From Rhizocola hellebori (GTDB lineage Bacteria; Actinomycetota; Actinomycetes; Mycobacteriales; Micromonosporaceae), in contig NZ_BONY01000016.1 of assembly GCF_016862955.1 (NCBI RefSeq), forward strand, positions 1 through 64,000: a stretch of DNA of 64,000 nucleotides. The letters run 5' to 3'. Position 1 is the first letter of the stretch; each line of letters opens with the position of its first letter. Position numbers and translations under genes: made by a program. The notes below the pieces were generated by a model. That model ran no database searches. It had not been told where the DNA came from and worked only from the letters and a program-made list of their open reading frames with translations. This document shows positions 1-64,000 of the stretch, one piece after another.

Positions 1-36
1 GACACCGGCGCGGCGCTGCGATTGTGGGATGTGTGA
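1..36 (+). CDS. 3' end of a truncated upstream gene (possible)
   Basis: Frame 1 reads DTGAALRLWDV and then a TGA stop at 34-36. This would be the last 11 residues of a gene that starts before the window. It would converge on the minus-strand gene that ends at 41. There is too little sequence to name a family, and the open frame could be chance. Confidence 0.35.
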   Translation, partial: DTGAALRLWDV

Positions 37-40
37 AGCC

Positions 41-406
41 TCAGGGCTGGCGTGGCAAGGCGAGATCTGTTCTTTTCTCATCCCCGTGGTAGGGCTGCGC
101 GTGCTGTTCGGCCGCGGCCCCGGTGCGCCCGACCCGGCTCGACTCCTCCGCCCCGGGTCGGGCGATCGTTCCGTTTTCGACGCGGATCCGGGGGCAGCCG
201 CGGTGCGGGGTGCTCCAGCCATCCCTTTGCCGGTAGGCGGTCCAGGCGCAGTGGGCTTCGTCGCGGTACCCCCAGGCGATGAAGATTTCCTCATCGGCCA
301 GGCTGTAGCAACCGGCGGTCGCCATCCGGCTGCCCTCTTCGCGTTCATAGAACCGGCCGGTCAAGCCAGGGACCACGACACCATCGAGGTCAATGTCGTG
401 TACCAC
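41..406 (-). CDS. Hypothetical protein, 121 aa
   Basis: I do not recognise a family. The minus frame is open, its third codon positions are mostly G or C, and the protein is mixed in composition rather than Arg/Pro-rich, all of which suggest real coding. It contains two Cys-containing aromatic stretches (ATAGCYSLADE and DEAHCAWTAY) and a charged, probably disordered C-terminus. The open frame reaches back to 601, but that would overlap aroG, so the GTG at 406 (VVHDIDLDGVV) is the preferred start. No clear ribosome binding site is visible, so both start and function are uncertain. It is divergent from aroG, separated by about 100 bases. Confidence 0.45.
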   Translation of the reverse strand: MVHDIDLDGVVVPGLTGRFYEREEGSRMATAGCYSLADEEIFIAWGYRDEAHCAWTAYRQRDGWSTPHRGCPRIRVENGTIARPGAEESSRVGRTGAAAEQHAQPYHGDEKRTDLALPRQP

Positions 407-422
407 GCGGTGAAGCCTATAG

Positions 423-2855
<2,433 letters not shown>

Positions 2856-2878
<23 letters not shown>

Positions 2879-3335
2879 CGTTCTGGAGATAGAGCGGCTC
2901 ACCGAGCTTTTCGATCAGCCCGAGCTGGGTTTCCAGGTAGTCGAGGTGGTGTTCCTCGTCCTTGAGGATCTCCTCAAAGATGTTGGCCGAGGTGACGTCG
3001 TCGACCGAGCGCATGTACTTGATGCCCTCGCGAAGGCGCACCACCGCCTCTTTCTCGATCTCCATGTCGCACTCGAACTGCTCCTTGACGCTCTCGCCTA
3101 TGCGCAGCGGGAGGAGTTTCTGGTAGTTGGGCAAGCCCTCGAGGAAGAGAATCCGGTCCGTCAGCACCTCGGCGTGCTTCATCTCATCGATGGACTCGTG
3201 CCGGGTGTATTTGGCCAGCTTCGTGTAGCCCCAGTTCTCCTGCATTTTGTAGTGCAAGAAGTACTGGTTGATCGCCGTAAGTTCGGCGGTTAGCTGCTCA
3301 TTGAGATATTGGATAACGCGAGAGTCGCCCTGCAT
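2856..3335 (-). CDS. bfr: Bacterioferritin
   Basis: Heme-containing 24-mer iron storage protein that oxidises Fe(II) and stores it as a ferric mineral. With the start at MQGDSRVIQYLN (ATG 3335, 159 aa) the numbering matches E. coli Bfr. The ferroxidase ligands E18, E51, H54, E94 and the E127/H130 pair (DEEHH region) are present, as is the heme-ligand M52 in ESIDEMKHAE. A longer open frame to 3374 would overlap bfd and is rejected. It lies 25 bases downstream of bfd on the same strand, so both are probably under the iron boxes upstream of bfd. Confidence 0.96.
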
Positions 3336-3360
3336 ACCGCAATCTAAGCGGAATGTCGCA

Positions 3361-3549
3361 TTAGGCGCTAACACCCACGAGCGTGTCGGCGTGTACCTCT
3401 TCGATCATGTCGCTGATCCGATCCAGGCAGCTTCCGCAGCCGGTTCCGGCGCCGCAGGCCTCGCCCACGCTGTCCTCGCAGCGGGCGCCGAGCTGAATCG
3501 CGGCGCGGACCTCGCACTCGCGGACGCGGGAGCAGATGCACACGTACAA
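3361..3549 (-). CDS. bfd: Bacterioferritin-associated [2Fe-2S] ferredoxin
   Basis: Small ferredoxin that in other bacteria reduces the Bfr core so iron can be released. At 62 aa it has the BFD-like layout: Cys4 and Cys6 (MYVCIC), then Cys38 and Cys41 in a GTGCGSC segment, the four expected cluster ligands. The start appears to be TTG at 3549, preceded by AAAGGTG at suitable spacing; GTG two codons in is an alternative. It is first in a bfd-bfr operon, with two overlapping DtxR/IdeR-like iron boxes 20-53 bases upstream. Confidence 0.92.
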   Translation of the reverse strand: MYVCICSRVRECEVRAAIQLGARCEDSVGEACGAGTGCGSCLDRISDMIEEVHADTLVGVSA

Positions 3550-3568
3550 GAGACGACACCTTTGTGAG

Positions 3569-3602
3569 GGAGGGTTGCCTTACCTCAGTAAGGGTGCCCT
3601 AA
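3569..3602 (-). promoter_or_regulatory. Two overlapping DtxR/IdeR-type iron boxes upstream of bfd
   Basis: Read on the minus strand, 3587-3569 (TGAGGTAAGGCAACCCTCC) and 3602-3584 (TTAGGGCACCCTTACTGAG) each match about 12 of 19 positions of the actinobacterial iron-box consensus TTAGGTTAGCCTAACCTAA. The outer AGG/CCT positions are kept. They lie just upstream of the bfd-bfr pair, where iron-dependent control is expected. Each site alone is moderate; the tandem placement and context raise confidence. Confidence 0.6.
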
Positions 3603-3604
3603 AC

Positions 3605-4435
3605 CTAGGTGGTGCGCAAGCCCCTGAGCAGGGAAATGTCGTCGGAATGACGCTCCCCAGGTGTCTCAATAATCACTGGTACGCCCTCGAGCGCTGGATG
3701 TCCGAGCATCTCGGCGAAGGCGTCGGCCCCGATGGCGCCCGCCCCGATGGACTCGTGTCTATCCCTGGCCGAGCCGCAGGTGTCCTTGGAATCGTTGGCG
3801 TGCACCAACTTCAGCCTGCCCGGGCCGCAGACCTCGACCAGTTCGTCGAGCGTGGCCTTCATCCCGCCCGGGGTGGCGAGATCGTGACCCGCCGCCCAGG
3901 CGTGGCAGGTGTCGAAACAGACGCCCAGGCCGGGGTGCCTATCGACCATGTCGAGATATGGACCCAGGTCTTCGATCTTCGACGCGAGCGAGCGCCCACC
4001 ACCCGCGCTCGGCTCGACCAGCAGCGCGGGCCCGTCGTCTGCGATCAACTCGAGCAGGGGCAACAGCGACTCGCTTACCTGTTTCATCGCGACCGCGGTG
4101 TAGGTGGGGTCGACGGCCGAGCCGGCGTGGAAGACCACCGCCCGCGCGCCGATCTGGCGCGCCCTCAGCAGCGCATGCGCGAGCACCTGAACCGACTGCT
4201 CCACCGTGGCAGCGGTGGGGGAGCCCAGGTTCACCAGCAGCGAGGCGTGAATGTAGGCAGGAATGTCCCTTTCCACACACCCGGCGGCGAAGGCCTCGTC
4301 CAGCTTCGGGTCGCCCGGCGGACGGGCCCAGCCCCGGGAATTTCCCACGTAGAGCTGAAGCGCGTCCGCGCCAACCTCGTCCACATAGGACAGTGCGGTC
4401 TTGGCCGGAACGTGCGCGCCTATCCGAACTTGCAC
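3605..4435 (-). CDS. nfo: Deoxyribonuclease IV (AP endonuclease family 2)
   Basis: Zn-dependent endonuclease that cuts 5' to abasic sites in base excision repair. The 276 aa protein begins MQVRIGAHV, the usual Nfo start with the first metal His. It then shows the conserved blocks YIHASLLVNLGSP, VFHAGS, a VEPSAGGGRS segment (the metal Glu), GVCFDTCHAWAAGHD, HANDSKD..GSARDRHESIG and a C-terminal IIETPG. It starts inside the last codons of the upstream kinase gene (16-base overlap), so it is probably translated from the same mRNA. Confidence 0.94.
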   Translation of the reverse strand: MQVRIGAHVPAKTALSYVDEVGADALQLYVGNSRGWARPPGDPKLDEAFAAGCVERDIPAYIHASLLVNLGSPTAATVEQSVQVLAHALLRARQIGARAVVFHAGSAVDPTYTAVAMKQVSESLLPLLELIADDGPALLVEPSAGGGRSLASKIEDLGPYLDMVDRHPGLGVCFDTCHAWAAGHDLATPGGMKATLDELVEVCGPGRLKLVHANDSKDTCGSARDRHESIGAGAIGADAFAEMLGHPALEGVPVIIETPGERHSDDISLLRGLRTT

Positions 4436-6393
4436 GTAAGCACAATCTCCTGGCCCGCTGTCAGCGGCTTGCCTGGCTGCGGGTTCTGCTTCTCGACGTT
4501 GCCGATGGCCACCGAGACGGGATCGCCGTCGAGGCGCACCTGGTAACCGGCGCCACGGAACTGCCCGGCCACCCCCTGACAGTTCTGGCCGATCACACTC
4601 GGCATCGCCGCCACCGAGGCATTCTGGTTCACCTTCAGGGTGACCTCGTTGCCGCGTTCCGCGCTGCCGCCACCGGGCGGGTTCTGCTCCAGCACCTCAC
4701 CCTTGGGTTTGGTCGCATCGTCGCCCGCAACGGTGAGCACCTTCAGGCCCAGGCCTTGCAACATCGAGGTGGCCTCATTGACCTGCAAGCCCACCACCGA
4801 GGGAATGGTGATCGGGGCCCGGCCCTTGCTGAGGATCACCTGCACCACACCACCCGGCTTCACCCCCTCGCCGACCGCAGGGACGGTTGCCACCACCGTG
4901 CCGGCGGGCGCGGCATCGCTGAACACCGGCGCGCCCTGCGTCACCTGGAATTTCATCGGCTCCACCGACAGGTCGGCGGTCGCCAGCTCCAGGGTTTTAC
5001 CCACCACGTTCGGTACCGGATACCGCTCGGCCCCAAGCGAAAGGATCAGCTTGATCGTGCCGCCCTTGGCGACCCGGCCGCCCGGACCGGGCACCTGGCC
5101 GAGCACTATGTCCTTCGCCACGTCCTCGCGGAACTCGCCCTGGCCCAGCTCCACCTTGAGCCCGGCCTCCTGGGCCTTGGCCTGCGCGGCGGCGAGGGTC
5201 ATCTTCTGCAGGTCGGGTGCGGCCTCGAAACGCCCGAAGGCTAGCCACCAGCCACCGACCAGGAGCAGCACCAGAATCCCGGCCAGCGCGGCGGCCAGCG
5301 CCGTGCGCCCGCGCTGATTGGAGATGATCCGCTGGTGGACCGCTGACAGCTGACCCGCGAGCGTCCGCGGGCGGCGTGGTCGCCTGGCCCGTTGCTGCTG
5401 GCGTGGCCGGGCCGCGGCCCCGGCGGGCAGGCGCGCCCACGACGGCCGCTCGGTGACCTGGCTCACGATGACGGTGTCCTGGGTGATCGGGCGCAGCCGC
5501 TGGGTCGCCGCGTTTCCGCCCGCCAAACCCTCCCGCGCCGCCTGGACGGCGTTGAGCAGCGCTCCGGCGTCGGTCGGGCGTGACCCGGGATCGCGTCGGG
5601 TGGCGCTGACCACCAGCTCGTCGATGGCCGGGGGCAGCGCCGCGGCGTAGCGCGACGGCGGCGGCACATCGCGATCGACGTGCTGCCACGCCACGTCGAC
5701 GGGACGCTCGGCGTCATAGGGAACCCGCCCGGTGAGCATCTCGAAAAGCATCACGCCCGCGCTGTAGACGTCGCTTCGCGGATCGGCGAAGCCGTCGGCC
5801 ACCAGCTCCGGTGCGACATAGGCCACGGTGGCCATCAGCTGGCCGGCCTCGGGGTCTTCGGCTGACGCCTCGACCGCGCGGGCCAGGCCGAAATCGGCCA
5901 CCTTGACCACGGCGTCGACCAGGCTTGCGCCGCTTGGGCTCTCGGCCACGAGCACGTTTTCGGGTTTCACGTCCCGGTGGACCAGGCCGGCGTGGTGGGC
6001 CGCGCCCAGCGCCGACAGCACCTGCTCCATCACGGCCAGCGCCTCGGCGGGGGTCAGCCTGCGCCGGTCGGCGAGGATGTCGCGCAGGGTGCGGCCGCGC
6101 ACGTACTCCATCACCAGGTAGGGCAGGCCGGAATGGGTGCCCTGGTCATAAACCGCGACCACGTTGGGATGGGTCAGCCGGGCCACGGTCTTGGCCTCGT
6201 CGGTGAACTTGTCGAGAAAGGATCCGTCGCTCACCTGGGCTGGATGGATTATCTTCAGGGCGACCGTGCGCTCGAGGCGCTCGTCCATGGCTGTGTAGAC
6301 GGTCGCCATGCCGCCCCGGGCCACACGGCCTCGGACACGGTAGCGGCCATCGACAAGGGACCCTATAAGCGGGTCCGCCACCTGAGTACTCAT
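4420..6393 (-). CDS. pknL: Membrane Ser/Thr protein kinase with four PASTA domains (PknL-like)
   Basis: Sensor kinase with a cytoplasmic kinase domain and an extracellular peptidoglycan/muropeptide-type sensor. Visible: glycine loop RGGMATVY (residues 26-33), K47, alpha-C E66, HRDVKPEN with catalytic D141, DFG at 167-169. A basic juxtamembrane linker and one membrane helix (about 361-384) follow, then four PASTA repeats to residue 657. The open frame extends to 6483, but the start MSTQVADPLIG at 6393 is eight bases after a TAGACT -10 box, arguing for a leaderless start there. Gene order with aroG and an Rv2175c-like gene identifies it with Rv2176 pknL; that orthology is inferred from context, since mycobacterial PknL differs in its extracellular part. 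Confidence 0.93.
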   Translation of the reverse strand: MSTQVADPLIGSLVDGRYRVRGRVARGGMATVYTAMDERLERTVALKIIHPAQVSDGSFLDKFTDEAKTVARLTHPNVVAVYDQGTHSGLPYLVMEYVRGRTLRDILADRRRLTPAEALAVMEQVLSALGAAHHAGLVHRDVKPENVLVAESPSGASLVDAVVKVADFGLARAVEASAEDPEAGQLMATVAYVAPELVADGFADPRSDVYSAGVMLFEMLTGRVPYDAERPVDVAWQHVDRDVPPPSRYAAALPPAIDELVVSATRRDPGSRPTDAGALLNAVQAAREGLAGGNAATQRLRPITQDTVIVSQVTERPSWARLPAGAAARPRQQQRARRPRRPRTLAGQLSAVHQRIISNQRGRTALAAALAGILVLLLVGGWWLAFGRFEAAPDLQKMTLAAAQAKAQEAGLKVELGQGEFREDVAKDIVLGQVPGPGGRVAKGGTIKLILSLGAERYPVPNVVGKTLELATADLSVEPMKFQVTQGAPVFSDAAPAGTVVATVPAVGEGVKPGGVVQVILSKGRAPITIPSVVGLQVNEATSMLQGLGLKVLTVAGDDATKPKGEVLEQNPPGGGSAERGNEVTLKVNQNASVAAMPSVIGQNCQGVAGQFRGAGYQVRLDGDPVSVAIGNVEKQNPQPGKPLTAGQEIVLTCKFG

Positions 6394-6443
6394 TGCAGGC
6401 GAGTCTAAGTCAGCGGGACGCAAACGTCGTACACCCGACCGCG

Positions 6444-7004
6444 TTACGACGTCGCGGCCGAGGCCGGAGCGCCTGTCGGCCAAGTCGACGAAGGCGATGG
6501 ACTAGGGCTTCTGGTGACATTGGGCGTGCCGCTCGGCGAGGGCGTGGCACAGCTGCACGTGGGGGCCGGAGTCGGTACCGGTGGGGTGATCGACGCGGTG
6601 GGCGAAGGCCGGCTGGACCTGGGCGGGACCGGGCTGTTGAGCGCGACCGGCACCTTGGCACGGCTCTCGGCGGCCGACGGAAGCGGTGCCGGGGTCCGTG
6701 TCGGCGAGGCTGTGGCAGTCGGCTTCGCCCCGCTCGTCGGCAATGCGGCCGGGGCATCGCCGCGGGTGAGCAACGAGTCCAGCCCCCCCGTCACCACGAC
6801 ATAGCCGCTGATGCCGCCGGCCACCGCCAGACCGGCCGTAGTGGCCAGAATCACCCTGCGCTTCTGGCTCCGGCTCGCTCCAATCACGGGCAGTTCCTCG
6901 GTCCGCTCATTGATCGTCCGCCGGACCCGCCGGTTCGCCAGGTCGTAGCGCACCGAACGGATCGCTCCGGTGATCTCGCGGCGGACAAGTTCCCAGGGGT
7001 TCAT
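6444..7004 (-). CDS. Single-pass membrane protein with a Pro/Ser/Thr-rich tail
   Basis: Unrecognised 186 aa protein. Residues 1-48 are basic and cytoplasmic in character (RREITGAIRSVRYDLANRR). A membrane segment follows at about 50-75 (VILATTAGLAVAGGISGYVV). The remaining ~110 residues are low-complexity Pro/Ser/Thr/Ala with one CSC, as in cell-wall-spanning or O-glycosylated tails. A GGAGG ribosome site precedes ATG 7004. It lies directly upstream of the PASTA kinase on the same strand, and is divergent from the Rv2175c-like gene with 36 bases between. A role as kinase partner or substrate is only inferred from position and its Ser/Thr content. Confidence 0.75.
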   Translation of the reverse strand: MNPWELVRREITGAIRSVRYDLANRRVRRTINERTEELPVIGASRSQKRRVILATTAGLAVAGGISGYVVVTGGLDSLLTRGDAPAALPTSGAKPTATASPTRTPAPLPSAAESRAKVPVALNSPVPPRSSRPSPTASITPPVPTPAPTCSCATPSPSGTPNVTRSPSPSPSSTWPTGAPASAATS

Positions 7005-7040
7005 CTAGGGCTGCTCCTCCTGACGTGGCAAGGTGTAAAT

Positions 7041-7376
7041 GTGACCGAAACTGCCCATTGGATGACCTTGCCGGACGTCGCCGAACGGCTGAACTTGTCG
7101 ATCGTCAAGGTTCACCAACTGATCAAAGACGGCTCTTTGCTTTCCGTCCGCCGCGACGGGGTGCTTCGGGTGCCCGGCGAGCTGATCGCCAACGACACCG
7201 TGCTGAAGCACCTGCCTGGCGTTCTGACATTGCTGCACGACGCCGGGTACAACGACGAAGAGGCGTTGCGGTGGCTCTTCACCGAGGACGACACCCTTCC
7301 GGGGACCCCCGCGGCGGCACTCGGCGGCGACTTGGCGCGTGAGGTCAAGCGGCGCGCGCAGGCGCTCGCCTTCTAG
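7041..7376 (+). CDS. Rv2175c-like DNA-binding protein (wHTH/excisionase-type)
   Basis: A 111 aa protein with an N-terminal winged helix (WMTLPDVAERLNLSIVKVHQLIKDGSLLSVRRDGVLRVPGEL, given here as separate motifs: TLPDVAERLNLS, then KVHQLIKDGSLL) and a helical C-terminal half (LPGVLTLLHDAGYNDEE, ALRWLF). This is the arrangement of mycobacterial Rv2175c, a DNA-binding protein phosphorylated by PknL. GTG 7041 is preceded by AAGGTG; the longer frame reaching back to 6393 lies over other genes and is rejected. It is divergent from the kinase-side genes, matching the mycobacterial order. The 3' end overlaps the convergent mannosyltransferase by 32 bases. Confidence 0.88.
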   Translation: MTETAHWMTLPDVAERLNLSIVKVHQLIKDGSLLSVRRDGVLRVPGELIANDTVLKHLPGVLTLLHDAGYNDEEALRWLFTEDDTLPGTPAAALGGDLAREVKRRAQALAF

Positions 7377-8838
7377 CCACGAGCACTATCAGCGCCGCGG
7401 TGACGGCGAACGCACCCACAGCTTTGGTCAGCACAGGAACCCCCAGCCCGTTGGGAAGGGTGAGGAAGGTGCAGATCACCGTCGCCGCGGCGAGCCAGCG
7501 CCGCTTGTCCGTCGCGCTGGCCGCCAGCACCGCTAGCGGGGTTATGGCGTACCACGGATAGAAAACCGGGCCAAGGATCGCTGTCGCAGCAAGGGCCAGC
7601 CCGCTGGCGACGACGATTTTCTGGGTACCGGTGCGATGCCGCCACGCCCAAAAAAGCAGCGATATCCCAAGCACCGCAAGCGCTGCCACGCCCACCACCC
7701 GTGCCACGGCGATCGGTCCTTCCGGGGCAAACCCGAAGGGGCGCAACAGATATCCGATGGTCATCCCCACCGCGGTGGGCACCGAGCTCCACTGAGCCAA
7801 CTCCCCGGTGCCCCGCAACGCTTGCACCCAACCCAAATCGAGCCCGGTGGCCAAACTCAGCCCGGCAAACCCGCCGACCACGCCAGCCGCCGCAGCCCAC
7901 CATCGCCGCCCAAGCAAGATGAACACAAACGGCACCACCGCGATCGCCGTGACCTTCACCGCGACCGCCCCCGCCAGCACCACTCCCACCACCACCGCCC
8001 GACCCCACAACCCCGCCCGTGCTCCTTGCGCTGCGCCATGACCGTCGCGACTTCGGGGAATTCGCGGCTTCGCGGCGCCCCAAAACCGCGATTTCCCCGA
8101 AACTGCGGCCTCCTCGTGGCGGCGACCGGCGGCAAGGGCGGCGGAGCGGTTGGTGGCTGCGATGGTCAGCGCGGTGACGACGAGCGCGGCGACCAGCAGG
8201 TCGTTGTGGGCAGCGGACAGGCCGTGGACGAGAATCAGCGGGGTGACCACGCCCAGCCACGCGGCCGAAGCTGGCGAGAGTCCACAGTGGACGGCCAGTT
8301 TCGGGGCCTGCCAAGCGAGAACGAGCACGCTGGCCACGGCCAGCAGCCGAAGCACGATGATCCCGGTGACCAGATTTCCGGCGGCCGCGGCCAGACCGGA
8401 CAGGGCGATCGCCAACGGGCCATAGGGCGTCGGGGTTTGCCACCACAGCTGAGGCACCGCCTCGAACCACGGGCATCCGCCCGCTTGAACCCCGACCGCG
8501 TAGGGGTCTTGGCCGTGGTTCCAGAGCCAGCCCTGACAGGCGTAGGCGTAGACGTCCCGGCTGCCCAGCGGAGGCGCGAACAGGATGGGCAGCGCCCACA
8601 GCGCGCCGGTCAGCAAGACCGTTCGCAGATTGGGCGTGGGAAGTTTCCACCACGCCACGGTGAGGACGACGCCGCCGGCCAGCCAGCACACCAGGCCCAC
8701 GCTGAATGAGGCGGGCACGGCAGCGAAGCCGCCGGTGCGAAAACCTGCGCCGGGATCTCCGCCGGGGTGGGCGCCGGCCAGCGCCGCGGCGGCAGCCAGC
8801 AGCACGGCACCGGCCAAGCCACACCACCGCCAAAACAT
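7345..8838 (-). CDS. mptA: Polyprenol-phosphomannose-dependent alpha-(1->6) mannosyltransferase (MptA/Rv2174-like)
   Basis: Integral membrane GT-C glycosyltransferase of the family that elongates lipomannan/lipoarabinomannan-type mannan from polyprenyl-phosphate mannose. At 497 aa it has about a dozen hydrophobic helices and an early loop with SRDVYAYACQGWLWNHGQDPY, matching the family's acidic catalytic loop (SRDVYAYACQG and GQDPY are the key parts). A later HGLSAAHNDLLV motif is also typical. Residues about 230-275 hold a hydrophilic insertion (SGKSRFWGAAKPR, IPRSRDG) encoded by an imperfect palindrome. A TAACAT box six bases before ATG 8838 suggests a leaderless start. Synteny with Rv2174 supports the assignment; the substrate in this organism is unknown. 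Confidence 0.85.
   Translation of the reverse strand: MFWRWCGLAGAVLLAAAAALAGAHPGGDPGAGFRTGGFAAVPASFSVGLVCWLAGGVVLTVAWWKLPTPNLRTVLLTGALWALPILFAPPLGSRDVYAYACQGWLWNHGQDPYAVGVQAGGCPWFEAVPQLWWQTPTPYGPLAIALSGLAAAAGNLVTGIIVLRLLAVASVLVLAWQAPKLAVHCGLSPASAAWLGVVTPLILVHGLSAAHNDLLVAALVVTALTIAATNRSAALAAGRRHEEAAVSGKSRFWGAAKPRIPRSRDGHGAAQGARAGLWGRAVVVGVVLAGAVAVKVTAIAVVPFVFILLGRRWWAAAAGVVGGFAGLSLATGLDLGWVQALRGTGELAQWSSVPTAVGMTIGYLLRPFGFAPEGPIAVARVVGVAALAVLGISLLFWAWRHRTGTQKIVVASGLALAATAILGPVFYPWYAITPLAVLAASATDKRRWLAAATVICTFLTLPNGLGVPVLTKAVGAFAVTAALIVLVARRRAPARAA
8044..8109. repeat. Imperfect palindromic element inside the mannosyltransferase gene (copy 1)
   Basis: The left arm at 8044-8069 and the reverse complement of the right arm at 8084-8109 agree at 20 of 26 positions, both centred on TTCGGGGAA with TCGCGG beside it; the loop is 14 bases. 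The same core in the same inverted layout occurs at 28833-28898. It keeps the reading frame and encodes the low-complexity insertion. Confidence 0.65.
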
Positions 8839-8877
8839 TCCCTGATGTTAGTGGCCGCGATCGGTAACGTTGCCGTG

Positions 8878-9291
8878 GTGACGCGTCGCTACCGGCTGAT
8901 GGCCGGGCTGGCCCTGCTCGTGGTCGCTGTGCTGGCCGTGGCGGGCTTCTGCGCCCGAAAGTCCACACAGGACGGTGTCGGGCCACCTGCCGGTGCGGCA
9001 ACTCCCGTCTCCGGCCTGCCCACGGTCATGGCGGGTGACTTGCCGAAAGAGGTGGCCGCCACCCTGGTCCTGATCGACAAGGGCGGGCCGTTTCCCTACG
9101 ACAAGGACGGGTCCACCTTCGCCAACCAGGAGCGGCTCCTGCCGCAGCGGGAGCGCGGCTACTACAAGGAGTACACGGTGCCGACCCCCGGATCACGCGA
9201 TCGGGGTGCGCGGCGGTTGGTGGTGGGCAGCAAGGGCGATGTTTACTACACCGCCGACCACTATGAGTCTTTCCGTCAGGTGCTGCGGTGA
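8878..9291 (+). CDS. Secreted guanyl-specific ribonuclease (RNase Sa / barnase superfamily)
   Basis: An exported RNA hydrolase cutting after guanosine. After an N-terminal hydrophobic segment (residues 8-23, ending GFCA, possibly a lipoprotein-like or signal peptidase site), the mature part follows Streptomyces RNase Sa closely: LPKEVAATLVLID, GPFPYDKDGSTFANQE, YYKEYTVPTPG (catalytic Glu), SRDRGARRLVVG (catalytic Arg) and YYTADHYESF (catalytic His). GTG 8878 lies seven bases after TAACGT, a leaderless layout; ATG 8845 is an alternative. It is divergent from the mannosyltransferase and overlaps idsA by 16 bases at its 3' end. No barstar-type inhibitor gene is seen beside it. Confidence 0.9.
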   Translation: MTRRYRLMAGLALLVVAVLAVAGFCARKSTQDGVGPPAGAATPVSGLPTVMAGDLPKEVAATLVLIDKGGPFPYDKDGSTFANQERLLPQRERGYYKEYTVPTPGSRDRGARRLVVGSKGDVYYTADHYESFRQVLR

Positions 9292-10343
9292 ACTGCTGAA
9301 TCGGCGAGCTCGCTCAGCGCGAGCCGCGCCTGCTCGGTGATGTCGGCGGCGGCGAGCGCGGTGAGGGCGGCGGCGGTCAATTCTTCGATGCGTTCCTCCG
9401 TGCGTTCCAGGGCGCCCGACCGCAGGATCACCTCGCGGAGGTCGGCCACCGTGCTGTCGTCGAGACCGGGATCACCAAGCGATTTGGCCAGCAGCTCGCG
9501 ATCGGTGTCGTCGGCCGCGCCCGCGAAGGCGACCGCCATCAGATAGGTGCGTTTGCCCTCGCGCAGGTCGTCGCCGGCGGGCTTGCCGGTCGTGGCCGGG
9601 TCGCCGAACACGCCGAGCACGTCGTCGCGCAGCTGGAAGGCCTCGCCCAGCGGCAGGCCGAAGGCGGAGAAGATCTGCAGCAGGCTCGTGTCGGCGCCGG
9701 CCAGCACCGCGCCGAACAGCAGGGGATGCTCAACCGAGTACTTCGCCGACTTGTACCGGGCGACCAGGCTCGCGCGCTGCGGCGAGGTATCGCCGGTCAC
9801 CTGGGACAGGACGTCGAGATATTGGCCGAGCATGACTTCTGTGCGCATCTGGTCGAAGGTGGCCCGCGCCAGCAGCACCGTGCCCGGGTCGAACCCACTG
9901 CGGTGCAGCATTTCGTCCGACCAGACCAGGCAAAGATCGCCCAACAGGACGGCCGAGGCCGCGCCGAACTGCTCAGCGCGGCCATGCCAGAGCGTGGCGG
10001 CGTGCATGGCCTCGAAGCGGCGATGCACCGACGGCTCGCCCCGGCGCGTGTCGGAGGCGTCCATGAGGTCGTCGTGGATGAGGGCGCCCGCCTGGACGAG
10101 CTCCAGCGTGGCCACCGCGTTGATGAGCTCCTGGCTGTCGGGCGCGCCGGTCGACCTGGCCCCCCAGTAGGCAAAGGCGGGACGCAGCCGTTTGCCGCCA
10201 CCCAGCACGAAAGCCTCTACGGCATCGGCCAACGGCAAGAGATCTTCGTCAATGGATTTCATGTGGTCTCGTTGGCCTGCCAAAAACTCGGCCAACGCCT
10301 GACGGACGCGAGCCCGAAGGTCGGCGTGGTCGACCGGATTCAT
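9276..10343 (-). CDS. idsA2: Polyprenyl (geranylgeranyl-type) diphosphate synthase
   Basis: Trans-prenyltransferase that condenses isopentenyl diphosphate units onto allylic diphosphates. The 355 aa protein shows GGGKRLRP, the first Asp-rich motif DDLMD followed by RRGEPSVHRRF, and a second Asp motif reading RDDVLGVFGD. The latter departs slightly from DDxxD, as in other actinobacterial IdsA proteins. A GGAGG site precedes ATG 10343. The mycobacterial equivalent by position is Rv2173 (idsA2). Chain length of the product cannot be told from the sequence. Confidence 0.92.
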   Translation of the reverse strand: MNPVDHADLRARVRQALAEFLAGQRDHMKSIDEDLLPLADAVEAFVLGGGKRLRPAFAYWGARSTGAPDSQELINAVATLELVQAGALIHDDLMDASDTRRGEPSVHRRFEAMHAATLWHGRAEQFGAASAVLLGDLCLVWSDEMLHRSGFDPGTVLLARATFDQMRTEVMLGQYLDVLSQVTGDTSPQRASLVARYKSAKYSVEHPLLFGAVLAGADTSLLQIFSAFGLPLGEAFQLRDDVLGVFGDPATTGKPAGDDLREGKRTYLMAVAFAGAADDTDRELLAKSLGDPGLDDSTVADLREVILRSGALERTEERIEELTAAALTALAAADITEQARLALSELADSAVHRST

Positions 10344-10385
10344 CCCTTGGCCTCCTGCCTTCGGCCGTGCCTGTCCTCCTCAAAG

Positions 10386-10718
10386 CTAGTCGATCGCAGA
10401 TATCCACAAGACGCCTGGGCGGGCGACGGTGAGCTTGTCACGCAGAAAGGCCCATCGGCGCGCGGCCGGATCACCCTGGCGCACCACGCTGGGCCGCCCG
10501 GGCGACAGCTGTTCGGAGGGCACCCGAAGGACGAGCGCCAGCCAGCCGATCCAGGCCTGAGCGGGCTGGCGCTGCCCACGCTCCCAGCGGCTGATCTCGT
10601 TGCGGGTCAAGCTGGACGTGCCAGTGGCAGTGCATAGCAGGTGGGCGAGCTGTTGCTGGCTCAGGCCGCGTCTGCGGCGAAGCTGGGCAAGGCGAGGGCC
10701 GAAGGTCGATGATGACAT
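10386..10718 (-). CDS. XRE-family helix-turn-helix protein
   Basis: Small (110 aa) probable transcription regulator. The N-terminal half is a Cro/CI-type HTH: RLAQLRRRRGLSQQQLAHLL, then SLTRNEISRWERGQRQPA, which is the recognition helix region. The C-terminal half has Trp-containing segments (WIGWLALVL, RRWAFLRDKL) of unknown role. AAGGA lies seven bases before ATG 10718. It ends 42 bases before idsA on the same strand and is divergent from metF; a target in either is possible but not shown. Confidence 0.82.
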   Translation of the reverse strand: MSSSTFGPRLAQLRRRRGLSQQQLAHLLCTATGTSSLTRNEISRWERGQRQPAQAWIGWLALVLRVPSEQLSPGRPSVVRQGDPAARRWAFLRDKLTVARPGVLWISAID

Positions 10719-10835
10719 GACAATCCTTTGCTCGTCGGTCGATCATCGGCGCTGACCCCAGGACGCCGAGTAGTTTCTATCCCACCGGTATGACGATCCG
10801 CGCGGTTGCCCGCCTCCGGCCTATAAAGTCAAGGA

Positions 10836-11753
10836 GTGACAGCTCGCGCCCCCTCGACTATGCCCGGACCCAGACCTCGGATCAGCGACCTGCTGAAAGC
10901 CGGCGATCCGACGTTCTCCTTCGAGTTTTTCCCGCCCAAGACGGCCGAGGGGGAGCGGCAGCTGTGGCAAGCGATTCGTGAGCTTGAACCGCTCCGCCCG
11001 GACTTCGTGTCGATCACCTACGGCGCCGGCGGCAGCACCCGCGACACGACGGTGTCGGTGACCGAACGCATCGCGGCCGATACCACGCTATTGCCGATGG
11101 CCCACCTCACCGCGGTGAACCACTCGATCGCCGAGCTGCGCCACGTCATCGGGCGTTACTCCGACGCGGGAATCCGCAACATGCTGCTGGTGCGGGGCGA
11201 CCCTCCGGGAGACCCGCAGGGCGAATGGATCCGCCACCCGCAGGGCGTCAGCCATGCCGACGAGCTGGTGTCGCTCGTCAAAGCGAGCGGTGACTACTGC
11301 GTGGCGGTGGCGGCGTTTCCCGAAAAGCACCCTCGTTCGCCCGACTTCGAGTCAGAGGTCCGCTACTTCGTGCAGAAATGCCGCGCCGGAGCCGACTTCG
11401 CCATCACGCAGTTCTTCTTCAACTGGGAAGACTGGGCCCGCCTGCGCGACGCGGCCAGCGCCCAGGGCTGCCAGGTGCCGATCATCCCGGGGGTGATGCC
11501 GGTGACGAACGTGAGCCAGATCGAGCGGATGGCCCAGCTCTCCGGGGCGGTCTTTCCGGCCAAGCTCGCCGAGCGCCTGCGCGCGGTGGCCGACGACCCG
11601 GTGGCGGTGCGCGCGATCGGCGTCGAGGTGGCCACCGAATTCGGTGCCCGGCTGCTCGCCGAGGGTGCGCCCGGCCTGCACTTCATCACGCTCAACAGAT
11701 CGACCGCTACCCGCGAGGTCTGGCAGCAGTTGAGAGTAGGTGCGAGCGTCTAG
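10836..11753 (+). CDS. metF: 5,10-methylenetetrahydrofolate reductase
   Basis: Reduces methylene-THF to methyl-THF for methionine synthesis. The 305 aa TIM barrel has the N-terminal [10 protein letters not shown] block with the conserved Glu, [12 protein letters not shown], the LLVRGDPP block near the flavin/folate site, and [11 protein letters not shown] 10836 sits six bases after TAAAGT (overlapping TATAAA), so a leaderless start is likely; AAGGA directly before GTG could also serve weakly as a Shine-Dalgarno. In Mycobacterium the syntenic gene is Rv2172c. The downstream gene starts 17 bases on and is probably co-transcribed. Confidence 0.93.
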
Positions 11754-11769
11754 CAGCGGGTCGTCCGCG

Positions 11770-12435
11770 ATGACCTGGAATGAGTTCGTCGCGGGCTGGG
11801 CCGGCGCGTACGGCGGCTACGACCTTCGCTATGCCGCGGCGCCCCGGCGTCGGCTGCTCGCCGCCGCCTACCGGGTCAGCGGCCTGCTCGCCCGGTTCGG
11901 AGTAAGGCCCGCATCGATGATGGTGCTATCGGCGGTCTTCGCGGCGGCGGTGCCGGTGATCGCGCTGCGGGGTGGCGCGTGGCCGTTGACCGCGGCCGCG
12001 ATGCTGGTGGCGGGCCTGATCGCGGACACCATCGGGTCCGGCCTGAGCGTCGTCACCGGCGGGATAACCAGACTCAGTGGCTTCTATCAGTCGCTGGTCG
12101 AGCGGTTCTCAGAGTTCTGCTGGCTGATGGCCTTGGCTTTGCTGGGTACCAAGGACTGGCTGATCTTTTCGGTAGCCGCCATCGTCTGGGCACACGAATA
12201 CGTCAAGGCGAGGGTGGGCGCCGCGGCGTTGCGGCCCACGGCAACCACGACTGTCGGCGATCGCCCCACCCGGGTCTGGTCCGTGCTGGTAGCTCTCGTG
12301 CTCGCGGCCGCGGCGGCCCAATGGGGGCAGGATCTCGCGGCCGCGGCGGTGACTCTGGTGGTGCTGAGCTGGCTGACGCTGGCCCTGGTCGGGCTGGGTC
12401 AGCTCTTCGGCATCATCAGGAAGGTGCTGGCATAG
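11770..12435 (+). CDS. CDP-alcohol phosphotransferase-like membrane protein with a degenerate active site
   Basis: A 221 aa multi-helix protein aligned by eye to the CDP-alcohol phosphatidyltransferase fold. The family motif D-x2-D-G-x2-A-R-x8-G-x3-D-x3-D maps onto residues 86-111 (IADTIGSGLSVV, TRLSGFYQSLVER). Only the first Asp (D86) survives. The other positions read G89, S90, S93, V94, S103, Q107 and E111, so metal binding and catalysis as known are unlikely. ATG 11770 is used; the earlier frame start inside metF is rejected. It follows metF closely. Either a pseudo-enzyme or a relative with a new role; function unknown. Confidence 0.65.
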   Translation: MTWNEFVAGWAGAYGGYDLRYAAAPRRRLLAAAYRVSGLLARFGVRPASMMVLSAVFAAAVPVIALRGGAWPLTAAAMLVAGLIADTIGSGLSVVTGGITRLSGFYQSLVERFSEFCWLMALALLGTKDWLIFSVAAIVWAHEYVKARVGAAALRPTATTTVGDRPTRVWSVLVALVLAAAAAQWGQDLAAAAVTLVVLSWLTLALVGLGQLFGIIRKVLA

Positions 12436-12967
12436 GCAGGTCGCGGCCCAGCACGGCAAACGGCCGCGGGTCGCCCGGAAACATCAGCTGGCGCACCACA
12501 TCGACGAAACCCGTCCGCCGGTAGAGGCGCCACGCCCGGGACGCGCCCTCATCGGCCACCTCGGGTGTGGAGAGCAAAGCGGTGCGTTCCGCGGTCATCG
12601 AGACCAGGCTGCGCAGCTGCGCCTCGCCCCGCCCGTGCCCCTGGGCGGACGGCCGCACGTGCATTTCGACGATTTCGAAACACGACGAGAGCCAGCGCCG
12701 CCGGCCTTCCTCGGCGAGCGCACCCCGCACGTGGTCATGCCACCACTGCCCGGGACCGCCGCGGTAGCCGTAGCCGAATCCGGCCAGCTCACCGGCATCG
12801 GTCATGGTCGCCACGGCGTAGAAGCCGGAGCGTTTCAGATGGGTGTTGATGTAGCCACGCCGCACCTCGAGTGCCTGCTTGTCATAGGACATCGCCTCGC
12901 CGAAGACCGCGAGCACCTCGTCCATTCGTCTGGCCAGGTCTTGTGCGGTCCACGAGACCAGTCTCAT
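12416..12967 (-). CDS. GNAT-family N-acetyltransferase
   Basis: Probable acetyl-CoA dependent acyltransferase, substrate unknown. The 183 aa protein has the GNAT core: AGFGYGYRGGPGQWW in the middle, then beta4 plus the pyrophosphate loop VEMHVRPSAQGHGRGEAQLRSL (motif A: Q-x2-G-x-G type, residues about 115-136, only its parts EMHVRP and QGHGRG are key), and a C-terminal YRRTGFVDVVRQLMF. Mycobacterial Rv2170 is a GNAT protein in the same neighbourhood. The start codon overlaps the YbaK stop by four bases, so it is the last gene of an EamA-YbaK-GNAT operon. It converges on the CDP-alcohol-like gene with a 20-base overlap. Confidence 0.85.
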   Translation of the reverse strand: MRLVSWTAQDLARRMDEVLAVFGEAMSYDKQALEVRRGYINTHLKRSGFYAVATMTDAGELAGFGYGYRGGPGQWWHDHVRGALAEEGRRRWLSSCFEIVEMHVRPSAQGHGRGEAQLRSLVSMTAERTALLSTPEVADEGASRAWRLYRRTGFVDVVRQLMFPGDPRPFAVLGRDLPMPAPS

Positions 12968-13452
12968 GCGACATCGACCTCGTCGGCGTCCGTGATGCGC
13001 AGCAGCTCGCGATAGGTGATGGGGAAGACCGCTTGTGGCACACCACCAGCGGCCCAGATCACGTCGTACTGGCCCAGCGTCCGGTCCAGCAACGTGCGCA
13101 CAGGACGCGGATGTCCAAGCGGCGCAACGCCTCCGATCGGCTGGCCGGTGTGCTCACGGACAAACTCGGGGGTGGCTCGCTTGAGCTTTTCCACGCCCAG
13201 ATCGGCGGCCACCTTCGCGGTGTCCACTCGATGGGCGCCCGAGGTCAGCACGAGCAACGGCTCCCCGGAGACATCGAAGATCAGCGAGTTGGCGATCTGG
13301 CCTACCTCGACGCCGAGCGCCTGCGCTGCCGCTGCGGCCGTGTGCACGCCTTCGTCAAGAAGCAGGATCTGGCTGCTGGAGCCCGTCGCCTCAAGTCTTT
13401 GCTGGACTGCTATGACGTTGGGGTGCAAGGACGGTGTCTTCGATGGGAGCAT
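12964..13452 (-). CDS. YbaK/EbsC-family aminoacyl-tRNA deacylase-like protein
   Basis: Family members hydrolyse mischarged aminoacyl-tRNAs in trans. The 162 aa domain shows GVEVGQIANSLIFDV, LVLTSGAHRVDTAKVA, IGGVAPLGHP and a C-terminal FPITYRELLRIT. The lysine usual in the 'AKSL' position is Asn here (IANSL), as in some actinobacterial relatives, so activity is uncertain. The start is unclear: ATG 13452 (LPSKTPSLHPNV) overlaps the upstream EamA gene by 62 bases, ATG 13461 and 13479 overlap more, and TTG 13428 less. The GNAT start overlaps its stop. Confidence 0.85.
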   Translation of the reverse strand: MLPSKTPSLHPNVIAVQQRLEATGSSSQILLLDEGVHTAAAAAQALGVEVGQIANSLIFDVSGEPLLVLTSGAHRVDTAKVAADLGVEKLKRATPEFVREHTGQPIGGVAPLGHPRPVRTLLDRTLGQYDVIWAAGGVPQAVFPITYRELLRITDADEVDVA

Positions 13453-14383
13453 GCGACTCATTGTGCCGGACGCCGACACGCGCCGTCTCGGCTAATCCGA
13501 CGCCTGCCAGCAGCACGACGCCGCCCACCAGCTGGGTGGCGGTGAGGCTCTCGCCCAGTGCGATCCAGGCCACAGCGGATCCGAGCACCGGCTCAAGCAT
13601 GGCGATCATGCCCACGCTGGTGGGCGGGAGATGGCGCAACGAGGCTGCGATCAGCGCATAGGAACAGACGCTGCCGCCGATGATCAGGTAGATGCACAGC
13701 AGCCAGATTGGCGTGCCACCCGCGGTCGTCCCGGCCAGGGAGCTCCAGTCCGGCAGCCGGCCACCGGCCCCGCGGGTGAGCAGACCCGCCAGGGCGGCCA
13801 CGCCGAAACCCCATGCGGTAACGGAGATGGCGTCGCGGTTGGCCACCTGCCGCTCGCCGAGCAGGAAGTAGAGGGCGAAAAGCAGCGCGCAGAGCAGAGC
13901 GGCGGCCACGCCCAGCGCGTCGAGTTTCAGGGCACCGCCGACGTCGGCGACGATGGCCAGGCCGGCGAGGCTCAACCCGAACCCGATCCACAAGCGCGGG
14001 CGAACCTGCTGGCGCCGCCCGAAACGCGCCCACAGCGCGACGAAAAGGGGCGCGGTGTATTGCAGCAGCAGGGCTATTCCGACCGGCAGCCGGCTGAGGC
14101 CCACGAAATAGAGCATCGGGACGACGAAGTAACCGATCACGCCGAAGGCGAGCAGAAGCGGCAGCTCGCGCACGGTGACGCGGAACCTGGTCGGGCCGGG
14201 TCGCAGGATCACCCCGGCGATGAGCAGCGCGAGACAGCTTCCGGCAGCGCGGAAGGTGGTCAGGTCGCGGGCTTGGATGCCCGCCTGCAGGATCACCTTG
14301 GAAACGCTGCCGTTGATGGCGAACAGCAGGGCCGCAACAGCGACCATGGACACGCCCAGGGCCGGGCGAGGACGGAACGGCAC
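13391..14383 (-). CDS. EamA/RhaT-type drug/metabolite (DMT) transporter
   Basis: Ten predicted membrane helices in two EamA repeats (about residues 12-145 and 155-300). Typical blocks include LFAINGSVSKVIL near the N-terminus, GLSRLPVGIALLLQYTAPLF closing the first repeat, and LPPTSVGMIAMLEPVLGSAV in the second. Probably exports amino acids or other small metabolites; the substrate is not evident. GTG 14383 follows TAGCCT by six bases (leaderless layout). The last ~20 residues overlap the YbaK gene on the same strand. Confidence 0.88.
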   Translation of the reverse strand: MPFRPRPALGVSMVAVAALLFAINGSVSKVILQAGIQARDLTTFRAAGSCLALLIAGVILRPGPTRFRVTVRELPLLLAFGVIGYFVVPMLYFVGLSRLPVGIALLLQYTAPLFVALWARFGRRQQVRPRLWIGFGLSLAGLAIVADVGGALKLDALGVAAALLCALLFALYFLLGERQVANRDAISVTAWGFGVAALAGLLTRGAGGRLPDWSSLAGTTAGGTPIWLLCIYLIIGGSVCSYALIAASLRHLPPTSVGMIAMLEPVLGSAVAWIALGESLTATQLVGGVVLLAGVGLAETARVGVRHNESHAPIEDTVLAPQRHSSPAKT

Positions 14384-14403
14384 GGGCCCAGGCTACAGCC
14401 CGG

Positions 14404-14661
14404 TTATGAGTCAGCCCGCACTCGCTCCTTACCTGGCAACGCCAGGTGGATCAGGCCCGCGACCGAGACGATCGCCCAAACCCCCTCCAGCAGCAGGAAG
14501 CCCCACTGTGCCCCGATGGCCGCGTCGACCGCGAGGACGGCCGAGCCGATCGCGTTGACGGTGAGATACCTCGCCGACTTGGGGTTGAGCCGCCCCAGCT
14601 GGACGAGCAGGAAGCCGGACAGGATCAGCAGGGATCCAGCGATCTGGATGAGGTGAGTCAT
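14404..14661 (-). CDS. Small membrane protein, CBU_0592-like family
   Basis: An 85 aa protein with three hydrophobic helices: IAGSLLILSGFLLVQLG, then YLTVNAIGSAVLAVDAAIG, then FLLLEGVWAIVSVAGLIH. The 'Q-LGRL', 'Y-x3-N' and 'QWGFLLLEGVWA' features match small membrane proteins named CBU_0592-like in databases; function unknown. GGGAG lies five bases before ATG 14661. The two SOS boxes lie 117-157 bases upstream, reading outward, so LexA control of this gene cannot be excluded. Confidence 0.7.
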   Translation of the reverse strand: MTHLIQIAGSLLILSGFLLVQLGRLNPKSARYLTVNAIGSAVLAVDAAIGAQWGFLLLEGVWAIVSVAGLIHLALPGKERVRADS

Positions 14662-14777
14662 GGTCGCTCCCGTTCAGAGCGCCGTCGTCAAGCCGGGTAC
14701 GGCGCGCCTCGTCCGGGAGCTGGTCAGGTGACCTGTCGGGTTTCGATGGTACCCGAAGCCTTGACCGAGGCAGACTT

Positions 14778-14793
14778 TCGAACTAATGTTCTA
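14778..14793. promoter_or_regulatory. SOS (LexA) box 1
   Basis: TCGAACTAATGTTCTA matches 14 of 16 positions of the actinobacterial LexA consensus TCGAACRNRYGTTCGA. It is followed nine bases later by a second, better box. Seen directly; function inferred. Confidence 0.6.
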
Positions 14794-14802
14794 GGCAGTT
14801 CT

Positions 14803-14818
14803 TCGGACAGGTGTTCGA
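14803..14818. promoter_or_regulatory. SOS (LexA) box 2
   Basis: TCGGACAGGTGTTCGA matches 15 of 16 positions of TCGAACRNRYGTTCGA (one G for A). Two boxes at a 25-base centre-to-centre spacing in an otherwise non-coding region make a chance match unlikely. The nearest downstream gene on the plus strand is the HEPN protein at 15066. Confidence 0.72.
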
Positions 14819-14907
14819 TCTTCGGGTGATCGCGCTCCTTACGGAGAGCCCACAATTTCACAGGTCTCCGGGGGGAGAGCGATTCGCGGCGCAACACCCT
14901 CGGTGCG

Positions 14908-15066
14908 GTGCTCGCGACACCGCATTCCGACCGCAGAAGTTTCGCGGCTTTCTGGCGGTCACCTGACGGGAACGTCACTCGCTGCCCACCGACCCCCGGG
15001 CAGCGGGTGACGAACCCGGCCGGCCGCCAATGCGGCCAGCCCATCGACGTTGAGGAGCGTGTCTGA
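14908..15066 (+). CDS. Possible small ORF upstream of the HEPN gene
   Basis: GTG 14908 opens a 52 aa frame (ending GQPIDVEERV) whose TGA shares its last base with the HEPN ATG (TGATG), a layout used for translational coupling. The third-position GC is not clearly above background and the product is Arg-rich, so it may be a chance frame in the leader. It lies between the SOS boxes and the HEPN gene. Confidence 0.25.
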   Translation: MLATPHSDRRSFAAFWRSPDGNVTRCPPTPGQRVTNPAGRQCGQPIDVEERV

Positions 15067-15470
15067 TGAGCGCTGCGGTTCTGATCCCTACCAACGCGTT
15101 GCCGCACAGAACCCCGTTGGAGCTGATAGTTCTGGCCCGGCGCGGGATAAACGAGGCTCGCGGCACCCAAGCCCACGCACAGAGTTACGCCACCGCTCAC
15201 CTTGCGGCCCTTCGGGCGGCCGCGGCGGTCCTTGCGGTGCGCGCCCGGCCCGCCCCGATCAACAACCGCCGCCGCATTACCAGCGTCTGGGTGCTCCTGA
15301 CGATGGTGGCTCCCGAGTTCGGGGAGTGGGCGGCCTACTTCTCCGCCGGCGCGGCGAAGCGATCCGCCGCCGAGTCCGGCATCGCCGTGGTCACGGCGGC
15401 AGAAGCCGACAGCCTGATCCTTCGCGCGGCCCGGTTCGTTGACATCGTGCAGCGGACTCTGGATCTCTAA
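15066..15470 (+). CDS. SAV_6107-type HEPN-domain protein
   Basis: A 134 aa all-helical protein recognised by the pattern of the SAV_6107-like HEPN family: a basic first helix (LELIVLARRGINEAR), the segment YATAHLAALRAAAAVLAVRARP, then SVWVLLTMVAPEFGEWAAYFSAGAAKR, whose parts are diagnostic, and a terminal helix DSLILRAARFVDIVQRTL. Many HEPN proteins are RNases or act with nucleotidyltransferases, but the classic R-x4-6-H motif is not obvious here, so catalysis is unproven. GAGGAG precedes ATG 15066. Two LexA boxes about 250 bases upstream suggest DNA-damage control. Confidence 0.8.
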   Translation: MSAAVLIPTNALPHRTPLELIVLARRGINEARGTQAHAQSYATAHLAALRAAAAVLAVRARPAPINNRRRITSVWVLLTMVAPEFGEWAAYFSAGAAKRSAAESGIAVVTAAEADSLILRAARFVDIVQRTLDL

Positions 15471-15489
15471 AAGCTTTGAGCACCAACCA

Positions 15490-16170
15490 TTACGAGCCGC
15501 AGGAAGCCGGCAGTGGGGCGGCCTGCGGCTCCACTTTGAGCGCCGGCTCTTCCAGCCGCGGTTTCACTGTCTGATGTGGACGAATGGTCAGCATCGGGAG
15601 GAAGAACTGAGCCAGCGGCCCGATGGCCAGCGCATAGGCGACGGTGCCGATGCCCACCTTTCCGCCGAGCAGCGCGCCGATCGCCACCACCGTGATCTCC
15701 AGAACCGTGCGCCAGCCGCGCAGCGACCAGCTGCGCGCGGCTAGTCCGGTCATGAGACCGTCGCGCGGGCCGGGCCCCAAATTGGCTCCGATGTAAAGGC
15801 CACTTGCGATGCCGCAGAGCAGGATGCCGGCGGTCATGAAAAGCCAGCGCATCGCCAGGTGTGACGGGTGTGGCAAGACTGTGTTGACCAGGTCCACGAC
15901 CAGCCCCAGGACCACGATGTTGGCCACGGTGCCGATGCCTGGGCGCTGGCGCAGCGGGATCCAGCAGAGCAGCACGGTGGCTCCGGCCAGAATCAGTACG
16001 GTTCCGACGCTGAGGCCGGTGTGCAGGGCGATTCCCTGGTGCAGAACATCCCACGGCTGGTTGCCCAGACTGGCCTTCAACATCAACGTGATGCTGACGC
16101 CGTAAGCGACCAGCCCAGCCAGGAGTTGGGTCAGCCTCAACGGCAGGCGCTCGGTGATTGGCATCGGCAT
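15490..16170 (-). CDS. yczE: YczE/YyaS/YitT-family membrane protein
   Basis: A 226 aa integral membrane protein with five or six helices. Family marks are SLGNQPWDVLHQGIA (the 'G.pWDvl..Gl' motif), GANLGPGPRDGLMTGLA (the 'GpGpRDglm' motif) and GGKVGIGTVAYALAIGPLAQFFLP. The start is taken at MPMPITERLPLRL (16170). Function is unknown, but it is divergent from a MocR-type regulator, an association described for YczR-YczE pairs, which suggests control by that regulator. The C-terminal ~30 residues are hydrophilic. Confidence 0.85.
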   Translation of the reverse strand: MPMPITERLPLRLTQLLAGLVAYGVSITLMLKASLGNQPWDVLHQGIALHTGLSVGTVLILAGATVLLCWIPLRQRPGIGTVANIVVLGLVVDLVNTVLPHPSHLAMRWLFMTAGILLCGIASGLYIGANLGPGPRDGLMTGLAARSWSLRGWRTVLEITVVAIGALLGGKVGIGTVAYALAIGPLAQFFLPMLTIRPHQTVKPRLEEPALKVEPQAAPLPASCGS

Positions 16171-16207
16171 TGGCTTGTTTCTTGCGGTCACGTCTGCCAG
16201 TCTGGAG

Positions 16208-16237
16208 GCCAATTGGGGAGCTCTGAAAGAGCCAATT
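16208..16237. promoter_or_regulatory. Direct repeat GCCAATT, candidate MocR-type operator
   Basis: GCCAATT occurs at 16208-16214 and again at 16231-16237, a 23-base spacing (about two helical turns), in the 97-base gap between yczE and its divergent regulator. MocR-family regulators often bind direct repeats. The first copy is also part of the palindrome CCAATTGG. Confidence 0.5.
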
Positions 16238-16267
16238 CGCACGAGGTGGACCTGTGGAGGCGGCGGC

Positions 16268-17722
16268 ATGACCGTGACGGTTCGTGGCACGCAGCTGGCT
16301 CGGCTGCTCGGGCGCTGGCATGCCCTTCCCGCTCGGCGCCGGCTGCCTGACTACGTCGCGCTTGCCTCCGCCATCCGCGGGCTGCTCGCCGACGGCCGGC
16401 TCCCGCTGGGGGTGCGCCTGCCCGCCGAGCGAGATCTCGCCGATGCGCTGTCCGTGTCGCGCACCACCGTTTCAGCCGCCTACCGCGAGCTTCGCGAGTC
16501 GGGTCACCTGACGAGCCGGCGTGGTGCTGGAAGCTGGACCACTCTGCCCAACGGCCATCGGGTGGCCGGATCCGGGCTGTGGATGGCCGAGGATGACCTC
16601 GATCTGATCGATCTGAGCTGTGCCGCGCTCGGCGCGCCGCAGGAGATGATGAGCGCCGCCACGGCCGCGCTGGCCGATCTGCCGCGCTATCTCGGCGGCG
16701 CCGGCTACCACCCCACCGGCATCGGTGAGCTGAGAGCCGCGGTCGCCGACCAGTACACCGCCCGTGGCCTGCCCACGAGCCCCGAACAGATCATGATCAC
16801 TAACGGTGTCCTGCACGCTCTGGACTTGGTTTTGCGTCTCCTGGTACCGGTAGGGGCCCCCGTCCTCGTCGAGTCGCCGACCTATCCCAACGCCCTGGCC
16901 GCTCTGGCCGGAAGGCGGGCCCGCGTCTCCACCCACGGCCTGGACGAAACCGGTTGGGACGCAGACCTTTTGCTCGGCTCGCTGCGGCAGACCCGTCCTC
17001 GGCTGGCCTACCTGATCCCCGAGTTCCAGAACCCGACCGGGCATCTGATGCCAGCCCCGCTGCGCGAACAGCTTGTCGCCACGGCCCAGCGCGCCGGGAC
17101 GGATCTGGTCATCGACGAGTCCTTTGTGGACCTCCCGCTCGACGGCCAGCCGATGCCGCCCGCGGTGGCCAGCTTCGACCGGCACGGCCGGGTGCTCACC
17201 ATCGGCGGTATGAGCAAGCCGTTTTGGGGTGGCCTGCGCATCGGCTGGGTAAGGGCGTCCGCCCCCACGGTGCAGCGCCTGGCCGCGGCCCGCGTCGGTG
17301 TCGACACCGCCGGTCCGGTGCTCGATCAGCTGGTCGGTGTCCATCTGCTTGCCATGGCCGACAAGGTGATTGCCGATCGGCGCAAGCAGCTCGCCAACGC
17401 CCGCGACGCGCTGCTCGCCGCGGCTGCCGAACATCTGCCGGCTTGGCGGATAACCCGGCCTTCCGGCGGCGTGACCCTCTGGGCCGAGCTGGATGGCCCG
17501 GTCTCCAGCGCCCTGGCCCGCGCCGTCGAGTCGATGGGTGTCCGGGTGGCCCCCGGCCCCCGGTTCGGTGTCGACGGGACACTGGAACGCTTCCTGCGCT
17601 TGCCTTTCACCCAGCCGATCCCCGAACTCATCGACGGCGTGCGCCGCATCGCCGCCGCCCGCTACGACCTCGATCGCACCGGCTCCCGTCCACAATGGAG
17701 CGAGCCCGAACTCATCGCCTGA
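16268..17722 (+). CDS. MocR/PdxR-type regulator (GntR HTH fused to class I aminotransferase fold)
   Basis: PLP-dependent transcription factor of 484 aa. Residues about 20-95 form the GntR winged helix (LPDYVALASAIRGLLADGRL, LPAERDLADALSVSRTTVSAAY). The rest is an aminotransferase-like domain with YHPTGIGELRAAVADQYTARGL, TNGVLHALDLVLRLL, PEFQNPTGHLMP and the PLP-lysine segment TIGGMSKPFWGGLRIGWVR. The open frame starts at 16154, but that overlaps yczE; ATG 16268 behind GGAGGCGG fits. The divergent partner yczE and the GCCAATT repeats between them suggest local control and autoregulation. Confidence 0.92.
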   Translation: MTVTVRGTQLARLLGRWHALPARRRLPDYVALASAIRGLLADGRLPLGVRLPAERDLADALSVSRTTVSAAYRELRESGHLTSRRGAGSWTTLPNGHRVAGSGLWMAEDDLDLIDLSCAALGAPQEMMSAATAALADLPRYLGGAGYHPTGIGELRAAVADQYTARGLPTSPEQIMITNGVLHALDLVLRLLVPVGAPVLVESPTYPNALAALAGRRARVSTHGLDETGWDADLLLGSLRQTRPRLAYLIPEFQNPTGHLMPAPLREQLVATAQRAGTDLVIDESFVDLPLDGQPMPPAVASFDRHGRVLTIGGMSKPFWGGLRIGWVRASAPTVQRLAAARVGVDTAGPVLDQLVGVHLLAMADKVIADRRKQLANARDALLAAAAEHLPAWRITRPSGGVTLWAELDGPVSSALARAVESMGVRVAPGPRFGVDGTLERFLRLPFTQPIPELIDGVRRIAAARYDLDRTGSRPQWSEPELIA

Positions 17723-17739
17723 GCACTACTATCTGGCAT

Positions 17740-18129
17740 ATGGTTTCCCGCATCGGCGAGATATGCATCGACTGCCGTGACCCGGAAGCGTCTGCGGCAT
17801 TCTGGTGCGCAGCATTGGGGTACAGGGTCTTCGAGCGCGACCACACCGGCGTCGCCATCGCCGGTGACCCGTCAGCGCCGACGATCCTGCTGCTGGCCAC
17901 CGATGACGTGAAGAAGGCCAAGACGCCACTGCATTTCGACCTGTGCCCAACCGATTCCGACCAGGCGGCCGAGGTTGAGCGCCTGATCGCGCTGGGAGCC
18001 TCGCGTGTGGACATCGGGCAGGGCGACCAGAAGTGGGTGGTGCTGGCCGATCCGTCCGGCATCGAGTTCTGCGTGATGCGCAGGCAGATCCCGCCCGAGC
18101 CGGAGCCGTTCCACCACCTCGAGCCGTGA
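17740..18129 (+). CDS. VOC-family (glyoxalase-like) protein
   Basis: A 129 aa single-module member of the vicinal-oxygen-chelate fold (glyoxalase/bleomycin-resistance superfamily). It has ICIDCRDPEASAAFWCAALG at the start, then TPLHFDLCPTDSDQAAEV with a metal-type His, and WVVLADPSGIEFCVM with a Glu at the end. This matches the 'glyoxalase-like' actinobacterial subgroup of unknown substrate. ATG 17740 lies exactly seven bases after TACTAT, indicating a leaderless start independent of the regulator gene that ends at 17722. Confidence 0.88.
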   Translation: MVSRIGEICIDCRDPEASAAFWCAALGYRVFERDHTGVAIAGDPSAPTILLLATDDVKKAKTPLHFDLCPTDSDQAAEVERLIALGASRVDIGQGDQKWVVLADPSGIEFCVMRRQIPPEPEPFHHLEP

Positions 18130-18131
18130 GG

Positions 18132-18227
18132 TCACTGGCCGTAAAGCTCGCGCAGCGCCGCCTCGATCTGAGCGACCTCGGTCAGCCGGTCGCTGTAGCG
18201 CTGAGTTTGTGCGGGTTGGGGGAGCAC
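18132..18227 (-). pseudogene. Possible C-terminal gene remnant
   Basis: On the minus strand, GTG 18227 opens a 31-residue frame ending RLTEVAQIEAALRELYGQ and TGA. This amphipathic helical end looks like protein sequence rather than random DNA, and the frame stays open further upstream (about to 18360) but with Pro/Ala-rich content. It may be a decayed or very short gene. No family is recognised. Confidence 0.3.
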
Positions 18228-18318
18228 GGGCGGGGAAGGGAAGGCCGTTAAGGCCTGACCGGTGCGCGCGGGAGCATTCGGGCAGGGACCACGACGGGCG
18301 GGCGTAAGGGAAAATAGT

Positions 18319-18347
18319 GGGAGGCCGCGCCAAAAGCACGGCCTCCC
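18319..18347 (-). terminator. Terminator hairpin downstream of fadD
   Basis: GGGAGGCCG at 18319-18327 pairs perfectly with CGGCCTCCC at 18339-18347 (11-base loop). Read on the minus strand it lies 15 bases after the fadD stop and is followed by CACTATTTTCCC, a modest T-run. A good rho-independent-type terminator for fadD. Confidence 0.7.
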
Positions 18348-18361
18348 AAGGAAAGCGGGGT

Positions 18362-20200
18362 TTAGATCTCGGCGAGCGAGCCTTCGTACATCTTCTCGAT
18401 GTCGCCGGCGAAGTTCTGTTCCACGCTGCGGCGCTTGAGCTTCATCGACGGCGTGATCTCGCCGTCTTCGATGGTCAGGTCGCGGGGCAGGATGGTGAAC
18501 TTCTTGATGGTCTCCCAGCGGTTGAGCTTGCTGTTGAGTTCCTTGATGTAACCGGCGACCAGCTCCTGGGCCTCGGGAGAGGCGACGATTTCGGCGTAGG
18601 GCTTGCCTGCCAGCGGGGTGCCTGCGGCCCAGCCGGCGATGCCTTCGGCGTCGAGCGTCACGAGCATCGTGCAGTAGTTGCGCGAGTGGCCGATGACGAG
18701 GGCCTGTGAGGTGTAGGGGTTGATGGACTTGAACAGGCCCTCGATGTGGCTGGGGGCGATGTACTTGCCGCCGGAGGTCTTGACGAGATCCTTCTTGCGG
18801 TCGGTGATCCGCAGGAAGCCCTTGGCGTCAAGCTCGCCGATGTCGCCGGTACGGAACCAGCGGTCGTCGGTGAACACGGCGGCGGTCTCGTCGGCCAGGT
18901 TGTGGTAGCCGCGCATGACGGGCTTGCCGCGCAACAGGATCTCGCCGTCCTCGTCGATTTTGGCTTCGAGGTCGCCGAGGGCCTGGCCCACGGTGCCGAT
19001 CCGCAGCGAGTCGGGGCGGTTGACGAAGTTGCCGGCGCTGGTCTCGGTGAGGCCGTAGCCCTCGCTGATGGGCAGCCCGGCGGCGGCGAAGAACTCCGCG
19101 ATCGGCACGCTCAACGCGGCGGAGCCGGAGACCATGTACCGGATGTTGCCGCCCAGCCGCGCGTGCAGCTTGCTGAAAACGAGCTTGTGCGCCAAGCCGT
19201 TCTTGAACTTGAGGCCGCCCGGGATGGACTTGCCGGCCTGCTCGAGCGCGACGCGCTGCTTGCCCACGCGCACAGCCCAAGCGAAGATCTTCGCCTTCGC
19301 CCCGCCGGCCGACTGGGCCTGGGTGACCACGCGGTTGTAGACCTTCTCGAAGATGCGCGGTGCGGCACACATCAGGGTGGGCTTGATGATGCCCAGGTTG
19401 TCGATGATCTTGTCGACCCGACCGTCCACATAGGTCGGTACTCCGACGTGGATGATGCCGCAGATCAGCGTCTTGCCGAAGGAGTGCGACAGCGGCAGCC
19501 ACAGGAACTGAAGGTCGCTGGGGATGAGCACCCCGATCGCGCCCTGGGCCACGCCCTGCCAGCACCATCCGCCGTGCAGCAGCTCGACGCCCTTGGGGCG
19601 TCCGGTGGTGCCCGAGGTGTAGATGAGGGTGGCCAGGTCGTCCTGGCCGATGGTCTCCACGATGCTCTCGATCAGGCCCGGCTGCGCGGCGAGCGCCTCG
19701 GCGCCGGCCTTCTCCAGCTCGGCGAGAGTCATCTGCGGAATGACCGCGTTCTGGTTCACCTCGCCATCGATGATCACGATGTGGGTGAGCCCCGGGCACG
19801 AGGCGGCGTCCATCTTCCCGGCCTGGGCCGGGTTCTCGGCGATCAGCACCTTCGAACCCGAGTCGGCCACGATGAAGCAGGCGTCCTCCGGCTCGGTCGT
19901 CGGATAGACGGTCGTGGTGGCCCCACCGGCGCACATGACGCCGAGGTCTGCCACCACCCAGTCGAGCCGGGTGTTCGCCAGGATGGCGACCCTGTCCTCT
20001 TTGCCAACGCCCAGGGTGGTGAGGCCGGCCGCGATGGCTTTGGCGCGTGCTCCGATCTGCGCCCACGTGTACCAGACCGGGGCGTCATTCGCATCGGGGC
20101 CGCCGAAGGCGTGCGAATCAGGCGTCGCTGCGACGCGCTTCAGGAACATCTCCGGGATGGAGCGGTACGGCACTTCAAGGGTCATCTGCGGATCGCCCAT
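18362..20200 (-). CDS. fadD15: Long-chain fatty-acid-CoA ligase (FadD15-like AMP-forming synthetase)
   Basis: Activates fatty acids to acyl-CoA through an acyl-AMP. The 612 aa protein has the P-loop LIYTSGTTGRPKGVELLHGG (key part YTSGTTGRPKG), the A5 motif SEGYGLTETSAGNF, the A7 motif WFRTGDIGELDAKGFLRITD and the C-terminal KTSGGKYIAPSHIE with the expected Lys residues. Its layout matches the FadD15 type (C-terminal TPSMKLKRR ending). Mycobacterial fadD15 (Rv2187) lies near aroG/pknL as well. The start ATG 20200 (MGDPQM) or ATG 20185 cannot be separated with certainty. It ends at a clear terminator. Confidence 0.92.
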   Translation of the reverse strand: MGDPQMTLEVPYRSIPEMFLKRVAATPDSHAFGGPDANDAPVWYTWAQIGARAKAIAAGLTTLGVGKEDRVAILANTRLDWVVADLGVMCAGGATTTVYPTTEPEDACFIVADSGSKVLIAENPAQAGKMDAASCPGLTHIVIIDGEVNQNAVIPQMTLAELEKAGAEALAAQPGLIESIVETIGQDDLATLIYTSGTTGRPKGVELLHGGWCWQGVAQGAIGVLIPSDLQFLWLPLSHSFGKTLICGIIHVGVPTYVDGRVDKIIDNLGIIKPTLMCAAPRIFEKVYNRVVTQAQSAGGAKAKIFAWAVRVGKQRVALEQAGKSIPGGLKFKNGLAHKLVFSKLHARLGGNIRYMVSGSAALSVPIAEFFAAAGLPISEGYGLTETSAGNFVNRPDSLRIGTVGQALGDLEAKIDEDGEILLRGKPVMRGYHNLADETAAVFTDDRWFRTGDIGELDAKGFLRITDRKKDLVKTSGGKYIAPSHIEGLFKSINPYTSQALVIGHSRNYCTMLVTLDAEGIAGWAAGTPLAGKPYAEIVASPEAQELVAGYIKELNSKLNRWETIKKFTILPRDLTIEDGEITPSMKLKRRSVEQNFAGDIEKMYEGSLAEI

Positions 20201-20232
20201 TTCTCGTAGGCAGCATCATCTGAACGTGACGC

Positions 20233-20255
20233 GGAACACGTTAATGCAGTGTTAC
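20233..20255. promoter_or_regulatory. Candidate operator upstream of fadD
   Basis: GGAACAC at 20233-20239 and GTGTTACC at 20249-20256 form an inverted repeat (AACAC/GTGTT with flanking GG/CC) around an AT-richer centre. It lies 33-56 bases upstream of the fadD start. The size and position suit a TetR- or GntR-type fatty-acid regulator; the regulator is not identified. Confidence 0.35.
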
Positions 20256-20284
20256 CGAAGAGTACCCCCGGGGCAAGGGTCCGT

Positions 20285-20917
20285 TCAGATGCCCAGACGT
20301 GCCCGGTGCAGGCGTTCCACCAATTCGGCGGGGCCATCGAGCACCGCCTGTGACTGCGCCTGACGCCCGAAGAGGAACAGCAGAAGCTCGCCGGGTGTGC
20401 CAGTTATTCGCACGGTCTGCTCGCCGCCGGCCCCGCCGCGGACCGCGCCGAAGCCCGGCGCCTCGACATGGATGACCGCTTTGAACTTGCGCAACACGAG
20501 TCTGCTTCTGCGCCGGACCTGGGTGAACAGGGCACGCTGATGGGTGGAGGGCAGGTCGCGGGGCTCCCATCCGGGGCGGGCGCGCCGCACGTCCTCGTGG
20601 TGAATGAACATCTCGGCGAGGTTGACCGCCTCGTCCAGCATGGGATTGGCGAGGAGACTCCACCATGGCGGATTACGCAGATCGCGCAGCAACTGACCGT
20701 AGGGCTTGCCCGCGATCTCCGCCTGGACGCGCGCTGTGCGGTCGGCGAATCGTTTGATGACGATCCCGGCGCCGGCGTCCACGCGGCGTTCTCTCAGCAG
20801 CAGGTGTGCGGCCAGGTCCCGGGTGGTCCAGGTGCCGCAAAGGGTTGGTGCGTCTGGGCCCACCTCCTCCATAAGGCTGACCAGGGTGAGCCGTTCGGCA
20901 AAGGCGTACCGCGTCAT
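20285..20917 (-). CDS. TIGR03085-family protein (mycothiol-dependent/DinB-like fold)
   Basis: A 210 aa actinobacterial protein related to the maleylpyruvate-isomerase N-terminal, DinB-like metal-binding fold. It begins MTRYAFAERLTLVSLMEEVGPDAPTLCGTWTTRDLAAHLLLRE; within this the CGTWTTRDLAAHLL stretch is the family mark and holds the first His. The second metal region is NLAEMFIHHEDVRRA. The C-terminal half (VRITGTPGELLLFLFGR) matches the family's end domain. Possibly a thiol-dependent transferase; substrate unknown. TAGGAT six bases before ATG 20917 suggests a leaderless start. Confidence 0.87.
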   Translation of the reverse strand: MTRYAFAERLTLVSLMEEVGPDAPTLCGTWTTRDLAAHLLLRERRVDAGAGIVIKRFADRTARVQAEIAGKPYGQLLRDLRNPPWWSLLANPMLDEAVNLAEMFIHHEDVRRARPGWEPRDLPSTHQRALFTQVRRRSRLVLRKFKAVIHVEAPGFGAVRGGAGGEQTVRITGTPGELLLFLFGRQAQSQAVLDGPAELVERLHRARLGI

Positions 20918-21042
20918 GGGGCGATCCTAGGTGCCCGGGCGTGTGTGATCACACCCACACTGGAATCCGGGTCGCTCAAACCGGCCGCCGTCGGTAAGGA
21001 TAGGAAGCCAAGCTAAGAACTTACTGGGGATGGCGGTCGCGA

Positions 21043-22884
21043 GTGGCTGAAGACGATAAACCCGAGATCACGGGGCGTGACGTGATCGCTCGCGGGGCGC
21101 GGGTGATGCTGCGAGCGATCCGTGATGAGCCCCGGATCTTCACTGTGGCCGTGCTGGGCAGCTGCCTGTTCGGCGCGCTGGTGATCGGGCAGGCCAAGGT
21201 CATCGGCTGGGTGGTCGGCGGCGTCGTGACAAAGGCGTACGACACCGGCGCTTTCGCCACGAGCACCATGGTGCTCGTCGCCGGGGTGCTCATCGCGATG
21301 GGCATGGGCCGGGTCATCGGCATCTTCGGGCGCCGGCTCGGCTCCGGATACATGATGTTCGCGCAGCAGGCCCGCTACCGCCGGATGGTCACGCGGCGCT
21401 ATCTCGAGCTGCCGCTGTCCTGGCACCAGAGGCACGCCACCGGAACGCTTCTCTCCAACGCCAACGCCGACGTGGAATCGGCATGGTTTCCCTTGGCCCC
21501 CTTGCCTTTTGCCGTGGGGACCGTGTTCATGCTGGCCGGTGCGCTGGTCGCGCTGCTGCTCACAGACTGGGCGCTGGCGCTGGTCGGGCTCGTGGTGTTC
21601 CCGATGCTGTTCGCCGTCAACGTGTTCTTCTCCCGCCGGATGGCCCCCCGCGTCTCCCTCGCCCAGCAGAAGCGCGCCGAAGTGAGCGCGATCGCGCACG
21701 AGAGTTTCGACGGGGCGCTGGTCGTCAAGACCATGGGTGGTGAGGAGCGGGAGACCGAGCGGTTCGCGTCGCGGGCCGCGGAGCTGCGTGACGCGCTGAT
21801 CCGGGTGGGCCGGCTGCGCGGGCTGTTCGATCCGCTGGTCGAGTCGCTGCCTTTCGTCGGCACGCTGGTGGCGATGGTGGTGGGCTCCTACCGGATGAAG
21901 GCCGGCGAGGTGAGCCTGGAAGAGCTGATCTTTGTGACCTTCCTCTTCACGGTGCTGGCATTCCCCGTCCGGGCCATCGGCTGGGTGCTGGGCGATTTGC
22001 CCCGCTCCGTCGCCGGCTGGGAGCGGGTGGAGAAGGTGCTCGACGCGACCGGCGAAATGCATTACGGGGCAAAGGACTTGCCCGGTTCCGAAGCGGCGTC
22101 GCTGAAATTCGAATCGGTGAACTTCTCCTACGAGCCGGATCAGCCGGTGTTGCACGAGGTGAGTTTCACCGTTCCGGCCGGGCGCACGGTGGCCCTGGTG
22201 GGGCCGACCGGTTCGGGCAAGTCGACGGTGGCGATGCTCGCGTCCCGGCTGGTGGATCCGGACAGCGGTCAGGTATCGGTGGACGGCACGCCGGTGCAGG
22301 ACCTTTCCTCGCCTGCCCTGGCTCGCGCGGTCGCGCTGGTACCACAGCTGGCCTTCGTCTTCGAAGACTCGGTGGAAGCCAACGTGGTGCTCGACCGGGA
22401 GCACGTGATGGACCGCCACTTCCGCAGCGCGCTGTCGACCGCTCAGGCCGACACCTTCGTGATGCGCTTGCCCGAGGGAGTCGACACGCTGCTCGGTGAG
22501 CGTGGCACCTCGCTGTCGGGCGGCCAGCGCCAGCGGCTCACGCTGGCCCGTGCCTTGGCCGGCAGCCCGCGTCTGCTGATCCTCGACGACGCGACGAGCG
22601 CGGTGGATCCGCGGATCGAGGCGCGCATCCTGTCGTCTTTGCGCACTTCAGCGGCGAGCACTTCGGTGCTGGTCGTAGCATATCGACGGGCAACGATTGC
22701 TCTGGCCGACGAAGTCATCTATATGGAGCATGGCCGGGTGCTGGCGCACGGCACCCACGAGCAACTGCTGTCCACAGTGGAGGGATACCGCAACCTAGTG
22801 ACCGCCTACGAAAAAGCCGACGCCGAAAGGGAACGCGAGCACGTCTACGACGAGGACGACGTGACATCAGGGGTGCCGGCGTGA
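21043..22884 (+). CDS. ABC exporter half-transporter, degenerate ATPase subunit
   Basis: A 613 aa type IV (exporter-fold) protein with six membrane helices in residues 1-330 and an ATPase domain after about 350. The Walker A LVGPTGSGKST (about 388-398) and signature LSGGQRQR are intact. However, the Walker B reads LLILDDATSAVD with Asp for the catalytic Glu, and the switch-loop His is Tyr (VVAYRRAT). These are the substitutions seen in the non-catalytic site of heterodimeric exporters. The next gene overlaps by four bases (GTGA) and supplies the complementary half. GTG 21043 is used. Substrate unknown. Confidence 0.93.
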   Translation: MAEDDKPEITGRDVIARGARVMLRAIRDEPRIFTVAVLGSCLFGALVIGQAKVIGWVVGGVVTKAYDTGAFATSTMVLVAGVLIAMGMGRVIGIFGRRLGSGYMMFAQQARYRRMVTRRYLELPLSWHQRHATGTLLSNANADVESAWFPLAPLPFAVGTVFMLAGALVALLLTDWALALVGLVVFPMLFAVNVFFSRRMAPRVSLAQQKRAEVSAIAHESFDGALVVKTMGGEERETERFASRAAELRDALIRVGRLRGLFDPLVESLPFVGTLVAMVVGSYRMKAGEVSLEELIFVTFLFTVLAFPVRAIGWVLGDLPRSVAGWERVEKVLDATGEMHYGAKDLPGSEAASLKFESVNFSYEPDQPVLHEVSFTVPAGRTVALVGPTGSGKSTVAMLASRLVDPDSGQVSVDGTPVQDLSSPALARAVALVPQLAFVFEDSVEANVVLDREHVMDRHFRSALSTAQADTFVMRLPEGVDTLLGERGTSLSGGQRQRLTLARALAGSPRLLILDDATSAVDPRIEARILSSLRTSAASTSVLVVAYRRATIALADEVIYMEHGRVLAHGTHEQLLSTVEGYRNLVTAYEKADAEREREHVYDEDDVTSGVPA

Positions 22885-24665
22885 CGACAGATGCTCTGGC
22901 CGATACCACTCCCGAACCGACGTGGCGCACGTTCCGGCGCGGCCTTTCCCTTTCCCCTGAGCTGAAGGTCGGCCTCGCCGGGACCCTCGCCTTCGCCATC
23001 GTCTCGATGGTCGGCCGGGCCATCGTGCCGGTCGCCATCCAGCTCGGCATCGACCGTGGTCTGCGCGTTCAGGGCGGTCCGAAGACCGAGGTGGTGCTGA
23101 CCGTGGCCCTGGTGACGGTCGCGCTGCTGACCATCACCACCACCTGTGGGTACCTGATGATCAGGCGGCTCTATCAGGTGAGCGAGACCGCGTTGGCCAA
23201 CATCCGGGTGCGCACGTTCCGCCACATCCACGATCTGTCGATGCTGCACCAGCAGTCGGAACGGCGCGGGGCGCTGGTGTCCCGGGTGACCAGCGATGTC
23301 GACACCATCACCCACTTCATCCAGTGGGGCGGGGTCATCCTGCTCATCAGCGGCGGCCAGCTCGTGGTCACCACCATCGTGATGTCGATCTATTCGTGGA
23401 AGCTGACCCTGGTCGTGCTGGTCGCCTTCCTGCCGGCCGTGATCGTCATCAAGACGTTCCAGAAGCAGCTCGCCCGCGCCTACGCGGAGACCCGCCACAA
23501 GATCGGCAACATGCTCGCCGTCGTCTCGGAAGCGGTCGTCGGTGCGCCGATCATCCGTTCCTACGGCGTGGCGGCCAGGACATCGGCCCGCCTGGACAAA
23601 AGCATCGACGAGTTCCGCCAGGCACAGCGCAAGGCGCTGTTCAAAAGCGTCATGAGCTTCTCCACCGGAGAGATCGCCGCCGCGCTGGCGCTGGCCGCGG
23701 TGGTCATCGTGGGGACGCGGCTTGGCATCGGGGGCGAGCTGACCATGGGTCAGCTCGTGGCGTTCCTGTTCCTGGTGACCCTGTTCATCCAGCCGGTACA
23801 GATCGCGACCGAGGTGCTCAACGAAGCGCAGAACGCCATCGCGGGCTGGCGCCGGGTGCTCGACGTGCTCGACATGCAGCCCGACGTTGCCGACCCGGCC
23901 GAAGAGGGCATCGACCTTCCCGAAGGCCCGCTTGACCTGCGTTTCGAGCATGTCAGCTTCCACTATCCGACCGGGCCGACCGTCCTGGACGACGTGCACC
24001 TGGAGATCCCGGCCAAGACCCGGGTGGCCGTGGTCGGCGAGACCGGCAGCGGGAAGACCACCTTCGCCAAACTGCTCACCCGGCTCATGGATCCGGCGCA
24101 GGGGGAGGTGCTCCTGTCCGGCGCGCCACTGCAGAAGGTTCGCTTCTCGTCGTTGCGCAGCCGGGTGGTCCTGGTGCCGCAGGACGGTTTCCTCTTCGAC
24201 GACACGGTGGCCGAGAATGTGCGCTTCGCCCGGCCGGGGATGACCGACGAGGAGCTGGAGCTGGCCTTCACCGAGCTCGGGTTGCTGGATTGGGTACAGG
24301 GGCTCAGCCACGGGTTCGAGACCAACGTCGGTGAGCGCGGCGAGGCGCTGAGCGTGGGGGAGCGCCAGCTCGTGGCGCTGGTGCGGGCCTATGTGGCCGA
24401 CCCCGACCTGCTGGTGCTCGACGAGGCGACCAGCTCGGTGGACCCGGCGACCGAGGTCCGTCTGCAAAGGACACTCGATGCGGTGACCCGGGGCCGGACA
24501 ACCGTGGCCATCGCGCACCGGCTGTCCACCGCGCAGGCGGCCGACGAGGTGATCGTGATGGACAAGGGTGTGGTGGTACAGCGAGGGCCCCACGACGAAC
24601 TCGTCGGGGACCCAGACTCGATTTACGGCCGCCTCTTCGCCAGCTGGCTGGAACAGACCCGCTAG
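22881..24665 (+). CDS. ABC exporter half-transporter, catalytic ATPase subunit
   Basis: A 594 aa partner of the preceding half-transporter. Six helices span residues about 20-315, then an ATPase domain with Walker [12 protein letters not shown] (about 383-393), canonical Walker [13 protein letters not shown] and switch His in AIAHRLST. Its signature is altered to LSVGERQ. Paired with the first subunit this gives one consensus site (this Walker A/B plus the partner's LSGGQ) and one degenerate site. Translation is coupled by the GTGA overlap. The 3' end overlaps the convergent rpsD by four bases. Confidence 0.94.
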
Positions 24666-25270
24666 CGGGAGTAGAACTCGACGACGAGCTGCTCGTCGCA
24701 GCGCACCGGGATCTCGCGCCGCTCCGGCTCGCGGACCAGCGTGGTTTTCAGCTCGGCCAGCGAGGTGGACAGGTAGGGGGCGCTCACGGAATTCGCGTGG
24801 GCGCCCGCGGCCGCCACGACGAAAGGGGTAAGGCTGCGGCTGCGTTCCCTTACCTCGATCACCGAGTAGGGCGTGACTCGATAGGACGGGATGTCGACCT
24901 TGCGGCCGTCGACCTGGATATGGCCGTGTCCGACCAGCTGCCGGGCCTGATAAATGGTGCGGGCGAAACCGGCCCGCAGCACAAGCGCGTCCAGCCGGCA
25001 TTCCAGCTCCACCACGAGCCGCTCACCGGTCTTGCCCTGGGCCTTCAGCGCGCGGGCGAAGACGCGCCGCAGCTGGGTTTCGCTGATGTTGTACTGGTGG
25101 CGCAGCCGCTGCTTTTCCAATAGCCGCACCGAATAGTCCGAGGGCTTCTTGCGTGAGCGACCGTGCACTCCGGGCGGGAACGGGCGTCGCTCGAAGTACT
25201 TCACGCACTTGGGTGTGAGCGGGATGCCCAGCGCTCGGGACAGCTTGGCCTTCGGGCGCGATTGGTTCAT
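24662..25270 (-). CDS. rpsD: 30S ribosomal protein S4, zinc-free type
   Basis: Primary 16S rRNA-binding protein of the small subunit. The 202 aa sequence begins [20 protein letters not shown], the NQSRPK-type S4 found outside the alpha operon in streptomycetes. The Zn-binding Cys cluster of other S4 proteins is absent (a single Cys in TPKCVKYFE and one near the end). The S4 RNA-binding core is clear: [22 protein letters not shown] and [23 protein letters not shown] precedes ATG 25270. It stands alone, divergent from a HugZ-like gene across a strong iron box, so expression may respond to iron. Whether a second S4 exists in the genome is not visible. Confidence 0.95.
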
Positions 25271-25293
25271 CTAGCCTCCTTTTCAGGTTTGAG

Positions 25294-25312
25294 TTAGGGT
25301 AGCCTAACCATA
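25294..25312. promoter_or_regulatory. Strong DtxR/IdeR-type iron box between rpsD and the HugZ-like gene
   Basis: TTAGGGTAGCCTAACCATA matches 16 of 19 positions of the iron-box consensus TTAGGTTAGCCTAACCTAA, including the whole central TAGCCTAACC. It is 24 bases upstream of rpsD (minus) and 20 bases upstream of the plus-strand gene, so a bound repressor could cover both promoters. Confidence 0.75.
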
Positions 25313-25331
25313 CTAGCGGAGGTAGTTGAGG

Positions 25332-25766
25332 ATGGACCACGCGAAGATCGCCAGAACGCTGGCCGCGAGCCGGATCCCGGGGACGGCTCGGGTGGCGTGG
25401 AGCCAAGGGCTGTTCCGAGTGCGCCACGCGCTCGATCGGGAAGGCCGCCCGCTGCTGCTGTGCCGCACCGGCGGCTCGCTCGACCTCGCGCTCGCGCCCT
25501 CGGACGTGGCGGTGGTCCTCACCGTGGCCGGGGAGGCCGGGCGGGTCTGGATTTCCGGATGGACACAGGCCCTCGACGGCCTGAGCGCCCGTGCGGCCGC
25601 GCTGGAGTTCGCACTCGCCAACCCGCTCAGCGACCTGCTCGACGTGGGCCGTGGGTTCTGCCTGCATCGCGTGGACGTGGCCGAAGTGCGCCTCGAGCAC
25701 GGTTGCGCGCTGACCGATGTCGATATCGACGACTATGTTTCGGCGGTCAGCGAGCCGGTCACGTAG
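25332..25766 (+). CDS. HugZ/DUF2470-like PPOX-fold protein (possible heme utilisation)
   Basis: A 144 aa protein resembling the C-terminal half of actinobacterial PPOX/HugZ-type proteins. It has the pattern GRPLLLCRTGGSLDLAL, then SDVAVVLTVAGE..GRVWISGW, and a C-terminal VDVAEVRLEHGCALTDVDIDDY, which recalls the DUF2470 helper domain of heme-degrading HugZ. The assignment is by pattern only. ATG 25332 sits behind GGAGG at ten bases; TTG 25326 is an alternative. An iron box lies directly upstream, consistent with an iron or heme role. Its 3' end overlaps the convergent TetR gene by 34 bases. Confidence 0.55.
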   Translation: MDHAKIARTLAASRIPGTARVAWSQGLFRVRHALDREGRPLLLCRTGGSLDLALAPSDVAVVLTVAGEAGRVWISGWTQALDGLSARAAALEFALANPLSDLLDVGRGFCLHRVDVAEVRLEHGCALTDVDIDDYVSAVSEPVT

Positions 25767-26335
25767 CGCTGGACATTCGGCCCGATCAGAGCCACCACCT
25801 GCTCGGAGGGCAAGGAGGCCAACGGTTCCAGCTTGATGATGTAGCGCATGATGGCCAACCCGGCGAGCTGGCTGGCTATCAGTGACACGCGCAGCGGCGC
25901 CTCCGCCGGATCGAGGTCGATCGCGGCGACGATCCGGCGCATGATCTGCGTGGTCAGGAACTCGCGCATCAGGCGCAGCGTCCAGTCGTTGCTCATCGCC
26001 GAGCGGATGATGGACGCCCCAACGGCGCCGGACGGCGAATCCCAGATCCTCACGAAGGCCGCCACCAGGCGATGGCCGACCTCGTCGCGCCCACCGGCCA
26101 CAATGTCGGGGATCTCAGTGGTGGGATCGATCGGGAACTGTATGGTCGCTCTGAAGAGTTCTTCCTTGGTACCGAAAAAGTGATGGATCATCGCCGGGTC
26201 GACCCCGGCGTCGGCCGCGATCGCCCGCACGGTCGTGGCATCGAACCCTTTGTCGGCAAAGAGCCGGCGGGCGGCCTCCAGAATGGAATCGCGGGTATCC
26301 GGGCTACCGCGCCGCCGGCCACTTCGTTTGATCAT
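25733..26335 (-). CDS. TetR-family transcriptional regulator
   Basis: A 200 aa repressor-like protein. The N-terminal HTH is clear (SILEAARRLFADKGFDATTV, AIAADAGVDPAMIHHFFGTK), followed by an alpha-helical ligand domain of the TetR_C type (AAFVRIWDSPSGAVGASIIRSA region). The frame opens at 26380, inside the permease gene, but MIKRSGRRRGS at 26335 is the natural start, eight bases after the permease stop. It is the last gene of an ATPase-permease-regulator operon whose promoter holds a perfect palindrome, the likely operator. Confidence 0.93.
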   Translation of the reverse strand: MIKRSGRRRGSPDTRDSILEAARRLFADKGFDATTVRAIAADAGVDPAMIHHFFGTKEELFRATIQFPIDPTTEIPDIVAGGRDEVGHRLVAAFVRIWDSPSGAVGASIIRSAMSNDWTLRLMREFLTTQIMRRIVAAIDLDPAEAPLRVSLIASQLAGLAIMRYIIKLEPLASLPSEQVVALIGPNVQRYVTGSLTAET

Positions 26336-26342
26336 CGAACTC

Positions 26343-27074
26343 TCATGGGGTGCGGCGGCGAAGCGTGCTCGCTGCGGCAATCAGCGCCACAATCACCGCT
26401 CCTCCAACGATGGCCAGGTCTCGCCACATGGTACTGGTCGGGTCGGCGAACTTGCCGACCTCGCTCAGCGCCTCCACCGAATAGGTCAGTGGCAACACGT
26501 CGCTGATGGCCTGCAGCCAGCCCGCCATCGACTCGCGGGCCACGAACAGTCCACATAGGAGGATCTGCGGCAGCACGACCACCGGCATGAACTGCACCGC
26601 CTGGAACTCCGTCTTGGCGAAGGCGCTGGCGAGCAGGCCCAGCGCCACCCCCAGCACGGCGTTGGCGGCCGCGATGAGAATGACGAAGCCCGGGCTGCCC
26701 TTCGTGTCCAGGTCAAGGAAGAGATAGGCGACCGCGCTGACGACCGAGGCCTGCACCGTGGCCGCCAGCCCGAAGGCGATGCCGTAGCCGAACAGCAGGT
26801 CGGTCTTGCGCAGCGGGGTGGTGAGCAGGCGCTCCAGCGTGCCGGTCGTGCGCTCGCGGAGCATGGCGATGCTGGTGATGAGGAACATGACGAGGAAGGG
26901 GAAGATCCCGAGCATCGTCAGCGCGAGCCGGTCGAAGAGCGGGCCGCTGTCCTTGAACATGTAGAAGAGCAGGGTCAGCAGCAGGCTGGGCACCACGACC
27001 AGCAACCCGACCGTTCGCTTGTCGTGGCGCAGTTGACGCAGAATCCGGCCGGTGGTGGCGGTAAGGGTTCTCAT
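26343..27074 (-). CDS. ABC-2-type transporter permease
   Basis: A 243 aa membrane subunit with six helices and the ABC-2 signature RERTTGTLERLLTTPLRKTDLLFGY (its core is ERTTGTLERLLTTP), followed by LGVALGLLASAFAKTEFQAVQFMP and LPQILLCGLF. Such pairs export drugs, lipids or antibiotics; the substrate is not indicated. Its ATG overlaps the ATPase stop by four bases (ATGA). Confidence 0.92.
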   Translation of the reverse strand: MRTLTATTGRILRQLRHDKRTVGLLVVVPSLLLTLLFYMFKDSGPLFDRLALTMLGIFPFLVMFLITSIAMLRERTTGTLERLLTTPLRKTDLLFGYGIAFGLAATVQASVVSAVAYLFLDLDTKGSPGFVILIAAANAVLGVALGLLASAFAKTEFQAVQFMPVVVLPQILLCGLFVARESMAGWLQAISDVLPLTYSVEALSEVGKFADPTSTMWRDLAIVGGAVIVALIAAASTLRRRTP

Positions 27075-27790
27075 TTCTTCTCTCCCGCCCGGATGAGGTT
27101 AAGGAACGCCTGGTCCAGATCCTCGGTGCCGGCCGCCGCTTTGACCGCGGCCGGGGTGTCATCGGCGATGAGCTTGCCCTCGCGGATCAGGAGCAGACGG
27201 TCGCATCTGTTCGCCTCGTCCATCACGTGACTGGACACCAGCAGGGTGGCCCCGTCTTCGGCGAACTTGCGGAAACGGGCCCACAGCTCGTCGCGCAGCA
27301 CGGGGTCCTGACCGACCGTGGGCTCATCGAGGATGAGGATCTTGGGCTGGCTGACGATCGCGCAGGCGAGCGAGGCGCGCGCCCGCTGCCCGCCGGACAG
27401 GTCGCCGACCAGCTGGGTGGCGGCGTCAGCCAGGCCGACATCGCTGACCGCGGAATCGGCGGTGCTGGAGTCGAGGCCATAGAGGGAGGCGAAATATCTG
27501 GCGTTCTCGCGAACGGTCAGGTCGGCATAAACGCTGGGGGCCTGGGTGAGGTAGCCCAGCTCGCGGCGCAACGCGGCGTCACCAGCCGCCTTGCCCAGCA
27601 CCGTGACCGTGCCGGAGGCGACTATCTGCACGCCAACGATGGCCCGCATGAGGGTGGTCTTGCCACTGCCGGAAGGGCCGAGCAACCCGGTGACGGTGCC
27701 CGCCGGCACGGAGCAGTTGAAGCGGTCGAGGACCGTTCGCTTGCCCCTTTTAACGACGAGGTCCTTGACCTCGATCGCGGTGTTCTCCAT
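27071..27790 (-). CDS. ABC transporter ATP-binding protein
   Basis: A 239 aa DrrA-like ATPase powering the ABC-2 permease. Walker A LLGPSGSGKTT, signature DLSGGQRARASLA, Walker B ILILDEPTVGQDP and the switch His in LLVSSHVMDEA are all canonical. Start MENTAIEVKDLVVKRG at 27790 is preferred over 27826. It follows a TAGCGT box by seven bases (leaderless layout), and that box lies inside the palindrome at 27792-27811. First gene of an exporter operon with permease and TetR regulator. Confidence 0.93.
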   Translation of the reverse strand: MENTAIEVKDLVVKRGKRTVLDRFNCSVPAGTVTGLLGPSGSGKTTLMRAIVGVQIVASGTVTVLGKAAGDAALRRELGYLTQAPSVYADLTVRENARYFASLYGLDSSTADSAVSDVGLADAATQLVGDLSGGQRARASLACAIVSQPKILILDEPTVGQDPVLRDELWARFRKFAEDGATLLVSSHVMDEANRCDRLLLIREGKLIADDTPAAVKAAAGTEDLDQAFLNLIRAGEKK

Positions 27791-27791
27791 A

Positions 27792-27811
27792 AATTCAACG
27801 CTAGTTGAATT
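27792..27811. promoter_or_regulatory. Palindromic operator, probably for the adjacent TetR regulator
   Basis: AATTCAAC and GTTGAATT form a perfect 8-base inverted repeat around GCTA. It covers the predicted -10 box (TAGCGT on the minus strand) and ends one base before the ATPase start codon, so binding would block transcription of the exporter-TetR operon. Such AT-rich palindromes of about 20 bases are typical TetR operators. Confidence 0.72.
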
Positions 27812-27850
27812 ACTGGCGGAGGGCAAGCACGATATGTAGGATCACCCGCG

Positions 27851-28573
27851 ATGAAGCCTCTAGCTGTGATCAGCGGCGGTGGAACAGGCATCGGTGCCGC
27901 CATCGCCAGAACCCTTTCCGCAGAAGGATTCGATCTCCTTTTGGTGGGCCGCCGCCCCGAGCCTCTCGCCGAAACGGCATCCACATTGGAAGGGGCGGCC
28001 ACCGTGGCGGCCGACCTTCGCGACCCGTCCGCCGCCGCTTCGGTGCTCGCCGCGGTGGGCGAGCGTGAGGTCGCCGCGATCGTCAACAACGCGGGCGGCT
28101 ACCTTGGCCGGGCCGACGACGAGCTGCCGACCATCGCCCAGCAATGGCGGGACACCTTTGACACCAACGTTCTCACCGCGGTCGTGCTGACCGAGGCGCT
28201 CCTGCCGCGCCTGGCCCGCCCCGGCGGCCGCGTCATTCTGTTCTCCTCGATCGCGGCTCAGCGCGGCGGCGGAGGGCCGTATTCCGCGGCCAAGGCCGCC
28301 TTACACGGCTGGGCGCTCGATCTGGCTGTGCAGCTCGGGCCGGAGGGCGTGACCGCCAACGTGATCTCGCCCGGCTTCGTGGAGGACACGGAGTTCTTCG
28401 CCGGGCGCATGACCGAACAGGGCTACGCCTCCCGCGTCGGAGCGACCCTGGTCGGCCGGGCCGGCAAGCCCGACGAAATCGCGCAAACCGTGCGCTGGCT
28501 GGTCGGACCATCCGGCGGCTACGTGACCGGGCAGATCATCAACGTCAACGGCGGCAGCGTCCTCGGCCGCTAG
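27851..28573 (+). CDS. Short-chain dehydrogenase/reductase (SDR)
   Basis: NAD(P)-dependent oxidoreductase of the classical SDR family, 240 aa. Visible are the cofactor motif SGGGTGIGAAIA, the NNAGG motif, catalytic Ser in LFSSIAAQ, the catalytic YSAAK, and a C-terminal GQIINVNGGSVL as in FabG-like members. Substrate unknown. TAGGAT eight bases before ATG 27851 suggests a leaderless start. It is divergent from the ABC operon, so the operator palindrome might affect it too. Confidence 0.9.
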   Translation: MKPLAVISGGGTGIGAAIARTLSAEGFDLLLVGRRPEPLAETASTLEGAATVAADLRDPSAAASVLAAVGEREVAAIVNNAGGYLGRADDELPTIAQQWRDTFDTNVLTAVVLTEALLPRLARPGGRVILFSSIAAQRGGGGPYSAAKAALHGWALDLAVQLGPEGVTANVISPGFVEDTEFFAGRMTEQGYASRVGATLVGRAGKPDEIAQTVRWLVGPSGGYVTGQIINVNGGSVLGR

Positions 28574-28601
28574 GGCCTGCGAGGTGGGTTGCTGCTGGCG
28601 C

Positions 28602-28666
28602 CCTTTGCTCTGCACCCATAGGCGCAACTTCATGGTCAATGTGCGTGTATGGGTGCAGAGCAAAGG
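28602..28666. repeat. Perfect 19-base inverted repeat
   Basis: CCTTTGCTCTGCACCCATA at 28602-28620 is exactly repeated in inverted form at 28648-28666, separated by 27 bases; the spacer also has a short GCGCA/TGCGT pairing. It starts about 30 bases after the SDR stop and could be a terminator or a mobile or repetitive palindromic unit. No T-run follows. Confidence 0.8.
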
Positions 28667-28832
28667 TGCGCGGAGAGCACACCTTCCGCTGGTCGGCGGC
28701 GCAGCCGCCGGGCGCAACCACGCACGGCGGTCGCGTTGCCGCCGGGAGGAACGGCGCCCGACCCCGACGGGCCGACGCAAGGAAAAGGCCCCTCCGCCGC
28801 ATGCCGCTCCACCTTCGCCGCCGCGCACGATC

Positions 28833-28898
28833 GTCGCGATTTCGAGGAAAACGTTGCTACAGCGGGAGTGGATCGCGCGTCTTCCCCGAAATCGTGGC
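28833..28898. repeat. Imperfect palindromic element (copy 2, TTCGGGGAA family)
   Basis: 28833-28853 and the reverse complement of 28878-28898 agree at 17 of 21 positions, with the shared core CGATTTCGGGGAA (one arm has A for G). The layout and core match the element at 8044-8109 in the mannosyltransferase gene, so this looks like a dispersed family. Confidence 0.65.
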
Positions 28899-28935
28899 CA
28901 GCCGGCGGTGCGAAAGGCAGAGGCGCGGCAGCCTC

Positions 28936-29062
28936 GTGAGGGGGCGGGCAAGCCGCCGCCGGGCGGAGGGGGAGAGGCGCGGCGGTGTGAGGGCGGTCGG
29001 GCGGTGCGAGGGGTGGGCAAGCCGCCGCCGGGCTGAGAGGGCAGCGCGGCGGCGGCGTGAGG
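28936..29062. repeat. Direct repeat, 69-base period
   Basis: GGGCAAGCCGCCGCCGGGC occurs exactly at 28946-28964 and again at 29015-29033. The flanks are similar (GTGAGG/GCGAGG before, GCGCGGCGG..GTGAGG after), giving two related units of about 57 bases. Confidence 0.75.
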
Positions 29063-29069
29063 ACGGGGA

Positions 29070-29690
29070 TTACAGGGCTAGGACGCGTTCCAGGAAGTCG
29101 CGGTAGCCGCGCATGGCGATGCGCATGGCCTCGGTGTCGGGGTTGGCGTCCTGCTCGTGCGGGTCCAGTGAGACCTGCTCGGCTAGCAGCGCGTCGGCCA
29201 GGGCCTGAACCGCTTCGGCCACAAGGTCCTGCGCCTCGCCGAGCGCGGCTTCGGGCTCGTCGACGAAGTGGGCCTGGATGTCGCGGAAGGCGTCACGGTA
29301 ACGCTCGGCCACGTCGGGATCCCAGACCGCGATGACGGACTCGTCGATGTCCCCGGGGCGCAGCTGCTCGATTTCGTCATCGTCGAGGAAGTCCTCGTAG
29401 TCGTCGTCATCGTCGTAGCCGTCCTCGGCGGCCTCCGCGACCACGGCTAGCTCCTCTTCGGCCTCGTCGAGCTCCGCTTGGGCTTCGTCCAGGCCCGCGT
29501 CGGCCTGGAGCAGGTCCGATTTGGCTTCCGCAATGTCGGCGTGGGCCTCCTCGAGTACGGCCTGCGCCTCCTCGATGATCGCCTGTGCCTGATCATTCTC
29601 GGTGGCCGCCGCATCGTCCGAAGTGGACATGACGTGCGCCGAGATGATCGACGTGCCGTCGTGGGGCGGGACGAACTGTGGATGTGTCAT
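29070..29690 (-). CDS. Acidic Ala/Glu-rich coiled-coil protein
   Basis: A 206 aa cytoplasmic protein of unknown function. Residues about 30-85 are an Ala/Glu heptad-like coiled coil (AIIEEAQAVLEEAHADIAEA). An Asp cluster (GYDDDDDYEDFLDDDE) follows, and then a conserved-looking C-terminal domain (DPDVAERYRDAFRDIQAHF, VDEPEAALGEAQDLVAEAV, MRGYRDFLERVLAL). The last part resembles the C-terminal domain of streptomycete coiled-coil proteins with 'RWxxIQxxFVDDP'. GAGGAG precedes ATG 29690. It is divergent from hisI. Confidence 0.8.
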   Translation of the reverse strand: MTHPQFVPPHDGTSIISAHVMSTSDDAAATENDQAQAIIEEAQAVLEEAHADIAEAKSDLLQADAGLDEAQAELDEAEEELAVVAEAAEDGYDDDDDYEDFLDDDEIEQLRPGDIDESVIAVWDPDVAERYRDAFRDIQAHFVDEPEAALGEAQDLVAEAVQALADALLAEQVSLDPHEQDANPDTEAMRIAMRGYRDFLERVLAL

Positions 29691-29760
29691 GTCTCCTCAG
29701 CTTTCGCGGAAGATGGGGGAGTGACGCCCGTCACGGTACCTGACGAGGCAGAATCACGGG

Positions 29761-30108
29761 ATGGTCCTTGCCCCCGATATCGCCGCTCGGCTCAAACGTG
29801 ATCGCGACGGCCTGGTCGCCGCCGTGGTCCGCCAGCACGACACCGGCGAAGTGCTCATGCTGGCCTGGATGAACGACGACGCGCTAGCGCGTACGCTCGC
29901 CACGGGGCGGGCAACCTACTGGTCACGCAGCCGTGGTGAGCTCTGGGTCAAAGGGGAAACCTCGGGGCACCATCAATACGTCAAGTCCGTCGCGCTCGAC
30001 TGCGACGGTGACGCGCTTCTGGTCAGCGTGGACCAGATCGGCCCGGCCTGCCACACCGGCACCCGCACCTGCTTCACCGACGAACTCCCGCTAGGAGAGC
30101 CGCTATGA
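29761..30108 (+). CDS. hisI: Phosphoribosyl-AMP cyclohydrolase
   Basis: Third step of histidine synthesis, opening the adenine ring of PR-AMP; Zn and Mg dependent. The 115 aa single-domain enzyme has [31 protein letters not shown], the metal-binding DCDGDALL and the Cys pair in [10 protein letters not shown]. The trpE start overlaps its stop (ATGA), so hisI leads a hisI-trpE-trpX operon, as in other actinobacteria. CAGAAT six bases before ATG is a weak -10 candidate. Confidence 0.95.
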
Positions 30109-31646
30109 CCACCGGCGTTGTCAGCCCCGACCTGCAGACGTTCAAGGCCCAGGCGGCCCGCAGCCGGGTGGTGCCCGTGGTGCGCAGGCTGCTCGCCGAC
30201 GCGGAGACCCCGGTCGGCGTCTACCGCAAGCTCGCCGGAGGTCCGGGGACCTTCCTGCTCGAGTCTGCGGAGCAGGGCGCCTCGGCGGCGGGCACGGCGT
30301 GGTCGCGGTATTCCTTCATCGGGGTACGCAGCGCCGCCACCCTGACCGAGAAGGACGGCAAGGCACGCTGGCTGGGCACGCCCCCCGACGGCGTTCCGGT
30401 CACCGGAGACCCGGTCGAGGTGCTGCGGGCCACCCTCACCGCGCTGGCCGGCGAGACCGACCCCGATCTGGGGCTGCCGCCGCTGACCGGTGGGCTGGTG
30501 GGCTTCCTCGCCTACGACCTCATCCGCAGCTTCGAGCGCCTGCCCGATCTGGCGCACAACGACCTCAACGTGCCCGACCTGGGGCTGTTCCTCGCCACCG
30601 ATCTGGTGGTGCTCGACCACTATCTCGGCCAGGCCATCATCGTGGCCAACGCGATCCTGCCGCGCAAGGCGACCGGCACTCAGGTCGCGGCCGCCTACCA
30701 CCACGCGGTCGGCCGTCTCGACGCGATGACGACCTCGCTTTCACGGCCGACCCCGCCGATGGTCTCCACCGTGGACAACAAACGCGTCGCCGAGCTGAAC
30801 TCACGTACCCCGGAAGGGGAACACGGCAAGGCGGTCGACGCCGCTAAAGAGGAGATCCGGGCCGGCGAGTGTTTCCAGATCGTGGTGTCGCAACGGTTTG
30901 AGACCTATACCAACGCCGATCCCTTTGACATCTACCGGGTTCTGCGTGCCACCAACCCGAGTCCCTATATGTATCTGCTTCGCTTCGACGACTTCGACAT
31001 CGTGGGCTCCTCGCCGGAGGCGCACCTGAAAATCGTCAACCGTGAGGACGGCAAGCGGCAGGCCCTGCTGCATCCGATCGCGGGGACGAAGCCGCGCGGG
31101 GAGACCCCGGCCGAGGACGCCGCGCTCGGGGCGGAGCTGCTCGCCGATCCGAAAGAGCGCGCAGAGCACGTGATGCTGGTGGACTTGGGCCGCAACGACC
31201 TCGGACGGGTATGCCGGCCGGGCACGGTGCAGGTTCCGGAGTTCTTCACCGTCGAGCGGTACAGCCACGTGATGCACATCGTCTCCACGGTGGTGGGCGA
31301 GCTTCGCGACGACTGCACCGCCGTCGACGCGATCGCCGCCACCTTCCCGGCCGGAACCCTTTCTGGCGCGCCAAAAGTCAGGGCGATGGAAATCATCGAA
31401 CAGCTCGAGCCGACCAGGCGCGGGCTTTACGGTGGCACCGTGGGATATTTCGGCTTCGGCGGTGACCTCGACATGGCCATCGCCATTCGCACCGCGTTGC
31501 TGCGCGACGGGAAGGCCTTCGTTCAGGCCGGCGGCGGCATCGTCGCCGACTCGGACCCGTGGCTGGAGGAGCTGGAGTCCCGCAACAAGGCCATGGCAGT
31601 GCTGGCGGCGATCGCCACCGCGGAGACTTTACAGGCGGCAAGATGA
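30105..31646 (+). CDS. trpE: Anthranilate synthase component I
   Basis: Converts chorismate, with ammonia from the glutaminase subunit, to anthranilate, the first committed step to tryptophan. The 513 aa protein carries the allosteric tryptophan-binding LLES motif ([10 protein letters not shown]) near residue 50, and the chorismate-binding core with [32 protein letters not shown] and [18 protein letters not shown]. So it should be feedback inhibited. No trpG is in the window. ATGA overlaps link it to hisI and to the next membrane protein. Confidence 0.96.
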
Positions 31647-32026
31647 TTCGATCCCGAGTGATTTCGTTGACCCTGTGCGTGATCGGCGCCGGGCTCATCT
31701 GGTTCAACCCCAGCGACCAGCTGCGCGACGGCACCCGAGCCGTTTCGTTGCTGACGCTGGCCGGCGTGGGTGCGCTGATCGCCACCCGCGGCCTGTTGCG
31801 GCGCATCGTCTCGATCGTCGTGGTGCTCTCCGGGCTGTGGCTGATTCTGAGCGGCACGGTGCTGTGCATCGTGGCCGGCATCACCGTGGTGGCGGGTGGC
31901 TTCATCGCGCTGGCCACCAGCGCCACCTGGCCGGAGATGGGCACGCGCTATGAGCGGGCGGCGAAGGTGGAGAAGACCGACCTGTGGGCGGCGCTCGACC
32001 GAGGTGAAGATCCGACGGCCCGGTGA
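31643..32026 (+). CDS. Trp biosynthesis-associated membrane protein (Trp_oprn_chp)
   Basis: A 127 aa protein with three or four membrane helices (ISLTLCVIGAGLIWF, AVSLLTLAGVGALIATRG, IVSIVVVLSGLWLILSG, and a fourth). It is located directly after trpE as in many actinobacteria (Rv1610 in M. tuberculosis), which is the basis of its family name; biochemical role unknown. The C-terminal tail ERAAKVEKTDLWAALDRGEDP is typical. ATG overlaps the trpE stop and its own stop overlaps the next gene (GTGA). Confidence 0.9.
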   Translation: MIRSRVISLTLCVIGAGLIWFNPSDQLRDGTRAVSLLTLAGVGALIATRGLLRRIVSIVVVLSGLWLILSGTVLCIVAGITVVAGGFIALATSATWPEMGTRYERAAKVEKTDLWAALDRGEDPTAR

Positions 32027-32835
32027 GGGTCGGGCACGAGGAAGGCCCGGCCAAGGTCCGGGCGATGGTGCAGACCGGCGTGGCCGAGCTGGTACCCGAC
32101 CCCGATGTGCCCGAAGCGTGGACGCTGCTCATCAACGGCGTCGCCCAGTCACACGTGGACCTCAACGATCCGCAGATGATCGCGTTCGACTATGTGCGGC
32201 GGATAGTCGACATCATCGAGGTTCTGGCCCCCGCCGGCCCGCTTGAGGTGCTTCACCTCGGGGCGGGCGCGATGACCCTGCCGCGCTGCCTGGCCGTGAC
32301 GCGTCCGGGCAGCGTGCAACGGGTGGTCGAGATCGACTCGGAGCTGCTCGATTTTGTGCGGCTTCGGCTGCCGCTGCCGGATTCGAGCGAGATCGAGATC
32401 GTGATCGGGGACGCGGCACGCGAGCTGGAGGCGGCCCCGACCGACGGCTACGACGTCATCGTGGCGGACGTGTTCCAAGGCTCGAAAGTGCCCGAGCAGG
32501 TCGCCACGCCCGAGTTCGCGCAGGCTGCGGCCAGGGTGCTGCGACCCGGCGGGTGTTATGTGGCCAACATCATGGATGGGCCGCCGCTGACCTTCGCGCG
32601 GGCACAGACGGCCCGCCTTCGTGACGCCTTCGCCGACGTGGCGGTGATTTCGGACGCCAGCGTGCTCAGAGGTCGCCGGCTAGGCAATCTCCTGCTGGTC
32701 GCGGGCGTCGGGGTCGGTTTCCGGCCGCTGGTGCGCCGCCTGGCCGCGGACCCCTTCGCGACCCGCATCGAGGTCGGCGACAAGCTCGATCGCTTCGTCA
32801 ACAGCCGCAAGACGGGCTCTGCCAGCGAGCGCTGA
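32023..32835 (+). CDS. Spermidine-synthase-like methyltransferase-fold protein
   Basis: A 270 aa Rossmann protein of the spermine/spermidine-synthase superfamily. It shows LLINGVAQSHVDLNDP near the start, the nucleotide-binding VLHLGAGAMTLPR, an acidic VVEIDSELLDFVR, and the DVFQGSKVP segment where aminopropyl transferases have the catalytic Asp (VADVFQG). Polyamine synthesis is possible, but many actinobacterial relatives are of unknown function. GTG 32023 overlaps the preceding stop (GTGA), placing it in the hisI-trpE operon. Confidence 0.85.
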   Translation: MRVGHEEGPAKVRAMVQTGVAELVPDPDVPEAWTLLINGVAQSHVDLNDPQMIAFDYVRRIVDIIEVLAPAGPLEVLHLGAGAMTLPRCLAVTRPGSVQRVVEIDSELLDFVRLRLPLPDSSEIEIVIGDAARELEAAPTDGYDVIVADVFQGSKVPEQVATPEFAQAAARVLRPGGCYVANIMDGPPLTFARAQTARLRDAFADVAVISDASVLRGRRLGNLLLVAGVGVGFRPLVRRLAADPFATRIEVGDKLDRFVNSRKTGSASER

Positions 32836-32836
32836 G

Positions 32837-33187
32837 CTAGCCGAGGTCGGCGCCCGCGCTGGTGGGCAGGTCGGTGGCCTTTCGGTCCTGGAACTTGCCG
32901 CGGTTGAAGCCGTATTTGCGGATGGCGGCCTCGCTGGTGAAGTAGCGCTTCTCCCCGTTGTTCACGAGGTAGCCCTTGCCGTCGACGATGGCGAGGTAGG
33001 CGTCGCCGCTGATGGCCGGCCCGCCCTCGCGGCGAAGCTGTTGCAGCTTTGCCGTGTCTATGGTCGTGGCGTTGCTCGCATCGAAGATTTCACTGTTCTC
33101 GATCATGCTGAGCCTGCCGTCGATGACGACGAACATGAGACCCGTGCCGTCCTCTCGTATGAGGGTTCCGTCCCGATATTCCATCAT
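32837..33187 (-). CDS. Two-repeat small protein (possible extracytoplasmic-type beta repeat)
   Basis: A 116 aa protein of unknown function. Two similar units are seen: DGTLIREDGTGLMFVVIDG followed by a short helical part, and GDAYLAIVDGKGYLVNNGEK followed by FTSEAAIRKYGFNRGKFQ. The second matches the pattern of surface-protein repeats that read 'G.lir.. .vYlie.GkrR.i.d..tf.a.Gf...'. No signal peptide is evident. GGAAGGAA precedes ATG 33187. It is on the opposite strand between the trpE and trpC blocks. Its DNA and upstream region look somewhat richer in A/T than the neighbours, hinting at later insertion. Confidence 0.72.
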   Translation of the reverse strand: MMEYRDGTLIREDGTGLMFVVIDGRLSMIENSEIFDASNATTIDTAKLQQLRREGGPAISGDAYLAIVDGKGYLVNNGEKRYFTSEAAIRKYGFNRGKFQDRKATDLPTSAGADLG

Positions 33188-33288
33188 TTGTTCCTTCCGG
33201 ATGATTCCCTCTGATCGCATCGAAAGCATATTTTTCGGGCACGCGGTACGCCTGGGTATCCAGAATTTTCAATAACGGCACGGCATAA

Positions 33289-33313
33289 GGGGGTGCGCAT
33301 TATGCACCACCCC
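33289..33313. promoter_or_regulatory. Short hairpin/operator-like palindrome upstream of trpC
   Basis: GGGGGTGC and GCACCACCCC flank a short GCATTAT centre, giving an imperfect inverted repeat about 65 bases before the trpC start. It may be a regulator site or the end of the minus-strand leader. No run of Trp codons or attenuator pair is seen. Confidence 0.3.
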
Positions 33314-33376
33314 GACAGGTGAGGCACGCCATACCCCGCAGACCTTGCGCAATCTCAAGCGACCTAGCATCGGGCC

Positions 33377-34216
33377 ATGGCACCCGGAGACGACCAAAGC
33401 ACCGGCGGTAACGTGCTGGACGAGATCATCGCGGGCGTCCGTGAGGACGTGGAGGCGCGTCAGCAACGCGTATCCATCGATGAGCTCAAGAAGCTGGCCG
33501 CTGTCGCGGCCCCACCGCACGACGCCTACGCGGCATTGCGCCAGCCCGGTGTCGGCGTGATAGCGGAGGTCAAACGCTCCTCGCCGTCGAAGGGCACGCT
33601 GGCCGAGATCCCCGATCCGGCGGAGCTGGCGAGCGAGTACGCGGCCGGCGGCGCGCGCTGTGTGAGCGTGCTCACCGAGGGGCGATGGTTCGGCGGCTCT
33701 CTGGAGGACCTAGCCGCTGTCCGGGCCCGCATCGACATCCCCGTGCTGCGCAAGGACTTCATCGTGTCCGCGTACCAGGTGCACGAGGCCCGCGCGTGGG
33801 GCGCGGATCTGTGCCTGCTCATCGTGGCGGCCCTCGAGCAGAAGGTGCTCACCGGTCTGCTCGACCGGGTCGAGTCGCTGGGCATGACCGCGCTGGTCGA
33901 GGTGCACACCGAAGAGGAAGCCGACCGCGCGCTGGAGGCCGGGGCGAAGGTCATCGGCGTCAACGCCCGCGATCTGCGCACGCTTGAGGTGGACCGATCG
34001 GTCTTCGAGCGCATCGCGCCGGGCATGCCCAACCACGTTGTTAAGATCGCCGAGTCCGGGGTGCGCGGGCCCCTGGACCTGATCCGCTATGCCAGCGCCG
34101 GGGCCGATGCCGTCCTCGTCGGCGAGGGCCTTGTCACGCAGAAGAGCCCGCGTGACGCCGTGGCCGAGCTCGTCAACGCCGGAAACCATCCCGCCACCCC
34201 GCGCCCAGCTCGCTAG
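33377..34216 (+). CDS. trpC: Indole-3-glycerol phosphate synthase
   Basis: Closes the indole ring in tryptophan synthesis. The 279 aa TIM barrel has the expected blocks: [13 protein letters not shown] (catalytic Lys), [63 protein letters not shown] and [13 protein letters not shown] 33377 is exactly six bases after TAGCAT, so the transcript is probably leaderless and separate from trpE. trpB follows after nine bases. Confidence 0.96.
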
Positions 34217-34225
34217 GAGGCTGCA

Positions 34226-35422
34226 GTGCTGCCCGACGACACTGGCCACTTTGGACCTTTCGGTGGGCGATTTGTCCCCGAAGCCCTCATCTCCGCGCTC
34301 GACGAGCTGGATGCCCACTATCGCAAGGCCATGACCGACCCCGAATTCATGGGTGAGTTCGAAGGCATGCTGCGCGACTATGCCGGTACCCCATCAATGC
34401 TCTATGAAGCCAAGAGGCTCTCCGCGCACGCGGGGGCACGGATCCTGCTCAAGCGGGAAGACCTCAACCACACCGGGGCGCACAAGGTGCGCAACGTGCT
34501 CGGCCAGGCGCTGCTGACCAAGCGCATGGGCAAGCCGCGGGTCATCGCCGAAACCGGGGCCGGTCAGCACGGCGTGGCCAGTGCCACCGCCTGCGCCTAC
34601 CTCGACCTCGAGTGCGTCGTGTACATGGGCAAGGTCGACACCGAGCGGCAGGCGCTGAACGTGGCGCGCATGCACATGCTCGGCGCGACCGTGGTGCCGG
34701 TCACGACCGGGTCGCAGACGCTCAAGGACGCCATCAACGAGGCGCTGCGCGACTGGGTGACCAATGTGGACAACACCCATTACCTGCTGGGCACCGCGGC
34801 TGGGCCGCATCCCTTCCCGGCGATGGTGCGCGATTTCGTGCGCGGCATAGGCGTGGAGACGCGGGCGCAGATGCTCGAGCGCTTCGGCGAGCTACCCGAT
34901 GCGGTGGCGGCTTGTGTCGGCGGCGGCTCCAACGCGATCGGCATGTTCCACGCGTTCATCGACGACGAATCGGTGCGGCTGCTGGGCTATGAGGCCGGCG
35001 GCGATGGCGTGGAGACCGGGCGGCACGCGGCCAGCATCACCGGCGGCGCCTACGGCGTGCTGCACGGCGCGCGCACCTATCTGCTGCAGGACGAGGACGG
35101 CCAGACCGTCGAGTCCCACTCCATCTCGGCGGGCCTGGACTATCCGGCCGTCGGCCCCGAACACGCCTACCTTCACCAGACCGGGCGTGGCACCTATGAG
35201 CCGGTGACCGACGCCGAGGCGATGGAGGCCTTCGCGTTGCTGTGCAAGACCGAGGGCATCATCCCGGCCATCGAAAGCGCCCACGCGCTAGCGGGTGCGC
35301 TGCGCTCGATCCCCGCCCTGCGTGCGCAGCTGGGCCGGGAGCCGGTGGTCGTGGTGAACCTTTCCGGCCGCGGTGACAAGGACATGCACACCGCCATCGA
35401 CTACTTTGGACTGTTCTCATGA
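34226..35422 (+). CDS. trpB: Tryptophan synthase beta chain
   Basis: PLP subunit that joins indole with serine. The 398 aa sequence shows [14 protein letters not shown] at the start, the PLP lysine in [11 protein letters not shown], the GAGQHGVA segment, and the phosphate-binding [15 protein letters not shown] 34226 sits behind AGGAGG. It is coupled to trpA (ATGA overlap) for the alpha2beta2 complex. Confidence 0.97.
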
Positions 35423-36186
35423 GTGGCGTATCTGACGCGTTTGGCAAGGGGCGGCCCGCGTTGGTGGGGTATCTGCCCGCCGGGTACCCGACGGTGGCAA
35501 TGGCACAGCAGGCGATCCTCGCCATGATCGAGGCCGGGGTGGATCTGGTCGAGCTGGGCCTGCCCTACTCCGATCCGGTGATCGATGGTCCGGTCATCCA
35601 GCGCGCCACGGAGCAGGCGCTGGCCGGTGGGGTCAGGATCCGCGACGTCTTCGCGACCGTGTCGGCCACCGCCGGGCACGGCGTGCCGATCATGGTGATG
35701 ACCTACTGGAACCCGGTGGAACGCTACGGTGTCAACGCTTTCGCCCGTGACCTCGCCGCCGCAGGAGGGGCCGGGCTGATCACGCCCGACCTGATCCCCG
35801 ACGAGGCCGATGAGTGGCTGGCCGCCTCCGACGAGCACAAGCTGGACCGGACCTTCCTGGTGTCGCCCTCCTCGACCGACGACCGGATCGCGATGACCGC
35901 CGCCAGCACCCGCGGATTCCTTTACGCCACAGCGGTTATGGGCGTCACCGGTGCGCGCGAGCATACCTCGTCGGCCGCACCCGTTCTGGTCGCACGGGCG
36001 CGCGCCAAGACGGATCTGCCGATCGGGGTCGGCCTCGGCGTACGCAATGGCGCTCAGGCGGCCGAGGTGGGCTCGTACGCCGACGGCGTCATCGTCGGCA
36101 GCGCTTTGGTCAGCGCGCTGGGCGAGCACGGGGTGGATGGGGTTAAGCGCTTGACTGAGGAGCTTCGGTCGGGTCTGCTCCTCTGA
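35419..36186 (+). CDS. trpA: Tryptophan synthase alpha chain
   Basis: Cleaves indole-glycerol phosphate to indole, which is channelled to TrpB. The 255 aa TIM barrel holds [19 protein letters not shown] with the catalytic Glu and Asp, and the usual [11 protein letters not shown] and GVGLGVRNG phosphate-site segments. It is slightly unusual in that residues around 175-180 ([14 protein letters not shown]) read TAVMG where the common form is VSRAG-like. The next gene starts at its last stop base. Confidence 0.95.
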
Positions 36187-36893
36187 TGGATCGCTGGGTC
36201 GACTTCGCCGGGCTGTTCAACTTCCGCGACGTCGCGATGCTCACCGGGCGGCCTGGTGTGCTTTATCGCAGCGACGCGCTGTGCAGCCTGGTGGAGCAGG
36301 ACAGGCCGCGCTATGAGTCGCTTGGTGTGCACACCGTCATCGACCTGCGCCGCCCCGAGGAGATTGAAGGCCAGGGCCGGGCGCCGCAGTGGGCCTGCCA
36401 GGTCTGGCACAACGTGACCTTGCACGAAGAGGTGTGGCCGGTCGGGGAGTGCGAAACCGAGGACGCGGTGTCGGCCTACCTGGCCGGCGTCTACCTGGGC
36501 ATGCATGCCGCCGATGTGGTGAAGGTGCTGCGCATCCTCGCGCAGGAGGCCACCGGCCCGGCCGTGCTGCACTGCGCCGGTGGGCGTGACCGCACCGGAG
36601 TGGTGGTGGCCCTGCTGCTCAGCCTGGTCGGGGTGGGCGACGCCGAGATCGCCGCCGACTACGCGGAGACGGAAAAGTTCACGCTGCGGTGGCTGCAGTG
36701 GCACCACGAGACCACCGGCGAAACCGTGCAACTGCCCCCGAACATCCGTTACACACCGCCGGAGGCGATCCTCGGCTACCTGGGTCAGCTGCGTGAACTG
36801 CATGGATCAGTGCAGGATTATCTGATGAAAGCCGGGCTCGACACGGCGGTCATCGAGGCCCTGCGGGCGCGGATGGCACCGGCTGCGCTATGA
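36186..36893 (+). CDS. Protein tyrosine phosphatase of the PtpB-like family
   Basis: A 235 aa phosphatase. The N-terminal FNFRDVA, the arginine-rich VLYRSDAL and IDLRRPEEIEG, and the P-loop VLHCAGGRDRTGVV (C-x5-R with a following Thr-Gly) are the marks of the bacterial tyrosine/phosphoinositide-type family. The catalytic Cys and Arg are present. ATG 36186 overlaps the trpA stop, and the following kinase-fold gene overlaps by four bases, so it is translated with the trp genes. Physiological substrate unknown. Confidence 0.9.
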   Translation: MDRWVDFAGLFNFRDVAMLTGRPGVLYRSDALCSLVEQDRPRYESLGVHTVIDLRRPEEIEGQGRAPQWACQVWHNVTLHEEVWPVGECETEDAVSAYLAGVYLGMHAADVVKVLRILAQEATGPAVLHCAGGRDRTGVVVALLLSLVGVGDAEIAADYAETEKFTLRWLQWHHETTGETVQLPPNIRYTPPEAILGYLGQLRELHGSVQDYLMKAGLDTAVIEALRARMAPAAL

Positions 36894-37663
36894 GGAAGCT
36901 GCCGTTCGACCTCACCGACAGGTTCGCCGATTGGCGTCACCACGTCGTGTGGTCATTCGACTCCGATGCGCCAACCTACCTGTTCGAGCGTGCGGGGCAG
37001 CGGCGGTATGTCAAGGTCGGCCCGGCCGGACGCAGCATCCCCGATGAGGCTCAGCGCCTGCGCTGGGCGGCGGCTTGGCTGCCCGTGCCGGAAGTGGTCG
37101 AGTACGGCAGCGACGGCGACAGCGACTGGCTGATGACCCTGCCCCTGCCCGGGGTCGACGCCACCGCTCACGCGTGGGCCACCGAGGATCCGCGCCGCCT
37201 GGTCATCGCGCTGGCCGAAGGGCTGCGCGCGTTTCACGAGGCTGTCCCGGTAAGCGAATGCCCGTTCGATTTCACCGCGCCCACGGCCTTGGCCCAGGCG
37301 CGGGCCCGCGTCGCGGCCGGTCTGGTCGACCCGGCCCGCGACTTTCATCCCGAGCACGCCGGGCTGACCGCGGAGGCGGCCGTGCAGCGGCTGCTGGCCA
37401 CCGCGCCGCCGCTCGGGCGCGAGGTGGTGTGCCATGGCGACTATTGCCTGCCGAATGTGTTCCTCGCCGAGGGGCGGGTGTCGGGCTATCTTGATCTTGG
37501 TCGGGTGGCGATCGCGGATCCGTGGTGGGATCTCGCGGTCGGGTCGTGGAGCTGCGAGTGGAATCTTGGCACTGGATTCGGTGCGCTGTTCCTCAGCGGG
37601 TACGGGGCGTCCATCGATGAAGAGCGGCTCGCCTGGTACCGGCTTCTCTACGACCTATCATGA
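36890..37663 (+). CDS. APH-family phosphotransferase (aminoglycoside-kinase-like)
   Basis: A 257 aa protein of the APH(3')/choline kinase fold. The N-lobe has YLFERAGQRRYVKVGPAG with a likely ATP Lys. The C-lobe has the catalytic loop CHGDYCLPNVFL (H-G-D-x4-N type) and the metal loop GYLDLGRVAIADPWWDLA. Such proteins phosphorylate aminoglycosides or small metabolites; the trp-operon location argues for a housekeeping substrate, but this is not shown. Start ATG 36890 overlaps the phosphatase stop (ATGA). Confidence 0.88.
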   Translation: MRKLPFDLTDRFADWRHHVVWSFDSDAPTYLFERAGQRRYVKVGPAGRSIPDEAQRLRWAAAWLPVPEVVEYGSDGDSDWLMTLPLPGVDATAHAWATEDPRRLVIALAEGLRAFHEAVPVSECPFDFTAPTALAQARARVAAGLVDPARDFHPEHAGLTAEAAVQRLLATAPPLGREVVCHGDYCLPNVFLAEGRVSGYLDLGRVAIADPWWDLAVGSWSCEWNLGTGFGALFLSGYGASIDEERLAWYRLLYDLS

Positions 37664-37717
37664 TCCATCAGTGTCCAGGACTGGTGTTTTCGCTGTGGGA
37701 CGGTAGTGTTCGCACCC

Positions 37718-38890
37718 GTGACACTCGCGAGCATTCCCAGCCCCTCAACGGCGGTATGGCATCTGGATCTTGGTTTTGTGACCATCCCGTTGCGGGCATA
37801 TGCGCTATGCATCATCGCGGGCATCGTGGTCGCCTGCATCGTGACCGACCGTCGGATGCGAAGCCGCGGCGCCCCGCCGTGGGCCGTCCTCGACATCGCC
37901 ATGTGGGCCGTGCCGTTCGGCATCATCGGCGCCCGGATCTATCACGTGATCAGCTCACCCGATGACTATTTCGGGCATGGCATGGAGGGCTTCGGCAAGG
38001 CCTTCAAGATCTGGGAGGGTGGCCTCGGCATTTGGGGCGCCGTAGCCGGAGGCGCGGTTGGCGCCTGGCTCGGCTGCCGCCAGCTGGGCATCAAGTTCAC
38101 CTTCGTCGCCGACTGCATCGCCGTGGGTCTTCCCCTGGCGCAGGCGGTCGGGCGGCTGGGCAACTGGTTCAACAACGAGCTCTACGGCGGCCAGACCTCG
38201 GCCCCGTGGGGTCTGCAGGTGCACCAGATGTCCACCGGAGGCCCGGGCGAGCCGCCCGTCGGCCAGGCGCTCGTCGGCCCTGACGGGGAGCCGCTGCTGC
38301 GGGAAGGTCTCTACCACCCCACCTTCCTCTACGAGCTGCTGTGGAACCTTGGCGTGGCCGGGCTGGTCTACTGGCTGGACAAGCGGTTCAAGTTCGGCAA
38401 GGGCCGCGCCTTCGCCGTCTACGTCATGGCTTACACGACTGGGCGGGTGTGGATCGAAGCGATGCGCACCGACCCGGCCGAGGTGATCCTTGGCCAGCGG
38501 ATCAACGTCTGGGTCTCGATCATCGTCTTCGCCGGCGCGCTGGCCTACTTCCTGCTGAAGAAGGGCCCGCAGGAGTTCCTCATCCCGCTGACCGAGGGCA
38601 AGGGCTTCCAGGTCGTGACCGAGGAGGAGTTCCTCGCGTTCCAGGCCGAGGGCGCCCGTCCGGAGGCTTCCGCCGACGCAGTCGCTGACGCGGACGGCCA
38701 AGGGGCTCAGAGCCCACCAGCCGCGGTTGCCGACGATGTCGCCGCGGCACCGGCACCTTCGGCCAACGGATCCGAGGCTGATGTGGCCAAGGCGGAAGCC
38801 GACGCGGCACGGGCCGACGATGCCGATGCTGATGCCAAGGACACCACGGTGTCCGAAGAGAAGGACCCGAGCACGGCAAGCAAGGATTGA
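37718..38890 (+). CDS. lgt: Prolipoprotein diacylglyceryl transferase
   Basis: Membrane enzyme transferring diacylglycerol to the lipobox Cys of prelipoproteins. About seven helices are present, with the Lgt signature GRLGNWFNNELYGG and the FGIIGARIYHV loop holding the essential residues. At 390 aa it is longer than E. coli Lgt because of a ~80-residue C-terminal Ala/Asp/Glu-rich tail (from about 310, e.g. ADDADADAKDTTVSEE), common in actinobacterial Lgt. GTG 37718 follows TAGTGT by eight bases (leaderless layout). The order trpA..lgt is typical of actinobacteria. Confidence 0.94.
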   Translation: MTLASIPSPSTAVWHLDLGFVTIPLRAYALCIIAGIVVACIVTDRRMRSRGAPPWAVLDIAMWAVPFGIIGARIYHVISSPDDYFGHGMEGFGKAFKIWEGGLGIWGAVAGGAVGAWLGCRQLGIKFTFVADCIAVGLPLAQAVGRLGNWFNNELYGGQTSAPWGLQVHQMSTGGPGEPPVGQALVGPDGEPLLREGLYHPTFLYELLWNLGVAGLVYWLDKRFKFGKGRAFAVYVMAYTTGRVWIEAMRTDPAEVILGQRINVWVSIIVFAGALAYFLLKKGPQEFLIPLTEGKGFQVVTEEEFLAFQAEGARPEASADAVADADGQGAQSPPAAVADDVAAAPAPSANGSEADVAKAEADAARADDADADAKDTTVSEEKDPSTASKD

Positions 38891-38895
38891 CGTCG

Positions 38896-40083
38896 ATGTA
38901 CAGCGCGGTGGTGGTGGGAGCCGGCGTTGGCGGCCTGGCCGCCGCCGGGGCGCTTGCGCGCGCCGGTTGGCAGGTCACCCTCCTGGAAAGGGCCGACCGC
39001 CTCCGCGCTGACCCGGCAGCTCTGCTGCTGTGGCCCAACGCCCTGGCCGCCTTGCGCTCATTGGGCCTGGGCGGCGGGCTGGGCGAGATTTCGACTGAGG
39101 TTCCGGCCGGCGGCATCCGCCGGCCGGACGGTCAATGGCTTTCCCGGGCGAGCGCCACGGCCTGCGCCATGGTGGTGCACGCCGAAGACCTTCACGACAC
39201 GCTCATCGCCGGGCTGGGTCAGCGCATCGACATCCAGACCGGCATTCACATCAAGACCGTGCACAACCGGCCCGGTGAGCGCCCGGCGGTCGGCGACAGC
39301 CGGGGCAACTCCTGGGACGCCGACCTGATTGTGGCGGCCGACGGCGCTGACAGCTTCATCCGTTCCCGGCTCGCGCCGCAGTCGATCGCGGTCAGCTCCG
39401 GCTATGCCGCGTGGCGGGCGGTCATTCCTTGGTACAGGGCCCCGAAGCTTGCTGACGACTCGATGCTCATTGGCGAAACCATTGGCGGTGGGTACAGGTT
39501 CCAAGCCGCCTCATTGGGCAACCGGGGCAGCTCGGGTGCGTCGAGCCGGGGCGGAATCTATTGGACGGCAACGGTTGCCGGTGCCGCCCGGCCGGAAGCG
39601 CCGGCGACCCAGCTGACGCTGCTTCGCCGCTGGTTCGCTGGATGGCATGCCCCCATTGGGGATCTGCTCGCCGCCACCGAGCCCGACGATCTGTCCCAAC
39701 AGGACGGAAGGCAGCTGCGCCCGATTCCCCACGAGCTCGCTTTCCCTTGCGGTGTAGGCGGTTTCGTGCTGATCGGTGACGCCGCGCACGCCATGCCGCA
39801 TCATCTGACGCAGGGCGCGGGTCTGGCCCTGGAGGACGCGGCGACGTTGCGCGCCATGGTGGGCAGCGGCGGGGCGACCCTCGACGCGGCGATCGCGGCC
39901 TACTCGGCGCATCGCCGCCCGCGCATCGCCCAGGTGGTACGCCAAACCCAGCGGGTCGGCGCGATCCTGGCTCCGCGAGGCGCTTTGCTCACGCGTGCCC
40001 GCGAACGCGCCTTCGGCGCTCTGGCCCCTCGGGTGCTGGACAAGGCGGCCGGGGCGGTCGCCGAGTGGAGCCCACCGATGTGA
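38896..40083 (+). CDS. FAD-dependent aromatic-hydroxylase-like monooxygenase
   Basis: A 395 aa class A flavoprotein monooxygenase. FAD-binding GxGxxG is at the start (VVGAGVGGLAAAGALARAGW), the DG motif reads VAADGADSFIRSRL, and the GD motif reads LIGDAAHAMPHHLTQGAG. Substrate unknown; relatives act on aromatics such as salicylate or on antibiotics. ATG 38896 behind AAGGA is chosen; TTG 38887, which overlaps the lgt stop, is an alternative. Confidence 0.9.
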   Translation: MYSAVVVGAGVGGLAAAGALARAGWQVTLLERADRLRADPAALLLWPNALAALRSLGLGGGLGEISTEVPAGGIRRPDGQWLSRASATACAMVVHAEDLHDTLIAGLGQRIDIQTGIHIKTVHNRPGERPAVGDSRGNSWDADLIVAADGADSFIRSRLAPQSIAVSSGYAAWRAVIPWYRAPKLADDSMLIGETIGGGYRFQAASLGNRGSSGASSRGGIYWTATVAGAARPEAPATQLTLLRRWFAGWHAPIGDLLAATEPDDLSQQDGRQLRPIPHELAFPCGVGGFVLIGDAAHAMPHHLTQGAGLALEDAATLRAMVGSGGATLDAAIAAYSAHRRPRIAQVVRQTQRVGAILAPRGALLTRARERAFGALAPRVLDKAAGAVAEWSPPM

Positions 40084-40127
40084 TTGCCCGGCACCATCCG
40101 GTTTGGAGGTTGACCGATTGGGGCATC

Positions 40128-40310
40128 ATGGCGGGCGTGGGAATCATATTTCGCCGTACGTGGAAGCTGGGACCGTTGCGCCTGAATTTCACCCAGGGCG
40201 GGTTCTCGTCCTGGAGCTTGAAAATCGGCCGATGGTCGTGGAATTCGAGGGCCCGCGCGCACCGGGTCGATCTGCCGGGACCGTTCTCCTGGAAGCAGGA
40301 CAAGCGCTAA
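40128..40310 (+). CDS. DUF4236-like small protein
   Basis: A 60 aa basic, Trp-rich protein (GIIFRRTWKLGPLRLNFTQ, FSSWSLKIGRWSWNSRARAH, VDLPGPFSWKQDKR). The phrase 'G.ig..R.n.s..G.s.s...G' resembles DUF4236 and a group of short actinobacterial proteins of unknown function. ATG 40128 has little ribosome-site support; GTG 40137 also fits. It lies between the monooxygenase and gltB. Confidence 0.65.
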   Translation: MAGVGIIFRRTWKLGPLRLNFTQGGFSSWSLKIGRWSWNSRARAHRVDLPGPFSWKQDKR

Positions 40311-40450
40311 ATCCCATATAGTGGAAATGTGATCAATCTCTTTCCGCTGGCGGCACCGGGTCTTTAACGTAGACTCAACAAACCGCCCACTCCAGGCGGC
40401 CCCAGGGCCGACGTCGTCCCGAACCCCCACGTGACGACTGAGGAGGCCCG

Positions 40451-43400
40451 GTGCGCTCCCTTTACGACCCGGCATTTGAGCACGACTCCTGCGGCGTCGC
40501 CTTCGTCGCCGACGTCGCGGGCCGTCGCTCCCACGATGTGGTTGCCAAAGGCCTGTCCGCGCTGTGCCGGCTCGACCACCGCGGGGCGAGGGGCGCAGAG
40601 CCCAACACCGGTGACGGCGCGGGAATCATGCTGCAGATCCCGGACGAGTTCCTGCGCGAGGTGGTCGACTTCGAGTTGCCCCCGCCCGGCGCTTACGCGA
40701 CAGGCCTGGTGTTCCTGCCCACCAATGGGGCCGATGAGGCCCGTGCGATCACTGTGTTGGAAAAGTATGCGCTGGTTGAGGGGGCCCAGATCGAGGGCTG
40801 GCGCGACGTTCCGGTCGACCCCGAAGGGCTGGGCGAAACCGCCGAGCAGGCCCGCCCGCGCATCCGGCAGGTGTTTCTGAGCGCCAACCGTCTCGACTCC
40901 GGCGAGCCGTTGTCGGGCCTGGAGCTGGAACGGGTGGCGTTCGCCGTGCGTAAACAGGCCGAGCGCGAGACCAGCGAGCGCGGTGTGGCCGCCTATTTTC
41001 CGTCGCTGTCCGGCCGAACGCTCATCTACAAGGGCATGCTCACCCCGGACCAGCTCGTCACCTTCTTCCCCGACCTGAGTGACGAGCGGATGGTCAGCGC
41101 GATCGCGCTGGTGCATTCCCGTTTCTCCACCAACACGTTCCCCAGCTGGCCGCTGGCCCACCCGTATAGGTTCATCGCCCACAACGGGGAGATCAATACG
41201 GTGCGCGGCAACGTGAACTGGATGCGCGCTCGGGAGGCCCTGTTGGCCAGCCCGCTGATTCCGGGTCACCTGCGCCGCCTGTTCCCGATCTGCACCCCGG
41301 GCGCGTCCGACTCGGCCAACTTCGACGAGGTGCTCGAGCTGTTGCATCTGAGCGGGCGCAGCCTGCCACATGCGATGCTGATGATGATTCCCGAGGCGTG
41401 GGAGAACGACCCCATGATGGACCCCGCGAAGCGGGCGTTCTACCAGTTCCACGCCAGTCTCATGGAGCCGTGGGACGGGCCTGCGAGCGTGGCCTTCAGC
41501 GACGGCACGCTCGTCGGCGCGATGCTCGACCGCAACGGCTTGCGCCCGGGCCGATGGTGGCGCACCCGCGACGGGCTGGTGGTGCTGGGCAGCGAGGCGG
41601 GCACGCTCGACCTCGATCCGGCCACGGTGGTGGCCAAGGGCCGGCTGGAGCCGGGCAAGATGTTCCTCGTCGACACCGCTGCGCAGCGGGTCATCGAGGA
41701 CGACGAAATCAAGCGGGAGCTGGCCTCGGCCGCCCCGTACCAGGACTGGCTGCACGGCGGCCTCATGCATCTGGAGGGTCTGCCCGAGCGGGCGCATCTG
41801 GTCTATACCCACGACTCGGTGCAGCGGCGGCAGCAAACCTTCGGCTACACCGAGGAAGAGCTCAAGCTGTTGCTCGCCCCGATGGCGCGCACCGGGACGG
41901 AGCCGTTGGGCTCCATGGGCACGGACACGCCCATCTCCCCGCTGTCGACCAAGCCGCGCCTGCTCTACGACTACTTCCACCAGATTTTCGCGCAGGTCAC
42001 CAACCCGCCGCTGGACGCCATCCGCGAAGAAATGGTGACCAGCCTGGCAATAACCATCGGTCCCGAGGGCAACCTGCTCGATCCGAGCGCGGCCAGCTGC
42101 CGCCAGATCGTGTTGCCCTATCCCATCATCGACAACGATGATCTGGCCAAGGTGTTGTCCATCAACGATGACGGCGACATGCCCGGCTTCAAAGCTGTCC
42201 GGGTCTCCGGGCTGTATCCGTTGCGCGACGGGGCCAAGGGGCTCAAGGGCCGGCTGGTCGAGATCTGCCGCCACGTCTCGGAGGCCATCGAGGACGGGGT
42301 GCGCATCCTGGTGCTTTCCGACCGCGACAGCACCGTCGATCTGGCGCCGATCCCGTCGCTGCTGCTGACCGCTGCGGTGCATCAGCATCTGGTAAGGGAG
42401 CAGACCCGCACCCAGGTCGCGCTGATTGTCGAGTCGGGCGACTGCCGTGAGGTTCACCACGCGGCGGTGCTGATCGGCTACGGAGCCGCTGCGGTGAACC
42501 CCTATCTGGCCCTGGAAAGCGTCGAGGACCTCATCGCCACCGGCGCCCTGACCGGGATCACGCCGCAGAAGGCCACCCACCACGTGGTCAAGGGCCTGGG
42601 TAAGGGAATCCAGAAGGTGATGTCGAAGATGGGCATCTCCACGGTCTCCTCCTATTGCGGCGCACAGGTTTTCGAGGCGGTCGGGCTGTCGTCGAAACTG
42701 GTCGCGCGCTATTTCACCGGTACGTCGTCACGCATCGAGGGCATCTCGCTGAACGAGATCAACGCCGAGGTGGCCGCCCGTCATGCGGTGGCCTACCCGC
42801 TCAACCCGGCCGAGCAGACCCACCGCCGCCTCGAGGTGGGCGGGGAATGGCAGTGGCGCCGCGAGGGCGAGGTGCACCTGTTCAACCCGGAAACCGTGTT
42901 CCTGCTTCAGCACGCGACGCGCTCAGGCCAGTTCGAAGTGTTCGAGCGCTACACCACTCAGGTCGACGCGCTGGCGGCCAAGGCCGGTTCCCTGCGCGGG
43001 CTGCTCGCCTTCAAGCCCACCAAGGCAATTCCGGTTGACGAGGTGGAGCCGGCCAGCGAAATCGTCAAGCGCTTCGCCACCGGCGCGATGTCCTACGGCT
43101 CGATCTCGGCCGAGGCGCACGAAACCCTGGCCATCGCGATGAACCGGCTGGGCGGCAAATCGAACACCGGCGAGGGCGGCGAGGACAGCGACCGCCTGCA
43201 CGACCCGCTGCGCCGTTCCGCCGTCAAGCAGGTGGCCAGCGGCCGGTTCGGTGTCACCACCGAATATCTGGTCCACGCGGACGACATTCAGATCAAGATG
43301 GCGCAAGGGGCCAAGCCTGGCGAGGGCGGGCAGCTGCCCGGAAACAAGGTGTGGCCGTGGATCGCCAAGACCCGCTACGCCACGCCGGGGGTGGGCCTGA

Positions 43401-44968
43401 TCTCGCCCCCGCCGCATCACGACATCTATTCCATCGAGGATCTGGCGCAGCTCGTCTTCGACGTCAAGTGTGTCAACCCGTCAGCGCGAGTCCACGTCAA
43501 ACTCGTTTCAGAGGTGGGCGTCGGCACGGTGGCGGCCGGTGTCGCCAAGCTCAAAGCCGATGTCATCCTTATCTCCGGCCATGATGGGGGTACCGGGGCC
43601 AGCCCGCTCAATTCCCTCAAGCACGCCGGAACCCCGTGGGAGCTGGGCCTGGCCGAGACGCAGCAAACGTTGCTGCTCAACGGTTTGCGGGATCGGGTCA
43701 CCGTTCAGGTGGACGGCCAGCTCAAGACGGGCCGCGACGTGCTCATCGCCGCTCTGCTCGGCGCGGAGGAGTTCGGCTTCGCCACCGCCCCGCTCATCGT
43801 CGCCGGCTGCGTGATGATGCGGGTCTGTCATCTGGACACCTGCCCGGTGGGTGTAGCCACCCAGAATCCGGTGCTGCGTGAGCGTTTCACTGGCAAGCCG
43901 GAGTTCGTCGAGAACTTCTTCCTGTTCCTGGCCGAGCAGGTGCGCCAGGGCTTGGCGCAGCTGGGTTTGCGGACCCTTGACGAGGCGGTCGGCCGGGCCG
44001 ACCTGCTCGACGTGGCACCGGCCAACGAGCATTGGAAGGCGCACGGGCTGGATCTGACCCCGGTGCTCGCGATGCCCGAGTCGCCCTACGAGGGCGGCCG
44101 GCGCAGGCTGCGCGATCAGGACCACCGCCTGGCCGAGGCATTCGACCAGCAGCTGCTCGGCCTGCTGACCGGTGATCCGGCCCGCGCCTGGCTGCCGGTG
44201 CGCAACGTGCATCGCAGCGTGGGCGCAATGCTCGGCGGCGAGCTGGTGCGCCGCTTCGGCACCCTGCCGCAGGACACCATTGACATCACGCTGACCGGCA
44301 CGGCCGGGCAGTCGTTCGGGGCGTTCCTGCCGCAGGGCATCACGCTGCGCCTGTTCGGTGACGCCAACGACTATCTGGGCAAGGGCCTTTCCGGCGGGCG
44401 CCTGATCGTGCGCCCCGACCTGCAAAGCGAATTCGCCGCCGAGGACAACATCATCGCCGGAAACACCTTGCTCTATGGCGCGACCGGCGGCGAGGCATTC
44501 CTGCGCGGCCGGGCCGGGCAGCGCTTCGCCGTGCGCAACTCCGGCGCCACCGCGGTGGTCGAGGGGGTGGGCGACCACGGCTGCGAGTACATGACCGGCG
44601 GCACGGTGCTGGTGCTCGGGCCTACCGGGCGCAACTTCGCGGCCGGCATGTCGGGCGGCACCGCCTATGTGCTCGACCTGGACCCGCTTCTGGTCAACCG
44701 GGAACTGGTCGACCTGCGCCCGGCCGACGGCGCGGCGGTGGAAGCGCTGGTGCGTAAGCACTTCGCCGAGACCGAGTCGGCTGTGGCCGAAAAGCTGCTC
44801 GCAGACTGGGATCCGGCAAGGTTCACCGCGGTGGTGCCGCGCGACTACCAGCGGGTGATCGAGGTTATTCAGGCCGCCGAAGCCGCCGGCCATGACGTGG
44901 ACAAGGCAGTGATGGCAGAGCTGATGGCTCCTGCCGCGCTAGCGTCACAGGAGGCGGCCCGTGCCTGA
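40451..44968 (+). CDS. gltB: Glutamate synthase (NADPH) large subunit
   Basis: Makes glutamate from 2-oxoglutarate and glutamine-derived ammonia. The 1505 aa protein has the N-terminal class II amidotransferase with the likely catalytic Cys14 in [11 protein letters not shown] after a short propeptide, a central domain, and the FMN domain with [16 protein letters not shown] and [11 protein letters not shown]. It also has the 3Fe-4S Cys segment [19 protein letters not shown] and the C-terminal beta-helix ([28 protein letters not shown]). GAGGAGG precedes GTG 40451. TAGACT at 40370-40375 is a candidate -10 for its promoter. gltD overlaps its end by eight bases. Confidence 0.97.
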
Positions 44969-46367
44969 CCCGAGCGGTTTTTTGAGGTATGAACGGCAGA
45001 TGCCCGCGCGCCGTCCGGTGCCGGTGCGCATCCAGGACTGGAAAGAGGTCTACCCTTCGGCGTCCGATTCACTGGTGCGGGAACAGGCGACCCGATGCAT
45101 GGACTGCGGAGTGCCGTTCTGCCATGACGGCTGCCCGCTGGGCAACCGCATCCCCGACTGGAACGATCTGGTGCGCACCGGAAACTGGGACTTCGCGCTG
45201 GAGTCGTTGCACGCCACCAACAATTTCCCCGAGTTCACCGGGCGGCTGTGCCCGGCGCCGTGCGAGGCGGCCTGTGTGCTGAGCATCGCCGGTGGGGAAT
45301 CGGTGACCATCAAGCAGATCGAAGTTTCCATCGCCGACCGGTTCGGCTATCAGCCGCAGCCGTCTCCGGCGAAATCGGGCCGCACCGTGGGCATCGTGGG
45401 CTCCGGCCCGGCCGGGCTGGCCGCCGCGCAGCAGCTCGCCCGCGCCGGACATGCGGTGACCGTCTACGAGCGCGACGACGCCATCGGCGGGTTGCTGCGC
45501 TACGGCATCCCCGACTTCAAGCTGGAGAAGGAACACATCGACCGGCGGGTGGCCCAGCTGGAGGCGGAAGGGGTGACGCTGCGCACCGGGGTGAACGTCA
45601 CCGACCTGTCCCAGCTTCAGCACGATGCGATCCTGCTGGCCACCGGCGCGTTGCGCGGCCGCGACGTCACCACGCCGGGCCGGTCGCTGCCCGGCATCCA
45701 TCTGGCGATGGAACACCTGACCCAGTCGAACCGCTTCGTGGCCTTCGGTGAGACGCCCACGATCACCGCGGCCGGAAAGCATGTGCTCATCATCGGCGGC
45801 GGCGACACCGGGGCCGACTGCCTCGGTGTGGCGCACCGGCAGGGCGCGGCCTCGGTGACCCAGCTCGACCGATATCCGTTGCCGCCCTCGGCCCGCGCCG
45901 AGGAGCACGATCCCTGGCCCACCTGGCCGTGGATCCTGCGCAGCTATCCCGCTCACGAGGAGGGCGGCGAGCGCGTCTTCGCGGTCGCGGTGCAGGAGTT
46001 CCTTGGTACCCAGAAAATTGAAGCGGTAAGGCTGACCGATGTCGTGGTCTCCAACCGTGTCGCCACGCCGGTGGCGGGAACGTCGCGGGTGATCCCGGTC
46101 GATCTGGTGCTGCTCGCCATCGGCTTCGCCGGCACCGACCCGCTGGTGGAGCTGACCGCGCAGGGCACTGTCGCGTGCGGCGAGGACTGGCAGACCGCCA
46201 GCCCGGGCGTGTTCGTGGCCGGTGACGCGCATCGCGGCGCTTCGCTGATCGTGTGGGCGATCGCCGAGGGCAGGGCCGCGGCCGCCTCGATTCACGCTTA
46301 CCTCGGTGGCGCGGGTTCGCTGCCCGCCCCGGTGACGCCCTCATCGAGGCCGTTGGTGGCTGCTTGA
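44961..46367 (+). CDS. gltD: Glutamate synthase small subunit
   Basis: FAD/4Fe-4S subunit passing electrons from NADPH to GltB. Residues about 48-60 give the first Cys cluster ([17 protein letters not shown]) and [11 protein letters not shown] the second. Two Rossmann motifs follow: [21 protein letters not shown] (FAD) and [15 protein letters not shown] (NADPH). The C-terminal [24 protein letters not shown] segment closes the flavin site. 468 aa is the normal length. Confidence 0.96.
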
Positions 46368-46412
46368 TCAGTTTTGGCCCGCTGACCTGCACAAAGTCCG
46401 ACAATGTGAGTT

Positions 46413-47195
46413 ATGGACGAAACTTGGCAGAATATTCTCAACTCGCTGGGTGACTGGGTGCTCAAGGCGCTCGGCTTCCTGGCAATCCTGTTCATCGGGT
46501 GGATCATCTCCCGGTTCATCGGGCGGGTGGTGAACAAGGCCCTGGCCAAGGTGGGATTCAACCGGTTCGCCGAAAGAACCCATCTGCGTCGATGGACCGG
46601 CAGCTATGAGCCCAGCGAGCTGGTAGGCAAGATCGCCTATTACGCGGCGCTGCTGTTCACGTTCCAGATCGCGTTCAACGTGTTCGGGCCGAACCCGGTC
46701 AGCGACATCATCGACACGATCATCGCTTGGCTCCCGCGTCTGCTGGTGGCCGCAGTGATCATGGTGGTCACCATCGCGATCGCCAACGCGGTCTTCGACA
46801 TCGTGCGCAATGCCCTGGCGCAGTTCAGCTACGGCAAGACCCTGGGCCGGATAGCCCAGGTGCTGATCATCGTGCTGGGCGCCATCGCCGCGCTCAACCA
46901 GATCGGCATCGCCACCACGGTCACCATGCCCGTGCTGATCGCCGCGCTGGCCACGGTGGCCGGTGTCATCATCGTCGGCGTCGGCGGCGGCATGATCAGG
47001 CCGATGCAGGAGCGCTGGGAACGCATGCTCAACAAGGCCGAATCGGAGGCGACGCGGGTCACCACCACGATGCGCGACAACACCATGAAGCCCGCGGGCG
47101 ACGGCATCACCCAGCCCGGCTACAAGTCGGGTCGGGAAGCCGACCGTGACTTGAAAACGGCTGCGGAACGGGCAAGCGAGGAAACTCCCCGTTAA
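46413..47195 (+). CDS. Mechanosensitive-channel-like TM-helix-repeat protein
   Basis: A 260 aa membrane protein with four or five helices in two similar parts: an N-terminal ALGFLAILFIGWIISRFIGRVVNKAL, and later SDIIDTIIAWLPRLLVAAVI, VLIIVLGAIAALNQIGIATT, plus a Gly-rich VLIAALATVAGVIIVGVGGG (key parts only). This resembles the CmpX/'conserved TM helix' relatives of MscS, but lacks the MscS beta domain. Possibly a small channel or envelope protein. The C-terminus is charged and cytoplasmic. Confidence 0.82.
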   Translation: MDETWQNILNSLGDWVLKALGFLAILFIGWIISRFIGRVVNKALAKVGFNRFAERTHLRRWTGSYEPSELVGKIAYYAALLFTFQIAFNVFGPNPVSDIIDTIIAWLPRLLVAAVIMVVTIAIANAVFDIVRNALAQFSYGKTLGRIAQVLIIVLGAIAALNQIGIATTVTMPVLIAALATVAGVIIVGVGGGMIRPMQERWERMLNKAESEATRVTTTMRDNTMKPAGDGITQPGYKSGREADRDLKTAAERASEETPR

Positions 47196-47245
47196 CACGT
47201 GTGGTACTCGAGTCGCCCTCTTGCGGTCCAGGTCACATGACGGAC

Positions 47246-47251
47246 TAGGCT
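47246..47251 (+). promoter_or_regulatory. -10 box for a leaderless pyk transcript
   Basis: TAGGCT, seven bases before GTG 47259, fits TAnnnT. No Shine-Dalgarno is present upstream. Inferred. Confidence 0.45.
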
Positions 47252-47258
47252 TTCCGCC

Positions 47259-48683
47259 GTGACACGCCGAGCAAAAATCGTCTGCACACTGGGCCCAGCC
47301 ACCTGGTCGCCGGAGCGCCTCCGTGGCCTCATCGACGCCGGGATGGACGTCGCCCGGATGAACTTCAGCCATGGCTCGCACGAAGACCACGAGCAGGCCT
47401 ACCACCGCGTCCGCGAAGCTGCGGAGGCGACCGGTAAGGCGGTGGCGACTCTGGCGGACCTGCAGGGCCCGAAGATCCGGCTCGGCAAGTTCGCCGATGG
47501 ACCGCACGAGTGGCGAACAGGTGACAGCGTCGTCATCACGAGCGAGGACATCCTAGGTACAGAAGACCGGGTCTCCTGTACCTACAAGAAGCTGCCCGAC
47601 GAGGTGAAGGTCGGGGACAAACTGCTCATCGACGATGGCAAGGTGGCCGTCGAGGTGACCGGCGTTGCCGGACCTGACATTCGCTGTCTGGTCATCGAGG
47701 GCGGGCCGGTCTCCAACAACAAAGGCATCTCGCTGCCGAACGTGGCGATCAGCGTCCCGGCGCTGTCCGAAAAGGACAGTGACGACCTGCGTTTCGCGCT
47801 GCGGCTCGGGGTCGACCTGATCGCGTTGTCGTTCGTGCGCTCGCCCGACGACATCAAACTGGTGCACCAGATCATGCAGGAAGAGGGCGTCATCCGCCCG
47901 GTCATCGCGAAGATCGAGAAGCCGGAGGCGGTGGAGAACCTCGAAGCCATCGTCGACGCCTTCGACGCGCTGATGGTGGCCCGCGGCGACCTGGGCGTCG
48001 AGCTGCCGCTGGATCAGGTGCCGCTCTGGCAGAAGCGTGCTGTCCAGCTCGGGCGCGAGTACGCCAAGCCGGTGATCGTCGCCACCCAGATGCTCGACTC
48101 GATGATCGAGAATTCGCGCCCCACCCGCGCTGAGGCCTCGGATGTGGCCAACGCGGTGCTCGACGGCGCGGACGCGGTGATGCTTTCCGGTGAGACCAGT
48201 GTCGGCAAGTACCCGGTGCTCACGGTCAGCACCATGGCGAAGATCATCCAGACCACCGAGGCGGGTGGGCTCACCGTGCCGCGGCTGCAACACGATCCGC
48301 GTACCCGGGGTGGGGCACTGACCGTCGCCGCGTCGCAGATCGCCCGCGCGGTCGGCGCCAAGGCCCTGGTCGCCTTCACCGTCACCGGCGACACCGTGCG
48401 CCGGCTGTCCCGGCTGCACTGCGAGCTGCCCCTGCTGGCCTTCACCCCGGAACGAGCGGTGCGAGACCAGCTGGCCCTGTCCTGGGGTGTGGAAACCTTC
48501 TTCATGCCCTTCGTCCACCACACCGACGACATGTTCCGCCAGGTCGACGAGCGTCTGCTCAGCCTGGGCCGGGCCAGTGTCGGCGACTACGTCGTGGTGG
48601 TCGCGGGCAGCCCGCCCGGCACGGCTGGATCAACGAATACCCTGCGCGTACACCAATTGGGGTCGCTGACGATACCGTCATGA
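47259..48683 (+). CDS. pyk: Pyruvate kinase
   Basis: Transfers phosphate from phosphoenolpyruvate to ADP in lower glycolysis. The 474 aa enzyme shows RRAKIVCTLGPAT, the ARMNFSHGSHEDH site, ADLQGPKIRLG, VIAKIEKPEAVENL (catalytic Lys), VARGDLGVELPL and TQMLDSMIENSRPTRAE (key residues in these). Mycobacterial pykA (Rv1617) has the same neighbourhood. TesB follows immediately. Confidence 0.96.
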   Translation: MTRRAKIVCTLGPATWSPERLRGLIDAGMDVARMNFSHGSHEDHEQAYHRVREAAEATGKAVATLADLQGPKIRLGKFADGPHEWRTGDSVVITSEDILGTEDRVSCTYKKLPDEVKVGDKLLIDDGKVAVEVTGVAGPDIRCLVIEGGPVSNNKGISLPNVAISVPALSEKDSDDLRFALRLGVDLIALSFVRSPDDIKLVHQIMQEEGVIRPVIAKIEKPEAVENLEAIVDAFDALMVARGDLGVELPLDQVPLWQKRAVQLGREYAKPVIVATQMLDSMIENSRPTRAEASDVANAVLDGADAVMLSGETSVGKYPVLTVSTMAKIIQTTEAGGLTVPRLQHDPRTRGGALTVAASQIARAVGAKALVAFTVTGDTVRRLSRLHCELPLLAFTPERAVRDQLALSWGVETFFMPFVHHTDDMFRQVDERLLSLGRASVGDYVVVVAGSPPGTAGSTNTLRVHQLGSLTIPS

Positions 48684-48684
48684 G

Positions 48685-49596
48685 GTGACCTCGCCGAGAT
48701 TTCGCACCGAGCACGCCGCGGACGCCCCGATATCGGGCCAAGCGTCGGTGGATGCCCTGGTAGAGCTGCTGAACCTGTCCCAGGTCGACGAAATGCGGTT
48801 CACCGGGCAAAACCCGCCGCTAGGCCCGATGCGCGTCTACGGCGGGCAGGTAGCCGCGCAGGCTCTCGTCGCCGCCGGGCGCACGGTTGACCCCAAACGG
48901 CTGGTGCACTCGCTGCACGGCTATTTCGTGCGCGGCGGCGATCCGAGCGAGCCGATCGAGTACCACGTAGAAAACATCCGCGACGGGCGTTCGTTCTCGG
49001 TGCGCCGCTCGGTCGCCAAGCAGGGCGGCAAGACGATCTTCTTCATGTCCGCCTCGTTCCATCTGCAAGAGAAAGGGCTCGACCATCACGAGCCCGCGCC
49101 GGAGGGCCTGGCCGCGCCGGAGGAGGTGCCCACGCTCGGCGAGCTGATCCAGCACTACCCGGAACGGGTCGAGATCTGGAAGCAGATGCCGCGTCCGTTC
49201 GACGTGCGCTACCTCAACGCCCCGGGCTGGCTGCGCCCAGGCGACCGGGAAGCCGACAAGGCCAACCGGGTCTGGATGCGCATCGACGGCAAGCTGCCCG
49301 ACGACCCGCTCCTGCACGCCTGCCTGCTCACCTACGCCTCCGACATGACCCTGCTCGATTCGGTGCTCTCGGTGCACGGCGAGGTGTGGGGACCGGGCGG
49401 GGTGATCGGGGCGAGCCTGGATCACGCGATCTGGTTCCATCGCCCGTTCCGGGCCGATGAGTGGTTCCTTTACGACTGCACCAGCCCGACCGCCGCGGGT
49501 GGCCGCGGGTTGGCCACGGGCCAAATGTTCACCCGCGACGGGCGGCACATCGCCACCGCGGTTCAAGAGGGACTCCTGCGGAGGGTGGGAGGTTGA
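48685..49596 (+). CDS. tesB: Acyl-CoA thioesterase II
   Basis: Hydrolyses acyl-CoA to free acid and CoA. The 303 aa protein is a double hotdog: the first half has RVYGGQVAAQALVAAGRTV and HSLHGYFVRGG, with the FFMSASF strand. The second half has LLHACLLTYASDMTLLDSVL (catalytic Asp region), SLDHAIWFHRPFRADEWFLYD and ATGQMFTRDGRHIAT. TACCGT lies six bases before GTG 48685 inside the last codons of pyk, giving tesB its own possible leaderless promoter. Position beside pyk matches mycobacterial Rv1618 (tesB1). Confidence 0.94.
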   Translation: MTSPRFRTEHAADAPISGQASVDALVELLNLSQVDEMRFTGQNPPLGPMRVYGGQVAAQALVAAGRTVDPKRLVHSLHGYFVRGGDPSEPIEYHVENIRDGRSFSVRRSVAKQGGKTIFFMSASFHLQEKGLDHHEPAPEGLAAPEEVPTLGELIQHYPERVEIWKQMPRPFDVRYLNAPGWLRPGDREADKANRVWMRIDGKLPDDPLLHACLLTYASDMTLLDSVLSVHGEVWGPGGVIGASLDHAIWFHRPFRADEWFLYDCTSPTAAGGRGLATGQMFTRDGRHIATAVQEGLLRRVGG

Positions 49597-49601
49597 CAGC
49601 C

Positions 49602-50531
49602 ATGGATCTGGTGACGTTGCGCGATGTTCAGGCCGCAGCCGTGCGGATAGAGCGGATCGCGATCCGTACCCCGCTGCTCCCGTTCGGCGAGGACTTCTGG
49701 CTCAAGCCGGAGAACCTGCAGCCGATCGGGGCGTTCAAAATCCGGGGCGCGGCAAACGCGATCGCAGCCCTGGAGCCCAGCGCTGTGATCACCCACTCCT
49801 CGGGCAACCACGGCCGGGCTCTGGCCTACGCGGCGGCGCGCCGCAAGATCCCGGTCACCGTGGTCATGCCCGACACCAGCCCGAAGGTCAAGGTGGACGC
49901 GATCGCCGCGCTCGGCGCCGAGATCGTCATGGTCCCCCCGCCGCAACGCCTCGAAGTGGCCGAGAAGCTGGCCGCGGAGAGGGGGGCCACCCTGATCCCG
50001 CCCTTCGACCACCCCGAGGTCATCGCGGGTCAGGGCACGATCGGGCTGGAAATCCTAGAAGACCTGGCCGAGCAGCCCGAAGCGGACGTAATCATCGTTC
50101 CGGTCGGCGGCGGCGGGCTCATCTCCGGAATCGCGGCCGCCGTGAAGGCTTTGCGCCCGGCCTGCCGCATCATCGGCGTCGAGCCGGAACTGGCCGCCGA
50201 ATCGGCTGAGAGCCTGCAACGCGACCGGCTCATCAAATGGCCGACCGAGAAGACCTACCAGACCGTGGCCGACGGCGTGCGCACAGCGCCTTCCGCGTTG
50301 ACCTTCGCGCACATGCGGGAGTACGTCGACGACATCATCACCGTGTCCGACGAGGAGATCCTCAAGGCGGTCGGAGTGCTGGCCACCCAAGCCCGCCTGG
50401 TCGTCGAGCCCAGCGGCGCCATCTCCGTGGCCGCCTACCTCTACCGGCGCGGCTTCCTGCCCGGAGGCCGGACGGCGGCCGTGATCTCAGGCGGAAACGT
50501 GGACCCCGAGCTGTTGCGAAGCTGTTTGTAA
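49602..50531 (+). CDS. Threonine/serine dehydratase (fold type II PLP enzyme)
   Basis: Deaminates serine or threonine to pyruvate or 2-oxobutyrate, or acts as a serine racemase; these cannot be separated by sequence here. The 309 aa single-domain enzyme has the PLP lysine K46 in PIGAFKIRGAANA, the SSGNHGRALAYAA loop, the phosphate-binding PVGGGGLISG and a final ISGGNVDPELL. No regulatory ACT domain, so it is the degradative type. GGGAGG lies upstream of ATG 49602. Confidence 0.92.
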   Translation: MDLVTLRDVQAAAVRIERIAIRTPLLPFGEDFWLKPENLQPIGAFKIRGAANAIAALEPSAVITHSSGNHGRALAYAAARRKIPVTVVMPDTSPKVKVDAIAALGAEIVMVPPPQRLEVAEKLAAERGATLIPPFDHPEVIAGQGTIGLEILEDLAEQPEADVIIVPVGGGGLISGIAAAVKALRPACRIIGVEPELAAESAESLQRDRLIKWPTEKTYQTVADGVRTAPSALTFAHMREYVDDIITVSDEEILKAVGVLATQARLVVEPSGAISVAAYLYRRGFLPGGRTAAVISGGNVDPELLRSCL

Positions 50532-50633
50532 TTCTTGCTCCTGCTGAAGCCGATGTCTTTCCTCGGGATCATGAGGCGATCGCTCGGTCCAGACCACCGG
50601 CGGCGGCACTGCGGTAGCGCTTAAGCTGAGCGC

Positions 50634-51047
50634 ATGCGCCTGTCTGCTCGTGTCGACTATGCCCTCCGCGCTGTCATCGAGCTCGCCAAGGGCGGGGAAA
50701 CCCCGGTGACCGCGGAGCGCATCGCCCGTGCCCAGGACATTCCGCCCAAGTTCTGCGAGAGCATCCTGCTGCAGCTGCGCCGAGGCGGAATCGTCTACGC
50801 CCAGCGGGGGCCGGAAGGCGGATACTGGCTGGCCAGGCCGACCCGGCAGATCTCCCTGCTGGAGATCATCGAGGTGATCGACGGCCCGCTCGGCTCGCCC
50901 CGCGCCCAGTCGGCGAGCAGCCTGCAACGGGTGTGGGCCGCGCTGGAGGAGGCCGAACGCCGCATCCTCACCGAGGTCACCGTCGCCCACGTGGTCAGCG
51001 GCGACCTGCCGGCCGCCGTCACCTCAGAGCTGGTAGCGCACGCCTAG
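50634..51047 (+). CDS. Rrf2-family transcriptional regulator without an Fe-S cluster motif
   Basis: A 137 aa winged-helix regulator: MRLSARVDYALRAVIELAKG and GGIVYAQRGPEGGYWLARP are the Rrf2 marks. The C-terminal three-Cys motif of IscR/NsrR is absent; only one Cys (PPKFCESILL) is present. So redox-cluster sensing is unlikely, and a CymR-like or other role is possible. ATG 50634 follows TAAGCT by six bases (leaderless layout). It may control the dehydratase just upstream, but this is only a position-based idea. Its 3' end overlaps the WYL gene by 24 bases. Confidence 0.88.
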   Translation: MRLSARVDYALRAVIELAKGGETPVTAERIARAQDIPPKFCESILLQLRRGGIVYAQRGPEGGYWLARPTRQISLLEIIEVIDGPLGSPRAQSASSLQRVWAALEEAERRILTEVTVAHVVSGDLPAAVTSELVAHA

Positions 51048-51998
51048 CTCGCGAATCGCGTCCTTGATCATCTGCCGCAGCTCCTCGGGTTCCTCGACCA
51101 CCGCCTCGGCCCCCAGGCGCAGCAGCTCGCCACGTGCGTGCTCGGTGCCCTCGATGGGAATCGTGGTGGTGACCCAGCCATCGCTGTCGGGCGGGCCCGC
51201 GTTCTCGGTCGCCTGCCGGGCCACAGCCTGGCCCATCAGGTCGTGCAGTCTGCGCAAACCCTTGGGGGACAGGCGAATGACCACCTTGCCCTGAATCCGG
51301 CGGGCTTCGAACTCGTCCAGATAGGACTGCCAATAGTCTTGCAGCACAAAGCCTTCCGGGCGGGTGAAGCCCTCCCCGAGCGGATGCAGCTCCAGGATCT
51401 CCGACACCCGATAGGTACGCGGCGTGCGGTCCGAAGCGGCGACCAGGTACCAGCGCCCGCCTTTGAGCACCACCCCATAGGGATCCAAGGTGCGGATCAC
51501 CTCCCGCGGCGCCTCCCACCGCCTGTACCGGATCCGGATGCGGTGCTGCCCCCACACCGCTTCGGCCACCGCCATCAGATGCGGGACCTCGTCGGGATTC
51601 CTGTACCAGCCGGGGGCGTCAAGGTGGAAACGTTCCCTGATCCGCCCCGCGCGGTCACGCAGCTCGGCCGGAAGCGCGGCCAGCAACTTGAGCTGGGCCG
51701 CCGTCACCACCGCGCCCAGACCCAGCTCGGCGGCGGGGCCGGGCAGTCCGGTCAGGAACATCGACTCGGCCTCGTCGGCGGTCAGTCCCGTCAGCTGGGT
51801 CCTATATCCAGCCAGCAGCTGATATCCACCAGACCAGCCGGCATCTCCATAGAGCGGCACCCCGGCCGAGTGCAACGACTCGACGTCGCGATAGATGGTG
51901 CGCACCGAGACCTCAAGCTCCTCGGCCAGCTGTTGCGCCGTCATCCTGCCCCTGGTCTGCAACAGGAGCAGGATGGACAAAAGCCGGGCCGCCCGCAT
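51024..51998 (-). CDS. HTH/WYL-domain transcriptional regulator
   Basis: A 324 aa YafY-like regulator. N-terminal HTH_11: RLLSILLLLQTRGRMTAQQL, then EVSVRTIYRDVESLHSAGVP. The WYL domain spans about residues 140-215 (RYRRWEAPREVIRTLDPYGV, GRWYLVAASD) with the conserved W-Y-L in the GGRWYLVA segment, followed by the C-terminal WCX domain (RLSPKGLRRLHDL, LLRLGAEAVVEEPEELR). AGGGG precedes ATG 51998, and a GACA-N5-TGTC palindrome lies right upstream, probably its own operator. Confidence 0.92.
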   Translation of the reverse strand: MRAARLLSILLLLQTRGRMTAQQLAEELEVSVRTIYRDVESLHSAGVPLYGDAGWSGGYQLLAGYRTQLTGLTADEAESMFLTGLPGPAAELGLGAVVTAAQLKLLAALPAELRDRAGRIRERFHLDAPGWYRNPDEVPHLMAVAEAVWGQHRIRIRYRRWEAPREVIRTLDPYGVVLKGGRWYLVAASDRTPRTYRVSEILELHPLGEGFTRPEGFVLQDYWQSYLDEFEARRIQGKVVIRLSPKGLRRLHDLMGQAVARQATENAGPPDSDGWVTTTIPIEGTEHARGELLRLGAEAVVEEPEELRQMIKDAIRELGVRYQL

Positions 51999-52002
51999 CC
52001 CC

Positions 52003-52017
52003 TGACAATAACTGTCG
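52003..52017. promoter_or_regulatory. TGACA-N5-TGTC(g) palindrome upstream of the WYL regulator
   Basis: TGACAATAACTGTCG just before the WYL start codon is an inverted repeat of the TGACA-N5-TGTCA type often found before YafY-like WYL regulators. Probable autoregulatory site. Confidence 0.5.
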
Positions 52018-52034
52018 GGTGATTGGCTTGTGCG

Positions 52035-52071
52035 CAGGTGGTGTCGAGCGCGAAGCGTTCGACACCACCTG
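52035..52071 (-). terminator. Strong stem-loop after the M14 peptidase gene
   Basis: CAGGTGGTGTCGA at 52035-52047 pairs perfectly with 52059-52071, and the stem continues through a G-T pair and CGC/GCG to a GAA loop, 17 pairs in all. It lies 14 bases beyond the peptidase stop (minus strand). No T-run follows, as is common in actinobacterial terminators. Confidence 0.75.
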
Positions 52072-52084
52072 CTGCCGATTAAGT

Positions 52085-55000
52085 TCAGCTACCCAGCAGA
52101 TGCCTCATCGCTCGCGCGACGAAGTCGTTGCGGGCAGCCGGATCCAGGCCTTCCAGGCCGAAGCCGGTGAAGACCGTGTCGCCGGTAACCACGACCGCGC
52201 CCTCCTCGAAGGCGGTCTCGCTGCGGGTGAACGACGGGCTGGCGCCGGAACCAGCCGGTGGACCGGCCACCGTCCAGCCGCCCAGGCCGTCCTCGAAGGA
52301 CGTCTGCGCCACGGTGGCCCCATTGACGGTCACCGTCGTGTCGTCGATGAACACGCCCAGCCCCTGGGTGCTCCAGTCGGAGGCGTAGGTGATGGCGAGC
52401 TCGACCTGCTTGCCGGCGAACCCGGACAGATCCACCGCCCACTCCTGCCAGCCGCCGGAAGGCCCGCTGGCCGCATTCCAGACACCCGTCGTCCCGGTGG
52501 GGGAGCAGTCGGCGCCCTGGTAGTGGTTGAGCTGCGGATGCAGATCGCGCCACCCGCCGGCACAACTGTCACCCGTCCCGGAAGCGGTGTGGCCGTTGGC
52601 ATCCGGCAACGTCGTCCAGGTGTCAGTGCCCACCTCGTGCGCCTCGACGAACAGGTAGTCCCAGTCCGGCTCGGTGTCGTAGGAGGTGAAGAACTTCAGC
52701 TGGGCCGTGGTCGCCGACGTGAGGTCGACCGTCCTGGTGAGCCGCTTGTAGGACACGTCATTGCGTCCGCTGTAGACATACCAGTCGCCGGTGTTCGGAT
52801 CGAACGGCGCGCCGCCCGGCCGCAGCCAGTCCACCGTCGCCGAACCACCGAACTGCGGGAACTTCGCCGGTGGCAGGAAGCTCGACGTGGACAGGAAAGC
52901 CGCGCTGTGGCCCTGGTTCTCCGCCGAGCCGGCCGCGTTGGGCTGACCCGCGAAACCGGTGAACGGCCCCGCGTTGCCGGTCAGCGGATAGATCTCGCCT
53001 TCCGGGGTGGTGCCGCCGTCACTGACATAGGTGTAGGCGCCCAGCCAGTACTGCAGGAAATCGTCGAGCAGCGGAATACACGGATACGCGTTGGGCGTCG
53101 TGCACTCCGGCGGAGCGAACGGGTTGAAGGTGTAACCGTTGGCGGACTGAGCAAACAGCGCATATTGGCCGCCCACGAGGAGCTTGCCGCCCTCGTTGAG
53201 GTAATCGCGAACCGACACCTCTATATCGAGCGCCGCTTTGGCCGCTGTCCCGGGGACCTGACCCGGCGAGCGCAGGATGATGTCATCGCCGGTCTCCCAC
53301 ACCACCGCCTTGTAGTGCGACAGCACCCCAAGATGGTGCGGCGCCTTACGCCCCTGCGCGTCGAAGTCATAGACGTCGCTGGAATAGCCGGCCGCCGTCA
53401 GCGAAGCAGCCACCTCATCGGCATATTTAGCGTTTAGTACCCCTTGCGCCGGGCTGATTCCGGTCACGTCCTCGGCCGCCAGGATCAGCACCTGCCCGCC
53501 GATATCAGAAGCCACCGTATAGGTGAAGTGCGAGCTGGCCGCGCGCCCGGCGAACGGGCGCAGACCCTCGAACCAGACCTCGACCCGGTCACCCGGCCGC
53601 GCCCCGGTCACCTTGCCCCGCACCTCGGCGAAGTAACGGTTGTTGTCCTTGCCGTACCGTTCCCCGCCCGCCCACGGCGACGTGGCCGAAGTGCGCTCCG
53701 GGCCGCCGTTGATGCGGTAATGCGCGCGCACATTGATCAGAGAACGCCGCGCCGTCGCCGCGACCACCTGCGTCGAGCCGTGCGAAACCTCGAACGCGTC
53801 CACCTTGAAGTCGGGGGTGGACTTGCCCACCACCGACACCGGGTTGGCCGGGTCGCCGGCCGACTTGGCCGTGGCCAGAGCCAACGGCAGGTTCTTGCGG
53901 AACTCCTGCTCGATGAGCTTCTCGTCGTCGGGGAAGTTGAAACCGCTGGCGCAGTCTTCCGGAAGCCACTGATCATTGGGGTCGATGGCCGAAGCCGTCT
54001 GGCACGTCGACATCTCCGGGGTCAGCGCTTTGATCCCGTAGCGCTCCGACAGGTGCTCGGTCGTCTCACCGTTGGTGGTGTACAGCTCCGCCGACACATC
54101 CGGGTCATAGCCCGGCACCGCCGGGTGCGCGTCGTCACCGAGCAGCGCCTCGAACAGCACATCGTCGGGCGAGTCGGTGCTCACCTGGTACCCGACACCA
54201 TAGAGCAGCAATTCGGCCGCGGAGTGATAGTTGATCGCGAACTCGAACCGGACCCGCCGCGCCAGCGCGTCGACCGCCCGGGTCTCCGGCTCGGAAGCCG
54301 GAGCGGTGCCCCGATAGGTGTCGTTCGCCGGATCCGGCGAAGAACCCTCATCGTCGTAGCCCCAGAAGGTCGGGTAGTTGCGGTTCGGGTCGACCCCATC
54401 GCCGCTGCCGATCTGACCGTCGCCGTCGTTGTCGCGCAAGTTCTTACGCCACAAGCGGTTGTCCGCCGTGAACGTGAAGTCGTAGCCGTCCGGGTTGGCC
54501 ACCGGCAGGAACCACAGCTCCCTCGTCTGCAGCAGCCGGGTGATCTCTGGATCCGTCCGGTACCCGTTGAGAACCTCGTGCATCAAGCGCCGCACCATCT
54601 CCGGAGTGATCCACTCCCGGGCGTGCTGGGTTCCCATGTAGAGCACCGCAGGCTTGAGCCCGTCGGGCAGCCAGCGCGCCAGATGCGACACCTTGACCGC
54701 GTAGATCGGCTGACCCTGAACCGAACGCCCCACCGTCACCAGCTTGGCGATGCTCGGATGATCAGCCGCCGCCTTCACCAGCTCGTCGCGAATCCCGCCC
54801 GGCTCGCTATAGGAACGGAAGACAGTCGGACCCGCGGCGACCTGGCGGTTGAGCGCCTGGCTCGCCGGAGCGCCCCGCACCTGCTTGACCGTCAGGGTGA
54901 TGCCGGCCTTCGCCAGCGCCTTCGCCTGACGCGCGCTGAGGATGGCCTCCACCTCGACCTTGCCGTCCTTGGCCGGGCTGCTCAGCACGTCCTCGAAGTC

Positions 55001-55180
55001 CAGACCGAGCCGCCTGAACGCGGCCATCTGCTCCACCTGAACCTGGCCGACGTACACCTCGGGGCTGTCCGGGCCCCGATTGGAGCCCACTTGCGGCGCC
55101 CGCGCCTGCACCGGCGCCGTGAGTACCAGCGCCGCCACAAGGCTCAGCGCGCCACCCAGTGCGACACGTCTTTTGAACAT
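52085..55180 (-). CDS. Secreted multi-domain M14 zinc carboxypeptidase with immune-inhibitor-A-like C-terminus
   Basis: A 1031 aa exported metallopeptidase. The signal peptide is MFKRRVALGGALSLVAALVL and so on, ending at APVQARA (about residue 27). A propeptide-like region is followed by the M14 domain: Zn ligands His and Glu in MGTQHAREWITPEM, NPDGYDFTFT, DPNRNYPTFWGYD, the third ligand in AINYHSAAELLLYG and catalytic Glu in LTPEMSTC. The C-terminal half has DTEPDWDYLFVEAHEVG and GWQEWAVDLSGFAGKQVELA, typical of the MAM-like part of M6 immune inhibitor A proteins. ATG 55180 has GAGGGGG before it and a TTGACA promoter about 30 bases further up. Confidence 0.93.
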   Translation of the reverse strand: MFKRRVALGGALSLVAALVLTAPVQARAPQVGSNRGPDSPEVYVGQVQVEQMAAFRRLGLDFEDVLSSPAKDGKVEVEAILSARQAKALAKAGITLTVKQVRGAPASQALNRQVAAGPTVFRSYSEPGGIRDELVKAAADHPSIAKLVTVGRSVQGQPIYAVKVSHLARWLPDGLKPAVLYMGTQHAREWITPEMVRRLMHEVLNGYRTDPEITRLLQTRELWFLPVANPDGYDFTFTADNRLWRKNLRDNDGDGQIGSGDGVDPNRNYPTFWGYDDEGSSPDPANDTYRGTAPASEPETRAVDALARRVRFEFAINYHSAAELLLYGVGYQVSTDSPDDVLFEALLGDDAHPAVPGYDPDVSAELYTTNGETTEHLSERYGIKALTPEMSTCQTASAIDPNDQWLPEDCASGFNFPDDEKLIEQEFRKNLPLALATAKSAGDPANPVSVVGKSTPDFKVDAFEVSHGSTQVVAATARRSLINVRAHYRINGGPERTSATSPWAGGERYGKDNNRYFAEVRGKVTGARPGDRVEVWFEGLRPFAGRAASSHFTYTVASDIGGQVLILAAEDVTGISPAQGVLNAKYADEVAASLTAAGYSSDVYDFDAQGRKAPHHLGVLSHYKAVVWETGDDIILRSPGQVPGTAAKAALDIEVSVRDYLNEGGKLLVGGQYALFAQSANGYTFNPFAPPECTTPNAYPCIPLLDDFLQYWLGAYTYVSDGGTTPEGEIYPLTGNAGPFTGFAGQPNAAGSAENQGHSAAFLSTSSFLPPAKFPQFGGSATVDWLRPGGAPFDPNTGDWYVYSGRNDVSYKRLTRTVDLTSATTAQLKFFTSYDTEPDWDYLFVEAHEVGTDTWTTLPDANGHTASGTGDSCAGGWRDLHPQLNHYQGADCSPTGTTGVWNAASGPSGGWQEWAVDLSGFAGKQVELAITYASDWSTQGLGVFIDDTTVTVNGATVAQTSFEDGLGGWTVAGPPAGSGASPSFTRSETAFEEGAVVVTGDTVFTGFGLEGLDPAARNDFVARAMRHLLGS

Positions 55181-55213
55181 GTTGCCCCCTCTATCTGCGA
55201 CGATTCCCCTTGG

Positions 55214-55242
55214 AGCATTGACACAGCCTGGATGAATGTCAA
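55214..55242 (-). promoter_or_regulatory. Vegetative-type promoter for the M14 peptidase
   Basis: On the minus strand TTGACA (55242-55237) is followed after 17 bases by AATGCT (55219-55214). The transcript would begin about 27 bases before ATG 55180 and carry its Shine-Dalgarno. The -35 is perfect, the -10 weak. The same bases form an ATTGACA/TGTCAAT inverted repeat (55217-55243) that could be an operator. Confidence 0.5.
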
Positions 55243-55256
55243 TCAACCGATCTACT

Positions 55257-56009
55257 TCAGCGTTTCGCGCCGACCCAACCGTCCAAAGTGGAAACTGCCT
55301 CGCGTTTGGCCACTGACAGTGAATTGCGCCGATTCCTCCGCCACGCAACGCCCAGCCGATCGAGCGCGTCACCGCAAATACCTAAAATTTCAGATGATTC
55401 GTTGTAGAAGAAGTAGCGCGGGTACCTATATACCTGCCCCTTCACCGTCACCCTGTTGACGACCCGGGTTCCATCCGAATGAAACAGTCCGCGGACAAGC
55501 CGCCCGGCGTGCGCCTCCGCAATCTGTCGCTGCCACTGCTCGAGCACGATCGTCCGCGAGTGCTTCCTGCCCGGCCCCGCCTGAGGAAACAGGCACGGCC
55601 AATGCTTGGAAACAGCCTGCACGTAGGTGCAGCCGTCCCGGGACACGCGCTGCACGGACTTGGCGACCAGGCTTCGCATCGCCTCTTCGCACTCGTCCAT
55701 GATCCCCGGATAGGCATTGGCGCAGGCGATCCGCAGCACCGGCACTCGCGGACTAAGGGCCAGATATCCGTCGCCGAGATATTGACCTAGTAAATAGGCG
55801 TAACGCTGCGCGTCTGCGGGATGCCGTGGGGGATCGGCGCATCGAGGGCACTCACCACGGTAATCATGAAATGAGTCAGGCGTTCGAGTGATGGAACACC
55901 AGTAACGGATGCAGTGGTAGGGCACGCTCAGCTTTCGTGCGACGGCCCGTAACGCCATCCCTTGTCCATGCAGCTCTCGCGCCTGCGCCCGCAGGACGAT
56001 CGGGTACAT
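55257..56009 (-). CDS. HTH plus LAGLIDADG-type endonuclease-like protein next to a tRNA
   Basis: A 250 aa protein. The first 40 residues look like a resolvase-type HTH (RAQARELHGQGMALRAVARK, LSVPYHCIRYWCS), then a short ECPRCADPP Cys pair. Two LAGLIDADG-like motifs follow: YAYLLGQYLGDGYLAL (about 80-95) and LVRGLFHSDGTRV, with conserved KHWPCLFPQAGPGRKHSRTI between them. Proteins like this are frequent in actinobacteria beside tRNA genes, and here it lies 32 bases downstream of tRNA-Leu on the same strand. Acidic residues at both motif ends (GDG, SDG) are intact, so cleavage is possible, but no intron or intein is seen. A host regulatory role is equally possible. Confidence 0.78.
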   Translation of the reverse strand: MYPIVLRAQARELHGQGMALRAVARKLSVPYHCIRYWCSITRTPDSFHDYRGECPRCADPPRHPADAQRYAYLLGQYLGDGYLALSPRVPVLRIACANAYPGIMDECEEAMRSLVAKSVQRVSRDGCTYVQAVSKHWPCLFPQAGPGRKHSRTIVLEQWQRQIAEAHAGRLVRGLFHSDGTRVVNRVTVKGQVYRYPRYFFYNESSEILGICGDALDRLGVAWRRNRRNSLSVAKREAVSTLDGWVGAKR

Positions 56010-56041
56010 GGGGAGATCTTCGAACGTGAGTACGACATTTT

Positions 56042-56127
56042 TGGTGCCGGAGGCGGGACTTGAACCCGCACGCCCTTTCGGACAATGCCTTTTGAGAGCA
56101 TCGTGTCTGCCATTCCACCACTCCGGC
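56042..56127 (-). tRNA. tRNA-Leu (anticodon CAA)
   Basis: Read on the minus strand it begins GCCGGAG and ends CTCCGGC-A-CCA, a perfect seven-pair acceptor stem with encoded CCA. The anticodon loop is CTCAAAA between ATGCT and GGCAT, giving anticodon CAA (reads UUG). A long variable arm (around TGTCCGAAAGGGCG) and a T-arm with GGTTCAAGTCC confirm a class II leucine tRNA. Confidence 0.96.
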
Positions 56128-56235
56128 CCGGCAAGCCCACCAGGCGTCATTTTGGACCACCCGGCAAGCCCCGCACACTCTACCCGACTAGGCTGCCGGG
56201 TAGGCAACGACGTTCTGGTTAGGGGTTGTGGTTCG

Positions 56236-56850
56236 GTGACCGAGGTGCAGGCGGGCACGACACGCAAGAGGGTGCTGATCGCGGAGGATGAGGCGCTGAT
56301 CAGGCTCGACCTTGCCGAAATGCTCGGTGAGGAGGGTTACGACGTTGTCGGGGAGGCCGGCGACGGCGAGACCGCGGTGAAGTTGGCGGAGGAGCTGCGG
56401 CCTGATCTCTGCATCCTGGACATCAAGATGCCGATCATGGACGGGCTGGCGGCGGCGGAGAAGATCGCGGGTTCGCGGATCGCGCCGGTGATCATATTGA
56501 CCGCGTTCAGCCAGCGTGACCTGGTGGAGCGGGCGCGGGCGGCGGGGGCGATGGCTTATCTGGTCAAGCCGTTCCAGCAGACCGACCTGGTCCCGGCGAT
56601 TGAGATCGCGATGTCCCGTTTCGCTGAGGTGGCCGCGCTGGAGGCCGAGGTCGCGGGGCTGACCGATCGGCTGGAGACGCGCAAGGCGGTTGAGCGCGCC
56701 AAGGGGGCGCTGATGACCCAGTACGGCATGACCGAGCCGCAGTCGTTCAAGTGGATCCAAAGGACCGCGATGGACCACCGCTTGACTATGCGTGAGGTAG
56801 CCGAACGGATTATTCAGGAAGCTTCGGATGCGGAGAGTAACGAAACCTGA
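56236..56850 (+). CDS. pdtaR: Response regulator with ANTAR RNA-binding domain (PdtaR-like)
   Basis: Two-component regulator acting as a transcription antiterminator. The receiver domain (residues 10-130) has the acidic pocket EDE (17-19), phospho-acceptor D62 (CILDIKMP), the conserved Thr in ILTAFS and Lys in YLVKPF. The C-terminal ANTAR domain (about 145-200) reads LETRKAVERAKGALM, then SFKWIQRTAMDHRLTMREVA. GTG 56236 is chosen; the frame extends back over the tRNA, which is not coding. Mycobacterial PdtaR (Rv1626) also lies shortly upstream of polA. The partner kinase is not in the window. Confidence 0.95.
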   Translation: MTEVQAGTTRKRVLIAEDEALIRLDLAEMLGEEGYDVVGEAGDGETAVKLAEELRPDLCILDIKMPIMDGLAAAEKIAGSRIAPVIILTAFSQRDLVERARAAGAMAYLVKPFQQTDLVPAIEIAMSRFAEVAALEAEVAGLTDRLETRKAVERAKGALMTQYGMTEPQSFKWIQRTAMDHRLTMREVAERIIQEASDAESNET

Positions 56851-56929
56851 TCTCATCAGCTACGTAACGTTTGTGTCAACGCCACGCCGAAGGTCTTACC
56901 ACTTGGGCTCGAAGTGGGATAACGTCCCC

Positions 56930-56955
56930 GGCCAGACCGAGACAACGGTCTGGTC
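56930..56955 (+). terminator. Hairpin between pdtaR and livK
   Basis: CCAGACCG at 56932-56939 pairs with CGGTCTGG at 56946-56953 (loop AGACAA), with weaker pairing outside. It is 80 bases after the pdtaR stop and about 75 before livK, and could end pdtaR transcripts or be a leader structure of livK. Confidence 0.5.
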
Positions 56956-57026
56956 CGGGCTGTTTCCCGCAAGAGCCAATCGGCTCGGGGTGGCTCCGGA
57001 TCCCCGGATGGAGGAGGGCTCTAGCC

Positions 57027-58184
57027 TTGAGGCAGCGGTTTACGCGTGTGCTCGGGGGCGTCGCGCTTGTCGCGCTCGTCGCCGCCGGTGCAGCGGCATG
57101 TAAGAAAGAAGAGACACCAGCTAACTCGGCCGCGTGCGACCTGAAGATCGGCTTCTTCGGCGCCATCACCGGTGCTGACGCCGGTCTTGTCACCCCGATC
57201 AAGCAGGGTGCTGACCTCGCGGTGGCGCAATACAACGAGAAGAACCCCAACTGCAAGGTGACGGTTGCGCCGTTCGACTCGCAGGGCGCTCCCACCAACG
57301 CCAGTGGTCTGGCTAAGAGCGCCGTGGCTGACACGAAGATCGTCGCGATGATCGGCCCCGCCTTCTCGGGCGAGTCCGAGGTTGCCAACCCGATTTTCGA
57401 AGAGGCTGGCCTGGCGGGAATCACCCCGTCTGCCACCCGTCCGAGCCTCAGCAGCGCAGGCCTGAAGATCTTCCACCGCGGTGTCGGTAACGACGACGCG
57501 CAGGGCCCGGCTGCCGCTCGGTACATCAAGGACGTCATCAAGTCCACCAAGGTTTTCGTGGTGGACGACCAGTCCGCTTACGGTGCCGGCCTCGCCGACA
57601 AGGTGAAGTCGACCCTGGGCACCGCGGTCATCAAGTCGACCAAGGTCACCGACAACCAGCAGGACTTCTCGGCCGTGGTCAGCGATGTCAAGACCTCGGG
57701 CGCCGACGTGCTCTTCTACGGTGGTTACACCGAGGAGGCCGCGCCGTTCCTGAAGCAGCTCCGCGCTGGCGGTTACACCGGCAAGTTCATGGGTGGCGAC
57801 GGCATCAACGACGCCAACATGATTTCGGTTCCGGGTGCCACCACCGCTGAGGGTGTTCTGGCGACCTGCCCGTGTGCTCCGGCCACCGCGGCCAAGGGCA
57901 CCTTCGTGGCCGACTTCAAGAAGGCTTACGGCAACGACCCCGGTGTCTACGCTGACGTGGCTTACGACGTGGCGAACATCTACCTGGAGGCCATCAAGGC
58001 TGGCAAGTCCAGCCGCGCTGACATCCTTTCGTTCCTGCAGAGCTACAACAAGGCCGGTTCGGCTTCGGGTGTCACCTACAAGTGGGACGCCAAGGGCGAG
58101 CTTGCTCCCGACCAGGTCAAGGTCTACGTGTTCGAGGTCAAGGGTGGGGCTTGGAACCCGCTGGCTGAGGCCCCGCGCGGCTGA
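57027..58184 (+). CDS. livK: Branched-chain amino acid ABC transporter, substrate-binding lipoprotein
   Basis: Extracytoplasmic binding protein for leucine/isoleucine/valine-type substrates (LivK/LivJ family), 385 aa. TTG 57027 gives a proper lipoprotein signal: RQRFTRVLGGVALVALVAAG, then AAACKK with the lipobox Cys near residue 28. GGAGGAGGG lies eight bases upstream, which supports the TTG start over the far-upstream frame start. The mature part has two periplasmic-binding lobes (KIGFFGAITGADAG, IGPAFSGESEVANP, FVVDDQSAYGAGLADK). First gene of the liv operon; an efficient hairpin follows it. Confidence 0.94.
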   Translation: MRQRFTRVLGGVALVALVAAGAAACKKEETPANSAACDLKIGFFGAITGADAGLVTPIKQGADLAVAQYNEKNPNCKVTVAPFDSQGAPTNASGLAKSAVADTKIVAMIGPAFSGESEVANPIFEEAGLAGITPSATRPSLSSAGLKIFHRGVGNDDAQGPAAARYIKDVIKSTKVFVVDDQSAYGAGLADKVKSTLGTAVIKSTKVTDNQQDFSAVVSDVKTSGADVLFYGGYTEEAAPFLKQLRAGGYTGKFMGGDGINDANMISVPGATTAEGVLATCPCAPATAAKGTFVADFKKAYGNDPGVYADVAYDVANIYLEAIKAGKSSRADILSFLQSYNKAGSASGVTYKWDAKGELAPDQVKVYVFEVKGGAWNPLAEAPRG

Positions 58185-58227
58185 CGCAAGACCTAGGACA
58201 CAGTCCTAACTGGATAGACAGTGCCGG

Positions 58228-58254
58228 TGCGGCCGGGAACCATTCCCGGCCGCA
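58228..58254 (+). terminator. Perfect hairpin between livK and livH (attenuating terminator)
   Basis: TGCGGCCGGGAA at 58228-58239 and TTCCCGGCCGCA at 58243-58254 form a 12-pair stem with a CCA loop, followed by TCGTCTTGATT. Such structures after a binding-protein gene commonly lower expression of the downstream membrane and ATPase genes or protect the upstream mRNA. Confidence 0.8.
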
Positions 58255-58287
58255 TCGTCTTGATTGCAATCCAATCGGGAGCGCCCG

Positions 58288-59244
58288 TTGAACTTTGATG
58301 ATCTATTTCGTGGGTTCGAGGAACTCACGATCACCGGCCTGGCTCAAGGCTCGGTGTACGCCCTTGTGGCGCTCGGTTACACGCTTGTCTACGGCGTGCT
58401 GCGGCTGATCAACTTCGCCCACTCCGAAGTCTTCATGTTCGGTACCTTCGCCGCGGTCTGGATCTGGGGCGTGATGGGTTTCGACGCCGACAGCTCGCGG
58501 CCCGCGGTTTGGCTGGCCCTGTTGCTGATCCTGGTGGCGATGGTCTTCGCGGCGCTGGTGTCCGGAGGCGTGGCGATGCTGGTTGAAGTCAGCGCCTATC
58601 GGCCGCTTCGAAAACGTAACGCGCCCCCGCTGGCGTTCCTCATCACCGCGATCGGCGCCTCCTTCGTGCTGCTGGAGTTCATGGCACTCCCGTTCATGAG
58701 TGACCGGCGCCAGATAGGCATGCCCCCCATGCTGCCGACCGCCCCGATCATTTCGGTGGGCGGCTGGGAAGTGAATCCGCTGCAACTCATGACCATCGTG
58801 GTCGCGCTGGTGATGATGTTCAGCCTCGACTGGTTCGTGAACAAGACCAAGTTCGGCCGCGGCATCCGGGCCGTGGCGCAGGACGCCAACACCGCGGCCT
58901 TGATGGGCGTGAACAAGAGCCGCGTCATCCTCCTGGTCTTCCTTCTGGGCGGGCTCATGGCCGGTGTGGCCGCCGTGCTGGCGAGCATGCGCACCGGTTA
59001 CACCCGCTTCAACATCGGCTTTTTCCTGGGCATCAAGGCGTTCTCCGCGGCGGTGCTGGGCGGCATCGGCAACCTGCGCGGCGCGCTGCTCGGTGGTTTG
59101 CTGCTGGGTTTGATTGAGAACTACGGCGCGGCCCTGTTCGGGACAGAATGGAAAGACGCGATCTCCTTCCTGGTCTTGGTGGCGCTGCTGATGTTCCGCC
59201 CGACCGGTCTACTGGGTGAGTCGCTGGGAAGGGCACGGGCATGA
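58288..59244 (+). CDS. livH: Branched-chain amino acid ABC transporter permease LivH
   Basis: Membrane subunit of the liv transporter, 318 aa, about eight helices. Typical features are GLAQGSVYALVALGYTLVYG, LRLINFAHSEVFMFG near the start, and the cytoplasmic coupling segment GRGIRAVAQDANTAALMGVN. TTG 58288 sits six bases after GGGAG; TTG 58264 is less likely. The stop overlaps livM (ATGA). Confidence 0.94.
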   Translation: MNFDDLFRGFEELTITGLAQGSVYALVALGYTLVYGVLRLINFAHSEVFMFGTFAAVWIWGVMGFDADSSRPAVWLALLLILVAMVFAALVSGGVAMLVEVSAYRPLRKRNAPPLAFLITAIGASFVLLEFMALPFMSDRRQIGMPPMLPTAPIISVGGWEVNPLQLMTIVVALVMMFSLDWFVNKTKFGRGIRAVAQDANTAALMGVNKSRVILLVFLLGGLMAGVAAVLASMRTGYTRFNIGFFLGIKAFSAAVLGGIGNLRGALLGGLLLGLIENYGAALFGTEWKDAISFLVLVALLMFRPTGLLGESLGRARA

Positions 59245-60401
59245 CGAGCGCACAGAATTGGTGGAAGCGCACCAGCAATACCGTCGGCAGCGCCTGGCGG
59301 GGTATGCCCAAGTGGGTGCGGATTCTCGCGACGCTTCTGTTCGTCGCGTTCCTTTACATCCTTCCGAACAAAGAGTTCTACGAGTACCTGAACATCCCCG
59401 GTGTCTGGATTCCGCTCTACACCACGGGTGTCGAGTTCCCATCCGCGTTGTTCTTCGCCACCTGGATGATTCTGCTGACGCTCGGCCTGAACATCGTGTG
59501 TGGCTACGCCGGTCTGCTCGACCTCGGGTTCTTCGGGTTCTTCGCGGTCGGCGCCTACACCGTGGCGTTGTTGACGTCGCCGGACAGCAAGCTGATCACC
59601 GAGTACCACTGGCTGGAAAGCCCGTGGCCATGGCTGGTCACCGTGCCGATCGCGGTGTCGCTGGCGCTGCTTTCCGGTGTGCTGCTGGGTTGGCCGACCC
59701 TGCGGTTGCGCGGCGACTATCTGGCGATCGTCACGCTCGGCTTCGCCGAGGTGATCCGGATCATCGCGCGGAACCAGGACTGGATCCTCAACGGCGACCG
59801 GGGCATCACGCGGGTGGGTCATCCGCCGGGCAAGTGGTCGGACGGAAAGGCCATCTTCGGCATCCTCGACACGCGGCCGTACTACTGGCTGGGCCTGACG
59901 CTGATCATCCTCGTGATCTTCGTTTCTCGTAACCTCGTGCGCAGCCGGGTCGGCCGGGCCTGGATCGCCATTCGCGAGGACGAGGACGCTGCCGAGCTGA
60001 TGGGCGTGCCGACGTTCAAGTTCAAGCTGTGGGCCTTCGCCATGGGCGCGTCGATCGGCGGGCTTTCCGGAACGCTGTGGGCCGGGCAGAACTCGTTCGT
60101 CAACTCCAGCACGTTCAGCCTGGAGAATTCGATCCTCGTGCTGGCGGCTCTGCTGCTGGGGGGCGCCGGCAGCATCGGCGGCGCGATCCTGGGTGGCTTC
60201 CTCGTGGTGTATGTCCCAGAGTGGCTGCGCTCGCTTCCCTTCCTGCCCGAGAGCATCGACGTCAACAAGTACCGCTATCTGGTTTTCGGCATCATCCTCG
60301 TGGTGATGATGATCTTCAAGCCGGGTGGTATCTGGCCGAACCGTCGCCGGGTCGAGGAGTACAAGGACAGGGCGAAGGAGGTGGCCGTCGGTGTCGTCTG
60401 A
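59241..60401 (+). CDS. livM: Branched-chain amino acid ABC transporter permease LivM
   Basis: Second permease, 386 aa. LNIVCGYAGLLDLGFFGFFAVGAYT and GWPTLRLRGDYLAIVTLGFAEVIR are diagnostic, the latter close to the ATPase contact IAIREDEDAAELMGVP. It forms the translocation path with LivH. ATG overlaps the livH stop; livG overlaps its end by 11 bases. Confidence 0.94.
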   Translation: MTSAQNWWKRTSNTVGSAWRGMPKWVRILATLLFVAFLYILPNKEFYEYLNIPGVWIPLYTTGVEFPSALFFATWMILLTLGLNIVCGYAGLLDLGFFGFFAVGAYTVALLTSPDSKLITEYHWLESPWPWLVTVPIAVSLALLSGVLLGWPTLRLRGDYLAIVTLGFAEVIRIIARNQDWILNGDRGITRVGHPPGKWSDGKAIFGILDTRPYYWLGLTLIILVIFVSRNLVRSRVGRAWIAIREDEDAAELMGVPTFKFKLWAFAMGASIGGLSGTLWAGQNSFVNSSTFSLENSILVLAALLLGGAGSIGGAILGGFLVVYVPEWLRSLPFLPESIDVNKYRYLVFGIILVVMMIFKPGGIWPNRRRVEEYKDRAKEVAVGVV

Positions 60402-61173
60402 GAAGAAAGCGCTGCTGGAGGTCAAGAACGTCACGCTTCGCTTCGGCGGCGTGGTGGCGCTCGACAAGGTCGACTTCACCCTGTACGAAGGCGAGATCCT
60501 GGGCTTGATCGGCCCCAACGGGGCGGGCAAAACCACCTGCTTCAATGCGATGACCGGGGTTTACCGGCCGACCGAGGGGGAGATCCTCTTCGACGGCCAG
60601 ACCCTGAGCGACAAGAAGCGCTACAAGATCACCAAGATGGGCCTGGCGCGCACGTTCCAGAACATCCGGCTCTTCCCTGAGATGACCGCGATGGAGAACG
60701 TGGCGGTGGGCGCGGACGCGCACCACAAGACCAGCATTCCGAGCGCCTTGCTGCGGCTGCCGCGGCACTGGAAGGAGGAGCGGGACGGTCGCGAGTTCGG
60801 CCAGCATCTGCTGGACTTCGTCGGGATCACGGCCCGCTCCGACGAGCTGGCCCGCAACCTGCCCTACGGCGACCAGCGCCGGCTCGAAATCGCTCGGGCG
60901 CTGGCCACCCGGCCCAAGCTGCTCTGCCTGGATGAGCCGGCCGCCGGCTTCAACCCGGCCGAGAAGCAGTCGCTGCTGGACCTGATCCGCAAGATCCGTG
61001 ACACCGGCGTCACCGTGCTGCTCATCGAGCACGACATGCGCCTGGTGATGGGCGTGACCGACCGGATCGTGGTGCTGGAGTTCGGCCGGAAGATCGCAGA
61101 CGGTCTGCCCGCCGAGGTGCGGGACAACCCGAAGGTGATCGGCGCTTATCTGGGGGTACCCGATGCTGCTTGA
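60391..61173 (+). CDS. livG: Branched-chain amino acid ABC transporter ATPase LivG
   Basis: ATP-binding subunit, 260 aa. Walker A GLIGPNGAGKTTCFN, signature LPYGDQRRLEIARAL and Walker B LLCLDEPAAGFNPAE, then the switch His in LIEHDMRLVMG, are present. The LPYG signature is the usual LivG variant. GTG 60391 follows GAAGGAGG; the frame start at 60325 inside livM is not used. Overlaps livM and livF by 11 bases each. Confidence 0.95.
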   Translation: MSSEKKALLEVKNVTLRFGGVVALDKVDFTLYEGEILGLIGPNGAGKTTCFNAMTGVYRPTEGEILFDGQTLSDKKRYKITKMGLARTFQNIRLFPEMTAMENVAVGADAHHKTSIPSALLRLPRHWKEERDGREFGQHLLDFVGITARSDELARNLPYGDQRRLEIARALATRPKLLCLDEPAAGFNPAEKQSLLDLIRKIRDTGVTVLLIEHDMRLVMGVTDRIVVLEFGRKIADGLPAEVRDNPKVIGAYLGVPDAA

Positions 61174-61873
61174 GATCGACAACATCACGTTGCTCTACGG
61201 GCGCATCCAGGCCTTGCACGGCATCAGCATGCAGGTCGAGCAGGGCGAGATCGTGGCGCTGATCGGCGCCAACGGTGCGGGCAAGTCGACGACCATGCGC
61301 GCGATCTCCGGTCTGCGCCCGATCGCCTCGGGCCGGATCATGTTCGAGGGCGAGGACATCAGCAATGTTCGGGCCGATCTGCGGGTGATCCGGGGGATCA
61401 GCCAGTCACCGGAGGGCCGGGGCGTTTTCCCGGGCATGACGGTGCGGGAGAACCTGGACATGGGCGCCTACACGCGTAAGGATTCGGCCGCGATAGCGCA
61501 GGACCTTGATCGCGTGATGGACCTGTTCCCACGGCTCAAGGAGCGGGAGCGGCAGCAGGGCGGCACGCTTTCCGGTGGCGAGCAGCAGATGCTGGCCGTG
61601 GGCCGGGCGTTGATGAGCCGGCCGAAGCTGCTTCTGCTCGACGAGCCGTCGATGGGTCTGGCCCCGATGCTGATCCAGCAGATCTTCACGATCATCACTG
61701 AGATCAACCAGCAGGGCACGACGGTGCTTGTGGTGGAGCAGAACGCGCAGCAGGCCCTCTCCCGGGCCCATCGCGCTTACGTTCTGGAGACGGGCAACAT
61801 CGTCAAGTCCGGCACGGGTCCTGACCTGCTGCACGATCCAGCGGTGAAGGCAGCCTATCTGGGCGTTGCGTAA
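61163..61873 (+). CDS. livF: Branched-chain amino acid ABC transporter ATPase LivF
   Basis: Second ATPase of the liv transporter, 236 aa, with Walker A LIGANGAGKSTTMR, ISQSPEGRGVFPGMTVRENL (a LivF mark), signature LSGGEQQMLAVGRALM and Walker B LLLLDEPSMGLAP. Together with LivG it powers LivHM using LivK as substrate donor. Last gene of the operon. Confidence 0.95.
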   Translation: MLLEIDNITLLYGRIQALHGISMQVEQGEIVALIGANGAGKSTTMRAISGLRPIASGRIMFEGEDISNVRADLRVIRGISQSPEGRGVFPGMTVRENLDMGAYTRKDSAAIAQDLDRVMDLFPRLKERERQQGGTLSGGEQQMLAVGRALMSRPKLLLLDEPSMGLAPMLIQQIFTIITEINQQGTTVLVVEQNAQQALSRAHRAYVLETGNIVKSGTGPDLLHDPAVKAAYLGVA

Positions 61874-61905
61874 CACTGCACGTTATCTATCCCCCATATG
61901 GGACT

Positions 61906-63231
61906 ATGTCCGATGTGGGGGATAGATCGCGTTTAGGGCTGCCGGCGGCCACTGCCCTCGTCCTGGGCACCATCATCGGCACCGGCGTGTTCACCCTGCC
62001 GGCAGCATTGGCGCCCTTCGGCACGATCAGCCTGGTGGCGCTCGTCGCGGTCACAGTCGGGGCGGTGGCCCTGGCGCTGGTGTTCGCCCGGCTCGTGGCG
62101 CGCGACCCGAACACCGGCGGCCCCTACGTCTACACCCGCGACGCCTTCGGCGAGTTCGCCGGTTTCCTGGCCGCCTGGTCCTACTGGATCTCGGGCTGGG
62201 CCGGAAACGCCGCTATCGCCGTGGCGTGGGTGGGCTACGTCGATGTCTTCATCCCTGTGCTGGATCACGTCTGGAGCGCCGTCCTGACCACCATCGTGGG
62301 GCTGTGGCTGCCCGCGCTGGTCAACCTCAGCGGCCTGCGCAACGTCGGCGGCTTCCAGGTGGTCGGCACCGTGCTGAAGTTCGTGCCGTTGCTGTTCATC
62401 GGTGTCGTCGGCCTGTTCTTCATCGACGGGGCCAACTTCGGGCCGTTCAACGCGACCGGCGGCAGCGTGTGGGCGGCCTTCTCCGCCGCCGGAGCCGTAC
62501 TCCTTTTCAGCTACATCGGTGTGGAGTCGGCCTCGATCGCGGCGGGCGCGGTGCGCGACCCGGCCCGCAACGTCGGCCGGGCCACCGTCACCGGAACGCT
62601 GGCCGCGGCGGTGGTCTATTTCCTTGGCACCATTGCGGTTTTCGGCACCGTGGGCACGACCGCGCTCAAGGATTCCACGGCGCCTTTCGCCGACGCGATG
62701 AACGCGATGTTCGGCGGCTCGCTGGGCGGCAAGCTGATGGCTGCGGCAGCCGTGATCTCGGGCTTCACCGCGCTTGTCGGCTGGACCCTGGTCACCGCGG
62801 AGATGTCGCTCGCCGCGGCCCGCGACAGGGTGTTTCCCGCCTGGTTCGGCTTGCAGCGCCGCGATGTGCCGTGGCTCGGGGTGATCGTCGCCGCGCTGCT
62901 GGCCTCGCTGCTGACGATCGCCAACTTCACCGAGGGGCTGACCGCCACGTTCACCGCGATCGCCCTGCTGACCGGGTTCACGGTGACCATCCCGTACCTG
63001 TTCTCGGCCGCGGCTCAGCTTTACTGGCTGCTGCGTGAGGGACGCCGGCCGGGGCGGCCGTTCGACTTCGTGGTGGCCCTGCTCGCACTGGCGTTCTCCT
63101 ACTGGATGATCATCGGTGGCGGCGAGACGACGGTCTTCGAAGGTTTGCTTATGCTGCTGGCCGGCGTACCGGTTTATGTGTGGATGAAAGCCCGCAGGTC
63201 CGGCGCGGAGAATGTCGGAGGCAGGGCATAA
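61906..63231 (+). CDS. APC-family amino acid permease
   Basis: A 441 aa secondary transporter with about twelve helices. The first helix has the unwound ligand-binding motif GTIIGTGVFTLPAAL, typical of APC permeases (arginine/ornithine or basic amino-acid antiporter type). NTGGPYVYTRDAFGEFAGFLA and SYIGVESASIAAGAVRDPARN follow the family pattern. The substrate cannot be told. ATG 61906 has no clear ribosome site. It stands between the liv operon and polA. Confidence 0.9.
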   Translation: MSDVGDRSRLGLPAATALVLGTIIGTGVFTLPAALAPFGTISLVALVAVTVGAVALALVFARLVARDPNTGGPYVYTRDAFGEFAGFLAAWSYWISGWAGNAAIAVAWVGYVDVFIPVLDHVWSAVLTTIVGLWLPALVNLSGLRNVGGFQVVGTVLKFVPLLFIGVVGLFFIDGANFGPFNATGGSVWAAFSAAGAVLLFSYIGVESASIAAGAVRDPARNVGRATVTGTLAAAVVYFLGTIAVFGTVGTTALKDSTAPFADAMNAMFGGSLGGKLMAAAAVISGFTALVGWTLVTAEMSLAAARDRVFPAWFGLQRRDVPWLGVIVAALLASLLTIANFTEGLTATFTAIALLTGFTVTIPYLFSAAAQLYWLLREGRRPGRPFDFVVALLALAFSYWMIIGGGETTVFEGLLMLLAGVPVYVWMKARRSGAENVGGRA

Positions 63232-63234
63232 GCT
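63229..63234 (+). promoter_or_regulatory. -10 box for a leaderless polA transcript
   Basis: TAAGCT lies six bases before GTG 63241 and overlaps the stop codon of the permease gene. It matches TAnnnT; there is no Shine-Dalgarno before polA. Confidence 0.5.
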
Positions 63235-63240
63235 TCCCGA

Positions 63241-64000
63241 GTGACCGAGACTCTGCTCCTGCTCGACGGCCACTCTCTGGCTTACCGGGCGTTCTTCGCC
63301 CTCCCGGTAGAAAACTTCTCGACTTCCACCGGCCAGCCGACCAACGCCGTCTACGGTTTCACCTCGATGCTGATCAACGTGTTGCGCGATGAGCGGCCCA
63401 GCAACATTGCGGTCGCCTTCGACGTCTCGCGCAGATCGTTCCGCACGGAGCAGTACGCGGAGTACAAAGCGGGTCGCAACGAGACGCCGACCGACTTCAA
63501 GGGGCAGGTGAGCCTGGTCCAGGAGGTGCTCGACGCGTTGCGGGTGCGCCACGTGCAGGTCGAAGGCTTCGAGGCCGACGACATCATCGCCACCATGACC
63601 CGCCAGGCCACCGAGGCGGGCCTTAAGGTGATCATCTGTAGCGGTGACCGCGACGCCATGCAGCTGGTGACCGACGACGTGACTCTGCTCTACCCCGTGC
63701 GCGGGGTCTCCGAGATGTTCCGCATGACGCCCGCCGCGGTGACCGAGAAATACGGCGTGCCGCCCGCGCGCTACCGCGATCTGGCGGCTCTGGTGGGCGA
63801 GTCGAGCGACAATTTGCCGGGCGTGCCGGGGGTGGGGCCGAAGACCGCGGCCAAGTGGATCGCTCAATACGAGGGGCTCGACGGCGTCATCGCCAATGCC
63901 GACAAGATAAAAGGCAAGGTCGGCGACAGCCTGCGCGAGCACCTGGCCGGGGTCATGCGCAACCATCAGCTCAACCGGCTGGTCGATGACATGGCGGTGC
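63241..64000 (+). CDS. polA: DNA polymerase I, 5' part (cut by window end)
   Basis: Only the first ~253 residues are in the window: the 5'-3' exonuclease domain. LLLLDGHSLAYRAFFALP, VAFDVSRRSFRTEQYAEYKAGR, EGFEADDIIATMTRQA, ICSGDRDAMQLVTDDV (metal Asp residues), and the helix-hairpin-helix GESSDNLPGVPGVGPKTAAKW are all intact. The polymerase part lies beyond 64000. Position after pdtaR and liv genes is conserved in actinobacteria. Confidence 0.96.
   Translation, partial: MTETLLLLDGHSLAYRAFFALPVENFSTSTGQPTNAVYGFTSMLINVLRDERPSNIAVAFDVSRRSFRTEQYAEYKAGRNETPTDFKGQVSLVQEVLDALRVRHVQVEGFEADDIIATMTRQATEAGLKVIICSGDRDAMQLVTDDVTLLYPVRGVSEMFRMTPAAVTEKYGVPPARYRDLAALVGESSDNLPGVPGVGPKTAAKWIAQYEGLDGVIANADKIKGKVGDSLREHLAGVMRNHQLNRLVDDMAV

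Follow-up and report, generated by a model that had tools for sequence, protein, structure and literature searches.

The mptA-like mannosyltransferase gene of Rhizocola hellebori contains, in frame, one copy of a dispersed family of short hairpin repeats, here called A-type. We judge it fairly probable that this family is REPIN-like, a non-autonomous REP doublet of 66-74 bp in which two inverted dyads of about 21 nt keep a centre-to-centre register of 41 bp. On the best reading, its copies usually lie near stop codons and occasionally insert in frame, as Rickettsia palindromic elements (RPE) do. The DNA analysed (the window) comprises positions 1-64,000 of contig NZ_BONY01000016.1 in the R. 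hellebori assembly GCF_016862955.1, the genome to which all genome-wide counts for R. hellebori refer. Its relevant features are as follows.

7345-8838, minus strand: mptA-like polyprenol-phosphomannose-dependent alpha-1,6-mannosyltransferase gene, 497 aa, interrupted in frame.
8040-8113, minus strand: first A-type hairpin element, 74 bp extended, with a 66-bp core at 8044-8109; codes residues 242-267 EEAAVSGKSRFWGAAKPRIPRSRDGH.
8040-8064, plus strand: left arm of the mptA copy, including the dyad around TTCGGGGAA.
8089-8113, minus strand: right arm of the mptA copy, inverted, its dyad centre about 41 bp from that of the left arm.
28602-28666, no strand assigned: family B palindrome with arms CCTTTGCTCTGCACCCATAGGCGCA; it belongs to a different dispersed repeat and shares its gap with the second A-type element.
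28688-28780, no strand assigned: family E repeat (GTCGGCGGCGCAGCCGCCGGGCGC...), about 93 bp, dispersed in the genome and in that same gap.
28829-28902, plus strand: second A-type element, with a 66-bp core at 28833-28898, between convergent genes.

The gene at 7345-8838 had no Pfam match at E ≤ 1e-3. Among NCBIfam models, MptB (NF038066) scored above its cut-off and mannopyranosyltransferase A (TIGR03459) under it. The neighbours, named by eye, are a kinase, a small DNA-binding protein, a polyprenyl synthase and a metF-like gene, a neighbourhood that we take to resemble that of mycobacterial mptA. The closest mptA genes were those of Catellatospora (52-56%) and Allorhizocola (48%); these and the R. 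hellebori lineage presumably all belong to the Micromonosporaceae.

A first-pass annotation of the window had placed a palindrome at 8044-8109 inside the mannosyltransferase gene. These coordinates are exact and span 66 bp, and pairing reaches 74 bp. The annotation had also reported a second copy with the same core and layout at 28833-28898; its position is exact and its length again 66 bp, but the core is not identical. One arm of this copy reads TTCGAGGAA and the other TTCGGGGAA, and the two middles, though equal in length, differ in sequence. It lies 255 bp from the end of the upstream gene (SDR-like by eye) and 167 bp from that of the downstream gene. With up to three mismatches, the half-site GTCGCGATTTCGGGGAA occurs four times in the window, these being the two pairs, against 0.28 expected, and none of 100 shuffles had four. 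When the half-site is scored as a fixed-offset inverted pair, total mismatches are 3 and 4 at these two sites and 13 at the third-best site of the window; the best pair among 60 dinucleotide shuffles has 11. Since GTCGCGATTTCGGGGAA was derived from these same sequences, both tests are partly circular; copies elsewhere in the genome are not, and the weight of evidence rests on those.

Other repeats occur in the same window. Family B is a 65-bp palindrome (arms TTTGCTCTGCACCCATA) with nine forward matches to a strict pattern and about 16 places by BLAST in the R. hellebori genome, its copies being far more alike than those of family A. The GC-rich family E occupies more than 30 places, several close to contig ends, and a family-E-like stretch abuts a truncated A-type copy at C54:34255. 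At 61880-61932, shortly 3' of an apparent gene end, lies a near-perfect palindrome (ACGTTATCTATCCCCCATATGGGAC / GTCCGATGTGGGGGATAGATCGCGT).

A covariance model built from nine R. hellebori copies located at least 14 full-length places at E ≤ 0.0041, five of which were not in the model, and two weak or partial ones; 14 is a lower bound, with the best 150 of 5392 candidates scored across 10.77 Mb in 207 contigs. The mptA copy scored E 1.7e-13, itself having been among the model-building copies. The first-pass annotation had named a lack of further genomic copies as what would count against its reading; this genome-wide search shows that such copies exist. It also leaves next to no probability to the explanation that the peptide is a normal part of MptA that resembles 28829-28902 by chance. 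Loop length does vary among relatives, in keeping with that explanation, but the window pairs beat all 60 shuffles by a wide margin, relatives outside two lineages have no matching element in the gene, and the copy number refutes it outright.

For six of the 14 copies a contig end (of C44, C7, C130, C153, C116 or C54) is no more than 450 bp away, a position in which 1.7% would be expected (binomial p 7e-8). The assembly thus tends to break at copies, and further ones were probably missed. By context, three are convergent, two tandem, one divergent, three called inside open reading frames, and five unclassified at contig ends. Where an intergenic copy has genes on both sides, its distance from the nearer gene end is 24-255 bp or more; these copies are not flush with stop codons. 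Besides mptA there are two possible coding copies, both uncertain: one at the C-terminus of a P450-like frame (L040) and one in a membrane glycosyltransferase-like frame cut by a contig end (L034), each named by eye.

In A-type elements two dyads, inverted to each other and with centres usually about 41 bp apart, enclose a variable middle. The R. hellebori consensus arm is the dyad CGCGATTTC-GGG-GAAATCGCG. A simple script placed the dyad centres 40.5-41.5 bp apart in 11 of the 14 copies and 30.5, 36.5 and 46 bp apart in the other three; the middle 20 nt vary in sequence at nearly fixed length. Folded as DNA and compared with shuffles, the mptA copy gave z -2.5 and the 28829 copy z -1.0, the latter no better than many shuffles.

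The family extends beyond R. hellebori. Twelve of 61 genomes matched the model at E ≤ 1e-3, R. hellebori included, with G003, G005, G031 and G051 matching weakly; at one of the two G005 loci (L079), a clear palindrome was absent. A wider scan of the phylum, with the best 16 candidates scored per genome, found matches at E ≤ 1e-4 in at least two of 296 genomes, R. hellebori and G003. Arm sequences are specific to each lineage while the layout stays constant: ACGTTTTGCAGCAAAGCGTGG in G009, GCAGTTTCGGGGAAAGTGC in Catellatospora KI3 (G016), CAACTTCCGGGAAGTCGTTG in G022, and GACGTTTTCAGGGAAAACGTC in G046, from another family of the same order. In G009, half-sites with up to two mismatches numbered 198 forward and 193 reverse, against 0 and 1 for a reversed-pattern control, which puts the genome at about 195 copies. 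An apparent strand bias of these half-sites was dismissed on finding the 'missing' partners in the copies fetched. Among Catellatospora genomes, matches to the KI3 variant alone, those in genes included, numbered at least 38 in G016, 39 in G068 and 28 in G069, and at least 5-10 in eight others.

Some short sequences recur beside elements. AAGATC or GATCTT borders several copies across genera (R. hellebori, G009 L150, G003 L077 and M. noduli L217) as well as palindrome D, described below; it could be a target sequence or else belong to the element's outer portion. Near elements in G009 (L147, L152, L082) a short dyad recurs, CAACTCTTCAAGAGTTG or its variant with a central G, and at L152 it adjoins GATCTTGG. 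Another palindrome, TGGCACG ... CGTGCCA with GGAGCGCAGCGACTGAGCCCCGCAGG inside, splits an A-type copy at L154 (G009:C2:725300-725800).

To describe placement and geometry we used a contiguous, unselected 1.2 Mb of G009, with genes called by a simple codon-usage method. It contains 38 copies; 20 shuffled patterns gave 0 or 1 matches. With offsets from 30 to 52 allowed, 37 of the 38 copies fell at a single one, and 20 of 22 KI3 copies, taken from the model's match list, were likewise regular. In the 37 regular G009 copies the centres are 52% conserved and the arms 94%, a figure inflated because the copies were found via their arms; two of 666 centre pairs are identical. Since the centres differ, these copies do not represent one fresh burst. 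Bases flanking the core tend to pair with each other, at a level that none of 5000 shuffles reached for a selected G009 set and 28 of 5000 reached for the unselected one. The mean predicted RNA folding energy of the G009 elements was -53.9 kcal/mol, against -32.0 for random stretches. In most of 52 G009 copies, four of the six frames can be read across the element without a stop; by our own estimate this is close to expectation from composition, and we rejected it as a special property.

Much of this would also suit a non-mobile origin, in which two-way terminators or mRNA 3'-end hairpins evolved locally and were kept alike by a host factor whose sequence preference changes between lineages. 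Arms far better conserved than centres, the scarcity of identical copies and the pairing of flanks just outside the core all favour it. So does gene context, which speaks for the REPIN-like reading as well. The 38 G009 copies comprise 19 convergent, 17 tandem, 2 intragenic and no divergent ones, in a stretch with 155 convergent, 485 tandem and 184 divergent gene gaps (Fisher p 9e-6 for the convergent excess and 2e-4 for the lack of divergent copies). The nearest stop codon is within 15 bp in 24 of 36 intergenic copies. Among the 17 tandem copies, one overlaps a gene end, and in 3 the start of the downstream gene is nearer than the stop of the upstream one. Placement is thus flush with stop codons in many G009 copies and looser in R. 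hellebori. A selected G009 sample (half-sites plus model matches, n = 32, the mptA copy included) divided into 13 convergent, 13 tandem, 3 divergent and 3 intragenic copies, and the top of the KI3 model list (n = 22) into 11, 8, 3 and 0. In the broad sense of many short palindromes that are mainly extragenic and at gene 3' ends, the family is therefore REP: 36 of 38 copies are extragenic in G009, none divergent, and 22 of 22 in KI3, three divergent, the R. hellebori genome being too fragmented to judge.

Several observations nevertheless stand against the non-mobile explanation. No T-tract was found beside the hairpins in the G009 copies examined, which gives no sign of classic intrinsic termination. 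It would be hard for a 66-bp unit of near-constant register to evolve de novo repeatedly, and in-frame copies lie in five G009 genes as well as in R. hellebori mptA. Moreover, whole elements are present or absent between congeners. In one convergent gap, KI3 carries the element, as does G068; in G061 the stop codons are about 7 nt apart, and G065 has no such element. G069 has an element there in the opposite orientation beside an 18-bp palindrome, and G070 a palindrome of similar size and different sequence. Five of the 11 genomes in this comparison were aligned, the other six being read from coordinates only. Taken with the points in its favour, we regard a non-mobile origin as unlikely, if worth serious thought.

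The in-frame copies were followed most fully in mptA. Across 30 plus 80 mptA loci, which include some genomes under two names, the model, which would miss strongly diverged variants, matched within the gene only in R. hellebori, G009 and Catellatospora bangladeshensis. In Catellatospora the element is present in the mptA of C. bangladeshensis and absent from that of C. paridis, C. vulcania, C. coxensis, C. sichuanensis, C. tritici and KI3. Alignment with relatives, suggested at first pass as a way to see a clean insertion, bore this out in part: most orthologues have no model match, but in R. hellebori mptA the surrounding loop, too, exceeds that of relatives in length, so that neither a clean boundary nor a target duplication is demonstrable there. 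C. bangladeshensis mptA likewise has extra loop residues beyond the element.

G009 has copies in five genes: mptA; one for an acyltransferase 3-SGNH protein (Pfam); and three named by eye, at the C-terminus of an MptB-like protein, in a formimidoylglutamate deiminase-like amidohydrolase and in an MMPL-type transporter. The in-gene copies add a peptide of 20-26 residues, which contains RFAAKR in four of the five G009 cases and RFAANG in the deiminase-like protein. Judged by sequence comparison, the family is RPE-like in that it has in-frame copies in unrelated genes that appear to be absent from orthologues; the orthologue comparison concerns the mptA loci, where three genera have a copy and the other loci scanned have no model match. 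The view that this is a dispersed repeat family tolerating coding insertion, put forward at first pass, gains support from the 14 or more genomic copies and from mptA relatives that mostly have no match.

In MptA the element-coded residues 242-267 sit between two hydrophobic segments. An AlphaFold model of the R. hellebori protein (26 sequences) had a mean pLDDT of 91.6, with the lowest values, 55-64, at residues 251-270 in a loop between long helices; by blocks of ten, only the C-terminal tail (68) otherwise fell below 70. The same loop contains another palindrome, D (arms GATCTTGCGCGAACTGT, 67 bp), which is in frame in five of seven Catellatospora species, C. bangladeshensis included (L156, L157, L159, L185, L208), and which is a dispersed repeat too: in C. 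bangladeshensis it recurs at a distance of 6 kb (L157:13077-13143). These data suggest that the MptA loop received no fewer than four palindromes in independent events, provided that the A-type sequences of the three genera represent separate insertions; that they do is suggested, though not proven, by the differences between their sequences. A mptA relative in G001 has a different palindrome with 21-bp arms in the neighbouring loop (L106, 2451-2514). The mptA loop as a general hot spot for inverted repeats was considered and rejected: 7 of 109 loops scored at least 12, compared with three genes in any control window, and five of the seven share the one D palindrome, with some genomes doubled (L094/L158), so independent events are few.

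Accounts of REPINs usually include RAYT transposases, and we searched for such an enzyme. PF01797 (Y1/RAYT) was found in none of the 12 genomes with model matches, four of these matches being weak, although the same search found it in G020 and G021, both without a model match at E ≤ 1e-3, and in five of 14 control genomes. The elements might still be REPINs mobilised by a RAYT that was lost, has diverged beyond PF01797 or is on an unassembled plasmid, a special case of the REPIN-like reading for which architecture and gene-end placement, both matching published REPINs and REPs, can be cited. Set against the PF01797 result and a consensus that contains no GTAG tag, we think this decidedly improbable and, going by the genes detected, set RAYT aside as a candidate mobiliser for now.

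Terminal inverted repeats, small size and dispersal are equally traits of a MITE, the internally deleted descendant of a DDE insertion sequence whose transposase would act in trans, an explanation that partly overlaps the REPIN-like one. No autonomous parent bounded by far-apart half-sites, nor any longer element with these ends, was present in the 1.2 Mb of copy-rich G009, where two altered copies account for the three orphan half-sites. By eye, the aligned flanks of R. hellebori, G009 and KI3 copies show no constant target-site duplication; the single empty site read, in the KI3 convergent gap, is too diverged to show one. Each arm is moreover itself a dyad, and to our knowledge dyad arms are unusual for the termini of MITEs or DDE insertion sequences. 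These points make a MITE origin quite unlikely. A candidate composite element in L150, where two copies about 1 kb apart flank an AbiEi-like gene (by eye), was rejected: the copies share only an 80-bp block and were taken as a duplicated copy, not a transposon.

The REPIN-like reading can be set against described systems. REPINs, as Bertels and Rainey (2011, PMC3116915) present them, are REP doublets that form hairpins, in which sequence counts for less than spacer length and pairing. A-type elements resemble them in having inverted conserved ends at a constant distance (37 of 38 copies in G009, 20 of 22 in KI3 and 11 of 14 in R. hellebori being regular), a variable spacer, and a dispersed, mostly extragenic distribution. 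They differ in that no RAYT/Y1 gene was found in any of the 12 genomes with model matches, in that by eye no GTAG tag is seen in the R. hellebori, G009 and KI3 consensus, and in having as each arm a near-complete 21-nt dyad in a 41-bp register, with a sequence that varies between genera at a stable register.

CGTC-tagged REPs, as described by Di Nocera (2013, PMC3733652), form HH doublets with no dedicated transposase; convergent copies lie within about 20 bp of both stop codons, and some are in frame in genes, adding 20-30 residues. The word "Actinobacteria" does not occur in the main text of that paper, which mentions untagged REP-like families in M. tuberculosis. In the doublets, the transposase not found, the stop-codon placement and some in-frame gene copies, the A-type family is similar to them. 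As for the tag, which in those REPs is a terminal CGTC (or TGTC or CCTC) outside the stem, the R. hellebori consensus has GATCGTCGCG, from which many of its copies differ, G009 has NGTC, and the KI3 copies shown are without it. In contrast to the 8-9 bp stem starting with paired AT and the loop of 4-5 given for CGTC-tagged REPs, A-type stems start with GC (R. hellebori), AC (G009) or GC (KI3), and the loop is GGG or shorter by eye. Because these stem and loop rules and the RAYT link of REPINs do not apply to it, we do not file the element under either class.

RPE, as described in PMC2229807 and PMC10969869, are 105-150 bp long and lie in frame inside unrelated conserved genes. As in those accounts, the A-type palindrome occurs in frame in unrelated conserved genes and adds a peptide; unlike the RPE so described, it is mainly extragenic and 66-74 bp long, the comparison being by description, not by sequence. 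With MITEs, as outlined in PMC10969869, it shares small size, inverted-repeat ends and a non-autonomous nature and differs in that, within a limited search, target duplication and a parent transposon were not found. Among the papers listed, judged by title and the opening of the abstract and with subscription journals mostly outside reach, we found no description of such elements in Micromonosporaceae or actinobacteria.

A REPIN-like family of this kind could have arisen as follows. A trans-acting enzyme would recognise the arms as DNA hairpins and spread the element. Copies would survive where a hairpin at a 3' end is harmless, or useful as a two-way terminator, and rare copies within genes would survive if the net inserted length is divisible by three and the site is a flexible loop, such as, in MptA, the one that probably lies between two membrane helices. 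Against the REPIN-like reading count the negative searches for a mobilising enzyme (12 genomes) and for an autonomous copy (1.2 Mb of G009), the failure to see a constant target-site duplication or a single clean insertion in mptA, the missing T-tract, the looser placement of the R. hellebori copies, the divergent copies in KI3 and in the selected G009 sample, and the weak DNA fold of the 28829 copy. A bolder version, to which we give less than even weight, is that a RAYT-independent REPIN-like system operates in this actinomycete order: some enzyme would spread and homogenise hairpin doublets whose arms turn over by genus at an unchanging 41-bp register, and a single MptA loop would be a recurrent landing pad that yields new protein sequence.

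What seems to be new here is that no RAYT was found, that the register hardly changes while the sequence does, and that a single MptA loop has been used repeatedly. This contrast between sequence and register suggests a protein that gauges how far apart the two dyads are. A doublet family with REPIN anatomy, high copy number and no Y1 enzyme found is a place to seek a different mobiliser. The repeated use of the MptA loop, for its part, offers a natural series in which to follow how the insertion of a ready-made hairpin becomes tolerated protein sequence.
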